DNA from: Phycisphaeraceae bacterium
GTDB lineage: Bacteria > Planctomycetota > Phycisphaerae > Phycisphaerales > Phycisphaeraceae
Assembly (NCBI GenBank): GCA_029260715.1
Contig: JAJDCS010000041.1
Coordinates: 1-64,000, forward strand
DNA: 64,000 nt
Reading direction: 5' to 3'
Within the stretch, counting starts at the first letter, position 1. The number at the start of each line of letters is the position of its first letter. Below are positions 1 to 64,000 of this stretch, in pieces. The notes under the pieces are model-generated. The model was given only the letters and a program-made list of their open reading frames with translations, did no database searches and had not been told where the DNA came from. Made by a program: the position numbers and the translations under genes.

Positions 1-31
1 GATCAGCGGAATCCTCCGCAACTGTCGCGCC
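1..31 (-). other. Left edge: ribosome-binding-like site for an off-window gene
   Basis: Downstream of the flhG stop, the minus strand reads GCGGAGGATTCCGC just before the window ends. GGAGG there could be the ribosome-binding site of the next gene of the flhF-flhG operon. In many bacteria that gene encodes the flagellar sigma factor (FliA/WhiG type), but nothing of it is visible here. Confidence 0.3.
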
Positions 32-1090
32 TTATAACCGGATTAACCGGTGCAGCAGTCGCGAGGCCAATCCGGGGCGTTCGGCGTCATCGGACGCGGT
101 GAGTTCAAGCAGGTTGCGCAAATCCCGCGCAACGATCCGCACACGCTGCGCTGCGGGGCGCTTGGGGTGGCAGACCAGGAACGGTGTTCTTTTTCGGACA
201 GCATCGGGAACGGCGGGGTCATCGGGGATCCAGCCGGCATCGACCAGATCAACACCAAGGAACCGATCCGCGACCCCCTGCATCCGATGCAGCACCGATA
301 CCGCCTCAGAATGATCCCTCGCCTGATTCACGAGCATCGCGATGATCGGGCTTTGTTCGCATTGGGATTCAATCTTCCGCCGATTCCGGTTCGCCATCGC
401 GACCGATTTCAACAACCCGTACGCGTCCGCCATCGCGGTGGGTTCGGGCGTTGAGATCGCGAGCGTGCAGTCCGCCGCGAGTGTGAACGCGATGACATTC
501 GCGCCAACGCCGGCGCCACAATCGACGATCACGACATCCGCGTCGGCATCGAGCGCCGTCAATCCTTTGACGAGTTCGCTGCGCCGCCGGTCATCGATAT
601 CGGCGAGCCTCGCGAGGCCCCCCGCTCCGGGGACCAGGCGGAACCCGCCGGGCGCATCGACTGTGATCTCTTCGATAGTCCGAGCGCCATCAATGACGTG
701 GCCAAGGTGCCCTCGCACGTTGATGCCGCACAGCACGTCGGCGTTCGCCAACCCGAGATCGCCATCGAGGAGCACCGTCCGGCATCCAAGATCCGCGAAT
801 GCCGATGCAAGATTGACACAGATGTTCGTTTTTCCGACGCCGCCTTTGCCTGACGCGACCGCGATGACGCGCGCTGATCGGATCTGGTCCGCGCCAAGCA
901 TTGGGGAGCTCTTGTCTTCCTGCGGCTGCGCGAGGTTGAAAGTCGGGAGTCTCCGATCAAGCCTTGGCGGCGCTGCGACCGGCTCTCTGGGAACTGGCAT
1001 CTGCTGCGGCGACGCGACCAGCGCCCGGAGCCGGGTCGCCTGATCCTCGTGCGTTACCGTTGAGGCGGAATAATCGATCGGGAGGCTCAT
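32..1090 (-). CDS. flhG: FlhG (MinD-like ATPase, flagellar number regulator)
   Basis: This 352 aa protein is a ParA/MinD-type ATPase that pairs with FlhF to control flagellar placement and number at the membrane. A deviant Walker A (GKGGVGKT) lies at residues 81-88. The first 70 residues form an extension holding DQATRLR at 16-22, which matches the DQAxxLR helix known to stimulate FlhF GTPase activity. The ATG overlaps the flhF stop by four bases (ATGA), and GGAGG lies 8 bases upstream, so the two genes are translationally coupled. Assignment is firm from the motif, the N-terminal helix and the flhF neighbour. Confidence 0.93.
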   Translation of the reverse strand: MSLPIDYSASTVTHEDQATRLRALVASPQQMPVPREPVAAPPRLDRRLPTFNLAQPQEDKSSPMLGADQIRSARVIAVASGKGGVGKTNICVNLASAFADLGCRTVLLDGDLGLANADVLCGINVRGHLGHVIDGARTIEEITVDAPGGFRLVPGAGGLARLADIDDRRRSELVKGLTALDADADVVIVDCGAGVGANVIAFTLAADCTLAISTPEPTAMADAYGLLKSVAMANRNRRKIESQCEQSPIIAMLVNQARDHSEAVSVLHRMQGVADRFLGVDLVDAGWIPDDPAVPDAVRKRTPFLVCHPKRPAAQRVRIVARDLRNLLELTASDDAERPGLASRLLHRLIRL

Positions 1091-2415
1091 CGGGATGCCT
1101 CCGCGGCGCGCACGTCGCCATCACCGAGGATCAATCGCGCGAGCCGGTTTGCGGAGCTGTGCTCGATGTGCTCGGGGACTTCCTGACCGGTCGTAACGTA
1201 CGAGAGCTGGGCGCCGATCGAGCGCGCCGTGTTGACGAGCACACCGAAGTGCACCATCTCGTCGAGCTTCGTAAAGATCACCCGGTCCGGCTTGGCAACC
1301 TTAAACCGCTTGGCGGATTCAACGATCACCGCTTCGCTCGCGGCGCCCGACAGCACCAGGTGTGTTTCGTGCGGCTTGGCGACATCAAGGAACCCGCACA
1401 GGTCGTCGAGCTTCGCCGCGTCGCGCTGCGAGCGCCCGGCGGTGTCGATGAGCAACACATCGCAATCGCGGTGCGCCGCGCACGCGGCCTGCATTTCTTT
1501 GGGTGTCAGCGCGACGCGGAGATCGATCCCGATGATGTTCGCGTACGTGCGCAGTTGTTCGACCGCCGCGATGCGGTAGGTGTCGGTCGTGACGAGCCCG
1601 ACCTTCTTGCCCTCGCGGAGCTTGTAGATCGCGGCGAGCTTGGCGATCGTGGTTGTCTTGCCGACACCGGTCGGGCCGACAAGCGCGATGGTTCTGGGGC
1701 GTCCGTCCACTGGTTTGTCGCCTTGCACCGGAGGAGTCGCGGCGACGGGGATCAGCACTTCGAGCCTCGCCAAAACCGCCTTGCGAACAGCGATTTCGTC
1801 CGATTCGAGCTGCTCGGGGCTCAGGCTCTGGCGGACCTCCCCAACGATCTGATCGGCGAGCTCGCGTGCGACCTCGGACTCGATCATCGAGAGGTAATCC
1901 CGGAAGAGGGCCTCTGGCATCCCGCCGGTCGATGCCGGCGAGGACGAGCGGAGCGCCTGCCCCACCATCGATCGGATCGCGGCGAGTTCGTCGGCGATGG
2001 TGTCACCCGGCGCGGCCGGGGCGACGGGGACAGCGCGCTGCGCGGTGGCCGTTGCGTTCAGGGTCGCGGTTTCAAGGCTGGAGGTTGCCGCGGATGCCAT
2101 CTGCTCGATCGGGCGCGCGAACCGCTCAGCGATCGCGGGCGCCGCAGCCTGGCTGGTTGGCGCGGGCGCGTAGGCCTTGCGGATCCGGTCGGGCGCGGTC
2201 TTCTTCACCGGCGCCTTGCCCTTGCGCGCCAGCGGGTTGATGACATTGACCGAGGACGACGCGGTGATCTCGACGAGGTTCCGCGCACGGAAACCGAAGA
2301 GACCGCCTTGCTTGAATGATCGGGTGTGCAGGATGACCGCATCCGGGCCGAGTTCGCGCTTGATATCGCTCAGCGCGTCGGCGATGGAACTGGCGCGGTA
2401 GGTCCTGAGATTCAC
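1087..2415 (-). CDS. flhF: FlhF (SRP-family GTPase, flagellar placement)
   Basis: FlhF is an SRP-type GTPase that directs where the flagellum is built. The protein has the usual B domain, a Pro/Ala-rich linker and a C-terminal NG domain. The G1 loop GPTGVGKT is at about residues 247-254 and DTAGRSQRD follows as the G3 motif. I start it at GTG 2413-2415, giving 442 aa. Residues then begin MNLRTYRASSI as FlhF proteins usually do, and GGAGAGG sits six bases upstream. The longer ATG frame from 2457 adds 14 unrelated Arg-rich residues. It is co-transcribed with flhG and diverges from fliN. Confidence 0.93.
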   Translation of the reverse strand: MNLRTYRASSIADALSDIKRELGPDAVILHTRSFKQGGLFGFRARNLVEITASSSVNVINPLARKGKAPVKKTAPDRIRKAYAPAPTSQAAAPAIAERFARPIEQMASAATSSLETATLNATATAQRAVPVAPAAPGDTIADELAAIRSMVGQALRSSSPASTGGMPEALFRDYLSMIESEVARELADQIVGEVRQSLSPEQLESDEIAVRKAVLARLEVLIPVAATPPVQGDKPVDGRPRTIALVGPTGVGKTTTIAKLAAIYKLREGKKVGLVTTDTYRIAAVEQLRTYANIIGIDLRVALTPKEMQAACAAHRDCDVLLIDTAGRSQRDAAKLDDLCGFLDVAKPHETHLVLSGAASEAVIVESAKRFKVAKPDRVIFTKLDEMVHFGVLVNTARSIGAQLSYVTTGQEVPEHIEHSSANRLARLILGDGDVRAAEASR

Positions 2416-2827
2416 GTCGCCTCTCCGTGGCGGTGTGAAGGCGCGCATCCTGCGCACCTATGGGAACAATGCAGTCAATATCATCACCGGGTCGAGCGTG
2501 CCCCCGGCGACGATCGTGCAACCGTAGCCATCGAGACTGCTTCCCGCAATCGGGTTGACGCGGTGAGGAACCTGTGAATAACAACACGCCGAGCGCGTCA
2601 TCCCGAGCGCTGATTTGGATTGGAATGAAGTGCGGCTTGAGCCCGGCGCGGGGTGCGGATTCAGTGTCCGCAAATCTTTCCTTGTTGGACCCACGAATCT
2701 TGCGCCCTGCACGTCCGCATGGCCGATAGCAATGCAACAGACTCTCGGCGTGTGCCGCCGGTGAGGCTATTGACACGGATGTCGACAGCGAGCAATCGCG
2801 TAACGCATTGCAAACAAGAGGCTACGG
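2416..2827. other. Divergent intergenic region flhF / fliN
   Basis: This 412-base gap must hold the promoters for the flhF-flhG operon (minus) and the fliN-flhA operon (plus). On the plus strand TTGACA stands at 2770-2775, but no convincing -10 follows at 16-18 bases. I see no good sigma54 or sigma28 site. An AGAGG ribosome-binding site precedes fliN by seven bases. No supported gene lies here. Confidence 0.5.
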
Positions 2828-3511
2828 ATGGCCGAAGACGAGACGAACAACGAGCAGCAGCCAGACGAGGCCGCCGAGAACGCCGCGGCGGATGCCGAGG
2901 CTCAGGCGCCCGAGAGTGATGCTGATCCCACCGCGAGCGATGACGCCGGCGCAGATGCTGCGCCATCGGCGGACGACGCGGGCTCTGATGGCGGTGATTC
3001 CGGCGAGGGTGCTCCCCAAAGCGCCGCCGAGCAATTGGCCGCAGATGCGCTGGCCGCTGCCAAAAGCGCGGTGGCCGGCCTGGATGAGGACATCACCCAG
3101 GAGGAAAGCACCGAGCAAGGCTCCGCAGCCCCCGAACCGGCCCAATCGGCCCCGGCAGCGAACGGGCAGCCGACCGGCTCGATGATCGGCCCCGGCGCTG
3201 CATCCGCCCCGATGCCGTTCACTCCTGAACAGCTCACCCAACTCGCCGCGGTTCAGGGCGGCGAGGGGATCGACATCCTCTCCGATGTCGATCTCAACGT
3301 GAAGATCGAATTGGGCAAGACACGGATGCTCGTCGAGGACGTGCTCAAGCTCACCGATGGCGCGGTGGTCGAGCTGGACAAGCTCGCCGGTGACCCGGTG
3401 GATATCTACGTCAACGACCGGCACGTCGCCCGGGGCGAGGTGCTGATCCTCAACGACAACTTCTGTGTCCGCGTCAGCGAGATCCTGGAGGCGACGATCG
3501 AGGATCGATAG
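2828..3511 (+). CDS. fliN: FliN (flagellar motor switch, C-ring)
   Basis: FliN is the small C-ring protein of the flagellar switch. The C-terminal 85 residues (about 142-227) are a SpoA domain with the usual [18 protein letters not shown] start and the [26 protein letters not shown] core. The first 140 residues are an Ala/Asp/Glu/Ser/Pro-rich, strongly acidic and apparently disordered extension, making the protein 227 aa against a more usual 100-140. It opens the export operon and is followed by fliO. fliM, which normally precedes it, is not in the window. Confidence 0.92.
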
Positions 3512-3590
3512 GCGGAGCAAACGAGAGATCGGCGCTGTGAAGACAGCGCCCCGCCGGCGGAGCCCGGCGGTCAACGGCCAGGATGGCGAC

Positions 3591-4523
3591 ATGACGACCG
3601 ATACAGCAAAGCACAACACGATCCGTCCCGCCATGCGCTCACTCCGGCGCTGCGCGGTCGGTCTTGCGTTGCTGCTCGCCTCCGTCGCTCTCGCCGAGCC
3701 TTCCACATTGCAGGCCAACCCCGGCGGCACGGTTTCGATCGAGATGTCATCCATCGAGCCCACGATCCAGCCTGCGATGCAGGCCCCGGTTGTTGGGCCG
3801 CCGATCGGAGCCGATGATCGCATCCCCGCAGCCGAGCCCGATTCGACACCCGAAATAACAACCAAACCAATCCCCGAGGCTTCCAAACCGCTCGGAGCGC
3901 CGGCGAAAATAATCGCTAGCGACGAGAACGGCGCCGCCTCGGCCAACACATCCGACGGCGGTTGGGGCATGCAGACCGTGCTCGCCCTTGCCGCCGTCAT
4001 CGGGCTCATCCTCCTGTGCAAGTTCGGCTACACCAAAGTCGCCTCGCGCGGCGGCGGCTCGCTCGCGGCGCAGCTGGGACCCGCCGGCAGAGCGCCATCG
4101 GGGATGCTCAGCGTGCTGGCGCGCTACCCGATCACCAAGGGCTCGACACTCGTGCTGCTGAGGCTCGATCGGCGCGTGCTGCTGCTGAGCCAGACGAATC
4201 AGGGGTTCTCGACGCTCGCGGAGATCACCGATCCGGAAGAAGTCGCGGCGTTGATCATGCGTGCCGAAGATGAAGAGGGCGCCTCGCTGACACGCCGGTT
4301 CCGGACGATGCTTACGCAGGCGGAGCGCGACCCGGGGTTGACCGGCGAGCGCGAGTTCGAGATCGAATCGCCGGCCCCCATGACACCCCGCGCCGCGACG
4401 GCGCGGTTCAGCGAGGTCGTCACCGCGATGGACCCGACGCTGCGCCCTGACACCGACGAACACGCCGATGCGGTCGGTTCGCTGCGGAGCCGGCTCGCCA
4501 ATCTTCGCGAGGTGACGGCGTGA
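3591..4523 (+). CDS. fliO: FliO-like flagellar export assembly protein
   Basis: FliO helps assemble the FliP/FliR export gate in the inner membrane. The protein has an N-terminal hydrophobic signal-like segment (RRCAVGLALLLASVALA), a Pro-rich region, then a single transmembrane segment MQTVLALAAVIGLILLCKFGY near residue 125, followed by the FliO-type cytoplasmic domain (LSVLARYPITKGSTLVLLRL). I chose ATG 3591, preceded by AGGA; a GTG at 3537 or an ATG at 3633 are possible alternatives. It is unusually long (310 aa) for FliO. Its stop overlaps the fliP start by four bases, supporting the call. Confidence 0.82.
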   Translation: MTTDTAKHNTIRPAMRSLRRCAVGLALLLASVALAEPSTLQANPGGTVSIEMSSIEPTIQPAMQAPVVGPPIGADDRIPAAEPDSTPEITTKPIPEASKPLGAPAKIIASDENGAASANTSDGGWGMQTVLALAAVIGLILLCKFGYTKVASRGGGSLAAQLGPAGRAPSGMLSVLARYPITKGSTLVLLRLDRRVLLLSQTNQGFSTLAEITDPEEVAALIMRAEDEEGASLTRRFRTMLTQAERDPGLTGEREFEIESPAPMTPRAATARFSEVVTAMDPTLRPDTDEHADAVGSLRSRLANLREVTA

Positions 4524-5434
4524 AGCAGTCCGTTGTCCTATTGATTCTCACCGCGCTGATGGCGCTCGTGACCGCGCCGTCGCTGGCGCAGGTCGGACCG
4601 ATGCCGAGCGAGGGCATCACTCCCCCTACCGGCACGCCCAACGCTGCGCCGATGACGGATCCATCCGAATTCCTCAACCCCGCGAAGATCCTCGAGGATG
4701 CGGCCGACGCCGTCCCCGGCTTTGACGGCGGGTTGTCGTCGGCGCTGAACGTCATCCTGCTGCTGACCGTGCTGGGGCTGGCGCCATCGATCATCCTGAT
4801 GACGACGAGCTTCCTGCGGATCATCGTCGTCTTGAGCCTGCTCAAACAGGCGATCGGCGCGCAGAACCTCCCGCCTTCGCAGGTCGTGCTTGGGTTGTCG
4901 CTTTTTATGACGCTGCTCGTGATGAGCCCCACGATCGATCGCGTCTACAACGAGGCGATCATCCCCTACAACAACGGCGAGATCACCAACCAGCTCGAGA
5001 TGTGGGACAAGGCGAAGCAGCCGATGCGCGATTTCATGTTCGACCAGATCGAAGCGACGGGGAACTGGTCCTCGCTCTACATGATCATGAACTACAGAGG
5101 GCAGGACACCAGCGCCCCGGAAGCGATGACCCGCGCCGATGTCGACACGATCACCCTCGTCCCGGCGTACATGCTCAGCGAACTCAAGGTCGCGTTCCTC
5201 ATGGGTTTCCGCGTGTACCTGCCCTTCCTCGTGATCGACGTGATCATCGCGAGTTTGCTGATTTCGATGAGCATGATGATGCTCCCGCCGGTGCTGATCT
5301 CGCTGCCATTCAAACTCCTGCTGTTCGTCCTCGTCGATGGCTGGACGCTCGTTGTCGGCAGCCTGATGTCGAGCTTCGTCCAGGAGGGCGGCGCCGAGCG
5401 CCTTTCCAACATCGTCGCCAATGGAGGGCCTTAA
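4520..5434 (+). CDS. fliP: FliP (flagellar export gate)
   Basis: FliP is a core membrane subunit of the flagellar type III export gate. The 304 aa sequence begins with a cleavable-looking signal (SVVLLILTALMALVTAPSLAQ), then shows the FliP signature SIILMTTSFLRIIVVLSLLKQA and GAQNLPPSQVVLGLSLFMTLLVM, and a C-terminal pair of helices with LISMSMMMLPPVLISLPFKLLLFVLVDGW. Translation starts at GTG 4520, with GAGGTG six bases upstream and a four-base overlap with fliO. Confidence 0.96.
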   Translation: MKQSVVLLILTALMALVTAPSLAQVGPMPSEGITPPTGTPNAAPMTDPSEFLNPAKILEDAADAVPGFDGGLSSALNVILLLTVLGLAPSIILMTTSFLRIIVVLSLLKQAIGAQNLPPSQVVLGLSLFMTLLVMSPTIDRVYNEAIIPYNNGEITNQLEMWDKAKQPMRDFMFDQIEATGNWSSLYMIMNYRGQDTSAPEAMTRADVDTITLVPAYMLSELKVAFLMGFRVYLPFLVIDVIIASLLISMSMMMLPPVLISLPFKLLLFVLVDGWTLVVGSLMSSFVQEGGAERLSNIVANGGP

Positions 5435-5437
5435 CCG

Positions 5438-5704
5438 ATGGTGATGGACCAACAACTGCTCGATATTGTCCGAGAGGCCTTGATGCTTTCGCTGAAGATC
5501 TGCGCTCCGATCCTCGGCGCGGGTGTGCTGATCGGTCTGACGATCAGCATTATCCAGTCCGTCACTTCCATCCAGGAGCAGACGCTGACATTCGTTCCCA
5601 AAATCTTCGGGATGATCATCGTCGCGGTGGTCCTGCTGTCCTGGATCATCACGAAGATCGCCGAGTTCTCCGTCTCCATGTTCTCCCTGTACGGCGGCGC
5701 CTGA
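5438..5704 (+). CDS. fliQ: FliQ (flagellar export gate)
   Basis: FliQ is the smallest export-gate subunit, here 88 aa with two transmembrane helices. The pattern QQLLDIVREALMLSLKICAP at the start and SIQEQTLTFVPKI in the middle is characteristic. GGAGGG inside the end of fliP serves as ribosome-binding site. It sits three bases after fliP and three before fliR, as in most export operons. Confidence 0.96.
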   Translation: MVMDQQLLDIVREALMLSLKICAPILGAGVLIGLTISIIQSVTSIQEQTLTFVPKIFGMIIVAVVLLSWIITKIAEFSVSMFSLYGGA

Positions 5705-5707
5705 TTC

Positions 5708-6487
5708 TTGATCGTTTACGAGCACATCCTGCCCCACGCTATCGGGTTCCTCGCGGTGCTGTGCCGACTCGGCGGCCTGTTCATCTTCGCTCCGGTGCTC
5801 GGGTCGCAGTCGATCCCGATGCGCATCAAAACGATGATCGCGCTGGTGATGACCGCCGCGGTGTACCCGCTCATCTCCGGTGTCGCGCCGGCGATCGGAG
5901 AAGCCACGCTCCCGATGCTCGGCTGGATCGTTTTCACCGAATCACTGATCGGCCTCTCCATCGGATTGCTCGCGACGCTCCCGATCGTCGGGTTGCAGGT
6001 CGGCGGCGCGCTGATGGGGCACCAGATGGGCCTCGCTGCGGCACAGGTCTTCAACCCGACGCTCGACACCGAGGCGGACACGGTCGGGCAGCTCATGCTC
6101 TATCTGGGGCTGATCGTCTTCCTCTCGATCGGCGGGCTCGAAGCGATGCACCTCGCGGTGGCGCACAGCTTTGACCGCATCCCCATCGGCGGGTTCAACG
6201 CCTCGCACACGCCGCTGGCGCTGATCGTCGGCGCGCTCCAGTCGGGATTCGAGCTCGCGTTCCGCGTCGGCGCCCCGGTCTTCTGCATCATGCTCGTCGA
6301 GAGCATCGGGACCGGCTTCCTCATGAAGACGGTCCCGCAACTGAACATTCTTAGTTTCGGGTTCCCGCTGAAGATCCTCCTCGGGATCTTCACGCTGATC
6401 GCCGCGCTCAGCGCCGTCAGCATCGCGGGAAGCTCGGAAGTCGAACGAGCAACACGAGTCTTCCTGCAATGGGCGAGGGCGGCATAA
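5708..6487 (+). CDS. fliR: FliR (flagellar export gate)
   Basis: FliR completes the FliP-Q-R gate. The 259 aa protein has about six hydrophobic segments, an RLGGLFIFAPVLGSQSIPMRIK N-terminal pattern typical of FliR, and a conserved GGALMGHQMGLAAAQVFNP region. The only start in frame near fliQ is TTG 5708, with no clear ribosome-binding site, so it probably relies on coupling to fliQ. Next is flhB, six bases downstream. Confidence 0.95.
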   Translation: MIVYEHILPHAIGFLAVLCRLGGLFIFAPVLGSQSIPMRIKTMIALVMTAAVYPLISGVAPAIGEATLPMLGWIVFTESLIGLSIGLLATLPIVGLQVGGALMGHQMGLAAAQVFNPTLDTEADTVGQLMLYLGLIVFLSIGGLEAMHLAVAHSFDRIPIGGFNASHTPLALIVGALQSGFELAFRVGAPVFCIMLVESIGTGFLMKTVPQLNILSFGFPLKILLGIFTLIAALSAVSIAGSSEVERATRVFLQWARAA

Positions 6488-6493
6488 CCAACA

Positions 6494-7564
6494 ATGGCTG
6501 AAGACCTGGGCGAAAAGACCGAGCAACCCACCGCCAAGCGCCTTTCGGACGCGCGGCTCAAGGGCCAGGTTGCGCGCAGCCAGGATCTTGGCTCCGCCTT
6601 CGTCCTGATCGCGGCGATCGCGACGATCTACTTCTACGGCGCCTCGCTCCTCGAGTCGGGCGCCGGGATCATCAGCGCCTCGCTCGCACCGGACGCGCTC
6701 GGCGAGACCCTCTCGACCGCCTTCCTCACCGGGTACATGATCAATGTCGGCATGCAGATCGTGCGGATGCTCGTGCCGATCATGCTGATCCTGTTCCTCG
6801 CGTCGGCGATCTCGCAGCTGATGCAGGTCGGGTTCCTCTTCACGCTCAAGCCGATGGAGCCCAAGCTCAACAAGTTCGACCCGATCAAGGGAACGAAGAA
6901 GCTTTTCGAGCGCAAGAACCTGGTCAAGGGCGTTGCGAACATCGCCAAGCTCCTCTTCGCGACGATCGTCGGGGTCATCGTCGTCGGGATCCGATTCGAG
7001 CAGGTTGTGGCGCTCCCGGCGCTGCCGATCGGAGCCGCGTTCGCGGTCGCCATGCGGATCATCCTCGAAACCTCCATCGCGATGCTCGCGGCGCTGCTGT
7101 TCATCGGTGTCATCGATTACATCTTCCAGAAGTGGCAGCACACGCAGGAACTCAAGATGAGCAAGCAGGAGGTCATCGACGAGCGCAAGAGCACCGAGGG
7201 CGACCCTGCGATGAAGGCGCGGCGGATGAAGTTCGGGCGCGAGATCGTCATGCAGCAGATCCGGGGCGCCGTCCCGCACGCGGATGTGATCGTCACCAAC
7301 CCGACCCACTACGCGTGCGCCCTCAAGTACGATCCGGAACGGATGAACGCACCGAGGCTCGTCGCCAAGGGCGGCGATTACATGGCAATGCAGATCCGGC
7401 TCGTCGCCGCAAACGCGGGAGTGCCGATCGTCGAACGCCCGCCGCTGGCGCGCGCGATCTATCGACAGGTCGAGGTCGGTCACGAGATCCCGATGGAATT
7501 GTACGAGGCGATCGCCGAGGTCCTTGCGTACGTCTACAGGCTGGAGGGCAAAGCGGCGTCCTGA
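6494..7564 (+). CDS. flhB: FlhB (export specificity switch)
   Basis: FlhB is the export-apparatus protein whose self-cleavage switches secretion from hook to filament substrates. The 356 aa sequence begins with the family signature EKTEQPTAKRLSDARLKGQVARSQDL, has four membrane helices, and carries the autocleavage site NPTH at residues 269-272 followed by the FlhB C-terminal domain. Length and motifs are ordinary. It lies between fliR and flhA in the same operon. Confidence 0.96.
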   Translation: MAEDLGEKTEQPTAKRLSDARLKGQVARSQDLGSAFVLIAAIATIYFYGASLLESGAGIISASLAPDALGETLSTAFLTGYMINVGMQIVRMLVPIMLILFLASAISQLMQVGFLFTLKPMEPKLNKFDPIKGTKKLFERKNLVKGVANIAKLLFATIVGVIVVGIRFEQVVALPALPIGAAFAVAMRIILETSIAMLAALLFIGVIDYIFQKWQHTQELKMSKQEVIDERKSTEGDPAMKARRMKFGREIVMQQIRGAVPHADVIVTNPTHYACALKYDPERMNAPRLVAKGGDYMAMQIRLVAANAGVPIVERPPLARAIYRQVEVGHEIPMELYEAIAEVLAYVYRLEGKAAS

Positions 7565-7587
7565 TGAGCGCGCACGCATAACCACCG

Positions 7588-9744
7588 ATGGCCAGAACCC
7601 GATCCAACAAGCAGACCCCCGCCTGGGCGCTCGCGATAGCGAAGCACAGCAGCATCTTCGTCCCGCTGGCGTTCATCCTGCTGCTCGCGGTGATCGTTGT
7701 CCCGCTCCCGCCGATGCTGATGGACGTGCTGATCGCGATCAACATCTCCATCGCGGTCATCATGCTCATGACGACGGTGTACCTGGAAGAGCCGTTGCAG
7801 TTCAGCGTCTTCCCCTCGCTGCTCCTTGGCACCACGCTGATGCGGCTGGTCCTCAACATCGCAACGACCAGGCTGATCCTGAGCGCCGATGCGCAGTCAC
7901 CGGAAGAGGCAATCGGCGTCGCGGGCAAGGTCATCAGCGCGTTCGGGTCCTTCGTTGCGGGTGATTCGCTCATCGTCGGCACGATCATCTTCCTGATCCT
8001 GATCATCGTGCAGTTCGTGGTCATCACCAAGGGCGCCACGCGCATCAGTGAGGTCGCCGCGCGGTTCACCCTCGACGCGATGCCCGGCAAGCAGATGGCC
8101 ATCGACGCGGATCTCAACGCCGGGATGATCAACGAGCAGGAAGCCAGGCAGCGCCGCGATCAGATCGCCGACGAGGCCGACTTCTTCGGCGCCATGGACG
8201 GCGCCAGTAAGTTCGTCCGCGGCGACGCCGTCGCCGGCATCATCATCACCGTGGTCAACATCGTCGGTGGGTTCGCGGTCGGTTCGCTCGAGAAAGGCTG
8301 GCCGGTCGGCGACACCGCGAGCATCTTCACCAGGCTGACCATCGGCGACGGGCTCGTCTCGCAGATCCCTTCGTTCGTGATCTCGATCGCGGCGGGTCTC
8401 ATCGTCACCAGAGCCGGCGCCAAGGCCTCGCTCGGCACGGAGATCACGACACAGATGACCTCGCGCCCGATCGCGATGTTCATCGCCGCCGGGTTCATGG
8501 GCGCGATGGCGTTCACCCCGCTCCCTGCGACACCGATGCTGGGCGCCGCGATCGTCATCGCGACAACCGCGTTCTTCATCAGCAGGCAGACCGCCACCGA
8601 CAAGTACACGAAGGAAACCAAGGCGCACGAGGATGCGGCGTCCACCCCCGAGCCCCCGTCCGTCGAGAAGCTCCTCAAGGTCGACACGCTCGAGCTCGAG
8701 GTCGGGTACGCCCTCGTCGCGCTCGTCGATACCACGCGGGGCGGTGATCTGCTCGATCGGATCTCCGCGGTGCGCAGGCAGCTCGCGATGGAGATCGGGA
8801 TCGTTGTGCCTCCGGTGCGCATCCGCGACAACATGACGCTCGATCCCAACACCTACCGCTTCAGCATCCGCGGCGCCCACGTCGCCGAGTCGCAGGCCTT
8901 CCCCGGCAGGCTGCTCGCGATGGACTCGGGGATCGCAACGGGCAAGATCGCCGGCGAACCAACGAAGGAGCCCGCGTTCGGGCTCGACGCCTGGTGGATC
9001 GACGCCGGCGCGCAGGACCAGGCGGAGTCACTCAACTACACCGTGGTCGATCCGTCGAGCGTCATCGCGACGCACCTGAGCGAGCTGGTCAAGTCCAACG
9101 CTCAGGAACTCCTCTCGCGCGAAGAGGTCAACAACCTCATCGAGCAGCTCAAAGAGAAGGCGCCAAGGCTCGTCGAAGAGGTCATCCCCGCGATCATCAA
9201 GCCGGGCGAGCTGCAGCGCGTCATGCAGAACCTGCTCAAAGAGCGCGTCCCGGTGCGCGACCTGGAAACAGTCGTCGAGACCCTCGGGGATTGGGCAACC
9301 AAGACCAAGGACATCGACGTGCTCACCGAGTACGTCCGCAACGGGCTCCGCCGATCGATCTGCCAGCAGTACGCGATCGCGCCAGAGGACCTCGGCGCGG
9401 CGCACCGGATCGTCTGCGTCACGCTCGATCCGGTCTTTGAGGATCAGGTCAACGCCTACATCGACCGCTCGCAGGGTGGGACCACGCTAGCGATGCCGGC
9501 GCACGTCGCGGCGCAGCTCGCAAGAAGAGTCGCCGAGGCGCTCGAACCGGTCATCGCGGCGGGGAGCCAGCCGGTCGTGATCGCATCACCGCAGGTGCGC
9601 GCGACAGTTCGGCAGATCCTCGAACCGCACATCCCAACCGCGGCGGTGCTCGGCTACAACGAGATCGTCTCGGGTGTCGAGGTCGAATCGATGGGGCTGG
9701 TTACGATCGAAGACGCGGTCGCGGCGCCGATCAGCGCCGCGTAA
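7588..9744 (+). CDS. flhA: FlhA (export apparatus, substrate docking)
   Basis: FlhA is the large ring protein of the flagellar export machine. The 718 aa protein has the expected eight-helix N-terminal half, with the family motif RISEVAARFTLDAMPGKQMAIDADLNAG near residues 152-180, and a C-terminal cytoplasmic domain that docks chaperone-substrate complexes. It is the last gene of the fliN operon. Its stop is five bases from the stop of the convergent fliL, leaving no room for a separate terminator. Confidence 0.97.
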   Translation: MARTRSNKQTPAWALAIAKHSSIFVPLAFILLLAVIVVPLPPMLMDVLIAINISIAVIMLMTTVYLEEPLQFSVFPSLLLGTTLMRLVLNIATTRLILSADAQSPEEAIGVAGKVISAFGSFVAGDSLIVGTIIFLILIIVQFVVITKGATRISEVAARFTLDAMPGKQMAIDADLNAGMINEQEARQRRDQIADEADFFGAMDGASKFVRGDAVAGIIITVVNIVGGFAVGSLEKGWPVGDTASIFTRLTIGDGLVSQIPSFVISIAAGLIVTRAGAKASLGTEITTQMTSRPIAMFIAAGFMGAMAFTPLPATPMLGAAIVIATTAFFISRQTATDKYTKETKAHEDAASTPEPPSVEKLLKVDTLELEVGYALVALVDTTRGGDLLDRISAVRRQLAMEIGIVVPPVRIRDNMTLDPNTYRFSIRGAHVAESQAFPGRLLAMDSGIATGKIAGEPTKEPAFGLDAWWIDAGAQDQAESLNYTVVDPSSVIATHLSELVKSNAQELLSREEVNNLIEQLKEKAPRLVEEVIPAIIKPGELQRVMQNLLKERVPVRDLETVVETLGDWATKTKDIDVLTEYVRNGLRRSICQQYAIAPEDLGAAHRIVCVTLDPVFEDQVNAYIDRSQGGTTLAMPAHVAAQLARRVAEALEPVIAAGSQPVVIASPQVRATVRQILEPHIPTAAVLGYNEIVSGVEVESMGLVTIEDAVAAPISAA

Positions 9745-9749
9745 ACCGA

Positions 9750-10292
9750 TCAACCATCGCCAGGTAAACCGACACAACGCGGGATGAGCACCTTGTGCAC
9801 CCGGCTCAAGCCGTCGGCGCTCTCGCCGAAGGTTTCTGCGAGATACTCGGTGAGCTGCCTCGTCATTGTTTCAAGGTTGGGCTCGGTCAGGTACCGGTGG
9901 TGCGCGTTGCGCCACAGGGCGCTGACCCCGGTCTTGATCTCGGCGTTGCGCTCTTCGAGCAGCCGCTCGACGAACTCGAGGTCCTTCTGCTTGACCTGGA
10001 TCTGGATCTCGGTGTCCCACAACCATATCTTGCCCGACTGGTGATTGGGGAACCGGTCGCTGACGATCATCAACTCCGAGACTAGTTCACCCTCGGCGTT
10101 GTCGGTCTCGACGATCTCGGCCTGCACCTCGCCGGGGCCCGCCCACATCATCATCGCAACGCCGACCACCGCGGCCTCGCCGCCGAGCAACGCGCCAACC
10201 ATGATGATCGTCTTGAGCCCGAGCTTCCCGGACTTCTCGGGAGCGGCGCCGCCCTCGGCTTGTTCGGGTGCTTTGGTTTCTTCATCGGCCAT
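9750..10292 (-). CDS. fliL: FliL-like basal-body protein
   Basis: FliL associates with the stator around the basal body. The 180 aa protein has a Glu/Pro/Ala-rich cytoplasmic start, one transmembrane segment at about residues 28-50 and a periplasmic domain. Motifs resembling the FliL C-terminus include LTEYLAETFGESADGLSRVHKVLIPRC. It is the last gene of the motA-motB-fliL group, 29 bases after motB. The sequence is divergent, so the name rests partly on context. Confidence 0.75.
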   Translation of the reverse strand: MADEETKAPEQAEGGAAPEKSGKLGLKTIIMVGALLGGEAAVVGVAMMMWAGPGEVQAEIVETDNAEGELVSELMIVSDRFPNHQSGKIWLWDTEIQIQVKQKDLEFVERLLEERNAEIKTGVSALWRNAHHRYLTEPNLETMTRQLTEYLAETFGESADGLSRVHKVLIPRCVGLPGDG

Positions 10293-10321
10293 CGTTGTTG
10301 CTCCTGCGGACTGCGCTGTGC

Positions 10322-11086
10322 TTAACTGCCCTGGGCGAAACCGGCATCCTCAAAGTTGGGATCCGGATTGGTCTCTTCGACCTCTGCCTCGGTCTGGATG
10401 ATCTCAACCCGGCGATTCACCGCCTGGGTCTCCGGTGTGTACGCTCTGGGCGCGACCGGTTCGGTGTCGCCGGCCGCGGTGATCCGCAATACAAGCGGGT
10501 CGAGCCCGCCGATATCCACCAGGAAATCATGCACCGCTTTCGCCCGGTAATAGGAAAGGTCGGTCAGGTTCCGGTAAGGGCTGCCCGAAGGGAGCGACTT
10601 GCTCGCCGCGTGCCCGCGGATCTCGATCTTGAACCGTTTACCAATGAGCAGCCTCGCGATGCGCTCCAGTTCAGGCTTCGCTGAATCATTGAGAATCGCC
10701 GAGCCCGGCTCGAACATCTGTGATCCACCGATCGTGAACTTCAATCCCTCGTGCACCCTGGTGACGGTGGATTCCTTGCCCTTGATGCCCGGCGTCTCGT
10801 TCTTGCTGACGACCTTCTTGGTCATCTTCTGCTTGGCGAGTTCCTGCAGGCTCTGGATCATCGAACGCAAGGGCGGGTCATCGATCGGGAGCACACCGAC
10901 ACCGCCCGAGTATCCGAAGGCCTCCTTCACCGCGGTGACGACCTTCTGGTATTCCTCGTCCTTCTTCAGCTCACTGAACGCGGCGAGCAGCACGAAGAAG
11001 CACAGCAACAGCGTCATCATGTCACCGTAGGTGACGACCCATTCGGGGATTTCCCCTCCGCCGTCTTTCTTTCGTCGCTTCTCCAA
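10322..11086 (-). CDS. motB: MotB (stator protein, peptidoglycan-binding)
   Basis: MotB forms the stator ion channel with MotA and anchors it to the cell wall. A single transmembrane helix starts at about residue 16 and contains the ion-binding Asp22 in VVTYGDMMTLLLCFF. Residues 120-235 form an OmpA-like peptidoglycan-binding domain with IEIRGHAASKSLP and RRVEIIQTE. Length (254 aa) is normal. It follows motA by 27 bases. Whether the ion is H+ or Na+ cannot be decided from the sequence. Confidence 0.94.
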   Translation of the reverse strand: MEKRRKKDGGGEIPEWVVTYGDMMTLLLCFFVLLAAFSELKKDEEYQKVVTAVKEAFGYSGGVGVLPIDDPPLRSMIQSLQELAKQKMTKKVVSKNETPGIKGKESTVTRVHEGLKFTIGGSQMFEPGSAILNDSAKPELERIARLLIGKRFKIEIRGHAASKSLPSGSPYRNLTDLSYYRAKAVHDFLVDIGGLDPLVLRITAAGDTEPVAPRAYTPETQAVNRRVEIIQTEAEVEETNPDPNFEDAGFAQGS

Positions 11087-11113
11087 GCCGTTCGCTCCTC
11101 AAGGTCTGCCGCG

Positions 11114-11896
11114 TCAGGCCGCCTGCGCGAGGTCATCTTCACCGGAGCCTCGGGCGCTCGGCGGCAGGAAGGTCTTGAGTTTCTGCTCCACCACGCGGGG
11201 GTTGTCGCCGCTCTGGATCGAGATCACACCCTTGATAACGATCGTCTTGGCGACGATCTCCTCGTTGCTGCGCAGCGCGAGCTTGTCCGCGAGCGGGCAG
11301 AAGATCACGTTGGCGATGATCGCGCCGTAGAGCGTCGTCAGCAGCGCGACCGCCATACCAGCGCCGATGCCGGAGGGGTCTGACATATCACCGAGCATGG
11401 TGACGAGACCGATCAGTGTCCCGATCATGCCGAACGCCGGGGCGTATTTGCCCATCGCATCCATCAGACTCTTCATGGTCGAGTGGCGGTCCATCAGGTT
11501 TTCCAACTCGGTGTTGAGGATCTGCTCGATCAACTCGGGGTCGGTCCCGTCCACCGCCATCTGGATGCCGTTCACAATAAACTCGTCCTTCAAATCCTTG
11601 GTGACGTTTTCCAAGCTCAGGATGCCGTCTCGCCGGGCGATCTCCGCGTAAGAAACCAAATCCTCGATCAACTTGTGTATGGATTCGGGTTTATGGATAA
11701 AACCCTTCTTGATGGTCTTCAACACACCTTTGACGTACGACGACGGGAAACAGAAAAACAGCACCGTCCCCGTGCCGCCGACCACCATGATCACGCTGGG
11801 GATATCGATAAAAATTTCCAGACCACCGCCGGCCATCATCGCCCAGACGATCAGGAACCACGTACCAACCATCCCGAATATTGACCCTAGATCCAT
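11114..11896 (-). CDS. motA: MotA (stator protein)
   Basis: MotA is the four-helix stator subunit that converts ion flow to torque. The 260 aa sequence has helices at the N-terminus, a large cytoplasmic loop, and the conserved C-terminal pair GKYAPAFGMIGTLIGLVTML and GAGMAVALLTTLYGAIIAN. It resembles the PomA/MotA branch with a short cytoplasmic loop. A sigma28-like promoter lies just upstream (11939-11966), which would let the stator genes be expressed later than the structural genes. Confidence 0.95.
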   Translation of the reverse strand: MDLGSIFGMVGTWFLIVWAMMAGGGLEIFIDIPSVIMVVGGTGTVLFFCFPSSYVKGVLKTIKKGFIHKPESIHKLIEDLVSYAEIARRDGILSLENVTKDLKDEFIVNGIQMAVDGTDPELIEQILNTELENLMDRHSTMKSLMDAMGKYAPAFGMIGTLIGLVTMLGDMSDPSGIGAGMAVALLTTLYGAIIANVIFCPLADKLALRSNEEIVAKTIVIKGVISIQSGDNPRVVEQKLKTFLPPSARGSGEDDLAQAA

Positions 11897-11938
11897 AAAA
11901 CCGCCCTCAGCGCACCCGCCGCGCAGACCTCAGCACTT

Positions 11939-11966
11939 TTATCGGTCTAAAACCGATTCAACTTTG
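11939..11966 (-). promoter_or_regulatory. Candidate sigma28 (FliA) promoter of motA-motB-fliL
   Basis: On the minus strand CAAAGTT (11960-11966) and ACCGATAA (11939-11946) match the -35 and -10 of the flagellar sigma factor (consensus TAAAGTTT-N11-GCCGATAA), with a spacer one base longer than the enterobacterial one. The -10 half is also part of a small inverted repeat (ATCGGT..ACCGAT), so a chance match cannot be excluded. The position is right: about 40 bases before the motA ATG. Confidence 0.55.
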
Positions 11967-11996
11967 GATTTCCCGCAGCCGGTCTCGGCCGCCGCA

Positions 11997-12194
11997 CTAA
12001 CTCGGCGGCACCAGCCGCCTGAGCAACCGCCCGTACTCGATCGCCGTCTCAACTACTTTTTCCATACTCTCTTTCACAATGATGTGGTCGCCGTTGATCA
12101 ATTGAATCGTCGTGTCCGGGTTCGACTCGACCGTGCGGATCAATTCCGCGTTCAGGACAAACCGCTGGCCGTTAAGGCGTGTGAGCGTGATCAT
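11997..12194 (-). CDS. flbD: FlbD family flagellar protein
   Basis: This 65 aa protein matches the small FlbD family found beside flgE in many flagellar operons, with MITLTRLNGQRFVLNAELI at the start and TTIQLINGDHIIVKES in the middle. Its function is unknown. It should not be confused with the Caulobacter transcription factor FlbD. It lies between flgE and motA, the same order seen in Firmicutes-type operons. Confidence 0.9.
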   Translation of the reverse strand: MITLTRLNGQRFVLNAELIRTVESNPDTTIQLINGDHIIVKESMEKVVETAIEYGRLLRRLVPPS

Positions 12195-12241
12195 GATGCG
12201 TGCCGTTTCAGAGCATCTTTCAACCGCGTGTGAAGCCGCCG

Positions 12242-13963
12242 CTACCTCGCCGTCGCCAACAACTCCTGAATCAGCCGGTCGCTGGTCGACAGCACCCGCG
12301 AATTGGCGCTGAACCCGGTGCTGGCGGTGATCAAGTTGATGAATTCCTCGGACAAGTCCACGTTGCTCAGCTCCAACGCACCGCCCACGATCGTGCCCGC
12401 CCGGCCCGACCCGGGGATCGCGATCGTCGCGTTGCCGCTGTTGCTCGACACGTTGAACAGGTTGGCCCCCAGGTCCACCAGCCCACGGGGGTTGGGGAAC
12501 GTCGCCAAAACAACCTGACCCAGGTTCCGCAGCAAGCCGTTCGAGAACACGCCCGAGATCGTCCCATCCGAGCTGATGGAGAAATCCTCAAGCGTGCCGA
12601 TGGGCGAGCCGTCCTGCCGCTCCGCGGAGATCTGGCTCGTGGTGTCCGCCAGGGCAGACACCGCGCCCTGCGGCCCCCCCGGGTTGCTGAAGTCCATCGT
12701 GATCGCCTGGGGCGTGGCGGCGCCCGTGTTCGTCAGGTCGATCACAATCGTCGAGTTCGTCGACGTGATCAGCCTGCCGTTGTTGTCGAAATTAAGAATC
12801 CCCGTGCCCAGCACGCGGTCCAGGTCGCTGTCGTCTTCGGACTGGGCGTAGAACCGCCAATCCGTGCCCGCGTTGGTCTTGTTCTCCAGGACAACCGACA
12901 GGTCCATGGTCAACGGCGTGCCCAGGCTGTCAAAAACCACAAAGGTCGTGCGCACCGACTCGCCGTCAGCCGCTTGAGACTTGGTCATGTTAAATGGGAA
13001 GCTGGGCGTGGTGGATTGGTTGAGCACGATGTTGGCGTTGTCGACGATCAGGTCGTTGGCCTCGCCGCTGTTGCCCGTGATGGTAAGCGCGCCGCTGGCG
13101 GCAACGCTCAGCCCGCCGCTGACCGTGGTGTCGATGCCCAGAACGTCTTCAAGGAAATCCATAAAGTCCTGGAGCGTAGCCCCAAAATCGTCGCTGCCGG
13201 TGGTGTTGGCCGGTCCGACCTCGAAAGTGTGATCGGGGATCGTCGCACCGCCCTTGTCGGCGCCGGTGATGGTGATCACATCGTTGGTGGCGAACAACAA
13301 CGCACCGCTTGTGCCGTCGCGCAGCACGGTCATCGCGTCGGTCGCGACCGCTGGCACGGTCAAGCCCGCGTCGGAAAACATCGGGGCGGCGGCGATCACC
13401 GACCCCTGCGTGGCGATATCTCCCGAAGCGTCGAGGTTGCCGGCGAAATTAACCGTGTTCGTGGCCTCGGCGAGCGTGAGCGTGCCGATCGGGATGTTGA
13501 TGTCCTGCTGCACGCCCTGGACCACGTTGAACAACCCGTCGACGCCGAACCCGCGGATCAAACCGCCGTCGGCGTTCACCAGGTTTTTGTTGCTGTCGAG
13601 CGTGAAGTTGCCCGCCCGTGAAAACCGGATCGAGCTTCCGAACCGCAACACAAAGAACCCGTTGCCCTCGATCGCCAGGTCGGTGTTGACGCCCGTGGGC
13701 TGCAGCGCCCCATCGTTGAAGTTGCGCGAAATCGTCGACAGCCGCACGCCCAGCCCCACCTGCGCCGGGTTGCTGCCGCCGAGGTTGGCCGAGGGCAGCG
13801 ACCCGTTCTTGAGCGTCTGCGAGATCTGCGTCTCAAACGCGGCGCGGCTGGACTTGAAAGCCGTCGTGTTCACGTTGGCGATGTTGTTGCCGCTGACGGA
13901 GATGCCCGTCGAGCTGGAGGTCAGCCCGCTCAGCGCCTGGAATAATGAGGTCTGTAGTCCCAT
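12242..13963 (-). CDS. flgE: FlgE (flagellar hook protein)
   Basis: FlgE polymerises into the hook. The 573 aa protein has the N-terminal rod/hook helix motif SSTGISVSGNNIANVNTTAFKSSR and the C-terminal LSNVDLSEEFINLITASTGFSANSRVL partner. In between is a long variable surface region with many Thr, Asp and Gly residues. GGGAG is eight bases before the ATG. It is longer than the enterobacterial hook protein (about 400 aa), because of the middle domain. Confidence 0.95.
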   Translation of the reverse strand: MGLQTSLFQALSGLTSSSTGISVSGNNIANVNTTAFKSSRAAFETQISQTLKNGSLPSANLGGSNPAQVGLGVRLSTISRNFNDGALQPTGVNTDLAIEGNGFFVLRFGSSIRFSRAGNFTLDSNKNLVNADGGLIRGFGVDGLFNVVQGVQQDINIPIGTLTLAEATNTVNFAGNLDASGDIATQGSVIAAAPMFSDAGLTVPAVATDAMTVLRDGTSGALLFATNDVITITGADKGGATIPDHTFEVGPANTTGSDDFGATLQDFMDFLEDVLGIDTTVSGGLSVAASGALTITGNSGEANDLIVDNANIVLNQSTTPSFPFNMTKSQAADGESVRTTFVVFDSLGTPLTMDLSVVLENKTNAGTDWRFYAQSEDDSDLDRVLGTGILNFDNNGRLITSTNSTIVIDLTNTGAATPQAITMDFSNPGGPQGAVSALADTTSQISAERQDGSPIGTLEDFSISSDGTISGVFSNGLLRNLGQVVLATFPNPRGLVDLGANLFNVSSNSGNATIAIPGSGRAGTIVGGALELSNVDLSEEFINLITASTGFSANSRVLSTSDRLIQELLATAR

Positions 13964-14012
13964 ACGGTCACTCCCTTGATAACAATCGGCGTCCTGCCGG
14001 TGGGTACGACTC

Positions 14013-14300
14013 CTACGAAGGTTTGTGTTTCTGATCCATCATGTCGCGTAGCGAACTGTTTTCGATCCGATCGACTCCGCCTAGCTGGTTGATCAACCCG
14101 TCGCGCTGGGGCGCCTTGGCCTCCGCGGTTTCTTGCGGGTCGCCGCCGTCTTGGGCAGCGTTGAGCTTGTGGGCCTCGTCAAGGAACCAATCGAAGTCCC
14201 GCGACTCGAACGGCTGCTGCGCCCGCTTCGGCGTCGCCGGCAGCCCGGCGGGACGCACCGCCGGTTCGAGCATGCGCAGTAGCTCGGCCTCGTTGCCCAT
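14013..14300 (-). CDS. Small hypothetical protein between flgD and flgE
   Basis: The 95 aa product is not recognised. It is hydrophilic, has no membrane segment, and carries a FESRDFDWFLDEAHKL core and a C-terminal LINQLGGVDRIENSSLRDMM stretch. A good ribosome-binding site (GGGAG, ten bases upstream) and its tight place in the hook operon support a real gene. In Firmicutes the same slot is taken by a small uncharacterised flagellar operon protein (TIGR02530). I see no clear sequence match to it, so equivalence is a guess. Confidence 0.65.
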   Translation of the reverse strand: MGNEAELLRMLEPAVRPAGLPATPKRAQQPFESRDFDWFLDEAHKLNAAQDGGDPQETAEAKAPQRDGLINQLGGVDRIENSSLRDMMDQKHKPS

Positions 14301-14349
14301 CGCTGTTCGCTCCCGTCATAAGCGCCTTGGTACTATCACCCGCGTGGGC

Positions 14350-14973
14350 TTACTCGCCCGCTAGCCTCACCACCTCGTCGATCAGCATGAACTTGCCGTT
14401 GTCCAACTCCAACGCGACCCTGCCGAGGTCAAAACCCACGGCTGTCACCATGCCCTCGACCACGGTGCTGCCTTGTATACCGGTGACTACCTTTCCGATG
14501 AGCCCCTCGGCGGCTAAGAGCTCGCTGTTCAACGCCTGGTTTTGTTCCTCCGCGCCTGAGCCGAGGATGTTCGTCACACGGTCCATCGCAATCGACTGGC
14601 GGTTCTCCAACTCCAGGATCGCGTTGCCGTCTTGCACACGCACGGACTGGACCGTGCCCTGCACCGGCAGGTTGCTCACGTCGAGCCCGGAGACCTGCTT
14701 GCCGATCAGCCCGCCGGCGGCGGTCACCTGGTTCTGAAGCACCAAATCTTCGAGCTTATCCTGGAGGTTCAGCTGGCTCTCGATGTTGCGCAGGCTGCTG
14801 AGCTGCTCGAGCAGGGCAGCCGAGTCTTGCGGCTCGAACGGGTCTTGGTTAGACAACTCGGTGAGCAACACCTTGATAAATTCTCCCGACGACAGCGCTC
14901 CGAACCCGCCTGACGAGGCCCCCTCTTTTGCGTTTACCCCAAAACTCGCCCCTGATATTGCTCCTGCTGACAT
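14350..14973 (-). CDS. flgD: FlgD (hook cap / hook assembly)
   Basis: FlgD is the hook-capping scaffold. The signature FIKVLLTELSNQDPFEPQDS is at residues 32-51. The rest consists of two tandem copies of a small beta-rich unit (about 83-136 and 151-204). Each has the pattern GLIGK.V.G, then G.V..V, then LEL.N...I..D.V. A single copy would be expected for a short FlgD of this kind. AGGAG precedes the ATG. It lies between fliK and flgE as is usual. Confidence 0.9.
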   Translation of the reverse strand: MSAGAISGASFGVNAKEGASSGGFGALSSGEFIKVLLTELSNQDPFEPQDSAALLEQLSSLRNIESQLNLQDKLEDLVLQNQVTAAGGLIGKQVSGLDVSNLPVQGTVQSVRVQDGNAILELENRQSIAMDRVTNILGSGAEEQNQALNSELLAAEGLIGKVVTGIQGSTVVEGMVTAVGFDLGRVALELDNGKFMLIDEVVRLAGE

Positions 14974-15049
14974 TGCAATGACTCCTGCTGGTCGGATTGC
15001 CCGTCAATCGCTAACCGCCACACAGCGGCTAACGCCCTGATCGGCCTAA

Positions 15050-16723
15050 CTAGGCCGCCGTATTAAGCTCGCTCTCAAATGAGGGCGGCGTTTGCTCGCG
15101 AGAACCCCGGCCCCCGTCACGATCCGATTGACCCGGCTGACCGCCGCCGCGCCCCTGGTTGGCCCACTGGCCCCGGCTGCGACCGTCGGGCATCTGCTGG
15201 TCCGCATCCCGGTTCATATGGTTGAAACCAGCCTGATCCTGGTTCATCGTCTGCACCGTCAGGCGTTCAACGCTCAGCCCTTGGGCTTCGAGCGTGTGAC
15301 GCAACTGACCAAGCTGCTGATTCAATAGCGCGCGAGCGGATTCGTGTTCAGTGTGTAGCTGCGCGTTCACCGTGCCCCCTTCAAGATGCATCTGGATACG
15401 CACCATGCCCATCTCCGGCGGGCTTAGACGCAACGTGACCGCCCCACCGTTCTGGTTGATCACCCCGTGCATGCCACGCATCACACGCCCCACGTTCGCG
15501 CCGCCGGAATTGGCTTCCGGGTCGCTCAACGGTGGCGCGAGTGTCTGTGGTTGGGCTTGGGCGGCGCCGGTCGTGGTGGGCTGCGCCGGTGGGGCCGCTT
15601 CAATTTGCAGACCCGAAACGGCCACCGCCGTGTTCGATAGCCCCTGCAGCGACACGGGCGGCCCGGCGTGGCTGTTCGCATGAGCAGACTGATGAGACGA
15701 TTGACTGGACTGATCCTGGTTCGGCTGCGAATTGAACTCACCGCCGCCTTGGTTGGCTGACGAGTCTGGGGTTTCGCCCGTTGTCGCCACAGCTTGCGAT
15801 TGTGAATCCGACGCCGCGGTAGCGTTAAAACCCGTGCCCGACGGGTTCGGCTGCGCCGCCTGATTGGCATAGGCCTGAGCCGCCGCGGCTTTGGCTTGCG
15901 ACGCTTTCGCGGCGTCCGTGGCCAAGTCGCCGCCTTGCAAAAGGCTCAATTGCGCCAGCACACTGTCTTGGTTTAACTGACCGTTGCCCGTTGCCGACGC
16001 TTCGCCCGATAGGCTGTCCGTGTGGCCTGCGGCGTCTTGCCCCGTGGCGTCGGCCGAGGGGTTAGCGGCTTCCGTATCGCTGGCGGGTTGTCCCGCTTGC
16101 GGGCCGAGATTGAGGGTGGCCGCACCCGGAAGCGAACCCGTTGAACCACCTGACTGCAGTGCGTTAAGCAGCGAATCGCCGCCCGCCCCTTGCGCCTGTG
16201 TTGAAGCCGACGCTGCCGCAGCCTGCGATGTATTGGGCGACGCGCCTGTGGCGTCTTGAGCAGCGTCCTTGGGCGAGCCGCCCGCCGAGTCAGACCCGCC
16301 GCCAAAAGCCGCGTCTTGGCTTTTTACGGCTCGTTCGGTGTGAGGCTGTGTGGGGTTAGCGTCGAACGACTCGGACGATGCGCCTGTGTCGTCACCGATT
16401 GTGTCCCTAGGCCGCGAGTCGGACGAAAGCGAGGGCCTTTGAGAATCACTAGACGCGTGGGCAGCCTTCCGTGCCCGCTTTGTGTCTGCGTCGATGCGTC
16501 GGTCCGTACCCTTGTCCAAATAGGACTCCCGGCGGCTGCGCTTGGCCTCGATGCTTTGACGGGAGTCATTGATTCGCTGGGCCAACGAAGACGAAGACCG
16601 ACGCCGGGTGTCGTAGCCCTGGATTAATTTTTCAAAGGATGCGTTGGAGTGGTGGTTTTGAGGTGTGCCGACTTGCGCAATTTGTGCCGATTGCGGGTTG
16701 GGAATTGCGCTGATCTTGGTCAC
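15050..16723 (-). CDS. fliK: FliK (hook-length control)
   Basis: FliK measures hook length and triggers the FlhB switch. The 557 aa protein has a long Ala/Gln/Ser/Gly-rich, low-complexity ruler region. A conserved C-terminal domain follows, with VTLRLSPPEMGMVRIQMHLEGGTVNAQLHTE around residues 415-450 and the Gln-rich LLNQQLGQLRHTLEAQGL after it. Its ATG overlaps the stop of the upstream motE-like gene (ATGA). Confidence 0.9.
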   Translation of the reverse strand: MTKISAIPNPQSAQIAQVGTPQNHHSNASFEKLIQGYDTRRRSSSSLAQRINDSRQSIEAKRSRRESYLDKGTDRRIDADTKRARKAAHASSDSQRPSLSSDSRPRDTIGDDTGASSESFDANPTQPHTERAVKSQDAAFGGGSDSAGGSPKDAAQDATGASPNTSQAAAASASTQAQGAGGDSLLNALQSGGSTGSLPGAATLNLGPQAGQPASDTEAANPSADATGQDAAGHTDSLSGEASATGNGQLNQDSVLAQLSLLQGGDLATDAAKASQAKAAAAQAYANQAAQPNPSGTGFNATAASDSQSQAVATTGETPDSSANQGGGEFNSQPNQDQSSQSSHQSAHANSHAGPPVSLQGLSNTAVAVSGLQIEAAPPAQPTTTGAAQAQPQTLAPPLSDPEANSGGANVGRVMRGMHGVINQNGGAVTLRLSPPEMGMVRIQMHLEGGTVNAQLHTEHESARALLNQQLGQLRHTLEAQGLSVERLTVQTMNQDQAGFNHMNRDADQQMPDGRSRGQWANQGRGGGQPGQSDRDGGRGSREQTPPSFESELNTAA

Positions 16724-17472
16724 GTCTGGCCTGCCTCGTTTTGATCCAAGCCGTTATTCGGCCTGTTTTGCCCTGGGGAACCGGGTTGATCCATTTCAAT
16801 GCCGCGTTCCCTTAGACGCTGTAGCAAAACCGTTGCCTGGGCGATCTCCGGCGGGCTCTTGAACTGTTTAAGCACAGCCGCGGCCTTGCGCTGCTGCATC
16901 GCGGACAGGTAGTCCACCACCTCGTCCACTTTGTTCTGCCCCATGAGTTGCTGGAACATCTGCTTGGCCTGCTTGGCTTTGACGTTCTCATACAACCGCA
17001 CGGTCTGCTGGAAATCCTCGTCTTCTTTGAGCTTGGTTTCCGCTTCGACAGCCTCCTTAAAAGCCTGTCGCTGGGCGGCCAGGTCTTCGTGCTGCTGATT
17101 GATAAGCTGTTTGGCCAGTGCCAGTTGGCGTCGTAGGTCCTTGATATCCCGCTTCAGCCGTTCGACGCGCTGAGCCGCCAGGTCGTCGCCACGAAGCTCG
17201 GCCTGGAGGCGGTCCGCCAGGGTCACCGGGCCGTCGCTGACCGACTCTAGCCGGGCGATCTCTTCGGCACGCTGACGCGCCTGCTCTTCGAGTTCCTTGG
17301 CTTGCTCCGTTTCTCGCTTTTCCTCTGCGATGGTCTTGGTGAACATGTCGCGCGCACGGTCGAAGCGCTCTTGATCCAACCGCCCGGTCTTGAATAGCCA
17401 GCCGACACCACCGGCCAGCAGAAGCACGTTAATCAGCAGCAGCACTGTGATGACCGTCCAGACCGCTTTCAT
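16720..17472 (-). CDS. MotE-like coiled-coil protein
   Basis: The 250 aa protein has one N-terminal transmembrane segment (VITVLLLINVLLLAGGVGWLF), a long charged coiled coil, and a C-terminal helical domain. That domain (about 165-220, AKQMFQQLMGQNKVDEVVDYLSAMQQRKAAAVLKQF) has the MgtE-N-like pattern seen in MotE, a chaperone for the stator protein MotC. The same fliJ-motE-fliK order is found in other flagellar operons. Periplasmic placement of the C-terminus is expected from the single anchor. The precise role here is inferred. Confidence 0.72.
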   Translation of the reverse strand: MKAVWTVITVLLLINVLLLAGGVGWLFKTGRLDQERFDRARDMFTKTIAEEKRETEQAKELEEQARQRAEEIARLESVSDGPVTLADRLQAELRGDDLAAQRVERLKRDIKDLRRQLALAKQLINQQHEDLAAQRQAFKEAVEAETKLKEDEDFQQTVRLYENVKAKQAKQMFQQLMGQNKVDEVVDYLSAMQQRKAAAVLKQFKSPPEIAQATVLLQRLRERGIEMDQPGSPGQNRPNNGLDQNEAGQT

Positions 17473-17933
17473 TATTCACTCCCGATCATCATGTGCTGGT
17501 AGGCGTACCGCTGTACCGCGATTTCGTCCATCTCCGCCGCCTCGCGCTTGGCCAGCCGCTTCTTCCACGCCTCGTAGTGTTTATCACGCAGCAGTTCCAG
17601 GGCTTTGCGCCGCCGCGACGCCTCGATCAGCGTCTGACGCGCCGAGTCGATCTGTTTCTCCACGCCGGCGAGCTTCATCACAAATGCGTGCGCCCGCTGG
17701 CGCACCTGGCCGCTGTAACGGGCGAAACTCGACACGCCCGTCATGTCCACCACCCCCACCAAGCCGTTGGTCAAAGACTGCTTCGCCTGGGTGACGCGCT
17801 GCTGCATGTGGCGTAGCTGTGTGTGCAGGATCATCCTCTCCCGCAACGACTTAGCTAGATCACGCTGACACCGCTCCTCTTCAATACGTCGCTGAAACAG
17901 CACGGGCTCAAGCTTGAATTGAAATTTTGCCAT
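17472..17933 (-). CDS. fliJ: FliJ (export chaperone)
   Basis: FliJ is a coiled-coil protein that sits in the export ATPase ring and links it to FlhA. The 153 aa product begins MAKFQFKLEPVLFQRRIEEER, a typical FliJ start, and is nearly all helical and charged. It lies directly after fliI, and its stop overlaps the start of the motE-like gene by one base (TAATG). Confidence 0.88.
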   Translation of the reverse strand: MAKFQFKLEPVLFQRRIEEERCQRDLAKSLRERMILHTQLRHMQQRVTQAKQSLTNGLVGVVDMTGVSSFARYSGQVRQRAHAFVMKLAGVEKQIDSARQTLIEASRRRKALELLRDKHYEAWKKRLAKREAAEMDEIAVQRYAYQHMMIGSE

Positions 17934-18036
17934 AGGCCTTCACTCCTTGACCACTTATTAGCAATCGGCGTGCCCAGGCCCGGGGATCAGGTGAAAATCG
18001 GCGGTATCGTCCGCGTCACCCCGCGCTCCGCCGTGT

Positions 18037-19464
18037 TTAGCCGCTGTTTGCCGGGCCCTGCGGCACGCGTTGGCCCGGCTTGGCCAATTGCCGCTTCACT
18101 TCTTGAATCTGCCCCACCAACGCCTCTAGCAGCCGCTTGGTTTTGTCGAAATCGGCTGTACCGGCGACCTCCGACCGCCCCTGCTGCAACAACTGGTCGA
18201 TCGCTGGCTTGCACGCGATCGCCAAGTCGAACTCGGGGTTGCTCCCGGCGGCGTACGCTCCGATGTTCAGTAGGTCTTCAACCTGCTTGTAGGCGTTGAT
18301 CAGCCGCAGCACCTCGCGCCGAGCGGACTGCTGACCGGGGGTGGTGACCTGATCGACCACACGGCTGATCGATTCGAGCACGTCGATCGCCGGCCAATGC
18401 CCCCGGTGGGCCAACTCACGGGTAAGCTGGATGTGCCCGTCCAAAATACCCTGGGCGGCGTCGGAGATCGGCTCGGTAATGTCGTCGCCCTCGACCAAAA
18501 CCGCGTAGAACCCGGTGATCGATCCCTTGCTCGTGCGCCCGGACCGCTCGAGCAAACGGGGCATCAAAGCAAACACGCTCGGCGGGTAGCCCTTGGTCGT
18601 CGGCGGCTCGCCCACGGCCAAGCCGATCTGCCGCTGGGCGTGGCAGAACCGCGTGATCGAATCCATGATCAACAGCACGTCCTTGCCCTGGTCGCGGAAA
18701 TACTCAGCGATGCTGTTGGCCACCATCGCCGCGCGGATGCGTAATAGCGCCGGCTCGTCGCTCGTGGCGGCCACGACCACGCTCTTGGCCATGCCTTGAT
18801 CGCCCAAGTGGGTGGTAATGAAGTCGCGGACCTCACGGCCACGCTCGCCCACCAGCGCCACCACGCTGACATCCGCGGCCGTGTGCCGGGCCATCGTGCC
18901 AAGCAGTGTGCTCTTGCCCACACCCGGCGCCGCGAACACACCCACGCGCTGCCCCCGACCGATGCTTACGGTCGCGTCCAGCGCCCGCACCCCGGTGGCC
19001 AGCGGTGTGTCGATCGGCGGGCGCTCCAACGGGTCGACCGGTTTGGGCTCAAGCGGGCAGGTCGTCGTGTCGCGCAGCCTGCCTTTGCCGTCGATCGGCC
19101 TGCCCAAGCCGTCCAGCACGCGCCCCAGCAACGACCAGCCCACACCCACCGTCTGGGTGAACTGGCCCGCCACCACCACATCACCCTGGCGCACACCGCC
19201 TAGAAAGCCCAGCGGCATGACAATCGTCTGCTGCTGGTCGAACCCCACCACCTCGCCCGCCAGCGCCGCGCCCTGGCCTTGACGCGTCAGCACACGCACC
19301 ATCGACCCCATCGGCACCGGCAGGTCGGTCACACGCAACGCCATCCCCCGCACCTCAGACACCTGCCCCCGCACCTCTACCAAGGCTGCGCCGTCGAGGA
19401 TGTTGATCTGGTCATCTAAAATCGGCATACGGGTTTCCAGTCGCGGCCTGTTTTCATCCCCCAC
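18037..19464 (-). CDS. fliI: FliI (flagellum-specific export ATPase)
   Basis: FliI is the F1-beta-like ATPase of flagellar export. The Walker A loop is in GVFAAPGVGKSTLLG around residue 170, the Walker B strand ends in VLLIMDSITRF, and the family stretch PPSVFALMPRLLERSG follows. Start choice is uncertain: GTG 19464 gives 475 aa, while ATG 19428 would remove 12 residues and begin MPILDDQI. FliH is immediately upstream in the operon. Confidence 0.95.
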   Translation of the reverse strand: MGDENRPRLETRMPILDDQINILDGAALVEVRGQVSEVRGMALRVTDLPVPMGSMVRVLTRQGQGAALAGEVVGFDQQQTIVMPLGFLGGVRQGDVVVAGQFTQTVGVGWSLLGRVLDGLGRPIDGKGRLRDTTTCPLEPKPVDPLERPPIDTPLATGVRALDATVSIGRGQRVGVFAAPGVGKSTLLGTMARHTAADVSVVALVGERGREVRDFITTHLGDQGMAKSVVVAATSDEPALLRIRAAMVANSIAEYFRDQGKDVLLIMDSITRFCHAQRQIGLAVGEPPTTKGYPPSVFALMPRLLERSGRTSKGSITGFYAVLVEGDDITEPISDAAQGILDGHIQLTRELAHRGHWPAIDVLESISRVVDQVTTPGQQSARREVLRLINAYKQVEDLLNIGAYAAGSNPEFDLAIACKPAIDQLLQQGRSEVAGTADFDKTKRLLEALVGQIQEVKRQLAKPGQRVPQGPANSG

Positions 19465-19530
19465 ACTGAAGCGAGCCTCGATTCAGAACTTGTACAGTTC
19501 ACCGCAATCATGCGCCCGCCGTGGAAACAA

Positions 19531-20373
19531 TCAGTCCAACGGCGGCGGCGGCTGATCCGGCTGACCCTGCTCGTGGGCGGGCGGCTGGGGCTGCGATTCG
19601 CCGTTGCCGTCGTCGCTCATCTGAGCCTCCACAGGCTGGTCCGGTTGATCGGCTTGCTCGTCGGGCAGGTCCGGCGCGATCAACTCGGCTAGCCGCTGCA
19701 TCTGTGTTTCCACGGTTGCATCGATCTCGCCTCGGCCGTAGCTCAGCACGCACCCGCCATGCCCGATCGCTTCGTCTTCGATCAGGTGAATGTGCTTGGC
19801 CTGGGGGAATCGCTCTAAGAGCTTCGGCATCGCCTCTTCGAGCACGGCCCGGTCCCGCGGGCAGACGCGCACGGATACATCCGACGGGCGTAGCACGTAC
19901 AACAACGCCGCCGACAACTGCTCAACGATCACCCCACGGTCGATCTCCAGGGTTCTGTGGGCCACCTTCTGAGCCAATTTGAGGGCAAAATTAAGCACGG
20001 TCTGCTTGGCTTCGCGCAGCATCTGCTGGCGGTCGGCTTCCCACTGGCCCATCGCATCGAGCCAGGCCTGCTGAATTTTCTCTAGCTCACGCTTGGTTTC
20101 GTCAACGGCTTGCTTTCGGCCCTCGACCAGACCCTGCTGACGCCCCTCCTCCAACCCCTTGGCCAAGCCCACTTCGTGGCCTTTCTTTTCGCTGTCGTGG
20201 TGCACGACGTTGCGGATGGTCTCCGCGTCGTTCCTGGCGTCGGTCACAAGGCGGCGGGCCTCGGCTTGAGCATCGTCGCGGATGCGTTTGGCTTCCTTGA
20301 CCACGTCTCCCAGGTCAAGCACCAGCGACTGCTTGAGCAGCTTCGTTGCTTCTTGGTTCTTGATGATCGGCAT
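19531..20373 (-). CDS. fliH: FliH (export ATPase regulator)
   Basis: FliH is the peripheral stalk that holds FliI at the export gate. The 280 aa product has a long charged helix with a GLAKGLEEGRQQGLVEGRKQ region, resembling the GxxxG-type repeats of FliH, and a globular domain ending near 225. A Pro/Gln/Asp-rich tail follows (about 235-280). Sequence identity in this family is always low, and its position between fliG and fliI gives most of the confidence. Confidence 0.85.
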   Translation of the reverse strand: MPIIKNQEATKLLKQSLVLDLGDVVKEAKRIRDDAQAEARRLVTDARNDAETIRNVVHHDSEKKGHEVGLAKGLEEGRQQGLVEGRKQAVDETKRELEKIQQAWLDAMGQWEADRQQMLREAKQTVLNFALKLAQKVAHRTLEIDRGVIVEQLSAALLYVLRPSDVSVRVCPRDRAVLEEAMPKLLERFPQAKHIHLIEDEAIGHGGCVLSYGRGEIDATVETQMQRLAELIAPDLPDEQADQPDQPVEAQMSDDGNGESQPQPPAHEQGQPDQPPPPLD

Positions 20374-20437
20374 CGTGATTCAAAACAGGTTCTTGAAAAC
20401 AAAGGGCTCCGCCGCCACGCAACGCGCGCCGCCCGGC

Positions 20438-21481
20438 CTAGACCATCTCCTCGCCGCGGCCCGAAATCATAATCTCGCCCGCGTCGACCAATCGCCGCAC
20501 CACGTCCACGATCCGCTGCTGGGCGCCCTCGACGTCGGAGATGCGCACCGGGCCCATGAACTCCATGTCTTCCCTGATGAGCACCGCGGCACGCTCGGAC
20601 ATGTTCTTGAAAATCTTCTCGCGCAGGTCTTCGCTGGCGGTCTTGCACGCCAAGGCCAGCTCGTCGTTGTCGATCTCTTTGAGCACCGCCTGGATGCCCC
20701 GGTCGTCGACGAGCAGGATGTCCTCGAACACGAACATCAAGCGGCGGATCTGCTCGACCAAATCCGGGTCTTCGGCTTCGAGGCCCTCCATGACGGCCTT
20801 CTCCGTCGACCGGTCCGCCAGGTTCAGCATCTCCGCCACGGTCTCGACGCCGCCGATCTTCTCGAACGTCTGGCCCAGCAAGTTCGACAGCCGAGCCTCC
20901 AACCCACGCTCGACCTCCGCGATCACCTCCGGGTTCGTCTGCTCCATGTTCGCCACACGCTTGACCACCTCGATCTGCTTAGGGCCAGGCAAGCCGGTGA
21001 GGATCTCGGCGGACTTGTGGTAGGGCATGTGGCTAACGATCAACGCGATCGTCTGGGGGTGTTCGTCTTGGATAAACGTCAACAGGTTCTGAGACTCGGC
21101 TTTTTGCAAAAACGAGAACGGCGTCTTGCGCACCTGCTGGCTGATCTGCTGGAGAATACGGTCGGCTTCCTTGGGGTCGAGGCTCTGAGACAAAAGCTCC
21201 TTGGCGTATTCGAGCCCGCCCTCGTTGATCCAGCTCTGGGCCATCGCCATGTCATAAAACTCACGCAGCACGTCGTTGCGCTGCTGTTGTGACACGTTGC
21301 CGATGCTGGCCAATTCACGCGTTACCTCCTCGACGGTCTTCGCCGACAGCCGCTTGAGCATGCTCGCCGCGGCTTCTTGCTCGATCCCCAGCAGCAAGAT
21401 CGCCGCTTTTTTCAGGCCGGGCAGGTCGTCTTTTTTAGATTCTGATTGTTCGGCTATCGCGTCTTTATCTTCATCAGCCAT
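20438..21481 (-). CDS. fliG: FliG (motor switch / rotor)
   Basis: FliG is the rotor protein that meets the MotA stator and mounts on FliF. The 347 aa sequence shows all three domains. LPGLKKAAILLLGIEQEAA opens the N-domain, EHPQTIALIVSHM marks the middle armadillo repeat, and the C-terminal torque helix has FEDILLVDDRGIQAVLKEID with conserved charged residues. Both length and motifs are normal. Confidence 0.96.
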   Translation of the reverse strand: MADEDKDAIAEQSESKKDDLPGLKKAAILLLGIEQEAAASMLKRLSAKTVEEVTRELASIGNVSQQQRNDVLREFYDMAMAQSWINEGGLEYAKELLSQSLDPKEADRILQQISQQVRKTPFSFLQKAESQNLLTFIQDEHPQTIALIVSHMPYHKSAEILTGLPGPKQIEVVKRVANMEQTNPEVIAEVERGLEARLSNLLGQTFEKIGGVETVAEMLNLADRSTEKAVMEGLEAEDPDLVEQIRRLMFVFEDILLVDDRGIQAVLKEIDNDELALACKTASEDLREKIFKNMSERAAVLIREDMEFMGPVRISDVEGAQQRIVDVVRRLVDAGEIMISGRGEEMV

Positions 21482-21521
21482 GGTCTACCTCGTGTGTGGA
21501 AAGTCGGCTGCCCCGCGTAAG

Positions 21522-23171
21522 CTAGTTCTCTTTTAACACCCAACGGTTGAGCAAATTTGCGGCCTCGTAGGGGTTCTCTTTGATCATCTCGGCGATCTGG
21601 TCGGCCATGCGGCGCAGCTCCATCTCTTCTTCCGAAAGTTCCATGCCGGTCATGGTCTGGTCGGCCTCGGCGGCCTCGCCGGTGATTTCGTCCTCGCCCG
21701 GCAGCTTGGGCGGCACACCGGCCAATTCCTCGATGCTGGGCAGCTCGGGGTGTTGTGTGGCCTTGCGCACCATGCCGAACATGATGCCCAGGCTCGTCAA
21801 CGCCAGCAGCGCCAGCCCCGCGGGTTTGGCCCACGCCGACTCAAGCAATCCCGCCACGCCGCCCTGCCCGGCCATCGCCGCGCCGCCCATGCCCGTCAAC
21901 GCGAGGATCTGCTCCCGGTCGGGGATCATGTGCGCCCGCACCATGCCTTCGTTCTGGTCCACCGTGACCAGAGGCTCGACCTGCGCTTGGATCAACGCCA
22001 ACTGATCTTCGACGATTGCCTTGATCGCGGCCTCGTCGGGCTCTTGCTCGTTGTCGGGGTTGTTCTGCTTGAACACGCCCACGAAAAATGTACGCGGGAC
22101 GTTGATCGTCACGCTTACCTGCCGCGTGGTGTGGCCGGCCTCGGTCGTGTGCGTGCGCCGGGTGAGGTTCTTGTCGTTGAATTCGTTCCGCGACTCGGCC
22201 ATCGTCTCGAAGCTGCCCGACTGCGACCCCCCCGCGATGTCCAACCCCGTGTTCGGGCGGGCGCCGGGCTCGCCGGCGTTGTTGACGTCTCGCCGCTCGG
22301 TCTCGCGCGAATACTCGCTCTTAAGCGGCTCGCTCAGCTCGTAGGCGTATTCCTCCACGCGCTTGGTGTGGACCGGGTCCACCCGGACATTCACTTCGAT
22401 GATCACACCCGGGATGTAGCTGAGCACCTCGTGGACCTTCTCCCGGTACCGCTGCTCAAGCTGCTGGATCAGCTCGAGCGTCTCGCCGGGCAGCACGTCG
22501 TCGGGGCTCTTGACCGTGAACTGCCGACCGCGGTTGGCGTCGATCACCACCACATCTTGGGGGGTCAGCTCGGCCAAGGCACCGCTGACCAACCCCGCCA
22601 CCGCCTCGACCAGTTGCTTGTCCACACGCTTACGCCCGCCCATCACCACGTTCACCGAAGCGCTTGGGCGTACGTGCGTGGCGCCGAACCCCTGCTTCTC
22701 TGGCATCGACAAGATCACGCTGGCCGAACGCACGCCCGACATCGTGCTGACGATCTTGCCCAAGACCTTCTGCTTGGCCAACAAAAATGCCTGGGCGTTC
22801 TGAGCGTTGCTCTGCCAAGGCGACTGACGCGCGATCATGTCATCAAACGCTGACGACGTGTCCGCCGCTAACAGGTCGTTGCTGACAAGGATGACCATCG
22901 CCTGGTTGTAGTACTCGGCGGGGACGTTGAGCTGCCCGCCATCCGACTTCACGGGGATGCCCGCCCGTTCGAGCCGGGCCATCACCTCCGACTGACGCTC
23001 AACCGCGAACTCCGTGATCGGCACAAGCTCCGGCCGAGCCACGTACTGCATCAGCAGCCAACCGATCAGGATGAAAATGATGAACAGGCAGCCCATCAGC
23101 CAGCGCGCGGTGACCGAAAGCTGGCTAAGAAACAGCCTGATCTGCAGCAACGACTTCTTCAGATAGTCCAT
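21522..23171 (-). CDS. fliF: FliF (MS-ring protein)
   Basis: FliF builds the MS ring in the inner membrane. The 549 aa product has two membrane segments (about residues 22-45 and in the GLALLALTSLGIMFGMV stretch near 460), ring-building motifs with the family ASVILSMPEKQGFGATHVRPSASV pattern, and a C-terminal tail DQIAEMIKENPYEAANLLNRWV that binds FliG. It is followed by fliG, as in most operons. Confidence 0.96.
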   Translation of the reverse strand: MDYLKKSLLQIRLFLSQLSVTARWLMGCLFIIFILIGWLLMQYVARPELVPITEFAVERQSEVMARLERAGIPVKSDGGQLNVPAEYYNQAMVILVSNDLLAADTSSAFDDMIARQSPWQSNAQNAQAFLLAKQKVLGKIVSTMSGVRSASVILSMPEKQGFGATHVRPSASVNVVMGGRKRVDKQLVEAVAGLVSGALAELTPQDVVVIDANRGRQFTVKSPDDVLPGETLELIQQLEQRYREKVHEVLSYIPGVIIEVNVRVDPVHTKRVEEYAYELSEPLKSEYSRETERRDVNNAGEPGARPNTGLDIAGGSQSGSFETMAESRNEFNDKNLTRRTHTTEAGHTTRQVSVTINVPRTFFVGVFKQNNPDNEQEPDEAAIKAIVEDQLALIQAQVEPLVTVDQNEGMVRAHMIPDREQILALTGMGGAAMAGQGGVAGLLESAWAKPAGLALLALTSLGIMFGMVRKATQHPELPSIEELAGVPPKLPGEDEITGEAAEADQTMTGMELSEEEMELRRMADQIAEMIKENPYEAANLLNRWVLKEN

Positions 23172-23287
23172 CGAGCGGCCTCCATGCCGGTCGGTTTACC
23201 TCGCCGCGTTTCCCCGCGGCCTGTCCGTGTTTTGCGTCGGCGGGGCTTGCGATCCTCGCGCCCCCCAAACACCCGACGCAACCGCCA

Positions 23288-23608
23288 TCACACCCTCATC
23301 TGCCTGACCTCCTCGTAAGCGTCAACCAATTTGTTGCGGACCTGCAGCAGCATCTGAAACGCCACGTCCGCTTTCTGCTTGGCGATTAATACCGCCGCCG
23401 CGTCGTCGCGACGCCCGCTGTGCAGGTCTTCAATCGCTTTCTCAGCGTCCTGCTGGAGCTTGTTCACTTGCTCGATATTCGCCATCAGCACGTCTTTAAA
23501 ATTAGGGTGCTGGCCGCCGCCCGGCCCCTGGGGCGCCACCGGGTGTATCGCACGCACAGCCCCACCCGCGCCCGATGCGCCGTTGATTAAACCTAAAGGA
23601 TCAGACAT
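23288..23608 (-). CDS. fliE: FliE (MS-ring / rod junction)
   Basis: FliE joins the MS ring to the rod. The 106 aa sequence has FKDVLMANIEQVNKLQQDAE and the C-terminal KQKADVAFQMLLQVRNKLVDAYEEVRQMRV, which is the FliE signature. It lies in the conserved flgB-flgC-fliE-fliF order. Confidence 0.94.
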   Translation of the reverse strand: MSDPLGLINGASGAGGAVRAIHPVAPQGPGGGQHPNFKDVLMANIEQVNKLQQDAEKAIEDLHSGRRDDAAAVLIAKQKADVAFQMLLQVRNKLVDAYEEVRQMRV

Positions 23609-23630
23609 CGTTCACCTCGCGTCACTGCCG

Positions 23631-24041
23631 CTACGCCAACAGGCGCAGACTCGATTGCAACATCGATTTAGTCGCCTCGGCTGTGGTGATGTTCGCTTCA
23701 TACGCACGGCTGGCCTCCAGGGCGTTGACCATCTCCATCGCCGGGTCGATGTTGGGGTAGTCCACGTACCCCTGCTCATCGGCCACCGGGTTGCCAGGCT
23801 CGTACACCCGCTTAAAGGGCGCGGGGTCGAACAAAATCTTCTGCACGTGCACGCCCTCGCTGTTGCCCGTGGCGGGGTCGCCGTGGGCAAAGATCGGGAT
23901 CCGCCGCCGGTACGGGGCGTAGTTCCCCTTGGCGTCGAAGATCGCGTCCTGGTTGGCCATGTTCGCCGCGATCGTCTGCATGCGCACACGCTGGGCCACC
24001 AGGCCCGAGGTCGATACGTCCAATACTCCAAACATAGTCAC
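23631..24041 (-). CDS. flgC: FlgC (proximal rod)
   Basis: FlgC is a proximal rod subunit. The 136 aa sequence has the N-terminal helix FGVLDVSTSGLVAQRVRMQTIAANMANQ, the DPAMEMVNALEASRAYEANITTAEATKSML C-terminal helix and the usual length. One start is ATG 24041, encoding MTMFGVL; an ATG two codons later is equally possible. Confidence 0.94.
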   Translation of the reverse strand: MTMFGVLDVSTSGLVAQRVRMQTIAANMANQDAIFDAKGNYAPYRRRIPIFAHGDPATGNSEGVHVQKILFDPAPFKRVYEPGNPVADEQGYVDYPNIDPAMEMVNALEASRAYEANITTAEATKSMLQSSLRLLA

Positions 24042-24103
24042 CGCCTAACGTTTAATCGTGCTGCCTGTTACCCGGCTGCAAATCCATTAATCCTTTAAAC
24101 CGA

Positions 24104-24538
24104 TCAGACCCGCTCGCGGATAGCCGTGAGCATGATTGAAAACTGGTTGCGGATCATCTCGATCGCCATGTTGTGTGCCAGCGTGTTCTCGGCAAGGTGC
24201 TGCATGGTGCGTTCCAGGTCGCGGTTGTTCTGGTCGTGAAAGAGGATGCCCTCATGGCTAGGCTGCGGCTCGGTCTCCAGCCCGTCTTTGCCGAACCGCA
24301 ACTGACGCGTGTTGTTCACGTTAAGCGGGCCGGCGGTGGGGTTGGGACGCGTGCGACGCTGGTCGATCGCGTCCCGCAGCACCGCCTGGAACGACCCCGT
24401 GTTCAGGTCGCGCGGCTTGTAATAAGGCGTCGACAGGTTCGCGACGTTATCGCCCAACACGCGGTGACGCTCCTCGGTGAACTGCGTCACGCGTTCCAAA
24501 ACCGGCAACGCACCGTGATCGAACATCCCCGCGATCAT
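24104..24538 (-). CDS. flgB: FlgB (proximal rod)
   Basis: FlgB is the first gene of the large structural operon. The 144 aa sequence includes LPVLERVTQFTEERHRVLGDNVANLSTPYY and a C-terminal helix AHNMAIEMIRNQFSIMLTAI, typical of the family. A strong sigma54-type promoter stands 55-70 bases upstream of its ATG. The leader transcript would be about 45 bases. Confidence 0.94.
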   Translation of the reverse strand: MIAGMFDHGALPVLERVTQFTEERHRVLGDNVANLSTPYYKPRDLNTGSFQAVLRDAIDQRRTRPNPTAGPLNVNNTRQLRFGKDGLETEPQPSHEGILFHDQNNRDLERTMQHLAENTLAHNMAIEMIRNQFSIMLTAIRERV

Positions 24539-24592
24539 ACGCCCGCCTCGATTCTGGAATAGCCCATACCAGCACCAATCAGTACCACCGCC

Positions 24593-24608
24593 TGCAACCG
24601 CGATGCCA
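24593..24608 (-). promoter_or_regulatory. Sigma54 (RpoN) promoter of the flgB operon
   Basis: The minus strand reads TGGCATCGCGGTTGCA, matching the -24/-12 consensus TGGCAC-N5-TTGCA, with the obligatory GG and GC ten bases apart. Transcription would start near 24582, about 44 bases before the flgB ATG. A sigma54-dependent activator gene (24722-26086) lies immediately upstream. No other site of this quality was noticed in the flagellar region. Confidence 0.85.
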
Positions 24609-24721
24609 GAACCCCGTCACGCGCAGCCCCGCTGAAACGGCGCTGCATCCAAGCCCCGCACAAAACACCGGCACCGGCACGGGCGCAAAACCTGCGCACC
24701 GGGCGCACTATTTGCGCAATA

Positions 24722-26086
24722 CTAGACCGACTGAGCCACAAGGTTCTGTTCCTTCCATTTCTTGAGTTTCAACCCGAGCGTGCGGACGCCGATGCCCAGC
24801 GACCGGGCCGTCTGTTGCCGGTTCCCGTTGAACTGGTCCAACGCGTGCAAAATCTGCTGACGCTGGACCACCTCCAAAGGCTTAACCCCTCCCAAAGCCT
24901 CTTCCGGCTCAGTCGCGGTGACCAGCCAAGGCTCAATCATCCGGCCGGCGATCACCTGCCCCTTGGTCAAGACGCTCGCCCGCTCGCAGATGTTCTGCAA
25001 CTCCCGGACGTTGCCCGGCCACGTGTATTGCGTGAGTAGGTCCAGAGCCTCGTTGTCAAACCGCTTGGGCTCACGACCCTCGCGCTTCGCCACCAACGCG
25101 AGGAAGTGATCCGCCAACAAAGGCACATCCTCTAGCCGCTGACGCAGCGAAGGCAGCTCAATCGGCAGCACATTCAGGCGGTAATACAGGTCTTGACGGA
25201 AATCGCCATCGGCCACGGCCTTGGCCAGGTCGCGGTTCGTCGTCGCGATCACACGCACGTCCACGCGCATCGACACGCTCGACCCCACGCGCTCGAACTG
25301 GCGCTCCTGCAGCACACGCAGCAGCTTGGCCTGCAACTGCGGGCTGATCTCGCTGATCTCGTCGAGCAGCAGCGTGCCGCCGTCGGCTAGCTCGAACCGG
25401 CCCTTGCGCAGGGTGTCCGCCCCGGTGAACGCGCCCCGCTCGTGCCCGAACAACTCGCTCTCAAGCAAGCTGCTCGACAGAGCCGCGCAGTTCACGCACA
25501 GCATCACCCTGTCGCGACGCGGGCTGTGCGCGTGGACCGTCTTAGACACAACCTCCTTGCCCGTGCCCGACTCGCCGTTGATCAAAACCGTGCCCTGGCT
25601 AAGCGCGATCTGCTGGATCTGCTGAGCCAGCGACCGCATCCCCTGCGACCGCCCGATCAGCACCGGCGTCTCCTGGAAGCTCCGCGTGTGCGTCTTCAAC
25701 GCCGCGTTCTCACGCACCAACTCGAAACGCTCCACCGCGCGACGCATGGTGATCACCAACTGATCGCCCTCAAACGGCTTCTGGATAAAGTCGAACGCCC
25801 CCTCCTTCATCGCCCGCACCGCCGAGTCGATCGACCCATAAGCGGTCATCACCACCACCGGCAGTTGCTCGTCGGTTTTCTTCAGCCGGGCCAGCAACTC
25901 CAGGCCATCCATCTCTGGCATCTTCAAGTCGGTAATCACCGCCGCAGGCCGGTGGCGCGTTACCATGCGCAGCGCCGCGTTGCCGTCGGCGGCGGCCACG
26001 ACCTGGTAGCCGCTGCGCTGGAGCGTCGTGGCCACGCTGTCCCGCATCATCTGCTTGTCATCGACGACGAGGATTTTCGAGCTCAT
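24722..26086 (-). CDS. Sigma54-dependent response regulator, FlrC/FleR type
   Basis: This NtrC-family activator is expected to open sigma54 promoters such as the one before flgB. From ATG 26086 it is 454 aa. A receiver domain fills residues 4-115 with phosphoacceptor Asp53 in VITDLKMPEMDG. An AAA+ domain follows, with Walker A GESGTGKE at 171-178 and the sigma54-contact loop GAFTGA at 218-223. A Fis-type HTH closes the C-terminus. I rejected the upstream ATG at 26164, because it would overlap the kinase gene, while GGAG lies before 26086. It is 25 bases downstream of its cognate kinase. Confidence 0.93.
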   Translation of the reverse strand: MSSKILVVDDKQMMRDSVATTLQRSGYQVVAAADGNAALRMVTRHRPAAVITDLKMPEMDGLELLARLKKTDEQLPVVVMTAYGSIDSAVRAMKEGAFDFIQKPFEGDQLVITMRRAVERFELVRENAALKTHTRSFQETPVLIGRSQGMRSLAQQIQQIALSQGTVLINGESGTGKEVVSKTVHAHSPRRDRVMLCVNCAALSSSLLESELFGHERGAFTGADTLRKGRFELADGGTLLLDEISEISPQLQAKLLRVLQERQFERVGSSVSMRVDVRVIATTNRDLAKAVADGDFRQDLYYRLNVLPIELPSLRQRLEDVPLLADHFLALVAKREGREPKRFDNEALDLLTQYTWPGNVRELQNICERASVLTKGQVIAGRMIEPWLVTATEPEEALGGVKPLEVVQRQQILHALDQFNGNRQQTARSLGIGVRTLGLKLKKWKEQNLVAQSV

Positions 26087-26111
26087 CGTGTGCTCCGTGG
26101 TTGCTGGGTAT

Positions 26112-27107
26112 TCATCGTGCCGATCCCGGATCAGCCTCGCCGCACACCTCGCGGCCGTCTTCAACCCCCGCCGGCAGGCTCAACTCAAACACCGCGCCGC
26201 CGTCGTTGTGAACGCCGATCGTCCCCCCGTGCGCATCAATCAGCCGGTGCACAATCGCAAGCCCCAAGCCCGTGCCGCTGTTACGCGTGGTAAAAAACGG
26301 ATTGAAGATGCGGTCGACATCCTTCTCAGCAATGCCGGGCCCGGTATCACGCACGGTGATCACCACCACGGGCCCCTCCCGCCGGACGCCGAGCGTCAAC
26401 CGCGGCGCTTCACCCGTGGCGTTCACCTTGCGTTGGTCCGCCATGGCATCCAACGCATTACGCACTAAATTCAGCAACGCTTGCTGGAGCATCGCCTCAT
26501 CCGCGTAAACCTTCACCGCACCGCCCCCGGATTCTCCCCGTACCACCGTAACGCCCACCGCATCAATCAACGGCCGGCAGGCTTCCAACACTCGGCTGAA
26601 CAAACTAGACACCGGCACCCACGCCGGGCGTAAAGACAACTCACGGGCAAACGCCAGGACATCGTGCACAATCGCGTCGAGGCTGCGCACCGCCGAGGCG
26701 ATCTTCCTCGCCGTCCGAGCCAGTTCGTCTTGCCCCCCCTGCCCGTCCAACGGCCGGGACAAGTCGGCCACCAACACGCCCGCGTAAAGCTGGATCGCCC
26801 CCAGCGGGTTGCGGATCTCATGGGCGATCCCCGCGGCCATCTCCCCCAACGCCGCCAGCCGCTTCGAGCGCTGCAGCTTCGCGTTCGTGCTGATCAACTC
26901 CGCTTGCAGGCGCACCACCTCGGCCTTGAGCGTCTCGTGGGTGTGCTGGAGCTTCTCGGCCGCGTCGTTGTACGCGTGGATAATCTGGGCAAGGTCGTCG
27001 AGCCGGTCGGTGGGCGACGCGGGGCTCGGCCCTTCAAACAAAACATCACCCTCACGGGCTTGCTTGTTTTGAAGCGTGGCGGGTTTTTGACTCAATTCAA
27101 CAACCAT
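26112..27107 (-). CDS. Soluble sensor histidine kinase, FlrB/FleS type
   Basis: This 331 aa kinase pairs with the regulator downstream. It has an N-terminal coiled coil (residues 35-85), no membrane segments and no clear PAS domain. The H-box AGIAHEIRNPLGAI puts the phosphorylated His at 96. The ATPase domain follows with NLVRNALDAM, DTGPGIAEKDVDRIFNPFFTTR and GTGLGLAI. A cytosolic kinase beside flagellar genes suggests it senses an assembly intermediate rather than an external signal, as proposed for FlrB. Confidence 0.92.
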   Translation of the reverse strand: MVVELSQKPATLQNKQAREGDVLFEGPSPASPTDRLDDLAQIIHAYNDAAEKLQHTHETLKAEVVRLQAELISTNAKLQRSKRLAALGEMAAGIAHEIRNPLGAIQLYAGVLVADLSRPLDGQGGQDELARTARKIASAVRSLDAIVHDVLAFARELSLRPAWVPVSSLFSRVLEACRPLIDAVGVTVVRGESGGGAVKVYADEAMLQQALLNLVRNALDAMADQRKVNATGEAPRLTLGVRREGPVVVITVRDTGPGIAEKDVDRIFNPFFTTRNSGTGLGLAIVHRLIDAHGGTIGVHNDGGAVFELSLPAGVEDGREVCGEADPGSAR

Positions 27108-27115
27108 CCAGACGG

Positions 27116-27640
27116 CTACCCTTGCTTGTCTGTAAACCGGGCTTGGTTTGACGCGGAAGAAACCTTGTACGCGTTGATCGCTTCGCTGGACCGCGTTACT
27201 TGATCCAGCTCGTTACGCACCGCTTGCTGGGCGTGCTGAAGCTGGGCGCGGTCGCGTTCGTCCTGTTCGATGATGCCGGCAAGCAGCCCCTCAACCTGCT
27301 TAACCAAACCGCCCACACGCTGACGCTGGGCCTCGCCCAACGCTTGCCAAAACTGCGACCACTGTTTGCGGTAGGGATCAATCTCGCTGTTGAGCTTCGT
27401 CAGTGCCTCGATGACACCCTGACGCTGGGCCAACACCTTGAGTAAATCTTCAGATGAACCGCTTACGACCAGCCTGGCCTGCTCTTCGCTGAGGCCGCGT
27501 AGCTGCTCGTAAGCCTCACGCTGCCGCTCCAGCAGCGACACAACGACTTCGAACGCGTCGGTTGACGACGACGGCGTGCTTTTTTGTTGGGTGGTGTGCG
27601 ACCGATTCTCGGCGTTGGAGACGGGGATTGAAGCGGTCAT
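27116..27640 (-). CDS. flgN: FlgN-like export chaperone
   Basis: FlgN chaperones the hook-filament junction proteins. From ATG 27640 the product is 174 aa. The first 28 residues are Ser/Thr-rich. Then AFEVVVSLLERQREAYEQLRGLSEEQARLVVSGSSEDLLKVLAQRQGVIEAL shows the FlgN helical pattern with KQ spacing. AAAGG lies six bases upstream. It opens the regulator operon, so chaperone, kinase and activator are made together. The family is weakly conserved. Confidence 0.68.
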   Translation of the reverse strand: MTASIPVSNAENRSHTTQQKSTPSSSTDAFEVVVSLLERQREAYEQLRGLSEEQARLVVSGSSEDLLKVLAQRQGVIEALTKLNSEIDPYRKQWSQFWQALGEAQRQRVGGLVKQVEGLLAGIIEQDERDRAQLQHAQQAVRNELDQVTRSSEAINAYKVSSASNQARFTDKQG

Positions 27641-27726
27641 CCATGACCTTTCTTTGTAAGCAGGCGCCTTCCAGGCACCCGCTGCTCTGCCGTTCGCTTC
27701 CATGCGACCGACAACCTAGGCGGGCC

Positions 27727-27732
27727 ACTATA
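27727..27732 (-). promoter_or_regulatory. Extended -10 promoter before flgN / kinase / activator
   Basis: The minus strand reads TGGTATAGT, an extended -10 (TGn-TATAGT). The -35 region seventeen bases upstream (TGAAAT) is weak. It would start transcription near 27720, some 80 bases before the flgN ATG. A housekeeping-type promoter here fits a gene set at the top of the flagellar cascade. Confidence 0.5.
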
Positions 27733-27792
27733 CCATAAACACGCGGACCATTTCACGCGTCGCACGAATGTGCATAAATCGATTCTCGCGCG

Positions 27793-30285
27793 TCAAGACC
27801 CCACCCCAGGCGTTTCTGCTTGGGCCTGGGCCCCGAACAGATTCAGCTCGCTGCTCCACCGAAGCCACTCCTGCCAGTGCTCCCGCTTCATCGGCAGCGT
27901 GGGGTCGTCGAACGCCTCGTCGGGGATGCGTTGCAGTTGCCACCTGGCGCGGTCGTTGGCCACCTTGGCTTCTTGTCGCTGGCCCATCTCGCAGTAGGCG
28001 TTAACGATCTGCACCAGCGCCACGAGCGAGGCCGGGTGGCTCTCCCACCGCTTGGCAGCCAGGTCGTACAACGCGATCGCCTGGTCGTACCGCCCCAGGT
28101 CGTACGCGCAATCGGCGCGGTAGAAAAACGCGTTGCGCATGTAAAGCTTCTCAAGCGGCGACCGCATCACCGGGTCCATCGCGTCCAGCTCGCCGATCAC
28201 GTCGCTAAACAGCCCCTGCGCCTGCTCAAGCCGGCGGGCCCGCTCGGCACGCATGCCGATCTTCTGAGACTCGGGCGCCGCCTCTTTTAATGATTCGCCG
28301 ATCGTCCCCACCGACAACCGGTACGCGTCCGCCAGCCGGAACCGCAACACCGCCCCCTCGCGCGTGTCGCCGTAGCGGTCCACCGCCTCGGTCAGCCTCG
28401 CGATCGCCTGCTCGTATTGATCCGTGTGGTAGTAGAGCTTGCCAAGCTCGATCAACGCCTGCTGATATTCGCTGCTGTCGGGTGTGATCGACGGGTGATC
28501 GGTCACCACGTGCAGCAACACGCGCTGGGCGGAATCGAACTGCTCCATCGCCACGTGACACCGCGCCAGCGGCACCAGGCTCTTGTACGACTCGGGTGTG
28601 TTCTTGTGCTGGTCAACCAACTCTTGAAACAGCAACGCCGCGGTGGCGTACTGCCCGTCGGACTGGTACGCCAACCCGAGGCTGTAAATCGCCAGGAGCT
28701 GCCGCGGGTCTTCGGGCCGGGCCTTCATGAACTCGGAGTAGACCTCGATCGCCTTCTCCCACAGCTGGGCCTTGTCGTAACTGACCGCCGACAGCCAAAG
28801 GCTCTGCCCGAAGCCGTCGTTGTCGGTGCCGCTGACCGACTGGGCGTGCTGGTAATAGTACTTGCCCGCGTCGCCGTATTGCACAGCCGCCTCTTGCATC
28901 GCCAGGCGCACCGCCGGGGGCTTGGGCGACTGGCTGGAGGGGTCGGCCAAACCGCCGGTCGTATCGGTGTCCGGCTCGGCGTACTCCGCCAACCGCTGCG
29001 CGGCGATCTGCTCGTGCATCTGCGCCAATTCCAATAGCAGCCGAGGCGGCATCTCCGATCGGTACAGCGGCTTGAGCAGGTTCAGGTAATCCAAAGCCTG
29101 CTGGTAGTCCTGGCGGCCCGCGTTCAGGTCAAAGTGCGCGTGGACGGGGTCCACGATCTTGTCGAACTTGTCCTCTTTCCAGTGCAGGTCCTCCACGATC
29201 ATCTTCACCGCCCGCCCGAAGTGTTCGCGCGATTCGGCGTGTACACCTAGCCTGGCTTCGCAGTCGGCCCGGCCGATCAGCGCGTCGATATAGGCCGGCG
29301 CCGTGGGGTACTCCGATTCAGCCACGCTGAAATTTTCCAACGCGTCGCGCACGCCGTCGTCGTTGGTCAGGTCGATCTGCGCCAAGCCCACCAGGACCGC
29401 GGCGTTGAGCGGGTCGGTCTTCTCTAGCTTCTGCTGGGCCAACCTGTACCACCGCCTGGCCTCCTCGAACTCGCCAAGCCGCTGAAACGCCTGGGCCAAC
29501 AGCACACGCAGCGGTGCGATGCCGTCGTCGCCGCCCGACGCCATCAACCCGATCATCCGCCGCTGGAGGAACTGGATCGCCAACTCAGGCTCGCCCACGT
29601 CCAACAGCCCCTGGGCCTGCATGTCCGCCAGCCAGATCTCCTGCTTGCGACGCGCTTCCTTGTCGGTCTCTTCACGAAGCTCGATGTCAAACCGCGCCAG
29701 CAGCGGCGCCAGTTCATGCGCGTTGTCCCCACGCTTGTGACGCCGCTCGATGATCTGCCTGACCACCGTGTAGCGGCGCTCGGCGGACGCGTCCTTAAGC
29801 CGGTCGAGTACCTGCATCGCTTCGGCGTCGCGGCTCAGGGCGACGTAGGTCTCCGCCAGCCGCTGCAACTGCACCAGCCCCAGCGTCAAGCCCATATCTT
29901 CGGCCTGCCTGTAGTACCGCAGCGTGCGTTCGTGGTTCTCGCGCTTGTCCCAGCCGTTGAGGTCTTGCTGGAGGTAGATCAGATCGCCCCACATTAAGTA
30001 GTACGTGGCTTGATCCATCCGCTCGGCCCGGTCGATGAACGGCTCGAGGCGTTCTTTTAATATGCTTTGGGCCCCGTCCAGGTCACGCGCCTTGAGCGAC
30101 AGCGCCACCTCGTTGAGCACGTCGGCGAACTGGTCTTCCTCCGAGGTGGGCAGCCCAAGCCAAACGCCCATCACCACCATCACCAAGCCCAGCAGCAACG
30201 CCGGCATCTGCCATATCTGCTGCCAGCCCCGCGGGTCAGGCGGCGGGGCTTGAACTTCTTCAGGTTGATCGTTTGGCTCCGCCAT
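27793..30285 (-). CDS. TPR-repeat membrane-anchored protein
   Basis: The 830 aa product starts with a Gln/Pro/Glu-rich cytoplasmic stretch. One transmembrane segment follows at about residues 30-50 (MPALLLGLVMVVMGVWLGLP). The remainder is a long run of helical TPR-like repeats, for example LLFQELVDQHKN, YDLGRYDQAIALYDLAAKRWE and YHTDQYEQAIARLTEAVDRYGD. No catalytic motif is visible. It probably acts as a periplasmic scaffold. Its 3' end faces the flgN promoter, so it may read into the flagellar regulators. A link to motility is a guess from position only. Confidence 0.75.
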   Translation of the reverse strand: MAEPNDQPEEVQAPPPDPRGWQQIWQMPALLLGLVMVVMGVWLGLPTSEEDQFADVLNEVALSLKARDLDGAQSILKERLEPFIDRAERMDQATYYLMWGDLIYLQQDLNGWDKRENHERTLRYYRQAEDMGLTLGLVQLQRLAETYVALSRDAEAMQVLDRLKDASAERRYTVVRQIIERRHKRGDNAHELAPLLARFDIELREETDKEARRKQEIWLADMQAQGLLDVGEPELAIQFLQRRMIGLMASGGDDGIAPLRVLLAQAFQRLGEFEEARRWYRLAQQKLEKTDPLNAAVLVGLAQIDLTNDDGVRDALENFSVAESEYPTAPAYIDALIGRADCEARLGVHAESREHFGRAVKMIVEDLHWKEDKFDKIVDPVHAHFDLNAGRQDYQQALDYLNLLKPLYRSEMPPRLLLELAQMHEQIAAQRLAEYAEPDTDTTGGLADPSSQSPKPPAVRLAMQEAAVQYGDAGKYYYQHAQSVSGTDNDGFGQSLWLSAVSYDKAQLWEKAIEVYSEFMKARPEDPRQLLAIYSLGLAYQSDGQYATAALLFQELVDQHKNTPESYKSLVPLARCHVAMEQFDSAQRVLLHVVTDHPSITPDSSEYQQALIELGKLYYHTDQYEQAIARLTEAVDRYGDTREGAVLRFRLADAYRLSVGTIGESLKEAAPESQKIGMRAERARRLEQAQGLFSDVIGELDAMDPVMRSPLEKLYMRNAFFYRADCAYDLGRYDQAIALYDLAAKRWESHPASLVALVQIVNAYCEMGQRQEAKVANDRARWQLQRIPDEAFDDPTLPMKREHWQEWLRWSSELNLFGAQAQAETPGVGS

Positions 30286-30520
30286 TGATCCAGTCCATCT
30301 ACCTTAATCCACGCCGCATGGGGCGTGGCGATTTATCCCCTCATCGAATCCCGCCGGCTCGTGACGCGGCGCCGCTACGCCACAACGGTTACTTATTCTA
30401 AAAACGTCACTTAGGCAACGCCGCTACACCCTGGCATTGACATATCGTCAAAAAAAATACCCCTGCATGAATTATCGGATGTATAGGGCGGGCTTGATCG
30501 CCAAGAACACCCCCGGCAGC
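30286..30520. other. Intergenic region TPR gene / prfB with two inverted repeats
   Basis: Two structures can be seen. CCACGCC (30309-30315) and GGCGTGG (30322-30328) form a perfect 7-base-pair stem upstream of the TPR gene. Further right the minus strand has a run of eight Ts followed by TTGACGATATGTCAA, a short palindrome. Neither gives a convincing terminator for prfB. Confidence 0.4.
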
Positions 30521-31634
30521 CTACCGCTTCGTGCCGGCCTTGGTCCGTCGCATAAGTTCAGCGTCGATAAAGCCCTGGAGGTCCCCGTCGAGCACACGCT
30601 GAGGGTTGCCCATCTCAAAACCCGTGCGGTGGTCCTTCACACGGTTGTCGTAAAAGACGTAGCTGCGGATCTGCGTGCCCCAGCCCATGTCCAGCTTCCC
30701 GCCGGTGGCCGCGTCCCGCTCCTGTTTGCGCTTCTCTTCCTCCAGCAGTTCCAGCTTGCCGCGCAGGATCGACATGGCCCGCTTCTTGTTCTGCTCAAGC
30801 TTGCGCTGGGCAGAGCAGACGACCACGATGCCCGTGGGCTTATGCGCCAGGCGCACAGCCGTGGCTAGCTTGTTCACGTTCTGCCCGCCCGGCCCGGACG
30901 AACGTGCGAACGGCGTGATCTCCAACTCGTTGTCGTCGATCTCAACACCGCCGGTGTCTTCAAACTCCGGGATCACGTCCACCGCCGCGAAGCTCGTCTG
31001 GCGCTTGCCCTGCGCGTTGAACGGCGATACCCGCGCCAGCCGGTGTGTGCCGCGTTCAGCAGACAGATACCCATACGCCATCGGCCCCTTCACGTAGAGC
31101 GTCACGTCCTTAAGCCCGGCTTCTTCGCCGATGGTCTTGTTCATCTCGCTCACGTCCCAGCCCATCGCCTGGAAATAATGCAGGTACATGCGCATGAGCA
31201 TCTCGGTCCAGTCCTGGGCTTCGGTGCCGCCCTCACGCGAGTAAATAGAAAGGTAGCAGTTGGCGTGGTCGTACTTGCCCGACAACAGCGACACTGTCTC
31301 TAGCCGGTCCAGCTCGTTTGCCAACGCATCAAGATGCCCGTCGACCTCCTCGCGGCTGTCTTGGTCGTCTGCCTCCTGGGCCATCTCCCAAAGCAGGTTC
31401 GCGTCGTCAACGCGCGTGGTTACCTTCTCCACCGGCTCAAGCAACGCCTTCGTCGCCTTCAACTCGGTGACGATCGCGTTGGCTTTGGTCTGGTCGTCCC
31501 AAAAACCCTCAGCCCCCATCTGCTTTTCAAGCGCTTTGAGCCGCTCGGCTTTCTGATCGTAGTTAAAGAGAGTCGCGGATCGTTAAAACCCGCGCCTTAA
31601 GGTCTTCAAGAAGGGAAGGGATGTTGTCGTGCAT
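30521..31634 (-). CDS. prfB: Peptide chain release factor 2, with programmed +1 frameshift
   Basis: RF2 ends translation at UGA and UAA. ORF1 starts at ATG 31634 and encodes 23 codons ending DSL, then hits TAA at 31563-31565. Skipping one base at CTT-TAA-C continues as [14 protein letters not shown] and joins the rest, 370 aa in total. SPF (about 203-205), the tripeptide that reads the stop codon, and GGQ (about 249-251) in the peptidyl-release loop are both present. The layout matches the classical autoregulated RF2 gene, but the stop is TAA, not TGA, and no AGGGGG-like sequence stands before CTT. Confidence 0.9.
31563..31568 (-). promoter_or_regulatory. prfB programmed frameshift site (CTT-TAA-C)
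   Basis: The minus strand reads CTT (31566-31568) and TAA (31563-31565), followed by C. This is the RF2 slippery site. The peptidyl tRNA slips from CUU to UUU while the stop waits for release factor. In Escherichia coli the stop is UGA and a Shine-Dalgarno-like AGGGGG lies upstream; here it is UAA and the upstream bases are GATCCGCGACTCT. Confidence 0.85.
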
Positions 31635-31642
31635 GCGATGAT

Positions 31643-31673
31643 GTCCAGAGTCCGTTGTCCTAAGTCCAGAGTC
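31643..31673 (-). repeat. Heptamer tandem repeat, locus A
   Basis: Read on the minus strand this is GACTCTG, GACTTAG, GACAACG, GACTCTG and a final GAC: four 7-base units sharing GACNNNG. It lies just upstream of the prfB start. Similar arrays are at 39935-39969 and 40636-40666. Confidence 0.7.
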
Positions 31674-31718
31674 TAGAGGGCGTGCCGCATGATAGCAATC
31701 ATGATCCGCAACGATAAT

Positions 31719-31758
31719 GGGGTGCCACGGCCAGCGAGCGAAGCGAGTCGGCCGTGCC
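31719..31758 (-). repeat. REP-like dispersed repeat (family GGCACGGCC), copy 1
   Basis: Forty bases carrying GGCACGGCCGACTCGC, a 3-4 base loop and GCTCGCTGGCCGTG in minus orientation. Copies recur at 40241-40272 and 56437-56477. The arms form an imperfect hairpin (CGGCC/GGCCG outer stem). It is intergenic. Confidence 0.7.
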
Positions 31759-31788
31759 GAACGAAATGCGAGGTACACAAGCGGGTGC

Positions 31789-31822
31789 CACACTTTGATC
31801 CGCCATAGGCGGACAAAGCGTG
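31789..31822. repeat. Long hairpin downstream of the aminotransferase gene
   Basis: CACACTTTGATCCGCC (31789-31804) and GGCGGACAAAGCGTG (31808-31822) pair over about 14 bases with a three-base loop. It lies 15 bases beyond the aminotransferase stop, so it may end or stabilise that mRNA, but no T-run follows. The TCCGCC/GGCGGA core recurs at 60691-60706. Confidence 0.6.
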
Positions 31823-31836
31823 CTCGACCACACCAC

Positions 31837-33027
31837 TCACACCACCCCCGCGATCGCCTCGCACAGCGCGTCGATGTTCGCTTCCGTCATCCCCGCCACG
31901 TTGATACGCCCCGACCCCACAATATAAATCGCGTGCTTGTCGCGTAGCGCCTGGACCTGGTCCTTATTCAACCCTGAAAACGAGAACATCCCACGCTGCC
32001 GGTTGATGAACGAGTAATCCCCCTTGACGCCCTTGGCCGCCAGCCGCTCGACGAACACCCGGCGCATGGCGTTGATCCGGTCGCGCATCTGCTTGACCTC
32101 GCCCTGCCACTGGGCCTTGAGCGCCGCGTCGTTGAGGATCGTCGTCACAACCGCCGCCCCGTGCGCCGGCGGGTTCGAGTAGTTGCACCGGATGCACCGC
32201 TTCATGTGGCTCATCACCGCCTCGGCTGCCTGCGGCGTGCCCGCCACCACCGTCAACGCGCCCACGCGCTCGTTGTACAGCCCAAAGTTCTTCGAAAAAC
32301 TGCTGCAGATCAGTAGCTCACACCCCGGCTTGCACAACGTATGTAGCCCGGCGGCGTCTTCATCGATCCCGTCGGCAAAACCCTGGTAAGCGAAATCCAC
32401 CAGCGGCAGCGCCCCACGCTTGGCCAGCACATCGGCGATCTGGCCCCACTGCGCCGGCAACGGGTCCACGCCCGTGGGGTTGTGGCAACACCCGTGCAGC
32501 AGCACCGCGTCGCCGGCGGGCACTTGCCCCAAGGCCGCGATCATCTTCTCCCACGCCAAGCTATTCGTCGCCGCGTCGAAGTAAGGGTATTTCTTGATCG
32601 TCAGCCCGGCTGCTTCGAAAATATTGGCGTGGTTGGCCCAGGTGGGGTCGCTTACCCAGATAGCGGATTTGGGGTGCAGGCTGTGCAGGTAATCCCCCGC
32701 CACGCGCAGCGCCCCCGTGCCGCCCGGCGTGTGCGCGGTGGTTGCCCGCCCGCTTGTCACAATCTCGTGACCCGCACCGAACAGCATCGCGCGCACCGCC
32801 GCGCCATACGCCGGGTCGCCGTTGATCGGCTTGTAAGACTTCGTCTTCTCCGTGTCTAAAACCCGCTGCCGGGCCTGCTTGACCGACTCCAAAATCGGCG
32901 TCTGACCGTTGGCGTCTTTATAGACACCCACGCTCAGGTTGATCTTCGCCCCGTTCGTATCCTTATTAAACGCCTCGGTCAGCCCCAAAATCGGGTCCGG
33001 CGGGGCCATCTCAATCGTCTCAAACAT
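31837..33027 (-). CDS. Class I aspartate / aromatic aminotransferase
   Basis: This PLP enzyme moves amino groups between aspartate or aromatic amino acids and 2-oxoacids. The 396 aa sequence begins MFETIEMAPPDPILGLTEAFNKD as AspC/TyrB proteins do. It has HGCCHNPTGVDP for cofactor contact and the PLP lysine in SSFSKNFGLYNERVG. The C-terminal substrate Arg is in IYIVGSGRINVAG. AAGGAC lies seven bases before the ATG. AspC and TyrB cannot be told apart by sequence alone. Confidence 0.93.
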   Translation of the reverse strand: MFETIEMAPPDPILGLTEAFNKDTNGAKINLSVGVYKDANGQTPILESVKQARQRVLDTEKTKSYKPINGDPAYGAAVRAMLFGAGHEIVTSGRATTAHTPGGTGALRVAGDYLHSLHPKSAIWVSDPTWANHANIFEAAGLTIKKYPYFDAATNSLAWEKMIAALGQVPAGDAVLLHGCCHNPTGVDPLPAQWGQIADVLAKRGALPLVDFAYQGFADGIDEDAAGLHTLCKPGCELLICSSFSKNFGLYNERVGALTVVAGTPQAAEAVMSHMKRCIRCNYSNPPAHGAAVVTTILNDAALKAQWQGEVKQMRDRINAMRRVFVERLAAKGVKGDYSFINRQRGMFSFSGLNKDQVQALRDKHAIYIVGSGRINVAGMTEANIDALCEAIAGVV

Positions 33028-33209
33028 AGCCTTGTCCTTCTGGCAATACCTTTTTAAAACAGCCGGAATGATACCGGATTTCTGAAAATGCTATTGGCTG
33101 GGGCTGTCGCTGATCCAACGCGACGCGGGTCTTGCCACCCCGCGCACACACCCGTAAACTGCGACGCGCGTGGTTGTGAGCCTAAACGCTTCACCAAAGG
33201 CAGCCAAAC

Positions 33210-33815
33210 ATGAACGAACAAGCGTCCAACACCATCCGAATCGTCGCGATCGGCGGCAGTGTACGCCCCGGCAACTTCACCGGCAAAGCCCTGGCCCTGG
33301 TCCTTGATGAGCTACGCGTCAACCACCCCAATATCGCGGTGGACGCGTTCGACCCCGCCAAGCTCGGCCTACAGATGCCCGGCGCGGGTAAGCCGACCGC
33401 GGAAGTTGAGAAGCTCCAAAAAGCCGCCGCCGCCGCGACCGGCGTGATCTTAGCCACCCCCGAGTACCACGGCAGCTACAGCAGCGTGATCAAACTCGTT
33501 ATCGACAACCTCGGCTTCCCCTCGGCGTTGTCGGGCAAACCCGTCGCGCTGCTGGGCGTGGCGGCTGGGCAGATCGGCGCGATCAAAGCGCTCGAACACC
33601 TGCGAAGCGTCTGCTCACACGTGGGCGCGATGGTCCTGCCCGGGCCCGTCTCCGTCGCGGGTGTTAATAAGGTGTTCGACGACCAAGGCAAGTGCCTCGA
33701 CGAAGCGATCGAAAAACGCGTCCGCCGCACCGCGACCAACCTCATCGATTACATCCACAATCACATCTGCCCCAAGCTAGCGTTGGAGGCCATGGTGAGG
33801 AACGGCTCGAATTAG
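33210..33815 (+). CDS. NADPH-dependent FMN reductase-like flavoprotein
   Basis: The 201 aa flavodoxin-fold protein starts RIVAIGGSVRPGNFTGKALALVLDEL. It has the FMN-binding TPEYHGSYSSVIKLVIDNL around residues 90-108 and GVAAGQIGAIKALEHLRSV beyond. These features match the NADPH:FMN reductase / chromate reductase family. Its electron acceptor is unknown. It diverges from the aminotransferase gene across 180 bases. Confidence 0.85.
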   Translation: MNEQASNTIRIVAIGGSVRPGNFTGKALALVLDELRVNHPNIAVDAFDPAKLGLQMPGAGKPTAEVEKLQKAAAAATGVILATPEYHGSYSSVIKLVIDNLGFPSALSGKPVALLGVAAGQIGAIKALEHLRSVCSHVGAMVLPGPVSVAGVNKVFDDQGKCLDEAIEKRVRRTATNLIDYIHNHICPKLALEAMVRNGSN

Positions 33816-33851
33816 CGGCGGCGCTGCCAAGAAAAAAAGCCGCTCTAACCC

Positions 33852-35267
33852 TCACCTCACGTCCGCGTCTTCTAGCGTCACGTTGTTCTGCTTGGCGTTG
33901 TGGCCCTGGTGGGTGACCACCTCATACACAAGCTCTTTCGTCTGCATCGCCCCCACGCCCGTGTCGATCTGCACGGTCTGGTAGTCGTGCAGCTTCGGGT
34001 TTAGGCGGCTATTGAACACCGCGTGTCCGGGGAACGTTCTGCGAAGCTCGACCTGGATCGGCTTGCCCGTGTAGTTGCGGATGCGCTGGGCGTAGACCCC
34101 GTGGTCGCTCCACCCCGCCACGGAGCTGCGTGGGTCGATCTGCACGCCCGGGCCGTCCACACGCTTGAACACGTTCGCGCCGTGCAGACGCATCCACACC
34201 TGGTCGCGGTAGACGCGTCGCTTGACCAATTCAAAAATCACCTCCGGGTCTTGACCCAGGTTCAGCTCGATCTTATCGCCGATCGGGATGTACTTAATCT
34301 GCTGCGACGTCAGGAAGCTCAACCCCCCCTGCCCGTTGTCGCGGAACACGCGCACCGTGCCGTCGGGCAGCGGCGTGGTGCCCAGGTCCGATGCCTCGTC
34401 GTTCGTCAGGATGTACATCCGCACCAGCTCTTCGCCGTACTGCTGGGGGCGGTAGCGGTACTCGACCTTAAACGGCGCGGTCTTGCCCGCGAAGCTGCGC
34501 ATGCGCTTGGACCACCCGTTGGGCACGGTCTCCGTCCCTTCGATCGTGTAAATAAAGTACTCGCTTAGCCCCTCTTTGATGATCTGCTTCTCCTCGACCA
34601 TCGCCGGGGCAACCGCGTCTTGGGACATAGCGCGGGCAGCGCCCAACATGCTCTTGGCCGCGCGCATGCGCAGCTCGTTGCGCTGCAGAGCGTCCATCCG
34701 GTCCACGTCGCGCATCGACACCTGGGCTAGCTGGGCGATCTTCTCCACTAGGTTGATCGTGCCCACGACCAGCCGCACCTGTGCGTCTTCGTAGTCCTCA
34801 CCCGACCGGTTGTACACGCGCACAAAGCTCTCGAAGCCCATGTCGGTCTCACCGGCGTTGGCGATGCACACGTAGTCCGCCGACCAGGTGATCCCGCTGG
34901 TGAAGTAGGTGATCTCGATCGTCGCTTCGCCGTCGAACTCGCTAGCCACGTTCCAGTACAGCATCTGCGGCTTGTCGTGGGGGTAGGTGGTGTCCAGCAC
35001 GTCCAGCTCGTGGGCGTGGTCCACAAAACGCAACTCAACCGACGTCGGGTCGATCAGTGTGTTGGCCCACGAAAACTGAAGCGGGTTGACGCCTTTCTTG
35101 AACGTCACCAACCGCGTCTCACGCACCAGCGTCAGGTCCTCCGAGTTATAAATCGTTAGCTGCACCGTCTGCCGACCCGGCACGGTCGACAGGTCCACGT
35201 TCTTGGCGAACCCCGGCGTCGCAAGGGCTGTTAGGGATATAAGAATCAGTGTTGTCAGGCGTGTCAT
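33852..35267 (-). CDS. Secreted DUF4139 protein, first of a pair
   Basis: The 471 aa product has a signal peptide (LTTLILISLTALATPGFA) and DUF4139-type sequence: VQLTIYNSEDLTLVRETRLVTFKKGVNPLQFSWANT near the start, then TTPLPDGTVRVFRDNGQGGLSFL and EYRYRPQQYGEELVRMYILTND further on. DUF4139 is related to the mucoidy inhibitor family and its function is unknown. AGGAG stands six bases before the ATG. A paralog lies directly upstream. Confidence 0.78.
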   Translation of the reverse strand: MTRLTTLILISLTALATPGFAKNVDLSTVPGRQTVQLTIYNSEDLTLVRETRLVTFKKGVNPLQFSWANTLIDPTSVELRFVDHAHELDVLDTTYPHDKPQMLYWNVASEFDGEATIEITYFTSGITWSADYVCIANAGETDMGFESFVRVYNRSGEDYEDAQVRLVVGTINLVEKIAQLAQVSMRDVDRMDALQRNELRMRAAKSMLGAARAMSQDAVAPAMVEEKQIIKEGLSEYFIYTIEGTETVPNGWSKRMRSFAGKTAPFKVEYRYRPQQYGEELVRMYILTNDEASDLGTTPLPDGTVRVFRDNGQGGLSFLTSQQIKYIPIGDKIELNLGQDPEVIFELVKRRVYRDQVWMRLHGANVFKRVDGPGVQIDPRSSVAGWSDHGVYAQRIRNYTGKPIQVELRRTFPGHAVFNSRLNPKLHDYQTVQIDTGVGAMQTKELVYEVVTHQGHNAKQNNVTLEDADVR

Positions 35268-35527
35268 GGTTGCTCCTAAAAAAATGACCGTGTCTTCATG
35301 ATCCGCTCACTACGAGCCGCGACCGTAAGGGAGCGGTCCGGACGGTGTCATCATTTGATCTTGGGTCTGACCGGTATCGAATGAATGAGTTTTATATACG
35401 CTCATGAAATCTGCTTTTAAAATTGTCCGCAATAAATATCTGCGTGCTAGGTCGATCGCCCCCACCACGCGGACCGCTCCTTTACGGTCGCGTCTCGTAT
35501 GGTGAATTTTTTCATGCCCGTTCAGGC
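35268..35527. other. Intergenic region between DUF4139 genes
   Basis: The gap holds the 189-base element bounded by inverted repeats (35311-35499). The bases inside are AT-rich compared with the flanks. I see no ORF and no clear promoter for the downstream gene. Confidence 0.5.
35311..35499. repeat. MITE-like element with 30-base inverted repeats
   Basis: The left end (35311-35340) starts TACGAGCCGCGACCGTAAGG. The right end (35470-35499), read in reverse complement, starts TACGAGACGCGACCGTAAAG. The ends agree at all but two of thirty positions. A third, solitary copy stands at 38824-38851. No target-site duplication is evident and no transposase is nearby. The structure could also be two REP elements in opposite directions. 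Confidence 0.65.
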
Positions 35528-36724
35528 TCACTCCCACTCGTTCTTCAACACCACGTGCAGCTTGTGCACATGCTTCACCGCTTTGCCGTCGGCCTTGCGC
35601 GCCGGCAGCTTCACGTGGAACAGCACACGCTGGTAGTCGGAGTGTTCCGCGTCGGGCCCGTCGCGCAGCGTGGTCTCGTCGCCCAACTCCCACTGCACGT
35701 CGCGCCCGTTCTCGCGTCCCACCTCGTTGCGCAACCGCCGGATGTCCTCGGAGATGTCCAGCGTGACGGGCGAATCTTTGAAGTTCTCGATCTCGTACTT
35801 CACGACCAGTTCGTGGTCGTAGAGGTTCCCCGCCACACGGCGGCGGCTGTTCTTATCAATGGTCCGTTTCACCACGATGTCCTGAGCCACGCCCAGGTAC
35901 AGGCGCATCTCGTCGTCGACCGGGGTGAACCGGCCCCAGTCTTCGCCTAAAAACGCCACCGTGCCGCGTCCGTCCTCTTGAAAAATACGCACCTTCCCGT
36001 CCGGCAGCGGGGCCTTGCCCAGGTTGTGGGCTTTGTCGTTCGTCAACACGTAGTGCATAGGCACACGCAGCTTGTTCTGAGCCCGGTCGATGTACCCGTA
36101 CGCAACGGGGTCACAGGTATACGTCTTCGCCACCGGCACGTCGCGGTATTTCTCCGCGAGAACCTGCTTGGTCTCGTTGATGCCGATCGGCTTGTGGAAG
36201 GTCTTGCCGTAGCCCGCCCACAGTTGGCTGTCTTCGTACGCCTCGTTGGCGAAATTCTTCATGCGCACGTACTGCCACAGCGAAACCGTGCGCTCGTCAT
36301 GAGAAGCCACCGCCCGGTAGTGGAAGCTCTTGGTCAGCCCGCCCAGCAGGTAGCTGATGCGCACGCGCGCCGAGCCCGACCCGTCCGCAGCCACCTGCCA
36401 GACCAACGCGTTCTCGTTCGGCGGGTAGCTGACCGACAGCACCTTGGCACCCGGTGCCCCGTCCTCAGGCAGCACGCGGAAAATAATCGTGCGCGGGTCG
36501 ATCTGCGTGTTGGCCCAGGAAAAATCGACCTGGTTCACGCCCTTCACCAGCGGCACCAACCGCTCCTCCTCCACCAGCGTGGCGTTGGGGTGATCCAACT
36601 GGATCTCCACGCGCTCACGCACCGGCAGCGTGATCAGCTTGATCCTCGCCGCGGCCGGCGCCGCCATGGCCGCGCACACCAATCCAGCCACTACAACCCA
36701 TACCCGCCCAGTGATCCGCATCAT
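35528..36724 (-). CDS. Secreted DUF4139 protein, second of a pair
   Basis: From ATG 36724 the product is 398 aa, with a signal peptide ending in AAMAAPAAA. It shares the DUF4139 pattern with the previous gene: VEIQLDHPNATLVEEERLVPLVKGVNQVDFSWANTQIDPRT near the start and LGKAPLPDGKVRIFQEDGRGTVAFLGED further on. TTAAAGGAG is five bases before ATG-ATG. The first 20 residues of the longer ORF (from 36784) are unlikely to be translated. The two proteins are paralogs and probably work on the same surface material. Confidence 0.76.
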   Translation of the reverse strand: MMRITGRVWVVVAGLVCAAMAAPAAARIKLITLPVRERVEIQLDHPNATLVEEERLVPLVKGVNQVDFSWANTQIDPRTIIFRVLPEDGAPGAKVLSVSYPPNENALVWQVAADGSGSARVRISYLLGGLTKSFHYRAVASHDERTVSLWQYVRMKNFANEAYEDSQLWAGYGKTFHKPIGINETKQVLAEKYRDVPVAKTYTCDPVAYGYIDRAQNKLRVPMHYVLTNDKAHNLGKAPLPDGKVRIFQEDGRGTVAFLGEDWGRFTPVDDEMRLYLGVAQDIVVKRTIDKNSRRRVAGNLYDHELVVKYEIENFKDSPVTLDISEDIRRLRNEVGRENGRDVQWELGDETTLRDGPDAEHSDYQRVLFHVKLPARKADGKAVKHVHKLHVVLKNEWE

Positions 36725-37222
36725 GTGTACTCCTTTAATTGTTCCGTCCCGCACCATACACCAACCCCCAGCCTGCCCCAACACGACCGCCGCATGCCGC
36801 TGTGAGATTAGACGCGTCGCCCTACGGGAAGTTCCCGAGATTTAAACAAAAGTTAACGTTTGGCGGGCGACACCCGGAAACCCGACGCGAGTCATTGTTA
36901 TCACATGATTTATATTGAAGTAACCACTCCGCCGGTTCGACGCCCCCGGCGCCAGCCATCATCAAGGCGTATTAAACCGGCGGGTGATTTTTACCCTTTT
37001 GCCTTGCTTTTCCAAGGTGGCGTGGTTAATCTGACGATATCTGGACTAGGGTAAGTGTCGGGTGGACGGGGAATAAGCACCGCCGACAAGCCGCCCCCAT
37101 CCATGTTTACGCTTGCGGCGCCTCACGACGCCGCGGTAGTTTGTATAAAAAATCACAGCCGCCAAGAGCTATCGTGGCTCGGGTAGGGCTGGTGATGAAA
37201 CTCTGTTTGAGAGGTTTAGACC
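36725..37222. other. Divergent intergenic region DUF4139 gene / infC
   Basis: About 500 bases without a supported gene. A TATAAA box stands at 37144-37149, eighty bases before the infC start, but no good -35 accompanies it. The 36841-36860 stretch (TTTAAACAAAAGTTAACGTT) is AT-rich. The long leader of infC could hold control elements; none is recognised. Confidence 0.45.
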
Positions 37223-37225
37223 ATC
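37209..37225 (+). promoter_or_regulatory. infC ribosome-binding site and ATC start codon
   Basis: GAGAGG (37209-37214) lies eight bases before ATC 37223-37225. A TAG stop in the same frame ends at 37219, so no ATG, GTG or TTG can be used upstream. The next in-frame start is deep in the IF-3 domain. The rare start is as expected for infC, where IF-3 itself discriminates against such codons. Confidence 0.85.
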
Positions 37226-37930
37226 GCTAGAGGACGTTTTTACTCGCCGCAGCGCGAAACCGGCAAACGGCTGCGTGTCAACGAACAGATCCGCATTTCG
37301 CCCATCCGTCTGATCGACGAAAACAACGAACAAATCGGTGTCGTCGAGGTCGACGAAGCCAAGCGCCGCGCCAAAGAAGCAGGCCTGGACTTGGTGGAGG
37401 TCTCCGGCTCATCCACCCCGCCCGTTTGCCGCATCATGGACTACGGCAAGTGGAAGTACCAGCAGAAAAAGAAAGAGCAGAAAGCCCGCAGCCACAGCAA
37501 GCAAAGCGAGCAAAAAGAAGTGCGCCTGCGTCCCAAGACAGACGTCCACGACCTGGACATCAAGATCGACCGCGCCAGGCACTTCATTGAAGACGGGCAC
37601 AAGGTCCAGTTCACCATGCAGTTCCGCGGGCGCGAGATGGCCCACCGCGAGCTGGGCTTTAAATCGCTCAAGCTGATCAGCGACAAGCTTGCGGATGTCA
37701 GCAAACTAGAAACCCCCCCGCGCATGGCAGCCGGGCGACGCATGACCATGGTCCTGGCGCCCGACCGCGCCGGCAGCAGCAAGCAGCCTAAGAAAGCCGA
37801 CGCACCCAAAAGCGATGCGTCAACTCAAGACCGCCCAACGCCGCCCGCCGCCGCGAAGCCGGCCGCGGAATCACCGAGCAACGAGCCCAGCAAAGAAACG
37901 GCCCCCTCGGCCACAAGCTCGGTCGGGTAA
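37223..37930 (+). CDS. infC: Translation initiation factor IF-3
   Basis: IF-3 checks the start codon and keeps ribosomal subunits apart. From ATC 37223 the product is 235 aa. The N-domain has RLRVNEQIRISPIRLIDENNEQIGVV and GLDLVEVSGSSTPPVCRIMDYGKW. The C-domain runs KEVRLRPKTDVHDLDIKIDRARHFIEDGHKVQFTMQFRGREMAH. A Pro/Ala/Ser/Lys tail of about fifty residues (from 180) extends beyond the usual end. rpmI and rplT, which normally follow infC, are absent and a kinase-like gene stands there instead. Confidence 0.95.
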   Translation: MARGRFYSPQRETGKRLRVNEQIRISPIRLIDENNEQIGVVEVDEAKRRAKEAGLDLVEVSGSSTPPVCRIMDYGKWKYQQKKKEQKARSHSKQSEQKEVRLRPKTDVHDLDIKIDRARHFIEDGHKVQFTMQFRGREMAHRELGFKSLKLISDKLADVSKLETPPRMAAGRRMTMVLAPDRAGSSKQPKKADAPKSDASTQDRPTPPAAAKPAAESPSNEPSKETAPSATSSVG

Positions 37931-38063
37931 GCAGCCGCAAGACCCAACCACCAGTTCGCTCTGATTTTTCCCCGCTTTCTTTAGCGGGCCTCGTCTCTTT
38001 GACGTGGTATGATGCCGCCCTGTGTGAAGCCCGTGTAAACCCCAGGGATTTGTAGGCCCGCCC

Positions 38064-38795
38064 GTGCCGAAAAACACCGTCACATTCAACCTGCACGCCG
38101 GTCGCAAGATCGGCAGGCACTACGTTGTAGAAGCACTCCTAGGCAACGGCTCCGAGGGCGAGGTCTACCAGATCCGCGAGGTGGACACGGGCATCCACCG
38201 CGCAGCCAAGTTCTACTACCCACACAAAGACCCCAAGCGCCACCTGCCGGTCAAGCACGCTCAGAAGCTCAACACGCTTCGCCGCTGCCCGATTGTGCTT
38301 CAGTACCACCACTCCGAAGCCGTCACCATCCGCAAGAAGCAGTACGTAGCCCTGATCTCCGACCTCTACGACGGCGTGCCGCTGGACCTTTGGGTCTCCA
38401 AGCACCGCGGCAAACGCCTGTCCCCGTACGTCGCGCTGCATGTGTTGTACAACCTCGTCAAAGGGCTCGAAGAGGTCCACGCGCTCAAGCAATACCACGG
38501 CGACGTCCACAGCCAGAACATCTTGATCAAGCCGATCGGCGTGGGCTTTGAGCTTAAGCTCATCGACTTCTACGAATGGGGCCGGCCCAATTCGGAAAAA
38601 CTCAAGCAGGACATCGGCGACAGTGTCCGCATTTTCTACGAGTGCATCGGCGGGAAAAAATATTACGCCAAGCTCCCGCCCGACCTGAAGCACATCTGCG
38701 CCGCCATGCGGTGGGACACCATCCTCAAGCGGTTCCCCACGATGTCCTCGCTACGGAGCCACCTCGAATCGTTCGAGTGGTCCACGATGCTGTGA
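38064..38795 (+). CDS. Small protein-kinase-like (Hanks-type) protein
   Basis: The 243 aa product keeps most kinase landmarks. The Gly loop is LGNGSEGEVYQ at 26-36, the probable ATP Lys is Lys49 in HRAAKFY, the catalytic loop is HGDVHSQN at 145-152 with Asp147 and Asn152, and DFY (168-170) replaces DFG. No transmembrane or sensor domain is present, and the C-lobe is short. It starts at GTG 38064. Substrate unknown. It may be a real kinase or an inactive relative. It follows infC by 133 bases and could share its transcript. Confidence 0.72.
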   Translation: MPKNTVTFNLHAGRKIGRHYVVEALLGNGSEGEVYQIREVDTGIHRAAKFYYPHKDPKRHLPVKHAQKLNTLRRCPIVLQYHHSEAVTIRKKQYVALISDLYDGVPLDLWVSKHRGKRLSPYVALHVLYNLVKGLEEVHALKQYHGDVHSQNILIKPIGVGFELKLIDFYEWGRPNSEKLKQDIGDSVRIFYECIGGKKYYAKLPPDLKHICAAMRWDTILKRFPTMSSLRSHLESFEWSTML

Positions 38796-38823
38796 GTGGC
38801 TTTATTTTCGTAACAACTCCCGC

Positions 38824-38851
38824 CACGAGCCGCGACCGTCAGGGAGTGGTC
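38824..38851 (+). repeat. REP-like repeat (family GAGCCGCGACCG), solitary copy
   Basis: CACGAGCCGCGACCGTCAGG and following bases resemble the ends of the element at 35311-35499 (25 of 28 positions or so by eye). It lies about 30 bases downstream of the kinase-like gene. Confidence 0.6.
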
Positions 38852-38906
38852 TTCGCACGCTGTGTTACAACACTAAATGCATGCCTCACGCCTCCGGACG
38901 GGTGGT

Positions 38907-38926
38907 ACGGCTTGCTTGCAAGCCGT
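38907..38926. repeat. Perfect 9-bp palindrome (ACGGCTTGC), copy 1
   Basis: ACGGCTTGC, a TT loop and GCAAGCCGT pair fully. The flanking bases GTGAAATGCGG repeat, inverted, at 40271-40299. The two copies frame the MpaB-like gene and the tRNA-Leu gene. Confidence 0.7.
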
Positions 38927-39002
38927 GAAATGCGGGCCCGCCATGACACCTGCCATCGGATATGGTGGCAGATCATTACGCCAATAGCTTTAAACGCACC
39001 CC

Positions 39003-39857
39003 TCACGTCCCCGGCGGCCCCACCCGCTCAATGCTGTACCCTCCCGGATAACTCCGGTGCTTACCCAGCGTGCGCAAGCGCGCCCGTCCGCGCTTGGGTA
39101 GCCACCTTAAGCACCCCGCTCGGAGGCGCAACGCACCCGTGACCAGCCCACGCACCGCAGGCGGCGGGTCATGGAGCCCAAAACCCTGGATCATCGCGTC
39201 GTCCATCATGCTGCGCATCGACGCGTCCGCCAACCCGTGCAGCGGCCGGGGGAACCAGCCCGCGAACATCGCCAAGACCGACACAGCCACGCGGTGGTTC
39301 GACTCGCAATAGCTAAAGTGCTCTTGCTCGTACGCATCGGTGAAATGCTCGAAGGCGGCGTAGTCATTGGGGATGTCGCGTATGCCCATGCGCCGCCCCA
39401 CTTGTCGCCAGAAGTGGAACAGCGCCAGGCGCTCAGGCTCGCTCAACACCCGCCAGCCGAACCGGTCGATCCAGCGGATCGGCACGTAGATAAACGTGGA
39501 CAGCACGTACAGGTAATCGTCATTTGAAATCTCGAATCGGCTGTGCAGTTGGTTCATGCGCTTCAGCGCTGCGCCGCCGCGGTCGCTGTCGTAGCCCCAC
39601 TCCATCATCTCGCTGACGATGATGTCCGTGTCGTCGTACCGCTTTTGCGACCGCTTGCGAAACTCGCCGGTACGGTCGAGCAGGGCCGAGATGCGAGGCA
39701 CGCAGAACGTGCGGAACAACGCCAGTTCCAGCGAACGCGTCATGTCCCACGGGAACTCGTAGCACGCGATCAGGTGGACGATGCGCTGATGGTCCCTCTC
39801 CGGGTCGAGGCTGCGGACCTCCGTCATCCTGCCGTGATGTGACGACACACTCATCAC
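39003..39857 (-). CDS. MpaB / rubber-oxygenase-like protein (DUF2236)
   Basis: The 284 aa product fits the MpaB-type oxygenase family, whose members use a b-type haem. The region RKRSQKRYDDTDIIVSEMMEWG (66-90) and the block MNQLHSRFEISNDDYLYVLSTFIYVPIRWIDRFGW (101-138) are characteristic. Candidate haem-contact His and Arg residues lie in these blocks. Its substrate is unknown. It has a GTG start and no clear ribosome-binding site. The strand is opposite to that of the neighbouring kinase-like gene. Confidence 0.75.
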   Translation of the reverse strand: MMSVSSHHGRMTEVRSLDPERDHQRIVHLIACYEFPWDMTRSLELALFRTFCVPRISALLDRTGEFRKRSQKRYDDTDIIVSEMMEWGYDSDRGGAALKRMNQLHSRFEISNDDYLYVLSTFIYVPIRWIDRFGWRVLSEPERLALFHFWRQVGRRMGIRDIPNDYAAFEHFTDAYEQEHFSYCESNHRVAVSVLAMFAGWFPRPLHGLADASMRSMMDDAMIQGFGLHDPPPAVRGLVTGALRLRAGCLRWLPKRGRARLRTLGKHRSYPGGYSIERVGPPGT

Positions 39858-39934
39858 ACGGAATATACGCGAGCCAGAAAACTTTGGATGGTTCGTTTAG
39901 AAAATCACCGCCACCCACGCGTCTCCAGCCACCA

Positions 39935-39969
39935 GACTCTGGGCTACGGACGCTGGACACTGGACTTAG
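39935..39969 (+). repeat. Heptamer tandem repeat, locus B
   Basis: Five 7-base units, GACTCTG, GGCTACG, GACGCTG, GACACTG and GACTTAG, end seven bases from the 3' end of tRNA-Leu. Same unit family as loci A and C. Confidence 0.7.
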
Positions 39970-39975
39970 GCGGAA

Positions 39976-40061
39976 TGCCCGGGACAGGATTCGAACCTGC
40001 AAGCGGTGTAACCCGCACCAGCACCTCAAGCTGGCGTGTCTGCCAATTCCACCACCCGGGC
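39976..40061 (-). tRNA. tRNA-Leu (GAG)
   Basis: An 86-base class II tRNA. The acceptor arms GCCCGGG (40055-40061) and CCCGGGC (39977-39983) pair fully. The anticodon stem CCAGC/GCTGG holds loop TTGAGGT, anticodon GAG, reading CUC and CUU leucine codons. A long variable arm (GCGGGTTACACCGC) and T arm GCAGG-TTCGAAT-CCTGT follow. The discriminator is A and CCA is not encoded. Confidence 0.95.
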
Positions 40062-40240
40062 CTTATGAAACAAGGACTTACGCCCGTGTCGAACGGCCGA
40101 TTATACCGGGTGGGCGGTGATTATCCACTTGGTGAGCCTGACGGGGTTCGTCATAATCTTGAAGCACGCTGTAGGAAGGTCATTGACCCGCCGTACCTGA
40201 CTGTGATGGCCTTATTTGAGTATGAACCTCACCTTCAGTC

Positions 40241-40272
40241 CGGCACGGCCGACTCGCTTTGCTCGCTGGCCG
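40241..40272 (+). repeat. REP-like dispersed repeat (family GGCACGGCC), copy 2
   Basis: CGGCACGGCCGACTCGCTTT then GCTCGCTGGCCG, identical to the core of copies 1 and 3. It abuts, base for base, the CATTTCACGGCTTGC palindrome element that follows. Confidence 0.75.
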
Positions 40273-40277
40273 CATTT

Positions 40278-40299
40278 CACGGCTTGCTAGCAAGCCGTG
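40278..40299. repeat. Perfect 10-bp palindrome (CACGGCTTGC), copy 2
   Basis: CACGGCTTGC, TA, GCAAGCCGTG pair fully. Preceded by CCGCATTT, as at 38927-38935 in inverted orientation. Confidence 0.75.
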
Positions 40300-40635
40300 T
40301 CACCCGGCTGCGTTCTATTTTCTTACTTCGTTTTTGAGTCGAGGCGATTCGCGGGGTTTTTCGGCACCAGTGCGCATTGATGAGGGAGAGGTCTATGTGC
40401 GCAAAGGCGGTGACGCTGAGGGGGCGGTCACCACACACGTACTTATCCCGGCCCGCCTATCCTTCCCGTCCCCCTTCTGTCCTCTCCCTGCCCACACACC
40501 TTGGTGGCGAGTTCTCATGGGGGGCCCAAGGGCCTGCATAAAATTGCGGGACCTCTCGGCCACCCCGGCTGGTCCTCCCGGCCGGGGCTTCGCAATTGGC
40601 TGACGGGACGCGCTTGTGCGCACAGACGCGGAAAA

Positions 40636-40666
40636 GTCCGGGGTCCGGAGCCCTGAGTCCGGGGTC
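40636..40666 (-). repeat. Heptamer tandem repeat, locus C
   Basis: Minus-strand units are GACCCCG, GACTCAG, GGCTCCG, GACCCCG and a final GAC, 31 bases in the same layout as locus A but with C/G changes. Confidence 0.65.
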
Positions 40667-40782
40667 TAAGGTGCGGTGATTGTAGGTGTTGGAGTGGGCG
40701 GTGCGATTTTTGATTTTTTTGGCGGGGGTGGCTCGCGTTTGTGCACGCTTGTTGGGGCCGGTGACGGGTCTTGCATTCGGCT

Positions 40783-40861
40783 GGGTGGCTGTGACTAAGC
40801 GTAGCGTGTCACAGGGTAAGTCACCCAAACTGGGGCACGCTACGCTTAGCCCCAGGCACCC
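40783..40861. repeat. Long inverted repeat (family GGGTGGCTGGGGCTAAGC)
   Basis: CTAAGCGTAGCGTG (40795-40808) and CACGCTACGCTTAG (40836-40849) are a perfect 14-base inverted repeat with a 27-base loop. The outer flanks (GGGTGGCTGTGA and CCCCAGGCACCC) continue the symmetry imperfectly. Half-copies stand at 48832-48864 and 60684-60729. Confidence 0.7.
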
Positions 40862-40990
40862 GGCGCGTGTGTTGGGGTGGTGATGGGTTGCGCGGTCGGC
40901 ACTACGCGACCTGCGGCCGGGTAGTGGCACCCGGCTCAGTGCATTGGCGAGCGAGCCGCCAGTGGGGCTCGTGCGATGGCACCTGATATT

Positions 40991-42133
40991 CTAGAATTTT
41001 ATCGTTTCTTCATACTTCCAATCATCATAATTCACATTATCATCTTTCAGATATTTGGGGTCGTAATCTTCAGATGGGTCTGACATAGAGGCGCTACGGT
41101 CAATTAAGCTTTTTCGTTTATCTATCTCTAATCTTTCCCACCACACAGGAGAGACATAAAGATTTTCGCAGCTATAAAATATAAAACGAATAAGCGCGTC
41201 AGATACTCTAGCAGGTTTCATTTTATTGAGCGAAGTTACAAATTGACTAGCAACATCGTCTGAGTCACTAGTCCACGACAAAATGACATAGCCGTTCTCG
41301 TTCGACGAAAAGTAGTTGTAGTAAATGGCTCTAGGCAATTTGTTTAGGTCGCCTAAATCCTGAAGGCGATTACCCTCAAAATCATAGATTATGTTTTTTC
41401 CACCCGAAGCTGCAATAGTTGGGACGGCATTAAATTTCATTACAAAAGACTGAAACTTATCAAGTTCTTTCGACAATAACATTTCATCAAAAATAGATTT
41501 TCGTTTTATCAAATCAGCCATGCCTGCCTTTAAACCAAGCCCCATAGCTTTAAACTGCTGCTGATATGCCCTTTGTTCTTCTGAGGATTTACCAGCATCT
41601 AGATTTTTGCCGAATGACTCCAAGTCAATTGCAGCTTTTTTTGTAAAATATTCTTTACACAACGCTCTGTACGCGTACAGAAAACATTCTTCTTTTGATT
41701 CGTTGAAACTGCCAGTTTCAACCGGCTCAAAAAGCTTATTATCATGCGTAGAACAAAAGCCAGTGAACGTAGAAGCTTGATTGATACCGATTTTCTCTGG
41801 GTGCAAACAACCATTGCTCTTTGCTAAGTTTTGTAAAGTTATTTTAAATCCGTAGACGTGCCCATCTTCCGATATTGCTTTCAATGCCGACGATTTTGAG
41901 ACTGAGTGCGCTTTGACTATATCACCAGAACATTCTTTTTTTAGTTCTTCCGGCGCACAGCAATATTCTTTGTTGTATGCGGACCGAAAGTGCTTGTCGG
42001 CCTCAAATGCCTTTATTGGTTCTTCTTTAGATCTAATTAGATGACATTTTTTATATTTCAGACCAGAACCACACCAACATGGATCATTTCTTCCTATTTT
42101 TTTATTTGACACGTAATTAAACCAATCTGCCAA
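40991..42133 (-). CDS. AT-rich SEC-C motif protein with second Cys/His cluster
   Basis: The 380 aa product has an N-terminal SEC-C zinc motif (Cys19, Cys21, Cys30, His31, in NDPCWCGSGLKYKKCH). It is followed by a second set of conserved-looking residues: Cys58, Cys59, Cys68, the IVKAHSVSKS block (His76) and STFTGFCSTHD (Cys127, His130). This second set could be a treble-clef or HNH-like fold, but that is inference. The gene is far more AT-rich than its neighbours: 19 of 60 bases at 41641-41700 are G or C. Start TTG 42133 is weak. Probable horizontal import. Confidence 0.72.
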   Translation of the reverse strand: MADWFNYVSNKKIGRNDPCWCGSGLKYKKCHLIRSKEEPIKAFEADKHFRSAYNKEYCCAPEELKKECSGDIVKAHSVSKSSALKAISEDGHVYGFKITLQNLAKSNGCLHPEKIGINQASTFTGFCSTHDNKLFEPVETGSFNESKEECFLYAYRALCKEYFTKKAAIDLESFGKNLDAGKSSEEQRAYQQQFKAMGLGLKAGMADLIKRKSIFDEMLLSKELDKFQSFVMKFNAVPTIAASGGKNIIYDFEGNRLQDLGDLNKLPRAIYYNYFSSNENGYVILSWTSDSDDVASQFVTSLNKMKPARVSDALIRFIFYSCENLYVSPVWWERLEIDKRKSLIDRSASMSDPSEDYDPKYLKDDNVNYDDWKYEETIKF

Positions 42134-42200
42134 GCTGATTTCTACGTTGAGCGACTAGAGCCACACACGCTGTAGGTAGGCATGCCTTAGAGCCTCTTGT

Positions 42201-45200
42201 TCACACATTGAAGTACTTCGCCTCCGGGTGGTGGACGATGATGGCGCTGGTGGATTGTTCGGGGTCGATCTGCCAGTTTTCGGTGAGGACGCAGCCGATA
42301 CGTGACGGGTCGAGCAAGCGGAAGAGCTTGTCTTGGTCGCTCATGTCCGGGCAGGCGGGGTAGCCGAAGCTGTACCGGCTGCCGCGGTAGTGCTGGGTGA
42401 ATAGCTCGCGGGTGCGTGGGCTGTCTTCGCCTCCGATGCCTAGCTCCTGACGCACGCGTTTGTGCCAGAGTTCGGCTAGGGCTTCTGCGCACTCGACGCC
42501 GAAGCCGTGGAGGTAAAGATATTCGCTGTAGTTGTTGGCTTCGAAGAGCGTTTGGGCTTGTTTGGAGGCTTCGTTACCGACGGTGACGCAGGTTAGGCCT
42601 AGCACGTCTTTCTGACCCGACTCGGCTGACTTGAAGAAGTCTGCGATGCACAGGCGGCGGCGGCCGGGCTGGCGGGGGAACGTGAACCGTTCGATCTCTT
42701 TGTCGTGGTCGGTGGCGTCGTAGACGATGAGGTTGTCGCCGTCGGCGGCGACGGGGTAGTAGCCATAGACGACTTTGGGCTGGAGTGTTTTATCTTTGCG
42801 GCACTGGTCTTTGAGGCGGTTGAAGATGGGGTCCACCTCGTCTTCGATCTGGGCTTGGTAGTCGGCGTCGCTTTTAGCGCCTTTCTTGAACTGCCACTGG
42901 CCGCGGTAGAGGGCGACTTTGTTGACGAAGGCGTATACCTCGTCCAGGGGCACAGCTTCGACCACGCGGCTACCCCAGAAGGGCGGCTGGGGCACAGCCA
43001 CGTCGGTGGCGACGTCAGAGCGTGTGGCCACGGCTACACCGCCCTGCCCCGCCGCCGCGATTTCCGCTTTCTTTTTTTCTTCCAACGCGGCGAGTTTTTT
43101 GTCGGTCTCGGCTCGCTTGAGCAACCGCTCTTCGATCTCTTTGTCGAGGTCGTCGAGCTTGTTCTGAGACAGGTAGTCCATGACGCGTAGGCCTTCGAAC
43201 GCGTCTTTGCCGTGGTAGACCTTGCCTTGGTAGACGGTGCGTAGGTGGCTGTCGCAGTAGTGGCGCGTCAGGGCCGCGCCGCCAAGCAGCATGGGCACAC
43301 CGATCTGCTGGGTATTCAGCTCGTTGAGGTTCTCCTCCATGACGTTGACGCTTTTGACGAGCAGCCCGGACAGGCCGATGGCGTCGGCTTTGTATTCACG
43401 CCACTTCTCGATGATGGTCGAGATGGGCTGCTTGATGCCGAGGTTGTAGACCTTGTACCCGTTGTTGGTCAGGATGATGTCCACGAGGTTTTTGCCGATG
43501 TCGTGGACGTCGCCCTTGACGGTGGCCAGGACGATGGAGCCTTTTGACTGCCCTTCCGCTTTCTCCATGTGCGGCTCGAGGTGGGCGACGGCCATCTTCA
43601 TGACTTCGGCGGACTGGAGCACAAAGGGTAGCTGCATCTGACCCGAGCCGAACAACTCCCCCACTATTTTCATGCCGGCGAGCAGGTGATCGTTGATAAT
43701 CTCCAGTGCTGAGTATTTCTTGAGGGCTTCTTCGAGTGTCTCAATCAGGTTCTGCTTCTCGCCGTCGATGATGTGCTTCTGGAGGCGCTCTTCTAGTGGC
43801 AATTCTTTGAGGTCTTGCTTGGCGGTCTGCGCCTCCGAGCCGTCGGGGAAGAGGTCCACAAAGATCTGCAGCGGGTCGGTGGTTTGCGAGCCGTCGGCAA
43901 GGGTGATGGGCGCGTCGGGCCAGCGGTTGTAGACCAGGTCGAGGGCGGCTTGCCACTGTGCGTCTTCGATTTTGTTACGCGGGAGTATTTTTGAGGTGTG
44001 GACGATGGCGCTGGTTAGGCCTGCGTTGATTAGTTCGTGTAGGAAGACGCTGTTGAGGACTTGGCGCGCTGCGGGTTTTAGGCCGAAGCTGACGTTGGAC
44101 AGGCCGGCGGTGATCTGGCATTTCGGGAAGCGCTCGACGATACGGCGGACGCCTTCGATGGTCTCCAGGGCGCTACGCCGGTCTTTCTCCATGCCGGTGG
44201 AGATGGGCAGCACGAGCGGGTCGAAGAAGATGTCTTCCTCGGCTAGGCCGTATTTGTCTACCGCGAGGTCGCGCATGCGCGCGGCGATTGATTCTTTGCG
44301 GTCGGCGGTGCGGGCCATGGCTTCTTCTTGGTCTTCGTCGATACAGCCCATCACGAGCGCGGCGCCGTATTGCTTGGCGATGGCGCACATGGCGGCGAAT
44401 TTTTCTTCGCCGTCTTCGAGGTTGGCGGAGTTGATGATGCACTTTCCGGCGGCGCACTGGAGGCCGGCCTCGATGGTCTTGGGCTGTGTGCTGTCGAGCA
44501 TGAGGGGCGCGTCGACTTGTCGTACGAACCGCCGGACGAGTTCGGCCATGTCGGCGGCGTTGTCGCGGCCGGCGTAGTCCACGTTTAGGTCGATCACGTG
44601 CGAGCCCTCTCGCGTTTGGGCGCGGGCGAGGCTGACCATGCCGTCCCAGTCTTCAGCTTCGAGCAGGCGTTTGAAGGCGCGCGATCCCGAGGCGTTGGTG
44701 CGCTCGCCGACATTTAAAATTGATGTGTCTTGCCGGTACTCGACCGGGCTGTAGAGCGAGGCGCATGACGGCTTGGGCGGTTGCTTGGCGACTTTGGCAG
44801 GCGGGCGGTGCCCCACCGCTTTCACGACTTCGCCGATGTGCTCGGGCGTTGTGCCGCAGCACCCGCCGACGATGTTTACGCCGTATTCATCGACGAATTT
44901 TGCGACGGCTTGGGCGAATGGGCCTGGTTTAAGCGGGTATTCCGTGCGACCCTCGACCAACAGCGGCAGCCCGGCGTTGGGCAACACGCTCACGGCGCGT
45001 TCCCAGTGTTTGCCGAGCCATTGGACGTGCTCGGCCATCTCCGTCGGGCCGGTCGCGCAGTTCAAGCCTAGCGACATGATCGGGAACCGCGCCAGCGCCG
45101 TGGCGGCGGCGGCGATCTCCGAGCCCATGAGCATGGTGCCGGTTGTCTCGATGGTGACCTGGACCATGATCGGCACGTCGTTGACGGTTTTGTTTTTTTC

Positions 45201-45734
45201 GTCGAGCGCAGCCAGGCAGGCGTTGATCGTGCACTTGACTTGGAGCAGGTCTTGAGCGGTTTCGATGAGTAGCACGTCGGAGCCGCCGTCGATTAGGCCT
45301 CGCGCTTGCTCGCGGTAGCTGTCGAACATCGTGTCCCAGTCGGTGTTGCCCAGTGTGATGAGCTTTGTGCCGGGTCCGATGGAGCCGACGACGAATCGCG
45401 GCTTGTCGGCGGTGGAGTGGTTGTCGCAGGCGGCGCGCGCGACCTCGGCGGCGGTCTTGTTGAGTTGGTAGGTTTGGTCGGTTAGATCAAACTCTGCGAG
45501 CACGAGTTTGTTCGACCCGAAGGAGTCGGTCTCTACGCCGTCGGCGCCGACGGCCAGGAATGTTTCGTGGATAGCCTGGATCGCCTCGGGCCGCGTCTGG
45601 ATGAGGATCTCGGTGCAGTTTTCCTTGCCTAGGTAGTCTTTTTCAAGATCGAGGTCCAGGTTGTGTATGCTCGTGCCCATAGCGCCGTCGAAGAAGAGGA
45701 CGCGTTTGGCTAGTTGTTTGAGGAATCGGCTCAT
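42201..45734 (-). CDS. metH: Cobalamin-dependent methionine synthase
   Basis: MetH methylates homocysteine with methyl-B12 supplied from methyl-tetrahydrofolate. From ATG 45734 it is 1177 aa with all four modules. The homocysteine domain carries its zinc Cys residues in GLNCATGPTEM and GGCCGTTPEHI. The folate domain begins at INVGERTNASGSR. The cobalamin domain has the lower-ligand motif DVHDIGKN. The AdoMet reactivation domain ends with RGSRYSFGYPACPD. The ORF extends 21 codons further up, but the Hcy domain begins at MSRFLKQLAKRVLFFDGAMGT, so I use 45734. Confidence 0.96.
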   Translation of the reverse strand: MSRFLKQLAKRVLFFDGAMGTSIHNLDLDLEKDYLGKENCTEILIQTRPEAIQAIHETFLAVGADGVETDSFGSNKLVLAEFDLTDQTYQLNKTAAEVARAACDNHSTADKPRFVVGSIGPGTKLITLGNTDWDTMFDSYREQARGLIDGGSDVLLIETAQDLLQVKCTINACLAALDEKNKTVNDVPIMVQVTIETTGTMLMGSEIAAAATALARFPIMSLGLNCATGPTEMAEHVQWLGKHWERAVSVLPNAGLPLLVEGRTEYPLKPGPFAQAVAKFVDEYGVNIVGGCCGTTPEHIGEVVKAVGHRPPAKVAKQPPKPSCASLYSPVEYRQDTSILNVGERTNASGSRAFKRLLEAEDWDGMVSLARAQTREGSHVIDLNVDYAGRDNAADMAELVRRFVRQVDAPLMLDSTQPKTIEAGLQCAAGKCIINSANLEDGEEKFAAMCAIAKQYGAALVMGCIDEDQEEAMARTADRKESIAARMRDLAVDKYGLAEEDIFFDPLVLPISTGMEKDRRSALETIEGVRRIVERFPKCQITAGLSNVSFGLKPAARQVLNSVFLHELINAGLTSAIVHTSKILPRNKIEDAQWQAALDLVYNRWPDAPITLADGSQTTDPLQIFVDLFPDGSEAQTAKQDLKELPLEERLQKHIIDGEKQNLIETLEEALKKYSALEIINDHLLAGMKIVGELFGSGQMQLPFVLQSAEVMKMAVAHLEPHMEKAEGQSKGSIVLATVKGDVHDIGKNLVDIILTNNGYKVYNLGIKQPISTIIEKWREYKADAIGLSGLLVKSVNVMEENLNELNTQQIGVPMLLGGAALTRHYCDSHLRTVYQGKVYHGKDAFEGLRVMDYLSQNKLDDLDKEIEERLLKRAETDKKLAALEEKKKAEIAAAGQGGVAVATRSDVATDVAVPQPPFWGSRVVEAVPLDEVYAFVNKVALYRGQWQFKKGAKSDADYQAQIEDEVDPIFNRLKDQCRKDKTLQPKVVYGYYPVAADGDNLIVYDATDHDKEIERFTFPRQPGRRRLCIADFFKSAESGQKDVLGLTCVTVGNEASKQAQTLFEANNYSEYLYLHGFGVECAEALAELWHKRVRQELGIGGEDSPRTRELFTQHYRGSRYSFGYPACPDMSDQDKLFRLLDPSRIGCVLTENWQIDPEQSTSAIIVHHPEAKYFNV

Positions 45735-45839
45735 GGTTGTTTGCCACCGTGTGAGGCTGGGGTGTCGTATACCCCGGCTATCTATACGAGTCATCATACC
45801 GACCCGGCGTTCATTCCATCCGTTAATCCGGATGAAATG

Positions 45840-45868
45840 ATAATATCGCCGCCGCTCGCCCTTGGCAA
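45840..45868 (-). promoter_or_regulatory. metH promoter (-35/-10)
   Basis: The minus strand has TTGCCA (45863-45868), a 17-base spacer and TATTAT (45840-45845). Transcription would begin near 45833, giving a leader of about 100 bases. That leader contains a small hairpin CATCCG..CGGATG. No cobalamin or SAM riboswitch is recognised in it. Confidence 0.6.
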
Positions 45869-45910
45869 TTCCCGCTCGCCAACCCCGGCAACCCCGGAAG
45901 TCCCCAAGGT

Positions 45911-45938
45911 TTGCGTTGGCCTATGTTGATACTACTAT
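45911..45938 (+). promoter_or_regulatory. uppP promoter (-35/-10)
   Basis: TTGCGT (45911-45916) and TACTAT (45933-45938) are sixteen bases apart. The start would fall near 45945, with a 35-base leader to the uppP ATG, which has GAGGAG six bases upstream. Confidence 0.5.
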
Positions 45939-45978
45939 CGGTCCCAAGTACAGCCGTTTCTTAAAATGAGGAGCACGC

Positions 45979-46821
45979 ATGGACTGGTGGCAGGCCGCGA
46001 TTTTGGGGATTGTCGAGGGTGTTACGGAGTACCTGCCGGTCAGTTCGACGGGGCACCTGATCCTGGCGCAGCGTGCGATGGGGATGGCCAACAGCACCGA
46101 GGCCAACGCGTACGCCATCTGCATCCAAGCCGGTGCGATCGCCGCGGTGCTTGGGCTGTACGCCGGGCGGGTGAGACAGATGACCCGGGGCGTGTTGGGC
46201 AAAGACGCGCAGGGGCTGCGAATGGCGATCAATATTATCGTGGCCTTCATACCCGCGGCGGTGATCGGTTTGCTGTTCGACGATTTAATTGATGAGTATT
46301 TATTCGGGCTGTGGCCTGTTGTGGGCGCGTGGTTCGTGGGCGGTGCGGCGATCCTGGTTGTTGCCCGGTCTCGCAAGCAACACGGCCAAACACCACGCAC
46401 CGGCAGCGAGTTGGACAGCATAACGTGGAAGATGGCGCTGGTTATCGGTCTGGCGCAGTGCTTGGCGATGTGGCCGGGCACCAGCCGGAGCTTGGTGACG
46501 ATCGTGGGCGGTGTGTTGGTGGGTTTGTCGCTGCCGGCGGCTGTGGAGTTCAGCTTCTTGCTTGGTCTGGTCACACTCACGGCCGCCACCGGTTACAAGG
46601 CGCTTGGCGATGGCGAAATCATGCTTGATAGCTACGGCTGGATGCCGCTGGTTGTTGGGTTCGTAACGGCCCTTTTTTCGGCTGTGGTGGCGGTTAAATG
46701 GATGGTGGCCTACCTCAACCGCCACGGCCTGTCCATCTTCGGCTACTACCGCGTCGCCATCGCGGCGGTGGTCGCCTTTCTGATCTGGAGCGGCACGCTA
46801 AACGTCGCGGGGACGATGTAG
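45979..46821 (+). CDS. uppP: Undecaprenyl-diphosphatase (BacA/UppP)
   Basis: UppP recycles undecaprenyl pyrophosphate, the lipid carrier of cell-wall precursors, and gives bacitracin resistance. The 280 aa membrane protein has the two active-site motifs: EGVTEYLPVSSTGHLIL near residue 11 and PGTSRSLVTI near residue 170. It has eight or so hydrophobic segments. A cell-wall lipid recycler is a mild surprise only if one assumes planctomycetes lack peptidoglycan; recent work shows they have it. Confidence 0.95.
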   Translation: MDWWQAAILGIVEGVTEYLPVSSTGHLILAQRAMGMANSTEANAYAICIQAGAIAAVLGLYAGRVRQMTRGVLGKDAQGLRMAINIIVAFIPAAVIGLLFDDLIDEYLFGLWPVVGAWFVGGAAILVVARSRKQHGQTPRTGSELDSITWKMALVIGLAQCLAMWPGTSRSLVTIVGGVLVGLSLPAAVEFSFLLGLVTLTAATGYKALGDGEIMLDSYGWMPLVVGFVTALFSAVVAVKWMVAYLNRHGLSIFGYYRVAIAAVVAFLIWSGTLNVAGTM

Positions 46822-47004
46822 CGTCGGCTGCTTGGTCCGGTTTTGTAGTTTTGTCGATCAGTTTTGTTGGCCAGGGCCTGCCCGGACATGGGTGTCTGTG
46901 GTATTTCGTTGTCCGGGCGGGCCCGGACCTACTCGCTTCCCCGCCAATTCAAACTGGATACGGATTAGCCGCTTAGCCGATCCTAGCAGTTGCAAGAGCA
47001 ACCT

Positions 47005-48819
47005 ATGCCGTACCAGCCGATTGAGAATTACGGGATTATCGGGGACCTGTACACCGTGGCCCTGGTGGGGATCGATGGGTCGATCGACTTCATGTGCTTC
47101 CCGCACTTTGATTCGCCCACAATATTCGCCGCGATGCTCGACGATGAAAAAGGCGGGCGGTTCCAGATCGCCCCCGTCCTGCAAAACGCGCAGCACAAAC
47201 AGCTCTACTTACCGGACTCAAATATCCTGCTCACGCGATTTCTGTCCAATGAGGGATTGGCGGAGGTATCGGACTTCATGCCGATCCAGGCCGACAAGCA
47301 GACGCACACCCTCATCCGCCGCGTCAAGACCGTGCGGGGCCAGGTGTGCTTCCGCATGGTCTGTCAGCCTCGGTTCGATTACGCGCGGGCCGACCACCAA
47401 GTTGAGCAGCGTGACGGGCAAGTGATTTTCACATCGCGTGGGGATGACGGGACGGTGCTGCGGCTGCTGACGCCGACGCTGGTTGAAATCAAAGACGGCG
47501 CTGCGGTTGCGGAATTCACACTCAACGAGGGGCAGACCGCGGCATTTGTTTTAGAAAATATCGACCGCAGAGGGGGCGCTTCGCCGTCCACAGCGCCCGG
47601 CTACGTTGCCCAATCGTTTAAAGACACGCTCAACTATTGGCACAGCTGGGTGGCCCGCTCGACTTACCACGGCCGGTGGCGCGAGGTGGTCAACCGCTCG
47701 GCGCTGACGCTGAAGCTGCTGACGTCGCAGGCACACGGGTCGATCGTGGCGTCGCCGACGTTCGGCCTGCCCGAGTCGCTGGGCGGCGAGCGGAACTGGG
47801 ACTACCGCTACACCTGGGTGCGGGACGCCTCGTTCACGCTGTACGGGCTGATCCGTCTGGGCTACACGGAGGAGGCGGGCGCTTTTATGAAGTGGGTCGA
47901 GGCCCGCTGCGAACACCTAAGCCAGGACGGGTCGCTTCAGATCATGTACGGCTTGGACGGGCGGACGGACCTGACCGAGCACACGCTTGACCACCTGCAC
48001 GGGTACCGCGGGTCGCACCCCGTGCGCATCGGCAACGGGGCGTACGACCAGATGCAGCTAGACATCTACGGTGAGTTGATGGACTCGGTTTATCTGTACG
48101 ACAAATACGGCGAGGCCATCTCGCACGACATGTGGATGAACCTGGTGCGGCTGGTGGATTGGGTGTGTGAGAACTGGCGGCGCAAAGACGAGGGGATCTG
48201 GGAGGTACGCGGCGGGCAGCAGGAGTTCTTGTTCTCGCGGTTGATGTGCTGGGTCGCGATCGACCGAGCGCTACGCCTGGCGCACAACCGGTCGAAGCCG
48301 GCCCCCCTGGACCGCTGGCACAAGACGCGCGAGACGATCTACCGCGACATCCACGAGCATTTTTGGAACCCGGAGATGCAGGCGTTTGTCCAGTACAAAG
48401 GCGCGACCACGGTGGACGCGTCGAGCCTGCTGATGCCGCTAGTCCGGTTCATCGGGCCCACGGACCGTCGGTGGATGTCGACCATGCGCGTGATCGAGCG
48501 CGACCTGGTCGACGACTCGCTGGTGTACCGCTACAGGAATGAACACGCGGCTTCGGACGGCCTGACCGGGACCGAGGGCACGTTCAACATGTGCTCGTTT
48601 TGGTACGTCGAGTGCCTCAGCCGGGCGGGCGACCTGCACAAGGCGCGGTTCTTTTTTGAGAAAATGCTCGGCTACGCCAACCACCTCGGGCTGTACGCGG
48701 AGGAGCTGGGGGCGAGCGGCGAGCACCTGGGCAACTTCCCCCAAGCCTTCACGCACTTGGCGCTGATCAGCGCGGCGTTCGACATCGACCGCCGGCTGTC
48801 GAAGCAGCATATCGAGTAG
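47005..48819 (+). CDS. GH15 glucoamylase-like glycoside hydrolase
   Basis: The 604 aa product belongs to the GH15 family (glucoamylase / trehalase type), hydrolysing alpha-glucosides. It begins MPYQPIENYGIIGDLYTVALVGIDGSIDFMCFPHFDSP, the typical N-domain. The catalytic alpha/alpha-barrel has NWDYRYTWVRDASFTLYGL and NGAYDQMQLDIYGELMDSVYLY. The general-acid Glu lies in this half. A TTG five codons upstream is a possible but weaker start. It has no signal peptide, so it acts inside the cell. GH15 enzymes here commonly act on trehalose or storage glucans; substrate not decided. Confidence 0.92.
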   Translation: MPYQPIENYGIIGDLYTVALVGIDGSIDFMCFPHFDSPTIFAAMLDDEKGGRFQIAPVLQNAQHKQLYLPDSNILLTRFLSNEGLAEVSDFMPIQADKQTHTLIRRVKTVRGQVCFRMVCQPRFDYARADHQVEQRDGQVIFTSRGDDGTVLRLLTPTLVEIKDGAAVAEFTLNEGQTAAFVLENIDRRGGASPSTAPGYVAQSFKDTLNYWHSWVARSTYHGRWREVVNRSALTLKLLTSQAHGSIVASPTFGLPESLGGERNWDYRYTWVRDASFTLYGLIRLGYTEEAGAFMKWVEARCEHLSQDGSLQIMYGLDGRTDLTEHTLDHLHGYRGSHPVRIGNGAYDQMQLDIYGELMDSVYLYDKYGEAISHDMWMNLVRLVDWVCENWRRKDEGIWEVRGGQQEFLFSRLMCWVAIDRALRLAHNRSKPAPLDRWHKTRETIYRDIHEHFWNPEMQAFVQYKGATTVDASSLLMPLVRFIGPTDRRWMSTMRVIERDLVDDSLVYRYRNEHAASDGLTGTEGTFNMCSFWYVECLSRAGDLHKARFFFEKMLGYANHLGLYAEELGASGEHLGNFPQAFTHLALISAAFDIDRRLSKQHIE

Positions 48820-48831
48820 GACCGATGCTTC

Positions 48832-48864
48832 CTGGGGCATGCTTCGCTTAGCCCCAGCCACCCA
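48832..48864 (-). repeat. REP-like half-element downstream of the GH15 gene
   Basis: CTGGGGC (48832-48838) and GCCCCAG (48851-48857) form a seven-base stem, and the minus strand reads GGGTGGCTGGGGCTAAGC. The same sequence family is at 40783-40861. It could stabilise the end of the GH15 transcript. Confidence 0.6.
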
Positions 48865-48967
48865 ATAGTTGTGTTAGAGCCGTTAAGTTGCATTGGCCTT
48901 GTCGGTGGGTCGTGTACCATCCCGCCAAACGGTACGATGGCTGCTTAATACTACCGCCCGTGTTGGT

Positions 48968-48976
48968 TGCTATAAT
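48968..48976 (+). promoter_or_regulatory. Extended -10 promoter of the DUF4914 gene
   Basis: TGCTATAAT is a perfect extended -10 (TGn-TATAAT). Transcription would begin near 48983. GTG 48984 would then be leaderless, and GTG 49011 would have a 27-base leader. Confidence 0.65.
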
Positions 48977-49010
48977 AACTTCCGTGACTAAAACACTTTG
49001 GAATAAACCC

Positions 49011-50897
49011 GTGACCACGACCTTTAATTGGCGTAAACTGCGCCTACCTGCAGAACTAAACACTTTGCTGGACGGAGCTAAGAGCGTCCACTGGCCTCGG
49101 TCCACAGCCGAGTTGCTCGACAACGTTTGTGGCCAAACCGCCAAGCATTACTTCGAAGTGGCCTATTCGCTACCCGACGGCAAGGAGGTGGTCGAGGCCG
49201 CTGTCGCGCGTGTTCGCAACGGCGTGGTGGTGAACTACCCCGAGCCGTACATGCGTCGGCGCGAGCCCGACTGCATGTTCATCGCCGACGACCTGCCTAC
49301 TGACAAGCCTAAATTTGAAGACCGGTTCGGCTACAAGTTTGAAAAGCTTCGCGGTGAAACGTTCGAGTGGCTCAAGGACCAGGACCTGACCGCGTTCGCC
49401 TTTGTGGCCGGCCAGGCGCCGCTGGGCGTGGACGCGGTGGTGGTCGCCCCGGCCAACGCCGGGTTCTTCACGCTGGGGCTGGCCTTGTTGCAGGGCATGA
49501 CCCTGCCCCACCAACTGCCCGCTGCCTTCTCACCTAAAGCGATTATTTACGTGGCGCCGCCCTTCCGGCACACGCACTTCGCCGGCAAGCAGGTCGTCGT
49601 ACACGACCGCGGCGACAACGGCATACACGATATGTTCGCCTACAACCTCTACCCCGGCCCAAGCGCCAAGAAGGGCGTGTACGGCGCGCTGATCCATCAG
49701 GGCGAGGCCGAGGGATGGATCGTGACGCACTGCTCGGTGGTGCAGGTGATTACGCCTTACGACAACGTCATCTCCATTATGCACGAGGGCGCCAGCGGCG
49801 GGGGCAAGAGCGAGATGCTCGAGCAGATCCACCGCGAGCCGGACGGGCGGTTGCTGCTTGGCAGCAACACCGTCACGGGCGAGCGAATTTACATTGAAAT
49901 CCCCCGCGCCTGCGAGCTGCGTCCGGTGACGGACGACATGGCCATGTGCCACTCCTCGCTGCAGAAAGCCGACGGGCGTGTCCACGTGGCGGACGCTGAA
50001 AACGGGTGGTTCCTCCGCGTGAACCACATCCACGAATACGGCACGGACCCGTTCTTGGAAAAACTGACCGCTCAGCCCACGGCGCCTTTGATGTTCATGA
50101 ATATCGACGCAGTGCCCGACAGCCGCGCGTTGATCTGGGAGCACATCGAAGACGCACCGGGCAAGCCCTGCCCCAACCCGCGTGTGATCATGCCGCGCCA
50201 ACTCGTGCCGGGTGTGGTCAGCAGCCCCGTGGGTGTGGACATCCGCAGCTTCGGCGTGCGTACCCCGCCCTGCACCAAAGAAAAGCCCAGCTACGGCATC
50301 ATCGGCCTGTGCCACCTGCTGCCCCCGGCGCTTGGCTGGCTGTGGCGGCTGGTGGCGCCACGCGGGTACGCCAACCCCAGCATCGTGGACACCGAAGGCG
50401 GCATGAGTAGCGAAGGCGTGGGCTCGTATTGGCCGTTCGCCACGGGGCGACGGATCCCCCAGGCGAACCTGCTGCTGGATCAGGTCCAGCGATCCCCAAG
50501 CGTGCGATACGTGCTGTGCCCCAACCAGTACATCGGCGCGTGGAAGACGGGCTTCATGCCCCAGTGGATCGCTCGCGAGTACCTGGCCCGTCGCGGGCAC
50601 GCCCGGTTCCAGCCCGACCAGCTCCAGCCCTCGCGATGCACCCTGCTGGGCTACTCACCGACACAGCTACAGGTCGAGGGGCGCATGATCCACAGCGGGT
50701 TCCTCCAGGTGAACACGCAACCCGAGGTCGGCAACGAGGCTTACGACATCGGCGCCGAAATGCTCTGGAAATTCTTCCACGAGAACCTCGAGCAGTACCT
50801 CAGCTCCGACCTTTCGCTATTGGGCAGACAGATCATCGAGTGCTGCTTGAACAGGGGCATCCTGACGGACTTTGAGCGGCTGCTGCCGGGTAAATAA
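49011..50897 (+). CDS. DUF4914 protein, PEP-carboxykinase-like
   Basis: The 628 aa product is recognised as DUF4914. It has a glycine-rich phosphate loop GASGGGKS at residues 260-267, similar in place and shape to PEP carboxykinase. Further features are the IHDMFAYNLYPGPSAKKGVYGALIH block before it and a run of Cys/His-rich motifs such as NPRVIMPRQLVPGVVSSPVGVDIRSFGVRTPPCTKE. No substrate is known. GTG 49011 was chosen because the extended -10 at 48971-48976 leaves upstream in-frame codons untranscribed; the longer frame from 48888 runs through the promoter. Confidence 0.75.
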   Translation: MTTTFNWRKLRLPAELNTLLDGAKSVHWPRSTAELLDNVCGQTAKHYFEVAYSLPDGKEVVEAAVARVRNGVVVNYPEPYMRRREPDCMFIADDLPTDKPKFEDRFGYKFEKLRGETFEWLKDQDLTAFAFVAGQAPLGVDAVVVAPANAGFFTLGLALLQGMTLPHQLPAAFSPKAIIYVAPPFRHTHFAGKQVVVHDRGDNGIHDMFAYNLYPGPSAKKGVYGALIHQGEAEGWIVTHCSVVQVITPYDNVISIMHEGASGGGKSEMLEQIHREPDGRLLLGSNTVTGERIYIEIPRACELRPVTDDMAMCHSSLQKADGRVHVADAENGWFLRVNHIHEYGTDPFLEKLTAQPTAPLMFMNIDAVPDSRALIWEHIEDAPGKPCPNPRVIMPRQLVPGVVSSPVGVDIRSFGVRTPPCTKEKPSYGIIGLCHLLPPALGWLWRLVAPRGYANPSIVDTEGGMSSEGVGSYWPFATGRRIPQANLLLDQVQRSPSVRYVLCPNQYIGAWKTGFMPQWIAREYLARRGHARFQPDQLQPSRCTLLGYSPTQLQVEGRMIHSGFLQVNTQPEVGNEAYDIGAEMLWKFFHENLEQYLSSDLSLLGRQIIECCLNRGILTDFERLLPGK

Positions 50898-50940
50898 GCG
50901 AGTAGCGGGTAGGCCCGACTACAATAAGGCGAAGAAGGAT

Positions 50941-51033
50941 AAGTAGGGTGGGTTGAGGCACGAAACCCACCTTCGCGTGTTCGGTGTTAGTCCGTTATGC
51001 GGTGGGATTCGCTTGGCTCATCCCACCCTACTT
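50941..51033. repeat. Double-hairpin repeat bounded by AAGTAGGGTGGG
   Basis: AAGTAGGGTGGG (50941-50952) and its complement CCCACCCTACTT (51022-51033) bound a stretch with two inner hairpins (GGTGGGTT..AACCCACC and GGTGGGAT..ATCCCACC). The layout resembles REP/BIME elements known in many bacteria. It begins 43 bases after the DUF4914 stop. Confidence 0.6.
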
Positions 51034-51571
51034 GCTGGTGGACCCGGGCCGTTTCTCGTTGTCCCCACACGGCTTAACTCGGACAAAGCCGCGTCCATCA
51101 TTGTGCCGTCAGCCCCGCGGCCCTCGGCCAGCTTTATTACATCGATAAATCGCTGTCTAGTCGAAGCATCAGCGCAGGTGAACATTAAATAGCGCCGCGT
51201 TAAACGCCGTGCCCTTGGCCCCCCGATGGGCGTCATCAACCAAGCCGTTAAAAGTTTTGGCCACTGACTGGAACACCCTCAGCGTGATAGGCATCTTCTT
51301 TTCCACAAATCAACTTTAACTCCGGTTACATCACCATACAACCTAATAAACTAGTCGGGTAGCACTTACTCGCCCATTGATACACCAATCGCCCGGAATC
51401 GCTCCGCCCGTGCTTGCTCACAGCCGAGTAGCGAAATACCCGGCAGGATGCCAGGCCTACCCGACTCAATTTCCGAAACGGCCGCTGGTCACGATCTGCT
51501 TGAAGATCTTGCACTTACGTAACGCGACAAAACGGCCCAAGAAAAATCTCGAAAAAATCCGAACATATACC

Positions 51572-51583
51572 GAACAAATGTTC
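51572..51583. promoter_or_regulatory. LexA-type SOS box
   Basis: GAACAAATGTTC is a perfect GAAC-N4-GTTC palindrome, the core of the Gram-positive-type LexA box, extended to CGAACAAATGTTCC. It lies nine bases before an extended -10, where a bound repressor would block RNA polymerase. A further half-site GAAC is at 51561-51564. Confidence 0.6.
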
Positions 51584-51589
51584 CGGATT

Positions 51590-51598
51590 TGGTATAAT
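51590..51598 (+). promoter_or_regulatory. Extended -10 promoter under the LexA-type box
   Basis: TGGTATAAT is a perfect extended -10 (TGn-TATAAT). There is no good -35 seventeen bases upstream (CCGAAC). The first downstream reading frame is the 122 aa ORF at 51646. Confidence 0.65.
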
Positions 51599-51645
51599 AA
51601 ACCTATCGTGATCAGCGTGGACTGCCTTGAAAATAGCTGCATAGA

Positions 51646-52014
51646 ATGACACATGAGAACAACGGCCTAGGCGTCTATGAAAACCCGACCCAAACACTAT
51701 TTTGTGAGGAGGCCTCCAGCGTGCTTCATGACCGGGGCGTGAACGAAGAGAGGAGGCGGAGCTATATCGACGAACACAACAAGGCCCTATCACAACTCGA
51801 CCAGGTGCCCAAACATCGGATCGCCGAAGAATACCGTCGGCTGATCTCGAAGCTGTGGGAACTCCGCAGACCCATCGTGCGATTCCCCAAGAAGCGAGGG
51901 TGGCCGGCTTTCGGCTCCCCAAAGAAACTCAACAACAAAAACTCGGCTAACGGCGGCCCCGACGCTCCGCCGCCCCCGCCCGTTAAACCAACCGGCGTGA
52001 CGGGTTCAAAATGA
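51646..52014 (+). CDS. Hypothetical 122 aa protein under a LexA-type promoter
   Basis: Not recognised. The product is hydrophilic. A helical, charged middle (about 27-75, NEERRRSYIDEHNKALSQLDQVPKHRIAEEYRRLISKLWEL) is followed by Lys/Arg-rich PKKRGWPAFGSPKKLN and a Pro-rich tail. It has no signal peptide or membrane helix. The ATG has no clear Shine-Dalgarno. The last 32 bases overlap the convergent MBL-fold gene. It starts about 40 bases after the predicted transcription start of the SOS-type promoter. A real gene is plausible but not proven. Confidence 0.5.
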   Translation: MTHENNGLGVYENPTQTLFCEEASSVLHDRGVNEERRRSYIDEHNKALSQLDQVPKHRIAEEYRRLISKLWELRRPIVRFPKKRGWPAFGSPKKLNNKNSANGGPDAPPPPPVKPTGVTGSK

Positions 52015-52654
52015 TGTTGTCGTGGCTGGGGATGATCACGTCGGCGATCTCGACCGCCTCGACAAAGCTGTCTTGGGCCTGCTGCGCGTCGTATCCACCC
52101 TTGAGGACGCGGCCCTGCTCCATGTGCTCGACCGTGGCCACCGCGTCGCCGGCTAGCAGCGTGGTGGAGTTGATGTGGCTTAAGAGCAGCCCGCACGTGC
52201 CGGGGCTGAAACCGGGCAGCGGGAACAGGTCCACCTGCTCGGCTAGCCTATCGGGCGCGGGCTGACATCGCTTCAGCAGTGACACTTCAGCTTCCAATAA
52301 CTGCTTGGCTTCGGGCAATGTTTCTTGCTTGAGTTGCTCGATCAGGTACGAGCCGACGCTCTGACGCTCCATCTCACTGATGTACCACGGCGCGTGCTCG
52401 AAGGCGGCTAGCCCGCGCCGGTGGGCCGGGCGGAAGTTGGTCAGGAACACATCCGTGACGGCTGACGGGTCCAGCCCGCTGCGCTCTTGAAGCCGGGCGG
52501 CGATCATCGGGCCGGGCAGCCCGGGGTCGATCAGGATCACCCGCTTGCCGCTGCGCACGAGCGTGGTGGTGGCGTGGGCGGTGCGCGTGGGCGTGCTCTC
52601 GTTCCACAACTCGTGGCAACTCAACGCGCCGATGCTGATTACGCGGTAGTCCAT
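51983..52654 (-). CDS. MBL-fold protein with degenerate metal site
   Basis: The 223 aa product has the metallo-beta-lactamase fold order: the strand VRSGKRVILIDPGLPGPM, then a DVFLTNFRPAHRRGL loop, then FPLPGFSPGTCGLLLS and LLAGDAV. The normal HxHxDH is replaced by N73-F-R-P-A-H78, so most metal ligands are missing, and GHTPGH is GFSPGT. It is probably a non-enzymatic or altered member. Its 3' end overlaps the LexA-type ORF by 32 bases. Confidence 0.72.
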   Translation of the reverse strand: MDYRVISIGALSCHELWNESTPTRTAHATTTLVRSGKRVILIDPGLPGPMIAARLQERSGLDPSAVTDVFLTNFRPAHRRGLAAFEHAPWYISEMERQSVGSYLIEQLKQETLPEAKQLLEAEVSLLKRCQPAPDRLAEQVDLFPLPGFSPGTCGLLLSHINSTTLLAGDAVATVEHMEQGRVLKGGYDAQQAQDSFVEAVEIADVIIPSHDNIILNPSRRLV

Positions 52655-52678
52655 AGGGGTGATTCTGTGTTACGGAAT

Positions 52679-52697
52679 GTCAGGTCAATGACCTGAC
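52679..52697. repeat. 9-bp inverted repeat upstream of the MBL-fold gene
   Basis: GTCAGGTCA, A, TGACCTGAC is a perfect inverted repeat with a one-base centre. It lies 25 bases upstream of the MBL start and 13 bases past the coaD stop. It could be an operator or part of the coaD 3' end; it is too tight for a usual terminator loop. Confidence 0.4.
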
Positions 52698-52709
52698 CTA
52701 CTTGCACCG

Positions 52710-53255
52710 CTAATCCTTAAGCCCGTCTTCGCGGATGCGCGAGATGCTCGCCCCGAGCTGTTGCTTTTTCTTCTTGAGCCGTTCGAGCACGTTAGGCGGC
52801 AGCAGCCGGTGCAGGCGTTCGACGTCACCGCCGGCGGCGATCTGGCGGATCAGGCTTGAGCTGGCAAAGGCGTACGCGTCTCCGGTCATGATAAAGACGG
52901 TCTCGATATCGGCCACCGCGCGGTTGGTTAGGGCTAGCTGGAACTCAAAATTCATGTCGGTCACGTTGCGTAGTCCGCGGAGGATCACGTTGGCGCCGAC
53001 GTGTTTGGCGTAGTCCACGGTTAGCCCTTCGAAGCTGTCGACGACCACACCGCTGTATTCCTCGCTTTTGACGATCTCATGGGCCATCTCGACGCGCTCG
53101 TCCATGGAGAAAAGCTGCTGCTTGGCGGGGTTGCGGGCGATCGCGAGGATGAGCTTATCGAACAGGACCTGCCCGCGGCGGAGCACGTCGAGGTGCCCGT
53201 TGGTCAGGGGGTCGAAAGTGCCTGGGAATAGGCCAATCCTGGTTCTCGGACTCAT
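52710..53255 (-). CDS. coaD: Phosphopantetheine adenylyltransferase
   Basis: CoaD makes dephospho-CoA from 4'-phosphopantetheine and ATP. From ATG 53255 it is 181 aa, with GLFPGTFDPLTNGHLDVLRRG (the HxGH-type nucleotidyl transferase site, here NGHLD), LRGLRNVTDMNFEFQLALTNR and SSSLIRQIAAGGD. The upstream ATG at 53300 adds 15 unlikely residues. Length and motifs fit the family. Confidence 0.95.
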   Translation of the reverse strand: MSPRTRIGLFPGTFDPLTNGHLDVLRRGQVLFDKLILAIARNPAKQQLFSMDERVEMAHEIVKSEEYSGVVVDSFEGLTVDYAKHVGANVILRGLRNVTDMNFEFQLALTNRAVADIETVFIMTGDAYAFASSSLIRQIAAGGDVERLHRLLPPNVLERLKKKKQQLGASISRIREDGLKD

Positions 53256-53464
53256 GGGCCAGAGTATATCAGCCCCGCCCTGGTCGGCTAATCGCTCCAT
53301 CCGTCACAGACGGCCACCCAACCCTCACAGGCTGTCCGAGTTCGCACAAATCGAGATTTATTCCGCCCGGGCCCTTGCCCGCCCCCCCCGCTGAATCGTT
53401 TAGTTGTGATAGTCGCGTTGAGGTAATGCGGCAGAGTCGAAGGCACTTGCAATTGGAGGTAACC

Positions 53465-53944
53465 ATGAACCGGATCTTTTTCTTAGCTGTACCCGCGGTG
53501 GTGTTGACCGCTTCTGTAGCCCTGGGCGATGACGGCCGGGTGGCGGAGGCGAGGGCGAAATACTCCTTGATCGACAGCCTGCGGTTTGACGAAAACGACT
53601 TGGCGAAGCTCGAACGCATGACATTGACTAGCGGCACCGTGCTGAGGGGAACGATACAGTCAGCAGCCATTGGGGCTACCGAGCCGATCGTGGCAGCGCC
53701 TCAGCCCCAATGGTTCGAGCCCAGCACACAGTTCGATACCCTGAACAACGACGGGAACCTCAAAGCCCCCAAGATCGGTATCAGCACGCCCTTGGTGCGC
53801 GTGGACGACCGGGCTATCAACGACAGTGAGCTTGTTATTGACGAACTAGCCATGGCTGCGACGCCGATCCCCGAGCCCGCGTCTGTTACGGCTCTGGCGA
53901 CTCTGATCGGGCTGCGGGTGGTGGGCCGCCGGGTGCGTAAATAA
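53465..53944 (+). CDS. PEP-CTERM surface protein
   Basis: The 159 aa product has an N-terminal signal peptide (FFLAVPAVVLTASVALG) and a C-terminal PEP-CTERM tail: IPEPAS, then a hydrophobic segment and the basic end RRVRK. Such proteins are sorted and processed by exosortase, often together with exopolysaccharide. GGAGG lies right before ATG 53465, which beats the longer frame from 53375. No known domain in the middle. A strong terminator follows. Confidence 0.85.
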   Translation: MNRIFFLAVPAVVLTASVALGDDGRVAEARAKYSLIDSLRFDENDLAKLERMTLTSGTVLRGTIQSAAIGATEPIVAAPQPQWFEPSTQFDTLNNDGNLKAPKIGISTPLVRVDDRAINDSELVIDELAMAATPIPEPASVTALATLIGLRVVGRRVRK

Positions 53945-54027
53945 TCCACGGACCAAGCGTAGACGAAACGAACCCTCGGTCCGGCCAAGCGAAGCAGCGG
54001 ATCGGGATACACAATTTGCCCTGGATC

Positions 54028-54071
54028 GGGCCTCGAACCGGATTGCCTCCCCGGTCGAGGCCCATTTTTTT
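54028..54071 (+). terminator. Rho-independent terminator of the PEP-CTERM gene
   Basis: GGGCCTCGAACCGG (54028-54041) pairs with CCGGTCGAGGCCC (54051-54063), with one bulged A, across a nine-base loop. It is followed by seven Ts (54065-54071). A very good terminator, 84 bases past the stop codon. Confidence 0.9.
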
Positions 54072-54141
54072 ATGCACCACGCGCGGGGCGAACGATCAAG
54101 CCCGCCACCCTGCGCCCGAGCCTGGTCGTTAAGATCAGAGT

Positions 54142-56391
54142 ATGGCCGCCACCCAAACCGCAGCCTCGCCCTTGCGACTGGGCACGCCCGTGCAAGACCT
54201 GCCCGGCGTGGGCGACCGCCGCGCCCAGCTATACACCCGTCTTGGCATCCACACCGTGAGCGACCTGATCCGCCACCTGCCCACGCGATACGAGCAGCAG
54301 TGGGACGAGTGCCCGATCGACGACCTGCCCATGAACCAGGTGGGCACCACACGGGCCATGATCGTGGCCACGCGCGTCGTGTCGGGGCGGCACCACCGTG
54401 GCGTGAAGCCCCGCTTCGAAGCCACCCTTGAGGACCACTCTGGCAGGCTCACGGCTGTGTGGTTCAACGGGCTGTACCTGCAAGAAAAGCTCCACCCCGG
54501 CTTAAGCGTCCGCATCCAAGGCAAGACCATCGCTTACCGCGGCCAACCCAAGATCGTCAACCCCAAATGGGAGGCGCTCCAAGACCCCGACAAGACCCCG
54601 ACTCGGGCTGGGCGTCTGCGTCCGGTCTACCCAGCCACCGAAGAGCTGTCCACCCACACGATTGAGCGGCTGATCAAGCAGACCCTGCCTCGTGTGCTGG
54701 GCCTGGTGACCGATCCAGTGCCCCCCTGCCTGCTCGAACCCCACGGCATGCCCCCCCTGCCCGACGCGTTCAAGATGGCCCACCAGCCCGCCGACATGGC
54801 CCAGGCGACGGCGGCGCGGCAGCGACTGGCTTACAACGAGCTATTGCTATTGCAACTGGGGATCGCCGCCAAACGCAGCTACAACCAGACGCGCCTCGAA
54901 GCGCCGCCCCTGCGCTGGTCGCCCGCCATCGACCAGCACATCCGCCAGCGGTTCCCGTTCCAACTCACAGATGCTCAAGAAAAAGTTGTGCGTGAGATCA
55001 CCGGCGACCTGCGGCGCGACCACCCCATGAACCGGTTGCTGCAAGGCGACGTGGGCTCGGGCAAGACGGTGGTGGCGTTATACGCGCTGCTGTTGGCTGT
55101 GGCGAACCGGAAGCAGGGCGCGCTGATGGCGCCGACGGAGTTGCTGGCTGAGCAGCACTTTCAGTCGATCAGCGCGATGTTGAAGGGGTCGAACGTGAAG
55201 CTTGCGTTGCTGACGGGGGGGCAAGGCACTTCGCGCGGCACGCACCGGGCGGCGATGGTTAAGCGGATCGAGCACGGGCAGGTTGATATCGTCATTGGGA
55301 CGCAGGCTTTGCTGACGGAATCGGTGATGTTCAAAGACCTGGCTGTGGCGGTAATCGACGAGCAGCACCGGTTCGGGGTGCTGCAACGCGCCGCGTTCCG
55401 CAGCCGCCCCACCCCCGGAACCCCCGGAAGCGGTGGCGAGGCTGGTAAAGTGTCATCTCGCCCGTCCGGACCGCTGGATCGGCAGCCGTCGCCGCACTAC
55501 CTGGTCATGACGGCCACGCCGATCCCGCGTTCGCTTAGCCTAACGCTGTTCGGCGACCTGGACGTCTCGACCATCACAGGCTTGCCGCCCGGGCGCACGC
55601 CGATCACCACTCGCCTGGTCAAGCCCGATCAAGCCGACCGGGTCTACACCCACCTGGCCCAGCGCGTGGCGCGTGGCGAGCAGGCGTATGTCGTCGTGCC
55701 CGCGATCGATGGCGACGAAACCGCAAGCCTACTCGACCAAGACAAGCCAACCGCCACGCGCGGCAACGCGGCCAATCAACTTAAGAGCGTGCGTGCCCAC
55801 GCGCGGTGGTTGGCTGACAAGTACCTGCCCGACCACCGTGTCTCAGCCATCCACGGGAAACTCAAGCCCCAGACCCGCGATTCGATCATGCAAAAGTTCC
55901 GGGCTGGGCAGACCCACGTGCTCGTGGCTACGACGGTGATTGAGGTGGGCGTGGACGTGCCTAACGCCACTATGATGGTCGTCGAGCACGCCGAGCGGTT
56001 CGGGCTGGCTCAGTTGCACCAGCTACGCGGGCGTATCGGGCGCGGCACGGAGGGGCAACGCAGCGTGTGTGTTTTTATCGCCGACGCGACGACGGAGGAC
56101 GCGACACAACGCCTCGAAGCGATCGCCAATACAGCTGACGGGTTCAAGATCGCTGAGCGCGACCTGGCTATCCGTGGCATGGGCGACTTCTTCGGCACGC
56201 GTCAGCACGGCATGCCCCCGCTACGCGTGGCACGCATCCCCGATGACATGAAATTGCTCAAGCGGACGCGTGATGATGCGCAGGGTGTTATTGACGACGA
56301 CCCGACGCTCTCCAAGCCGGGGCATACGTTGCTGCGGAAGCTGTTGATTCAGCAGTATGGGGATGCGCTTGGGTTGATTGATGTGGGGTAG
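54142..56391 (+). CDS. recG: RecG ATP-dependent DNA helicase
   Basis: RecG branch-migrates forks and Holliday junctions. The 749 aa protein has the N-terminal wedge (GVGDRRAQLYTRLGIHTVSDLIRHLPTRY), Walker A GDVGSGKT near residue 300, the helicase motif DEQHRFGVLQ, motif III TATPIPRSL, and motif VI HQLRGRIGRG. Between DEQH and motif III lies a 28-residue Pro/Gly-rich insertion (about 421-449), encoded by tandem CCCCCGGA-type repeats. The insertion is the only unusual point. Confidence 0.95.
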   Translation: MAATQTAASPLRLGTPVQDLPGVGDRRAQLYTRLGIHTVSDLIRHLPTRYEQQWDECPIDDLPMNQVGTTRAMIVATRVVSGRHHRGVKPRFEATLEDHSGRLTAVWFNGLYLQEKLHPGLSVRIQGKTIAYRGQPKIVNPKWEALQDPDKTPTRAGRLRPVYPATEELSTHTIERLIKQTLPRVLGLVTDPVPPCLLEPHGMPPLPDAFKMAHQPADMAQATAARQRLAYNELLLLQLGIAAKRSYNQTRLEAPPLRWSPAIDQHIRQRFPFQLTDAQEKVVREITGDLRRDHPMNRLLQGDVGSGKTVVALYALLLAVANRKQGALMAPTELLAEQHFQSISAMLKGSNVKLALLTGGQGTSRGTHRAAMVKRIEHGQVDIVIGTQALLTESVMFKDLAVAVIDEQHRFGVLQRAAFRSRPTPGTPGSGGEAGKVSSRPSGPLDRQPSPHYLVMTATPIPRSLSLTLFGDLDVSTITGLPPGRTPITTRLVKPDQADRVYTHLAQRVARGEQAYVVVPAIDGDETASLLDQDKPTATRGNAANQLKSVRAHARWLADKYLPDHRVSAIHGKLKPQTRDSIMQKFRAGQTHVLVATTVIEVGVDVPNATMMVVEHAERFGLAQLHQLRGRIGRGTEGQRSVCVFIADATTEDATQRLEAIANTADGFKIAERDLAIRGMGDFFGTRQHGMPPLRVARIPDDMKLLKRTRDDAQGVIDDDPTLSKPGHTLLRKLLIQQYGDALGLIDVG

Positions 56392-56436
56392 GTATGCAGG
56401 ATGGTGAAGCACAGACTGCGCAACTCACCTGCGACA

Positions 56437-56477
56437 CGGCACGGCCGACTCGCTTTGCTCGCTGGCCGTGGCACCCC
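56437..56477 (+). repeat. REP-like dispersed repeat (family GGCACGGCC), copy 3
   Basis: CGGCACGGCCGACTCGCTTT then GCTCGCTGGCCGTGGCACCCC, matching copy 1 over its full length in opposite orientation. It sits between recG and the MMPL gene. Confidence 0.75.
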
Positions 56478-56569
56478 GGCCCCCGGCCCCACGGAAACCG
56501 ACTCTACAGGTCTAATCTCGCTTCGCCGGCTTTGCCCCCCCGCCCCGTGGGTCTTACGATTTCAGCTTG

Positions 56570-59338
56570 ATGAAGATCGATCACTTGCGTCATCGTTGTT
56601 TGGGGGGGTGGGCGCGTTGGGTGTGCCGACGGCCTTGGTGGGTGCTGGGGGTGGCTTTGGCGGTCACGGCGGCGTCGGTGGTTACCACATGTTTCCAACT
56701 GACGTTTCAGTCCGACCGCAACGCGCTGCTGTCCCCAGATTTGGAATGGAACCGCTACTTCGAAGACTGGCGGGCTAGCTTTCCGGGTGATCAGGATTTT
56801 TATGTGGTGATCGACAGCGGCCCCCCGGAAGCTCCCGACCGAGACGAGCGGTTGGTGGAGGCTAAGGCGTTGGCTGATCAACTTGGCCCCGCGCTTCAAG
56901 CAAACTCGCACGTCGATTTAGCCGTGTCGGGTTTTGACCGCTCTCAATTCAGCCCTCGCACGATCCGTTTGCTGGACATGTCGGAATTCCAGACGCGCCT
57001 GGCACAGATCGCTCAATCGCAGCCCCTGCTTCAAGCCGACACGCCCCAGCGGTTCTTGGCTGGGGTCATGGCGTCGCTACAGCAACAGAAACAGGACGTG
57101 TCCGAGGCACAGGCGGCCCAGGCGATCGAGGCGTTGACGGGGTTCATCCACGCGATCAGGCAAACGCTCGCGTCGCCGCCCGATGATCGGCCCAACTTCG
57201 GCGACTTGGCCATGCCGACGGAAGAGGCGGTTGGGCGCGAGTACCTGGTTAGCCCGAACGGTCGGCTGCTGTTCATCCGGGTGACGCCCCGCTTTGAGAA
57301 TGGCTCGATAAACGCGCTGCGCCCGGCGATCACGGCGATCCGAGAGGTGGTGACCAAGTATGCGGCTCAATACCCGCAGATCGAAGCGGGGCTGACGGGC
57401 ATCGACGTGGTCGAAGCGGACGAGACGGACGCGGCGACACGCGACAGCACTATCGCTTCGATCATCGCGGCGGCGCTGATTACCGTGTTGCTGCTTAGCG
57501 CGTTCCACAGTTGGCGGACACCGCTTTTAGTAATGCTGGCGTTGACGGCGGGTATCACCTGGTCGTTCGGGTTCCTCACGCTGACGGTGGGACACCTTCA
57601 GGTGATTAGCGTGATCTTCGCGGTGATCCTTTTGGGATTGGGCGTGGCGTTCGGCATCCACATCCTCTCTTGCATGGAGCTGGTGCGCCACCGCTACGCA
57701 GACGACGCGGCGGGCTTTGAAGCGGCTATGGTCGAAACAATCCAGACGGTCGGGCCGGGCGTGATCACCGGCGCGGTGACCACGTCCGTGGCGTTCTGCA
57801 TGACGCTGCTGACGGACTTCAAGGGCGTGGCGGAGATGGGGCTGATCGCCGCGGCGGGGATCATGCTTTGCTTGCTTGCCATGTTCACCGTACTGCCGGC
57901 GTTGCTTCGGGTGTTCGCGCCGCACCACCGCTGCTACACGCCGTTGGCCGATCGGTATTTCCACCTGTTCGACCCGGCTTGGGTCATGCCGTTTGTGCGT
58001 CGGCCGTACGCCACGCTGGCGGTGAGCGGGGTGCTCACAGCGGCATGCTTGGCAGCCACAACCGGGATGCGGTTCGATTACGACCTGACAAACCTCTACC
58101 CGCGCGGGGTTGATAGTGTCCAATGGCAGCAGCGGATCACTCAAGACGGGGGGCAGTCGATATGGACGGCTGTGAGCGTGGTGGATTCGCTTGAGTCGGC
58201 TCGTCGGCGCAAGGCGCGGTTTTTGGAGTTGGGCGTTGTGGACCGTGTGAACGGGATCGGGCTGCTGTTCCCGGAGGACGAGCAGCAGAAGCTCGAAGCT
58301 ATTAAAGCGGTGCGGAACAAGCTGGGCGACGCGTTGACGGGCACACTCAACGATAGACCAGCAACACCCGATCCGCCAAGCATCGACCTGGGTTCGCAAC
58401 TGTCGGCGATGCTGTTGGCCATGCAAGCGGCTGCCTCGCGCGACATGCCCCAAGAGATCCGACAAGAGTTCGACCGCTTACAGCAGGCCCTGCTCCAAGC
58501 GATTTCGGTGCAACAAGGCTTAGCCCCTGACCAGCGGACGGCAAGACTGGCCGTGTTGCAAGACGAATATCAGCGGTGGCGCTACAACACCGCCACTCAG
58601 ATCGACCAAGCGTTGGACACCGCCCCCCTGGAGCCCAGCGATTTGCCTAGCGAGCTCGTTTGGCCATATGAGGCGAAGGCTGGGCCGTATGAGGGCGGGT
58701 ATGCGTTGGAGGTTCAGCCGAAGCTGCCTGAGGACGCGCGTCTGTCCGGGCCGTTGGACCCGAGGTTCTTGCCGAAGTTCGTACACCGGCTCAAGGAGAT
58801 CGATTCGAAAGTCACCGGGGTAATCGTCCAGGTCTTTCACTCGGGCCATCTGATTTTGAAGTCCTACCGCTTGGCAGGGGTGTACGCGTTGGTGGCAGTG
58901 CTGCTGTTGGTGTGGGTGGATTTCTGGTCGCTGCGTGCTGCTGTGCTGAGTTTGGTGCCGGTGGCGGTGGGGTTCGCGGTGACGTTCGGTGTGATGCGGC
59001 TGTTGGGCATGCGCATCAACCCAGCGAACATTATTGTGCTGCCGCTGATGTTCGGGATTGGTGTGGACTGCGGCGTGCATATGTTGCACCGCTATGTTCA
59101 GGCGCCCGGGGATGACCCGCCCGGCCTAACCAAGGGGACGGGCAAGGCGATCACGATCACGAGCTTGACGACGATGATTGGTTTTGGGGCGATGATGCTG
59201 GCTCGCCACCGCGGGATCGCCAGCCTGGGGTTTGTCATGACGACGGGCATCGGGCTGACGATGCTGGCTTGCTGGGCGGTGGTGCCCGCGTGGCTGGTGG
59301 TGCGGCGGGCTACTTCAAAAAACACCCTCAATCAGTAG
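56570..59338 (+). CDS. MMPL / RND-family transporter (HpnN-like)
   Basis: The 922 aa product has the RND layout: one N-terminal helix (PWWVLGVALAVTAASVVTTC), a periplasmic domain, five helices (for example LITVLLLSAFHSWRTPLLVMLAL), a helix opening the second half near residue 475, a second periplasmic domain and five final helices. The internal repeat and the NPANIIVLPLMFGIGVDCGVHMLHRY segment match hopanoid/lipid exporters of the HpnN/MMPL branch. The ATG at 56570 (second codon of the frame) is preferred. Cargo unknown; lipids are likely. Its end overlaps convergent tadA by 11 bases. Confidence 0.85.
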   Translation: MKIDHLRHRCLGGWARWVCRRPWWVLGVALAVTAASVVTTCFQLTFQSDRNALLSPDLEWNRYFEDWRASFPGDQDFYVVIDSGPPEAPDRDERLVEAKALADQLGPALQANSHVDLAVSGFDRSQFSPRTIRLLDMSEFQTRLAQIAQSQPLLQADTPQRFLAGVMASLQQQKQDVSEAQAAQAIEALTGFIHAIRQTLASPPDDRPNFGDLAMPTEEAVGREYLVSPNGRLLFIRVTPRFENGSINALRPAITAIREVVTKYAAQYPQIEAGLTGIDVVEADETDAATRDSTIASIIAAALITVLLLSAFHSWRTPLLVMLALTAGITWSFGFLTLTVGHLQVISVIFAVILLGLGVAFGIHILSCMELVRHRYADDAAGFEAAMVETIQTVGPGVITGAVTTSVAFCMTLLTDFKGVAEMGLIAAAGIMLCLLAMFTVLPALLRVFAPHHRCYTPLADRYFHLFDPAWVMPFVRRPYATLAVSGVLTAACLAATTGMRFDYDLTNLYPRGVDSVQWQQRITQDGGQSIWTAVSVVDSLESARRRKARFLELGVVDRVNGIGLLFPEDEQQKLEAIKAVRNKLGDALTGTLNDRPATPDPPSIDLGSQLSAMLLAMQAAASRDMPQEIRQEFDRLQQALLQAISVQQGLAPDQRTARLAVLQDEYQRWRYNTATQIDQALDTAPLEPSDLPSELVWPYEAKAGPYEGGYALEVQPKLPEDARLSGPLDPRFLPKFVHRLKEIDSKVTGVIVQVFHSGHLILKSYRLAGVYALVAVLLLVWVDFWSLRAAVLSLVPVAVGFAVTFGVMRLLGMRINPANIIVLPLMFGIGVDCGVHMLHRYVQAPGDDPPGLTKGTGKAITITSLTTMIGFGAMMLARHRGIASLGFVMTTGIGLTMLACWAVVPAWLVVRRATSKNTLNQ

Positions 59339-59861
59339 CGGGCTGACCGATGGGCTTGGCGGTGCCGGTTGTCCCACGCCTGGCTTGGAAAAACGCGGTC
59401 AACAGCGAGCCGCATTCGTCAGCCAACACACCGCTGACCACTTCTACACGGTGATTAAATCGCTCATCCGTACACAGTTGGTGCAAAGTATCCACGCAGC
59501 CCATTTTGGGGTCGGCGGCGGCGTAGATTAGACGGTCGATGCGGGCGTTGACCAGGGCGCCGGCGCACATGGGGCACGGCTCCAGCGTGACGGCCATGGC
59601 GCAGCCGTCGAGTCGCCAGCCGCCTATTTTTTTTGCTGCTTGTCGTAGCGCGATGATCTCGGCGTGTGCGGTGGGGTCGGCTGATGACTCGCGGAGGTTG
59701 TGGGCTTGGGCTAACACTTCGTTGTCGCGGTAGACCACGGCGCCGACGGGTACTTCGCCGAGTGTGGCAGCGGCGTGCGCCTGGGCCAGAGCGCGTTGCA
59801 TCATGGCGGTGTCGGTTTCCAGCCGTAGCCGGCTGTTTTGTGTTTGAGGTGTTGCGTTCAT
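59328..59861 (-). CDS. tadA: tRNA-specific adenosine deaminase
   Basis: TadA converts A34 of tRNA-Arg (ACG) to inosine. The 177 aa protein has the HAE catalytic motif in DPTAHAEIIALR and the zinc ligands PCPMCAGAL. The C-terminal end (ARRGTTGTAKPIGQPATD) is longer than usual. ATG 59861 follows a GTG codon that may also be used. Confidence 0.93.
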   Translation of the reverse strand: MNATPQTQNSRLRLETDTAMMQRALAQAHAAATLGEVPVGAVVYRDNEVLAQAHNLRESSADPTAHAEIIALRQAAKKIGGWRLDGCAMAVTLEPCPMCAGALVNARIDRLIYAAADPKMGCVDTLHQLCTDERFNHRVEVVSGVLADECGSLLTAFFQARRGTTGTAKPIGQPATD

Positions 59862-59890
59862 CACAGCGGCTCTGGCGTGCCCACACCCGC

Positions 59891-60628
59891 TTATTTCGAC
59901 GCGCCGACGGGTTGCTTATCCGGGCTTGCCGTCCTGTTAGGGGCACCGCCCCCGTCGGCTGCTTTGGACAGCGGCGTTGCGACGTGGGCCAAGATTGTTA
60001 CGCCGCCTTGGACGCGTTGGCCTTGCTTGACCACGACTTGCGGCTGCAACTGATCGGGCAGGTAAAGCTCCGTCGTTGAGCCGAACTTGATAAGCCCGAT
60101 GCGTTGGCCGCGTTGGACGATCTGCTCTTCGGTCACGCCGCACACGATTTTGCGCGCCAGCACACCGGCCACCTGTCGCACAGCCGCGACCGGGTGCCCG
60201 TGGGCCGGGTGGGTCAACACAACCAAGTTCGACTCGTTGACCTCGGCTGATTCGGGGTTCAGCGCGTTGATGTGTTTGCCGTCCTTGTGCCGGATGGATT
60301 CGACCAAGCCGTGACAGGGGCTTCGGTTTACGTGTACGTCCAGCAGGCTCATGAAAACACGCACGCAGGTCGCCGGGCCGTCGAACGGCTCGAAATGTTC
60401 CACACGGTGGACCGAGCTGACGCGTCCGTCGGCCGGACTTACCACCGCGCCGCGCTGCGAGGGGGTCTGCCGGGTGGGGTCTCTGAAAAAGCACGCGACG
60501 GCGAAAACCGCCAGCAACGCAACGATTGCCAAGGGCCACCAACCCATTGCCAGCGACGCAACCACCGCCACCAGGCCGATCACGAAGGCCGACATCCATT
60601 CCCGCTTGCCGTAGCTGCTTAGTGTCAT
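59891..60628 (-). CDS. psd: Phosphatidylserine decarboxylase
   Basis: Psd makes phosphatidylethanolamine from phosphatidylserine and matures by self-cleavage. The 245 aa protein has two membrane-near helices at the start, PADGRVSSV, then DVHVNRSPCHG, and near residue 188 IKFGSTTELYLP. FGST takes the place of the LGST cleavage site and provides the Ser that becomes the pyruvoyl group. A Gly/Asn/Pro-rich tail follows. It is of the short, archaeal-type family. Confidence 0.92.
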   Translation of the reverse strand: MTLSSYGKREWMSAFVIGLVAVVASLAMGWWPLAIVALLAVFAVACFFRDPTRQTPSQRGAVVSPADGRVSSVHRVEHFEPFDGPATCVRVFMSLLDVHVNRSPCHGLVESIRHKDGKHINALNPESAEVNESNLVVLTHPAHGHPVAAVRQVAGVLARKIVCGVTEEQIVQRGQRIGLIKFGSTTELYLPDQLQPQVVVKQGQRVQGGVTILAHVATPLSKAADGGGAPNRTASPDKQPVGASK

Positions 60629-60683
60629 GTCGTGAGGTGAAAGCGTACTGGTTAGAAAGAAATCATCCGCGAATCGCGTGCGT

Positions 60684-60729
60684 CCTGGGCATCCGCCTTA
60701 GGCGGACTTAGCCCCGGCCACCCAGCCGG
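60684..60729. repeat. REP-like hairpin between psd and the HTH-membrane gene
   Basis: Minus strand: GGGTGGCCGGGGCTAAGTCC then GCCTAAGGCGGATGCCCAGG. The TCCGCC/GGCGGA stem matches the hairpin at 31789-31822 and the flank matches the family at 40783-40861, making it a chimera of two families. Confidence 0.6.
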
Positions 60730-60740
60730 TGGTGGCGTGT

Positions 60741-61775
60741 TTAACGGTTCTGCACGCGTCCGAAGAACCACCCGGCCAGCCCCAGCAGGCCCGCGGCGAA
60801 CAACAGGCCGAAGGTATAACCGCCCGGACTCTTGGCGATCGTGGCGGTCACCGAGCTGGGCACGTCCGTCAGCGCGTAGGTCATCACCACGAGTGTGACA
60901 AAAAGCGACACCAGCGATACGGCGAGCATCCCCATGGCCAAGCCGTTGCCCGAGTAGTCCGTCGGCAAGAGGACCATCTCTTCATGTCCGGCGAACATCG
61001 CCTCCGACGGCACCACCGACGACGGCTCGCCGATGTCGCCTTGGAGGTTCTCCAGCCCGCTGGTGCTGATGTCCAAGTCGATCGGCCCGTCGAAGATGCT
61101 CGACGACGTAAGCCCGTGGTCCACCGCGGAGGCGGTGGCTGTGTCCATTTTCATGTCCGATCCGCCCGCGTCGGCTGGGTAGATCTCGTCTAACAGGTCC
61201 GCGCCGAGGCTGGTGTCGTCCGTCTCGCGTGTCAGGTCGAGCAGGCCGCTTCCGGAACCGATCTGCTCCAGGTCCAGCGCCAGGTCGTCGTCGTCGGTGA
61301 TGGGCGGCGCGATCTGCGTCTGGTCGGGCGAGTCCGACACGGCCATCGACGTGCTGGCGTCAAACGCATCGGGTTCGGAATCGTCTTGCATCGCGTAGTC
61401 GGTCTGCTGGTCCTGATCCGAGCCGGGGGCGGACAGGTCCGGCTGCTCCGAGTCGATCGTAATCAGGTCGATTTCGTCCGTGTCGGTGGTGGGGCTCGAC
61501 GCCACCGCCGATTGCTCATCGTCGTCGAGCAGCGGTATTGCGTCGGTGTCCTCGTCCGCTTGGCTGAAGCTGTCGATGACAGGCCCCAGGTCGGCCAGTT
61601 CATTGCCGCCGCCCACCTCCGCGGCCAAGGCGTCGACCTGGTCGCGTTTGAACATCAGCTTGTCGCGGTCGCGGAACTGCTGGAGGTCGCCGCTATCGGC
61701 CATCTCCTTGACCTGTTCCTCGCCGACGCCTAGTTTCTGCGCCGCCTCTTCCAGGCTGTAGAACATCTTGGCCAT
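60741..61775 (-). CDS. HTH (excisionase-like) protein with two C-terminal membrane helices
   Basis: From ATG 61775 (GAGGAG six bases upstream) the product is 344 aa. Residues 1-50 (MFYSLEEAAQKLGVGEEQVKEMADSGDLQQFRDRDKLMFKRDQV) are a MerR/excisionase-type helix-turn-helix. A 220-residue acidic linker rich in Asp, Ser and Thr follows. Two hydrophobic helices end the protein (NGLAMGMLAVSLVSLFVTLVVMTYAL and TFGLLFAAGLLGLAGWFFG). The DNA-binding head seems tethered to the membrane. Function unknown. Confidence 0.78.
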   Translation of the reverse strand: MAKMFYSLEEAAQKLGVGEEQVKEMADSGDLQQFRDRDKLMFKRDQVDALAAEVGGGNELADLGPVIDSFSQADEDTDAIPLLDDDEQSAVASSPTTDTDEIDLITIDSEQPDLSAPGSDQDQQTDYAMQDDSEPDAFDASTSMAVSDSPDQTQIAPPITDDDDLALDLEQIGSGSGLLDLTRETDDTSLGADLLDEIYPADAGGSDMKMDTATASAVDHGLTSSSIFDGPIDLDISTSGLENLQGDIGEPSSVVPSEAMFAGHEEMVLLPTDYSGNGLAMGMLAVSLVSLFVTLVVMTYALTDVPSSVTATIAKSPGGYTFGLLFAAGLLGLAGWFFGRVQNR

Positions 61776-61938
61776 ACAAAACTCCTCACGGGTGTCCCCC
61801 CTGCGGGGGTCAAACACCTTAAACGTTAGGATAACTCGGCTTCCCTGACAACCGCGGCCCCTTGTCGTACTATCGGTCGGCCACGATGATGGCTAAGCTT
61901 TTCGCCACTTGACCGCGATACGAAGGTGTGTGTGCTTT

Positions 61939-62781
61939 ATGGCTGGCTTAACCCGCAAGCTGATTGACCCCAAGGTGGTGCTGCTGCCGCAATTGCCCAC
62001 GGGGCTTGAGGGCCTGAAAATCGCGCATATCACCGACCTGCACATCCGCCGCCCACGGGCACGCCACCGGCAGATCGCCGCGTCATTTGAGTTGATGCAG
62101 ATCGACTTGGTGCTGCTTACCGGCGACTACATGGACCGGGCCGGCGACGAAGAGCCGTGCCTTGCGGCCATGACGCGGGTCTGCGAGCGGCTCGAGCCCC
62201 GGCTGGGCATCTTTGGTGTCTTCGGCAACCACGACACGCTACGTCTCCGGCCCATGCTTGAGCAACTGCCGGTGCATTGGCTTAAGGATTCGTGTTACCG
62301 CATCCCGGGTCAGCCGATCGAGGTCGTCGGCTTCGACACGACGCGCACGCGTGTCCCCGACGCTGTGGCCACGCTCCAATCCATCGCCGCGCAAAACTGC
62401 CACGCCGAAAATTCGCCCGCCACCACCCTCACGACCGACAACTGCGCCCGCCCGCTGCGGCTGTTGCTGTCGCACCTGCCGTCGTTCCTGCCCACGGCGG
62501 CTGATATCGGCGTGGACTTGATGTTCTCGGGGCACACTCATGGTGGGCAGTGCCGCTTGCCCGGACGGCGGGCGATCTACAACTCGATCGACCTTCCGCT
62601 GCGGCTCAGCGCCGGCGTCCTTCGCCATCAAAATACGCTTTGCATGGTGTCTCGCGGGCTAGGTGAAGCCTGGCTGCCGTTCCGTGTGTTCTGCCCGCCG
62701 CACATGCCGGTGTACACCCTGCGACGCGGGCCCATGCCTGGGCATCACTGCCACGACATTATTAATGTCATGCCGTGGTGA
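61939..62781 (+). CDS. Metallophosphoesterase
   Basis: The 280 aa product has the calcineurin-like metal ligands in order: DLHI, GDYM, GNHD, a His in LLSHLPS, and GHTH. A signal-like start is lacking. It resembles the YkuE/LpxG-type membrane-adjacent phosphoesterases. Its substrate is unknown. ATG 61939 is chosen over TTG 61909. Confidence 0.85.
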   Translation: MAGLTRKLIDPKVVLLPQLPTGLEGLKIAHITDLHIRRPRARHRQIAASFELMQIDLVLLTGDYMDRAGDEEPCLAAMTRVCERLEPRLGIFGVFGNHDTLRLRPMLEQLPVHWLKDSCYRIPGQPIEVVGFDTTRTRVPDAVATLQSIAAQNCHAENSPATTLTTDNCARPLRLLLSHLPSFLPTAADIGVDLMFSGHTHGGQCRLPGRRAIYNSIDLPLRLSAGVLRHQNTLCMVSRGLGEAWLPFRVFCPPHMPVYTLRRGPMPGHHCHDIINVMPW

Positions 62782-62922
62782 GCCCCGGAAGTACCCGGAA
62801 CCCCGCCCTCTCGTAAGTTTTGCCCGGCTCTTGATGCCTGCGGCAGCCCCGGCCCGTTAAACGCCTAACCCGCCCCGACCGGGGTTTACACCCGCACGAC
62901 GGGCGCTGCTAAACTCTGGCCT

Positions 62923-64000
62923 GTGCTTGCTCAGGTCCACAGTTTTGTGCTTCAGGGGATTGACCCGATCGCTTGTGAGGTCGAGGTGGACGTAGGCGAC
63001 CAGGGGTTGGCCAAGACGACCATCGTGGGCCTGCCCGACGCGGCGGTGAAGGAGTCGATCGAGCGCGTGCGATCAGCCACCGTCAACAGCGGGTATCCCT
63101 TCCCCATGTCGCGGCTGCTGGTGAACCTGGCGCCTGCGGACATCCGCAAGGAAGGGCCGATCTTTGACCTGCCCATCGCTGTGGGGCTGCTGTTAGCCGA
63201 ACAAGTCATCCAGACCCAGCGACACAAGAAATTCCTTTTCGCCGGTGAGTTGGCGCTGGACGGGCGGCTGCGCCCGATTAACGGCGTGATCAACTTGGCC
63301 ATCCTGGCGCGCTCGTGCGGGCTGGACGGCATTGTTGTGCCGGTCGACAACGCCAGCGAAGCCGCCGCGGTAGGCGGGATTGATGTTTACCCAGCGGACA
63401 CGCTGGCGAGCGTGGTCGGGTTCCTCAATGAGCGGCACGAGATACAGCCGCACCCGGAGGTTGACGTTGATTCCGTGCTAGCCGATCAACAGCCGGAGGT
63501 AGACTTCGGCGACGTGCGGGGTCAGGAGGGTGCCAAGCGGGCGATGACCATTGCGGCCGCTGGTGCGCACAACTTGCTGATGATCGGCCCGGCCGGCGCG
63601 GGTAAGACCATGATGTCGCGTGCCCTGGCTGGGGTATTGCCTCGGCTGTCACGCGAAGAGGCGTTGGAGGTGACGCGTATTTTCTCGTGCGTGGGTCAGG
63701 TGCCCAGAGGCGCTCCGCTGATCACCCGCCGACCCATCCGCACGCCCCACCACACGGCCAGCAGCGCCGCCATGATCGGCGGCGGAGCCATCCCGCGGCC
63801 CGGCGAAGTGAGCCTGGCCCACCACGGGGTCTTGTTCCTCGACGAGATGCCCGAGTTCCCGCGCATGGTGCTTGAGACGCTGCGCCAGCCGCTCGAAGAC
63901 GGGAAGGTGACGATCGCGCGGGCTCACAGCTCGCTGCGGTTCCCCGCGCGGTTCATGCTCGTGGCGGCCATGAACCCCACCCCAAAAGGCGCCAAGCCCA
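62923..64000 (+). CDS. comM: ComM / YifB-like AAA ATPase (Mg-chelatase-like), cut by window edge
   Basis: ComM helps branch-migrate incoming DNA in natural transformation. The N-terminal 359 codons are present. They start [24 protein letters not shown] and contain [13 protein letters not shown] and the Walker A region [16 protein letters not shown], with Walker [10 protein letters not shown] in the last visible part. The start is GTG 62923. The 3' end continues outside the window, so it is incomplete, not broken. Confidence 0.93.

Follow-up and report, generated by a model that had tools for sequence, protein, structure and literature searches.

The prfB gene in the window, by which we mean the whole 64,000-nt stretch of Phycisphaeraceae DNA analysed here, is likely to depend on a +1 programmed frameshift for RF2 autoregulation, with an mRNA hairpin in place of the internal SD element, as judged from comparative analysis of sequences. 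Among bacterial +1 frameshifts, that of prfB is the textbook example. An SD-like element is its conserved stimulator according to the available text of several reviews and surveys (PMC5009743, PMC12421855, PMC13245932, PMC3711429, PMC8710568). The largest survey, covering 12,753 genomes, describes in its available text an almost universal SD-like element and one mechanism in nearly all bacteria (PMC12421855).

The locus lies on the minus strand, in a genome of 3.3 Mb in 44 contigs. ORF1 begins with an ATG at 31634-31632, comprises 23 codons (31566..31634) and ends with CTT (31568-31566) directly before a stop that RF2 can read, UAA (31563..31565). The slippery CUU_U occupies 31565..31568 and a C follows the stop at 31562; both were kept in relatives. 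The rest of RF2 is open in the +1 frame (ORF2, 30521..31564, stop included) and carries GGQ and the SPF tripeptide. Its residues from 31561 onward scored 415 bits against NCBIfam TIGR00020 prfB, for which the cut-off is 370. The first codon after the shift is AAC (Asn), at the place where UGA sites have GAC (Asp). The E-site codon is UCU, which together with UAU counts as weak, and TCT was found at this position in 108 of 154 distinct sites. In E. coli prfB a C after the stop makes for weak termination, according to available passages of one survey (PMC12421855). The first-pass annotation had described a split prfB with UAA at the slippery site, a 23-codon ORF1 and no AGGGGG-like element before CTT, and this description held in full. 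Other E-site codons occurred in the class: UGG (in RDWL) replaced UCU in families f17, f19, f22, f23 and f25 (L180-L187, L192-L194), and f19 also had UGU (L269-L271). Both are unusual for prfB frameshift sites.

No SD-like element precedes CTT in the window prfB, and nothing of the AGGGGG type stands three nt before CUU. At the SD-less sites of the window's order, pairing with the 16S tail was close to zero, with a median of about 0.1 kcal/mol, compared with -10.2 for E. coli prfB. The window's genome has a normal 16S anti-SD (GGATCACCTCCTTTCT), which rules out an altered anti-SD as the cause. Two CTTTGAC prfB sites from Peregrinibacteria (Patescibacteria; L102, L114) had neither an SD-like element nor a stable upstream hairpin (GATAAAGATCTCCASTAT).

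The place of the missing element is taken by an inverted repeat. With the C of CTT numbered +1, its 5′ arm, CGCGGGU, runs from -26 to -20 (31588..31594), a 7-nt loop, UUUAACG, from -19 to -13 (31581..31587), and its 3′ arm, AUCCGCG, from -12 to -6 (31574..31580), all on the minus strand. The arms were delimited by covariation and folding, with the 3′ end at -6, and the loop by comparison and folding; the terminal bases of the loop could add one U:G pair. The 3′ arm sits where other bacteria have the SD-like element, and a 5-nt spacer, ACUCU (31569..31573), which includes the E-site codon UCU, separates it from the slippery codon. The predicted fold has an energy of -12.1 kcal/mol (centroid -11.4), with a stable stem of 7 bp that ends at -6, directly behind the E-site codon. 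Taken alone, the window hairpin was unremarkable (z -1.87, 6/200 shuffles). The first-pass annotation, in noting the lack of an AGGGGG-like element, was right in substance, though it had overlooked this hairpin at the SD position. Across 42 distinct sites from the order, the stretch of 30 nt that precedes CTT was nearly invariant (GCGCGGATYTTRACSATCCGYGACTCT) despite most codons being free to vary silently, and contained the inverted repeat CGCGGAU ... AUCCGCG.

Comparison was then extended across the class, to about 25 families with 102 distinct prfB sites. Across these, 91.3% of stem cells were paired, and 17-46% when one arm was slid by 1-3 nt. The covariation score was 0.227 against 0.102 for shuffled data, with 0 of 500 shuffles as high. 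The stem reads mostly CCCGGAU ... AUCCGGG outside the window's order and CGCGGAU ... AUCCGCG inside it. At pair -25:-7 both bases differ between the order and the rest, and both differences are silent (Ala GCC to GCG, Arg CGG to CGC). This pair was C:G in 45 of the 102 sites, G:C in 35, G:U in 6, U:A in 3, A:U in 2, U:G in 1 and another combination in 10, and pair -22:-10 was found as G:C, A:U, C:G and G:U. The third bases of the Ala GCN codon (-25) and the Arg CGN codon (-7) paired in 86 of 89 sites; shuffling gave a mean of 44.3 and never more than 62, and p was 0.0004 when the shuffling was confined to GTDB families. When 3′ halves were swapped among sites encoding the same peptide, 636.6 pairs (sd 4.9) were expected and 682 were observed. 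Independent contrasts on the RF2 tree favoured pairing in 3/3 and 3.5/4 cases with none contrary, each test being too small for significance. Single-site synonymous shuffles were weak, with a median p of about 0.1, as the peptide by itself already favours pairing. RNAalifold returned no consensus structure on the full 102 sites, as some families have lost or shifted the hairpin; a consensus was found for the window's order, and for the class minus five families. The compensatory changes point to selection on the pairing of the stem and not on its sequence. A covariance model of the hairpin matched 43 genomes and hit the prfB site only, once, in 42 of them; the 43rd, G465, gave two hits of the same score on two contigs. 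The hairpin site had no match in Rfam.

Presence of the hairpin was related to absence of the SD. In other classes of the phylum, AAGGAC, AGGGAC or AGGGGG, which are typical SD-like elements, occupy the place of the 3′ arm, and the stem is absent. Most class sites outside the window's order keep a weak SD-like CGGGA, which may act together with the hairpin, and within the order the stem is found with the SD destroyed (CGCGA). This series shows a stepwise path from SD (outgroup classes) to SD plus hairpin (CGGGA) to hairpin only (CGCGA). For the 154 distinct sites, those with anti-SD pairing weaker than -2 kcal/mol were classed as SD-less and those at -5 or below as strong SD. At least six of the seven stem pairs were present in 38 of 41 SD-less sites as against 2 of 26 strong-SD sites, counts that are uncorrected for relatedness. 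Of the three SD-less exceptions, two form different stems with an identical -6 end, L245 with CGCGC/GCGCG and L247 with GCUGCAG/CUGCAGC. The 3′ end of the stem was fixed at -6 also for hairpins unrelated in sequence. The distance from hairpin to CTT was likewise fixed while ORF1 length varied (MAEQTHTIESV... in L041, MHDN... in the window).

Relatives in which prfB has no internal stop are good natural controls. Five such genes with fused frames occur in the window's own family (L006, L008, L011, L012, L013) and one in another family (L118); on the RF2 tree, the frameshift was lost twice within the window's family. The four alignable family members and L118 have only 4-5 of the 7 pairs, and these relatives still keep a similar peptide with IRDSL-like residues. 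The first-pass annotation had held that a continuous frame in relatives would count against a frameshift. Such relatives do exist, and many others carry the split CTT TAA C site.

The stop codon of the window site is UAA in place of the RF2-specific UGA. UAA at the prfB frameshift is already known as a rare variant: among 8,164 frameshift-bearing prfB genes, TGA accounted for 98.6%, TAA for 1.4% and TAG for none, and the available text of that survey judges the TAA sites to be scattered and unfixed in clades (Prince et al. 2025, PMC12421855). In the window's order, UAA is the clade-level majority form, with repeated exchange. Of the order's 201 genomes, 85 contained the exact pattern CGNGAYTCTCTTTAAC. 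Its UGA version was found in 65, four of them second hits beside a UAA site and probably due to chance, which leaves a census of 85 UAA genomes against about 61 UGA; in the window's own family, the numbers were 28 and 7. The RF2 tree shows at least 7 changes of the stop inside the order and 9 overall, so the exchange looks like a tolerated one and not like a change of mechanism. Hairpin strength was equal at the order's UAA and UGA sites (both median -10.4 kcal/mol). UAA was concentrated in the hairpin-only group, and outside the order it occurred at 2 of 16 SD-less versus 1 of 106 SD sites (p = 0.045, uncorrected). The first-pass annotation had asked whether CTT-TAA-C is conserved in related prfB genes and had allowed for a sequencing error at 31563-31568. 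The site recurs at the same place in many relatives, including the complete chromosomes CP066225 (L037) and CP087563 (L052), which rules out both a sequencing error and an assembly frameshift. At the sites compared, the stop was only ever UGA or UAA, and UAG was not seen. This restriction, the kept C and the decay of the cassette after fusion argue for regulated frameshifting.

UAA is read by both RF1 and RF2. The RF1 of the window's genome is canonical and intact, with a PAT tripeptide (RVPATETQGRVHTS) and GGQ, and RF1 was present in 59 of the 61 genomes of the order; a missing or altered RF1 is therefore ruled out. The RF1 proteins of all 61 order genomes score below the curated TIGR00019 cut-off, though they are clearly RF1, and automatic annotation may miss the RF1 name, for the gene at G000:C33:146132-147193 as well as across the order. 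As for RF2, threonine at position 246 weakens the E. coli K-12 protein. The matching residue in the window is serine in an alignment by eye with the E. coli sequence, so that the window RF2 should read UAA well. The stop-recognition tripeptide of RF2 is SPY in L013 and L288, and a simple search for the SPF motif found no match in several prfB genes of family f10.

It could be argued that the inverted repeat comes about as a by-product of a conserved peptide (A-R-I-x-x-I-R-D-S-L) and GC-rich codon usage, and that the slippery stop alone suffices. Random codons that preserve the peptide do already average 5.0-5.5 of 7 pairs. However, the two positions that are purely synonymous co-vary, also within families, the frame-fused relatives have lost pairs under a near-identical peptide, and unrelated hairpins in other lineages end at the same -6. 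On these grounds a by-product seems very unlikely. It is also unlikely that the hairpin is real and serves another purpose, whether to slow initiation or early ORF1 elongation or to provide mRNA stability or insulation, with frameshifting merely tolerated. The hairpin is located some 40 nt downstream of the start codon, and structure at about that distance can affect expression; yet the stem keeps its distance from CTT and not from the start codon, decays where the frames are fused, and trades off with the SD.

The remaining alternative comes from the first-pass annotation: the unusual UAA would be the sign of a switch that has ceased to sense RF2, with a low RF1 level or constitutive slippage. 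That RF1 also reads UAA, and that UAA is the order's majority form, are in its favour. The puzzle it posed is nevertheless weaker than stated, since RF2 reads UAA too, and the absence of RF1 fails as a reason where a canonical RF1 is encoded and the gene is widespread. Moreover, UGA and UAA alternate among close relatives within the same cassette and at equal hairpin energy, and UAG does not appear. According to evidence cited in the available text of one survey, UAA is served mainly by RF2 in most taxa (PMC12421855). Loss of RF2 sensing thus appears quite unlikely, and UAA probably keeps RF2 sensitivity, likely shared with RF1.

A frameshift driven by the hairpin would proceed as follows. The ribosome would open the hairpin during translation of ORF1. 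Once CUU had reached the P site and UAA the A site, the 3′ arm would end 5 nt before CUU, immediately behind the E-site codon, and would then occupy the region otherwise taken by the SD:anti-SD helix. Re-closing of the stem behind the ribosome might pull the mRNA 5′-ward or strain the E site, either of which would favour re-pairing of the peptidyl-tRNA from CUU to UUU. This slip would compete with termination at the weak stop UAA-C, and RF2, helped by RF1 at UAA, would thereby limit RF2 synthesis. There is precedent for stimulation of this kind. With E. coli ribosomes, a synthetic hairpin placed immediately before CUUUGA reached about 60% of the +1 activity obtained with an internal SD, stimulated the shift only in the absence of RF2, and gave much less shifting when its stem was destabilised (Huang et al. 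2018, PMC6321510). In yeast, an upstream hairpin stimulates +1 frameshifting, and a 5′-ward pull by stem closure was proposed (Cho et al. 2013, PMC3639245).

The window site shares much with prfB of the E. coli type (AGGGGG UAU CUU UGA C): the gene, the length of ORF1, CUU_U, a stop read by RF2, the C after it, an E-site codon of the UCU/UAU type, and an ORF2 that encodes RF2. It differs in having no SD-like element, a conserved hairpin that ends at -6, and UAA for UGA. The CTTTAA variants of prfB have the internal UAA, CUU_U and following C in common with it; these are scattered according to the available text of PMC12421855, whereas here UAA predominates in an order and stands on hairpin-bearing, SD-less sites. 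Like the synthetic +1 hairpins (PMC6321510, PMC3639245), the window hairpin stands where the SD duplex would be, immediately before a +1 site. Those were designed, with a GC stem of 12 bp or 6 bp (12 bp in vitro in PMC6321510), whereas this one is natural, has 7 bp and has been kept in a gene by evolution. Phage T4 gene 60 and luteoviruses also have 5′ stem-loops at recoding sites, with a zippering model, as described in the available text of PMC5009743; they serve bypassing and -1 shifting, in contrast to a +1 shift at a stop in a cellular gene.

The UAA stop is known, and a hairpin that replaces the SD at a natural prfB appears to be the larger and new part of these observations. In the available text of five reviews and surveys (PMC5009743, PMC12421855, PMC13245932, PMC3711429, PMC8710568), all from the open-licence literature, no hairpin is named for prfB; an older subscription paper could have noted one. 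If the proposal is true, a whole bacterial class has swapped mRNA-rRNA pairing for mRNA self-pairing at the same place, and a purely synthetic hairpin result has a natural counterpart. The fixed 5-nt geometry between stem and P-site codon would then allow the slip by an upstream duplex in the +1 direction to be tested without touching the rRNA.

Similar geometry was found in other lineages. The chances seem to us about even that a hairpin-driven, SD-independent +1 shift is a second recurrent prfB architecture, class-wide in Phycisphaerae and re-arisen elsewhere with unrelated sequences, with the stem always ending 5 nt before CUU, and that in the window's order the loss of SD dependence was accompanied by freer UGA to UAA exchange. 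The cases elsewhere comprise other Planctomycetota (L247, L245, L263), Oscillatoriales cyanobacteria (L078, L091) and Caenarcaniphilales (L112). The prfB stem of Caenarcaniphilales is CGUGA/UCACG, and that of Oscillatoriales is CCUGGG/CCCAGG or CUCAGG, both in the same geometry. In the roughly 36 nt before CTTTGAC of five Oscillatoriales (L078, L086, L090, L091, L094), the stem CCUGGG-UAAAA-CYCAGG ends 5 nt before CUU; it shows one exchange of G:U to G:C and is unlike the Phycisphaerae hairpin in sequence. Family f15 (L175, L176, L177, L178) has a shifted hairpin, GAGCGC..GCGCTC, followed directly by an SD-like MGGGAC. This hairpin occurs in compensated form as GAGCGT..ACGCTC and is supported by RNAalifold.
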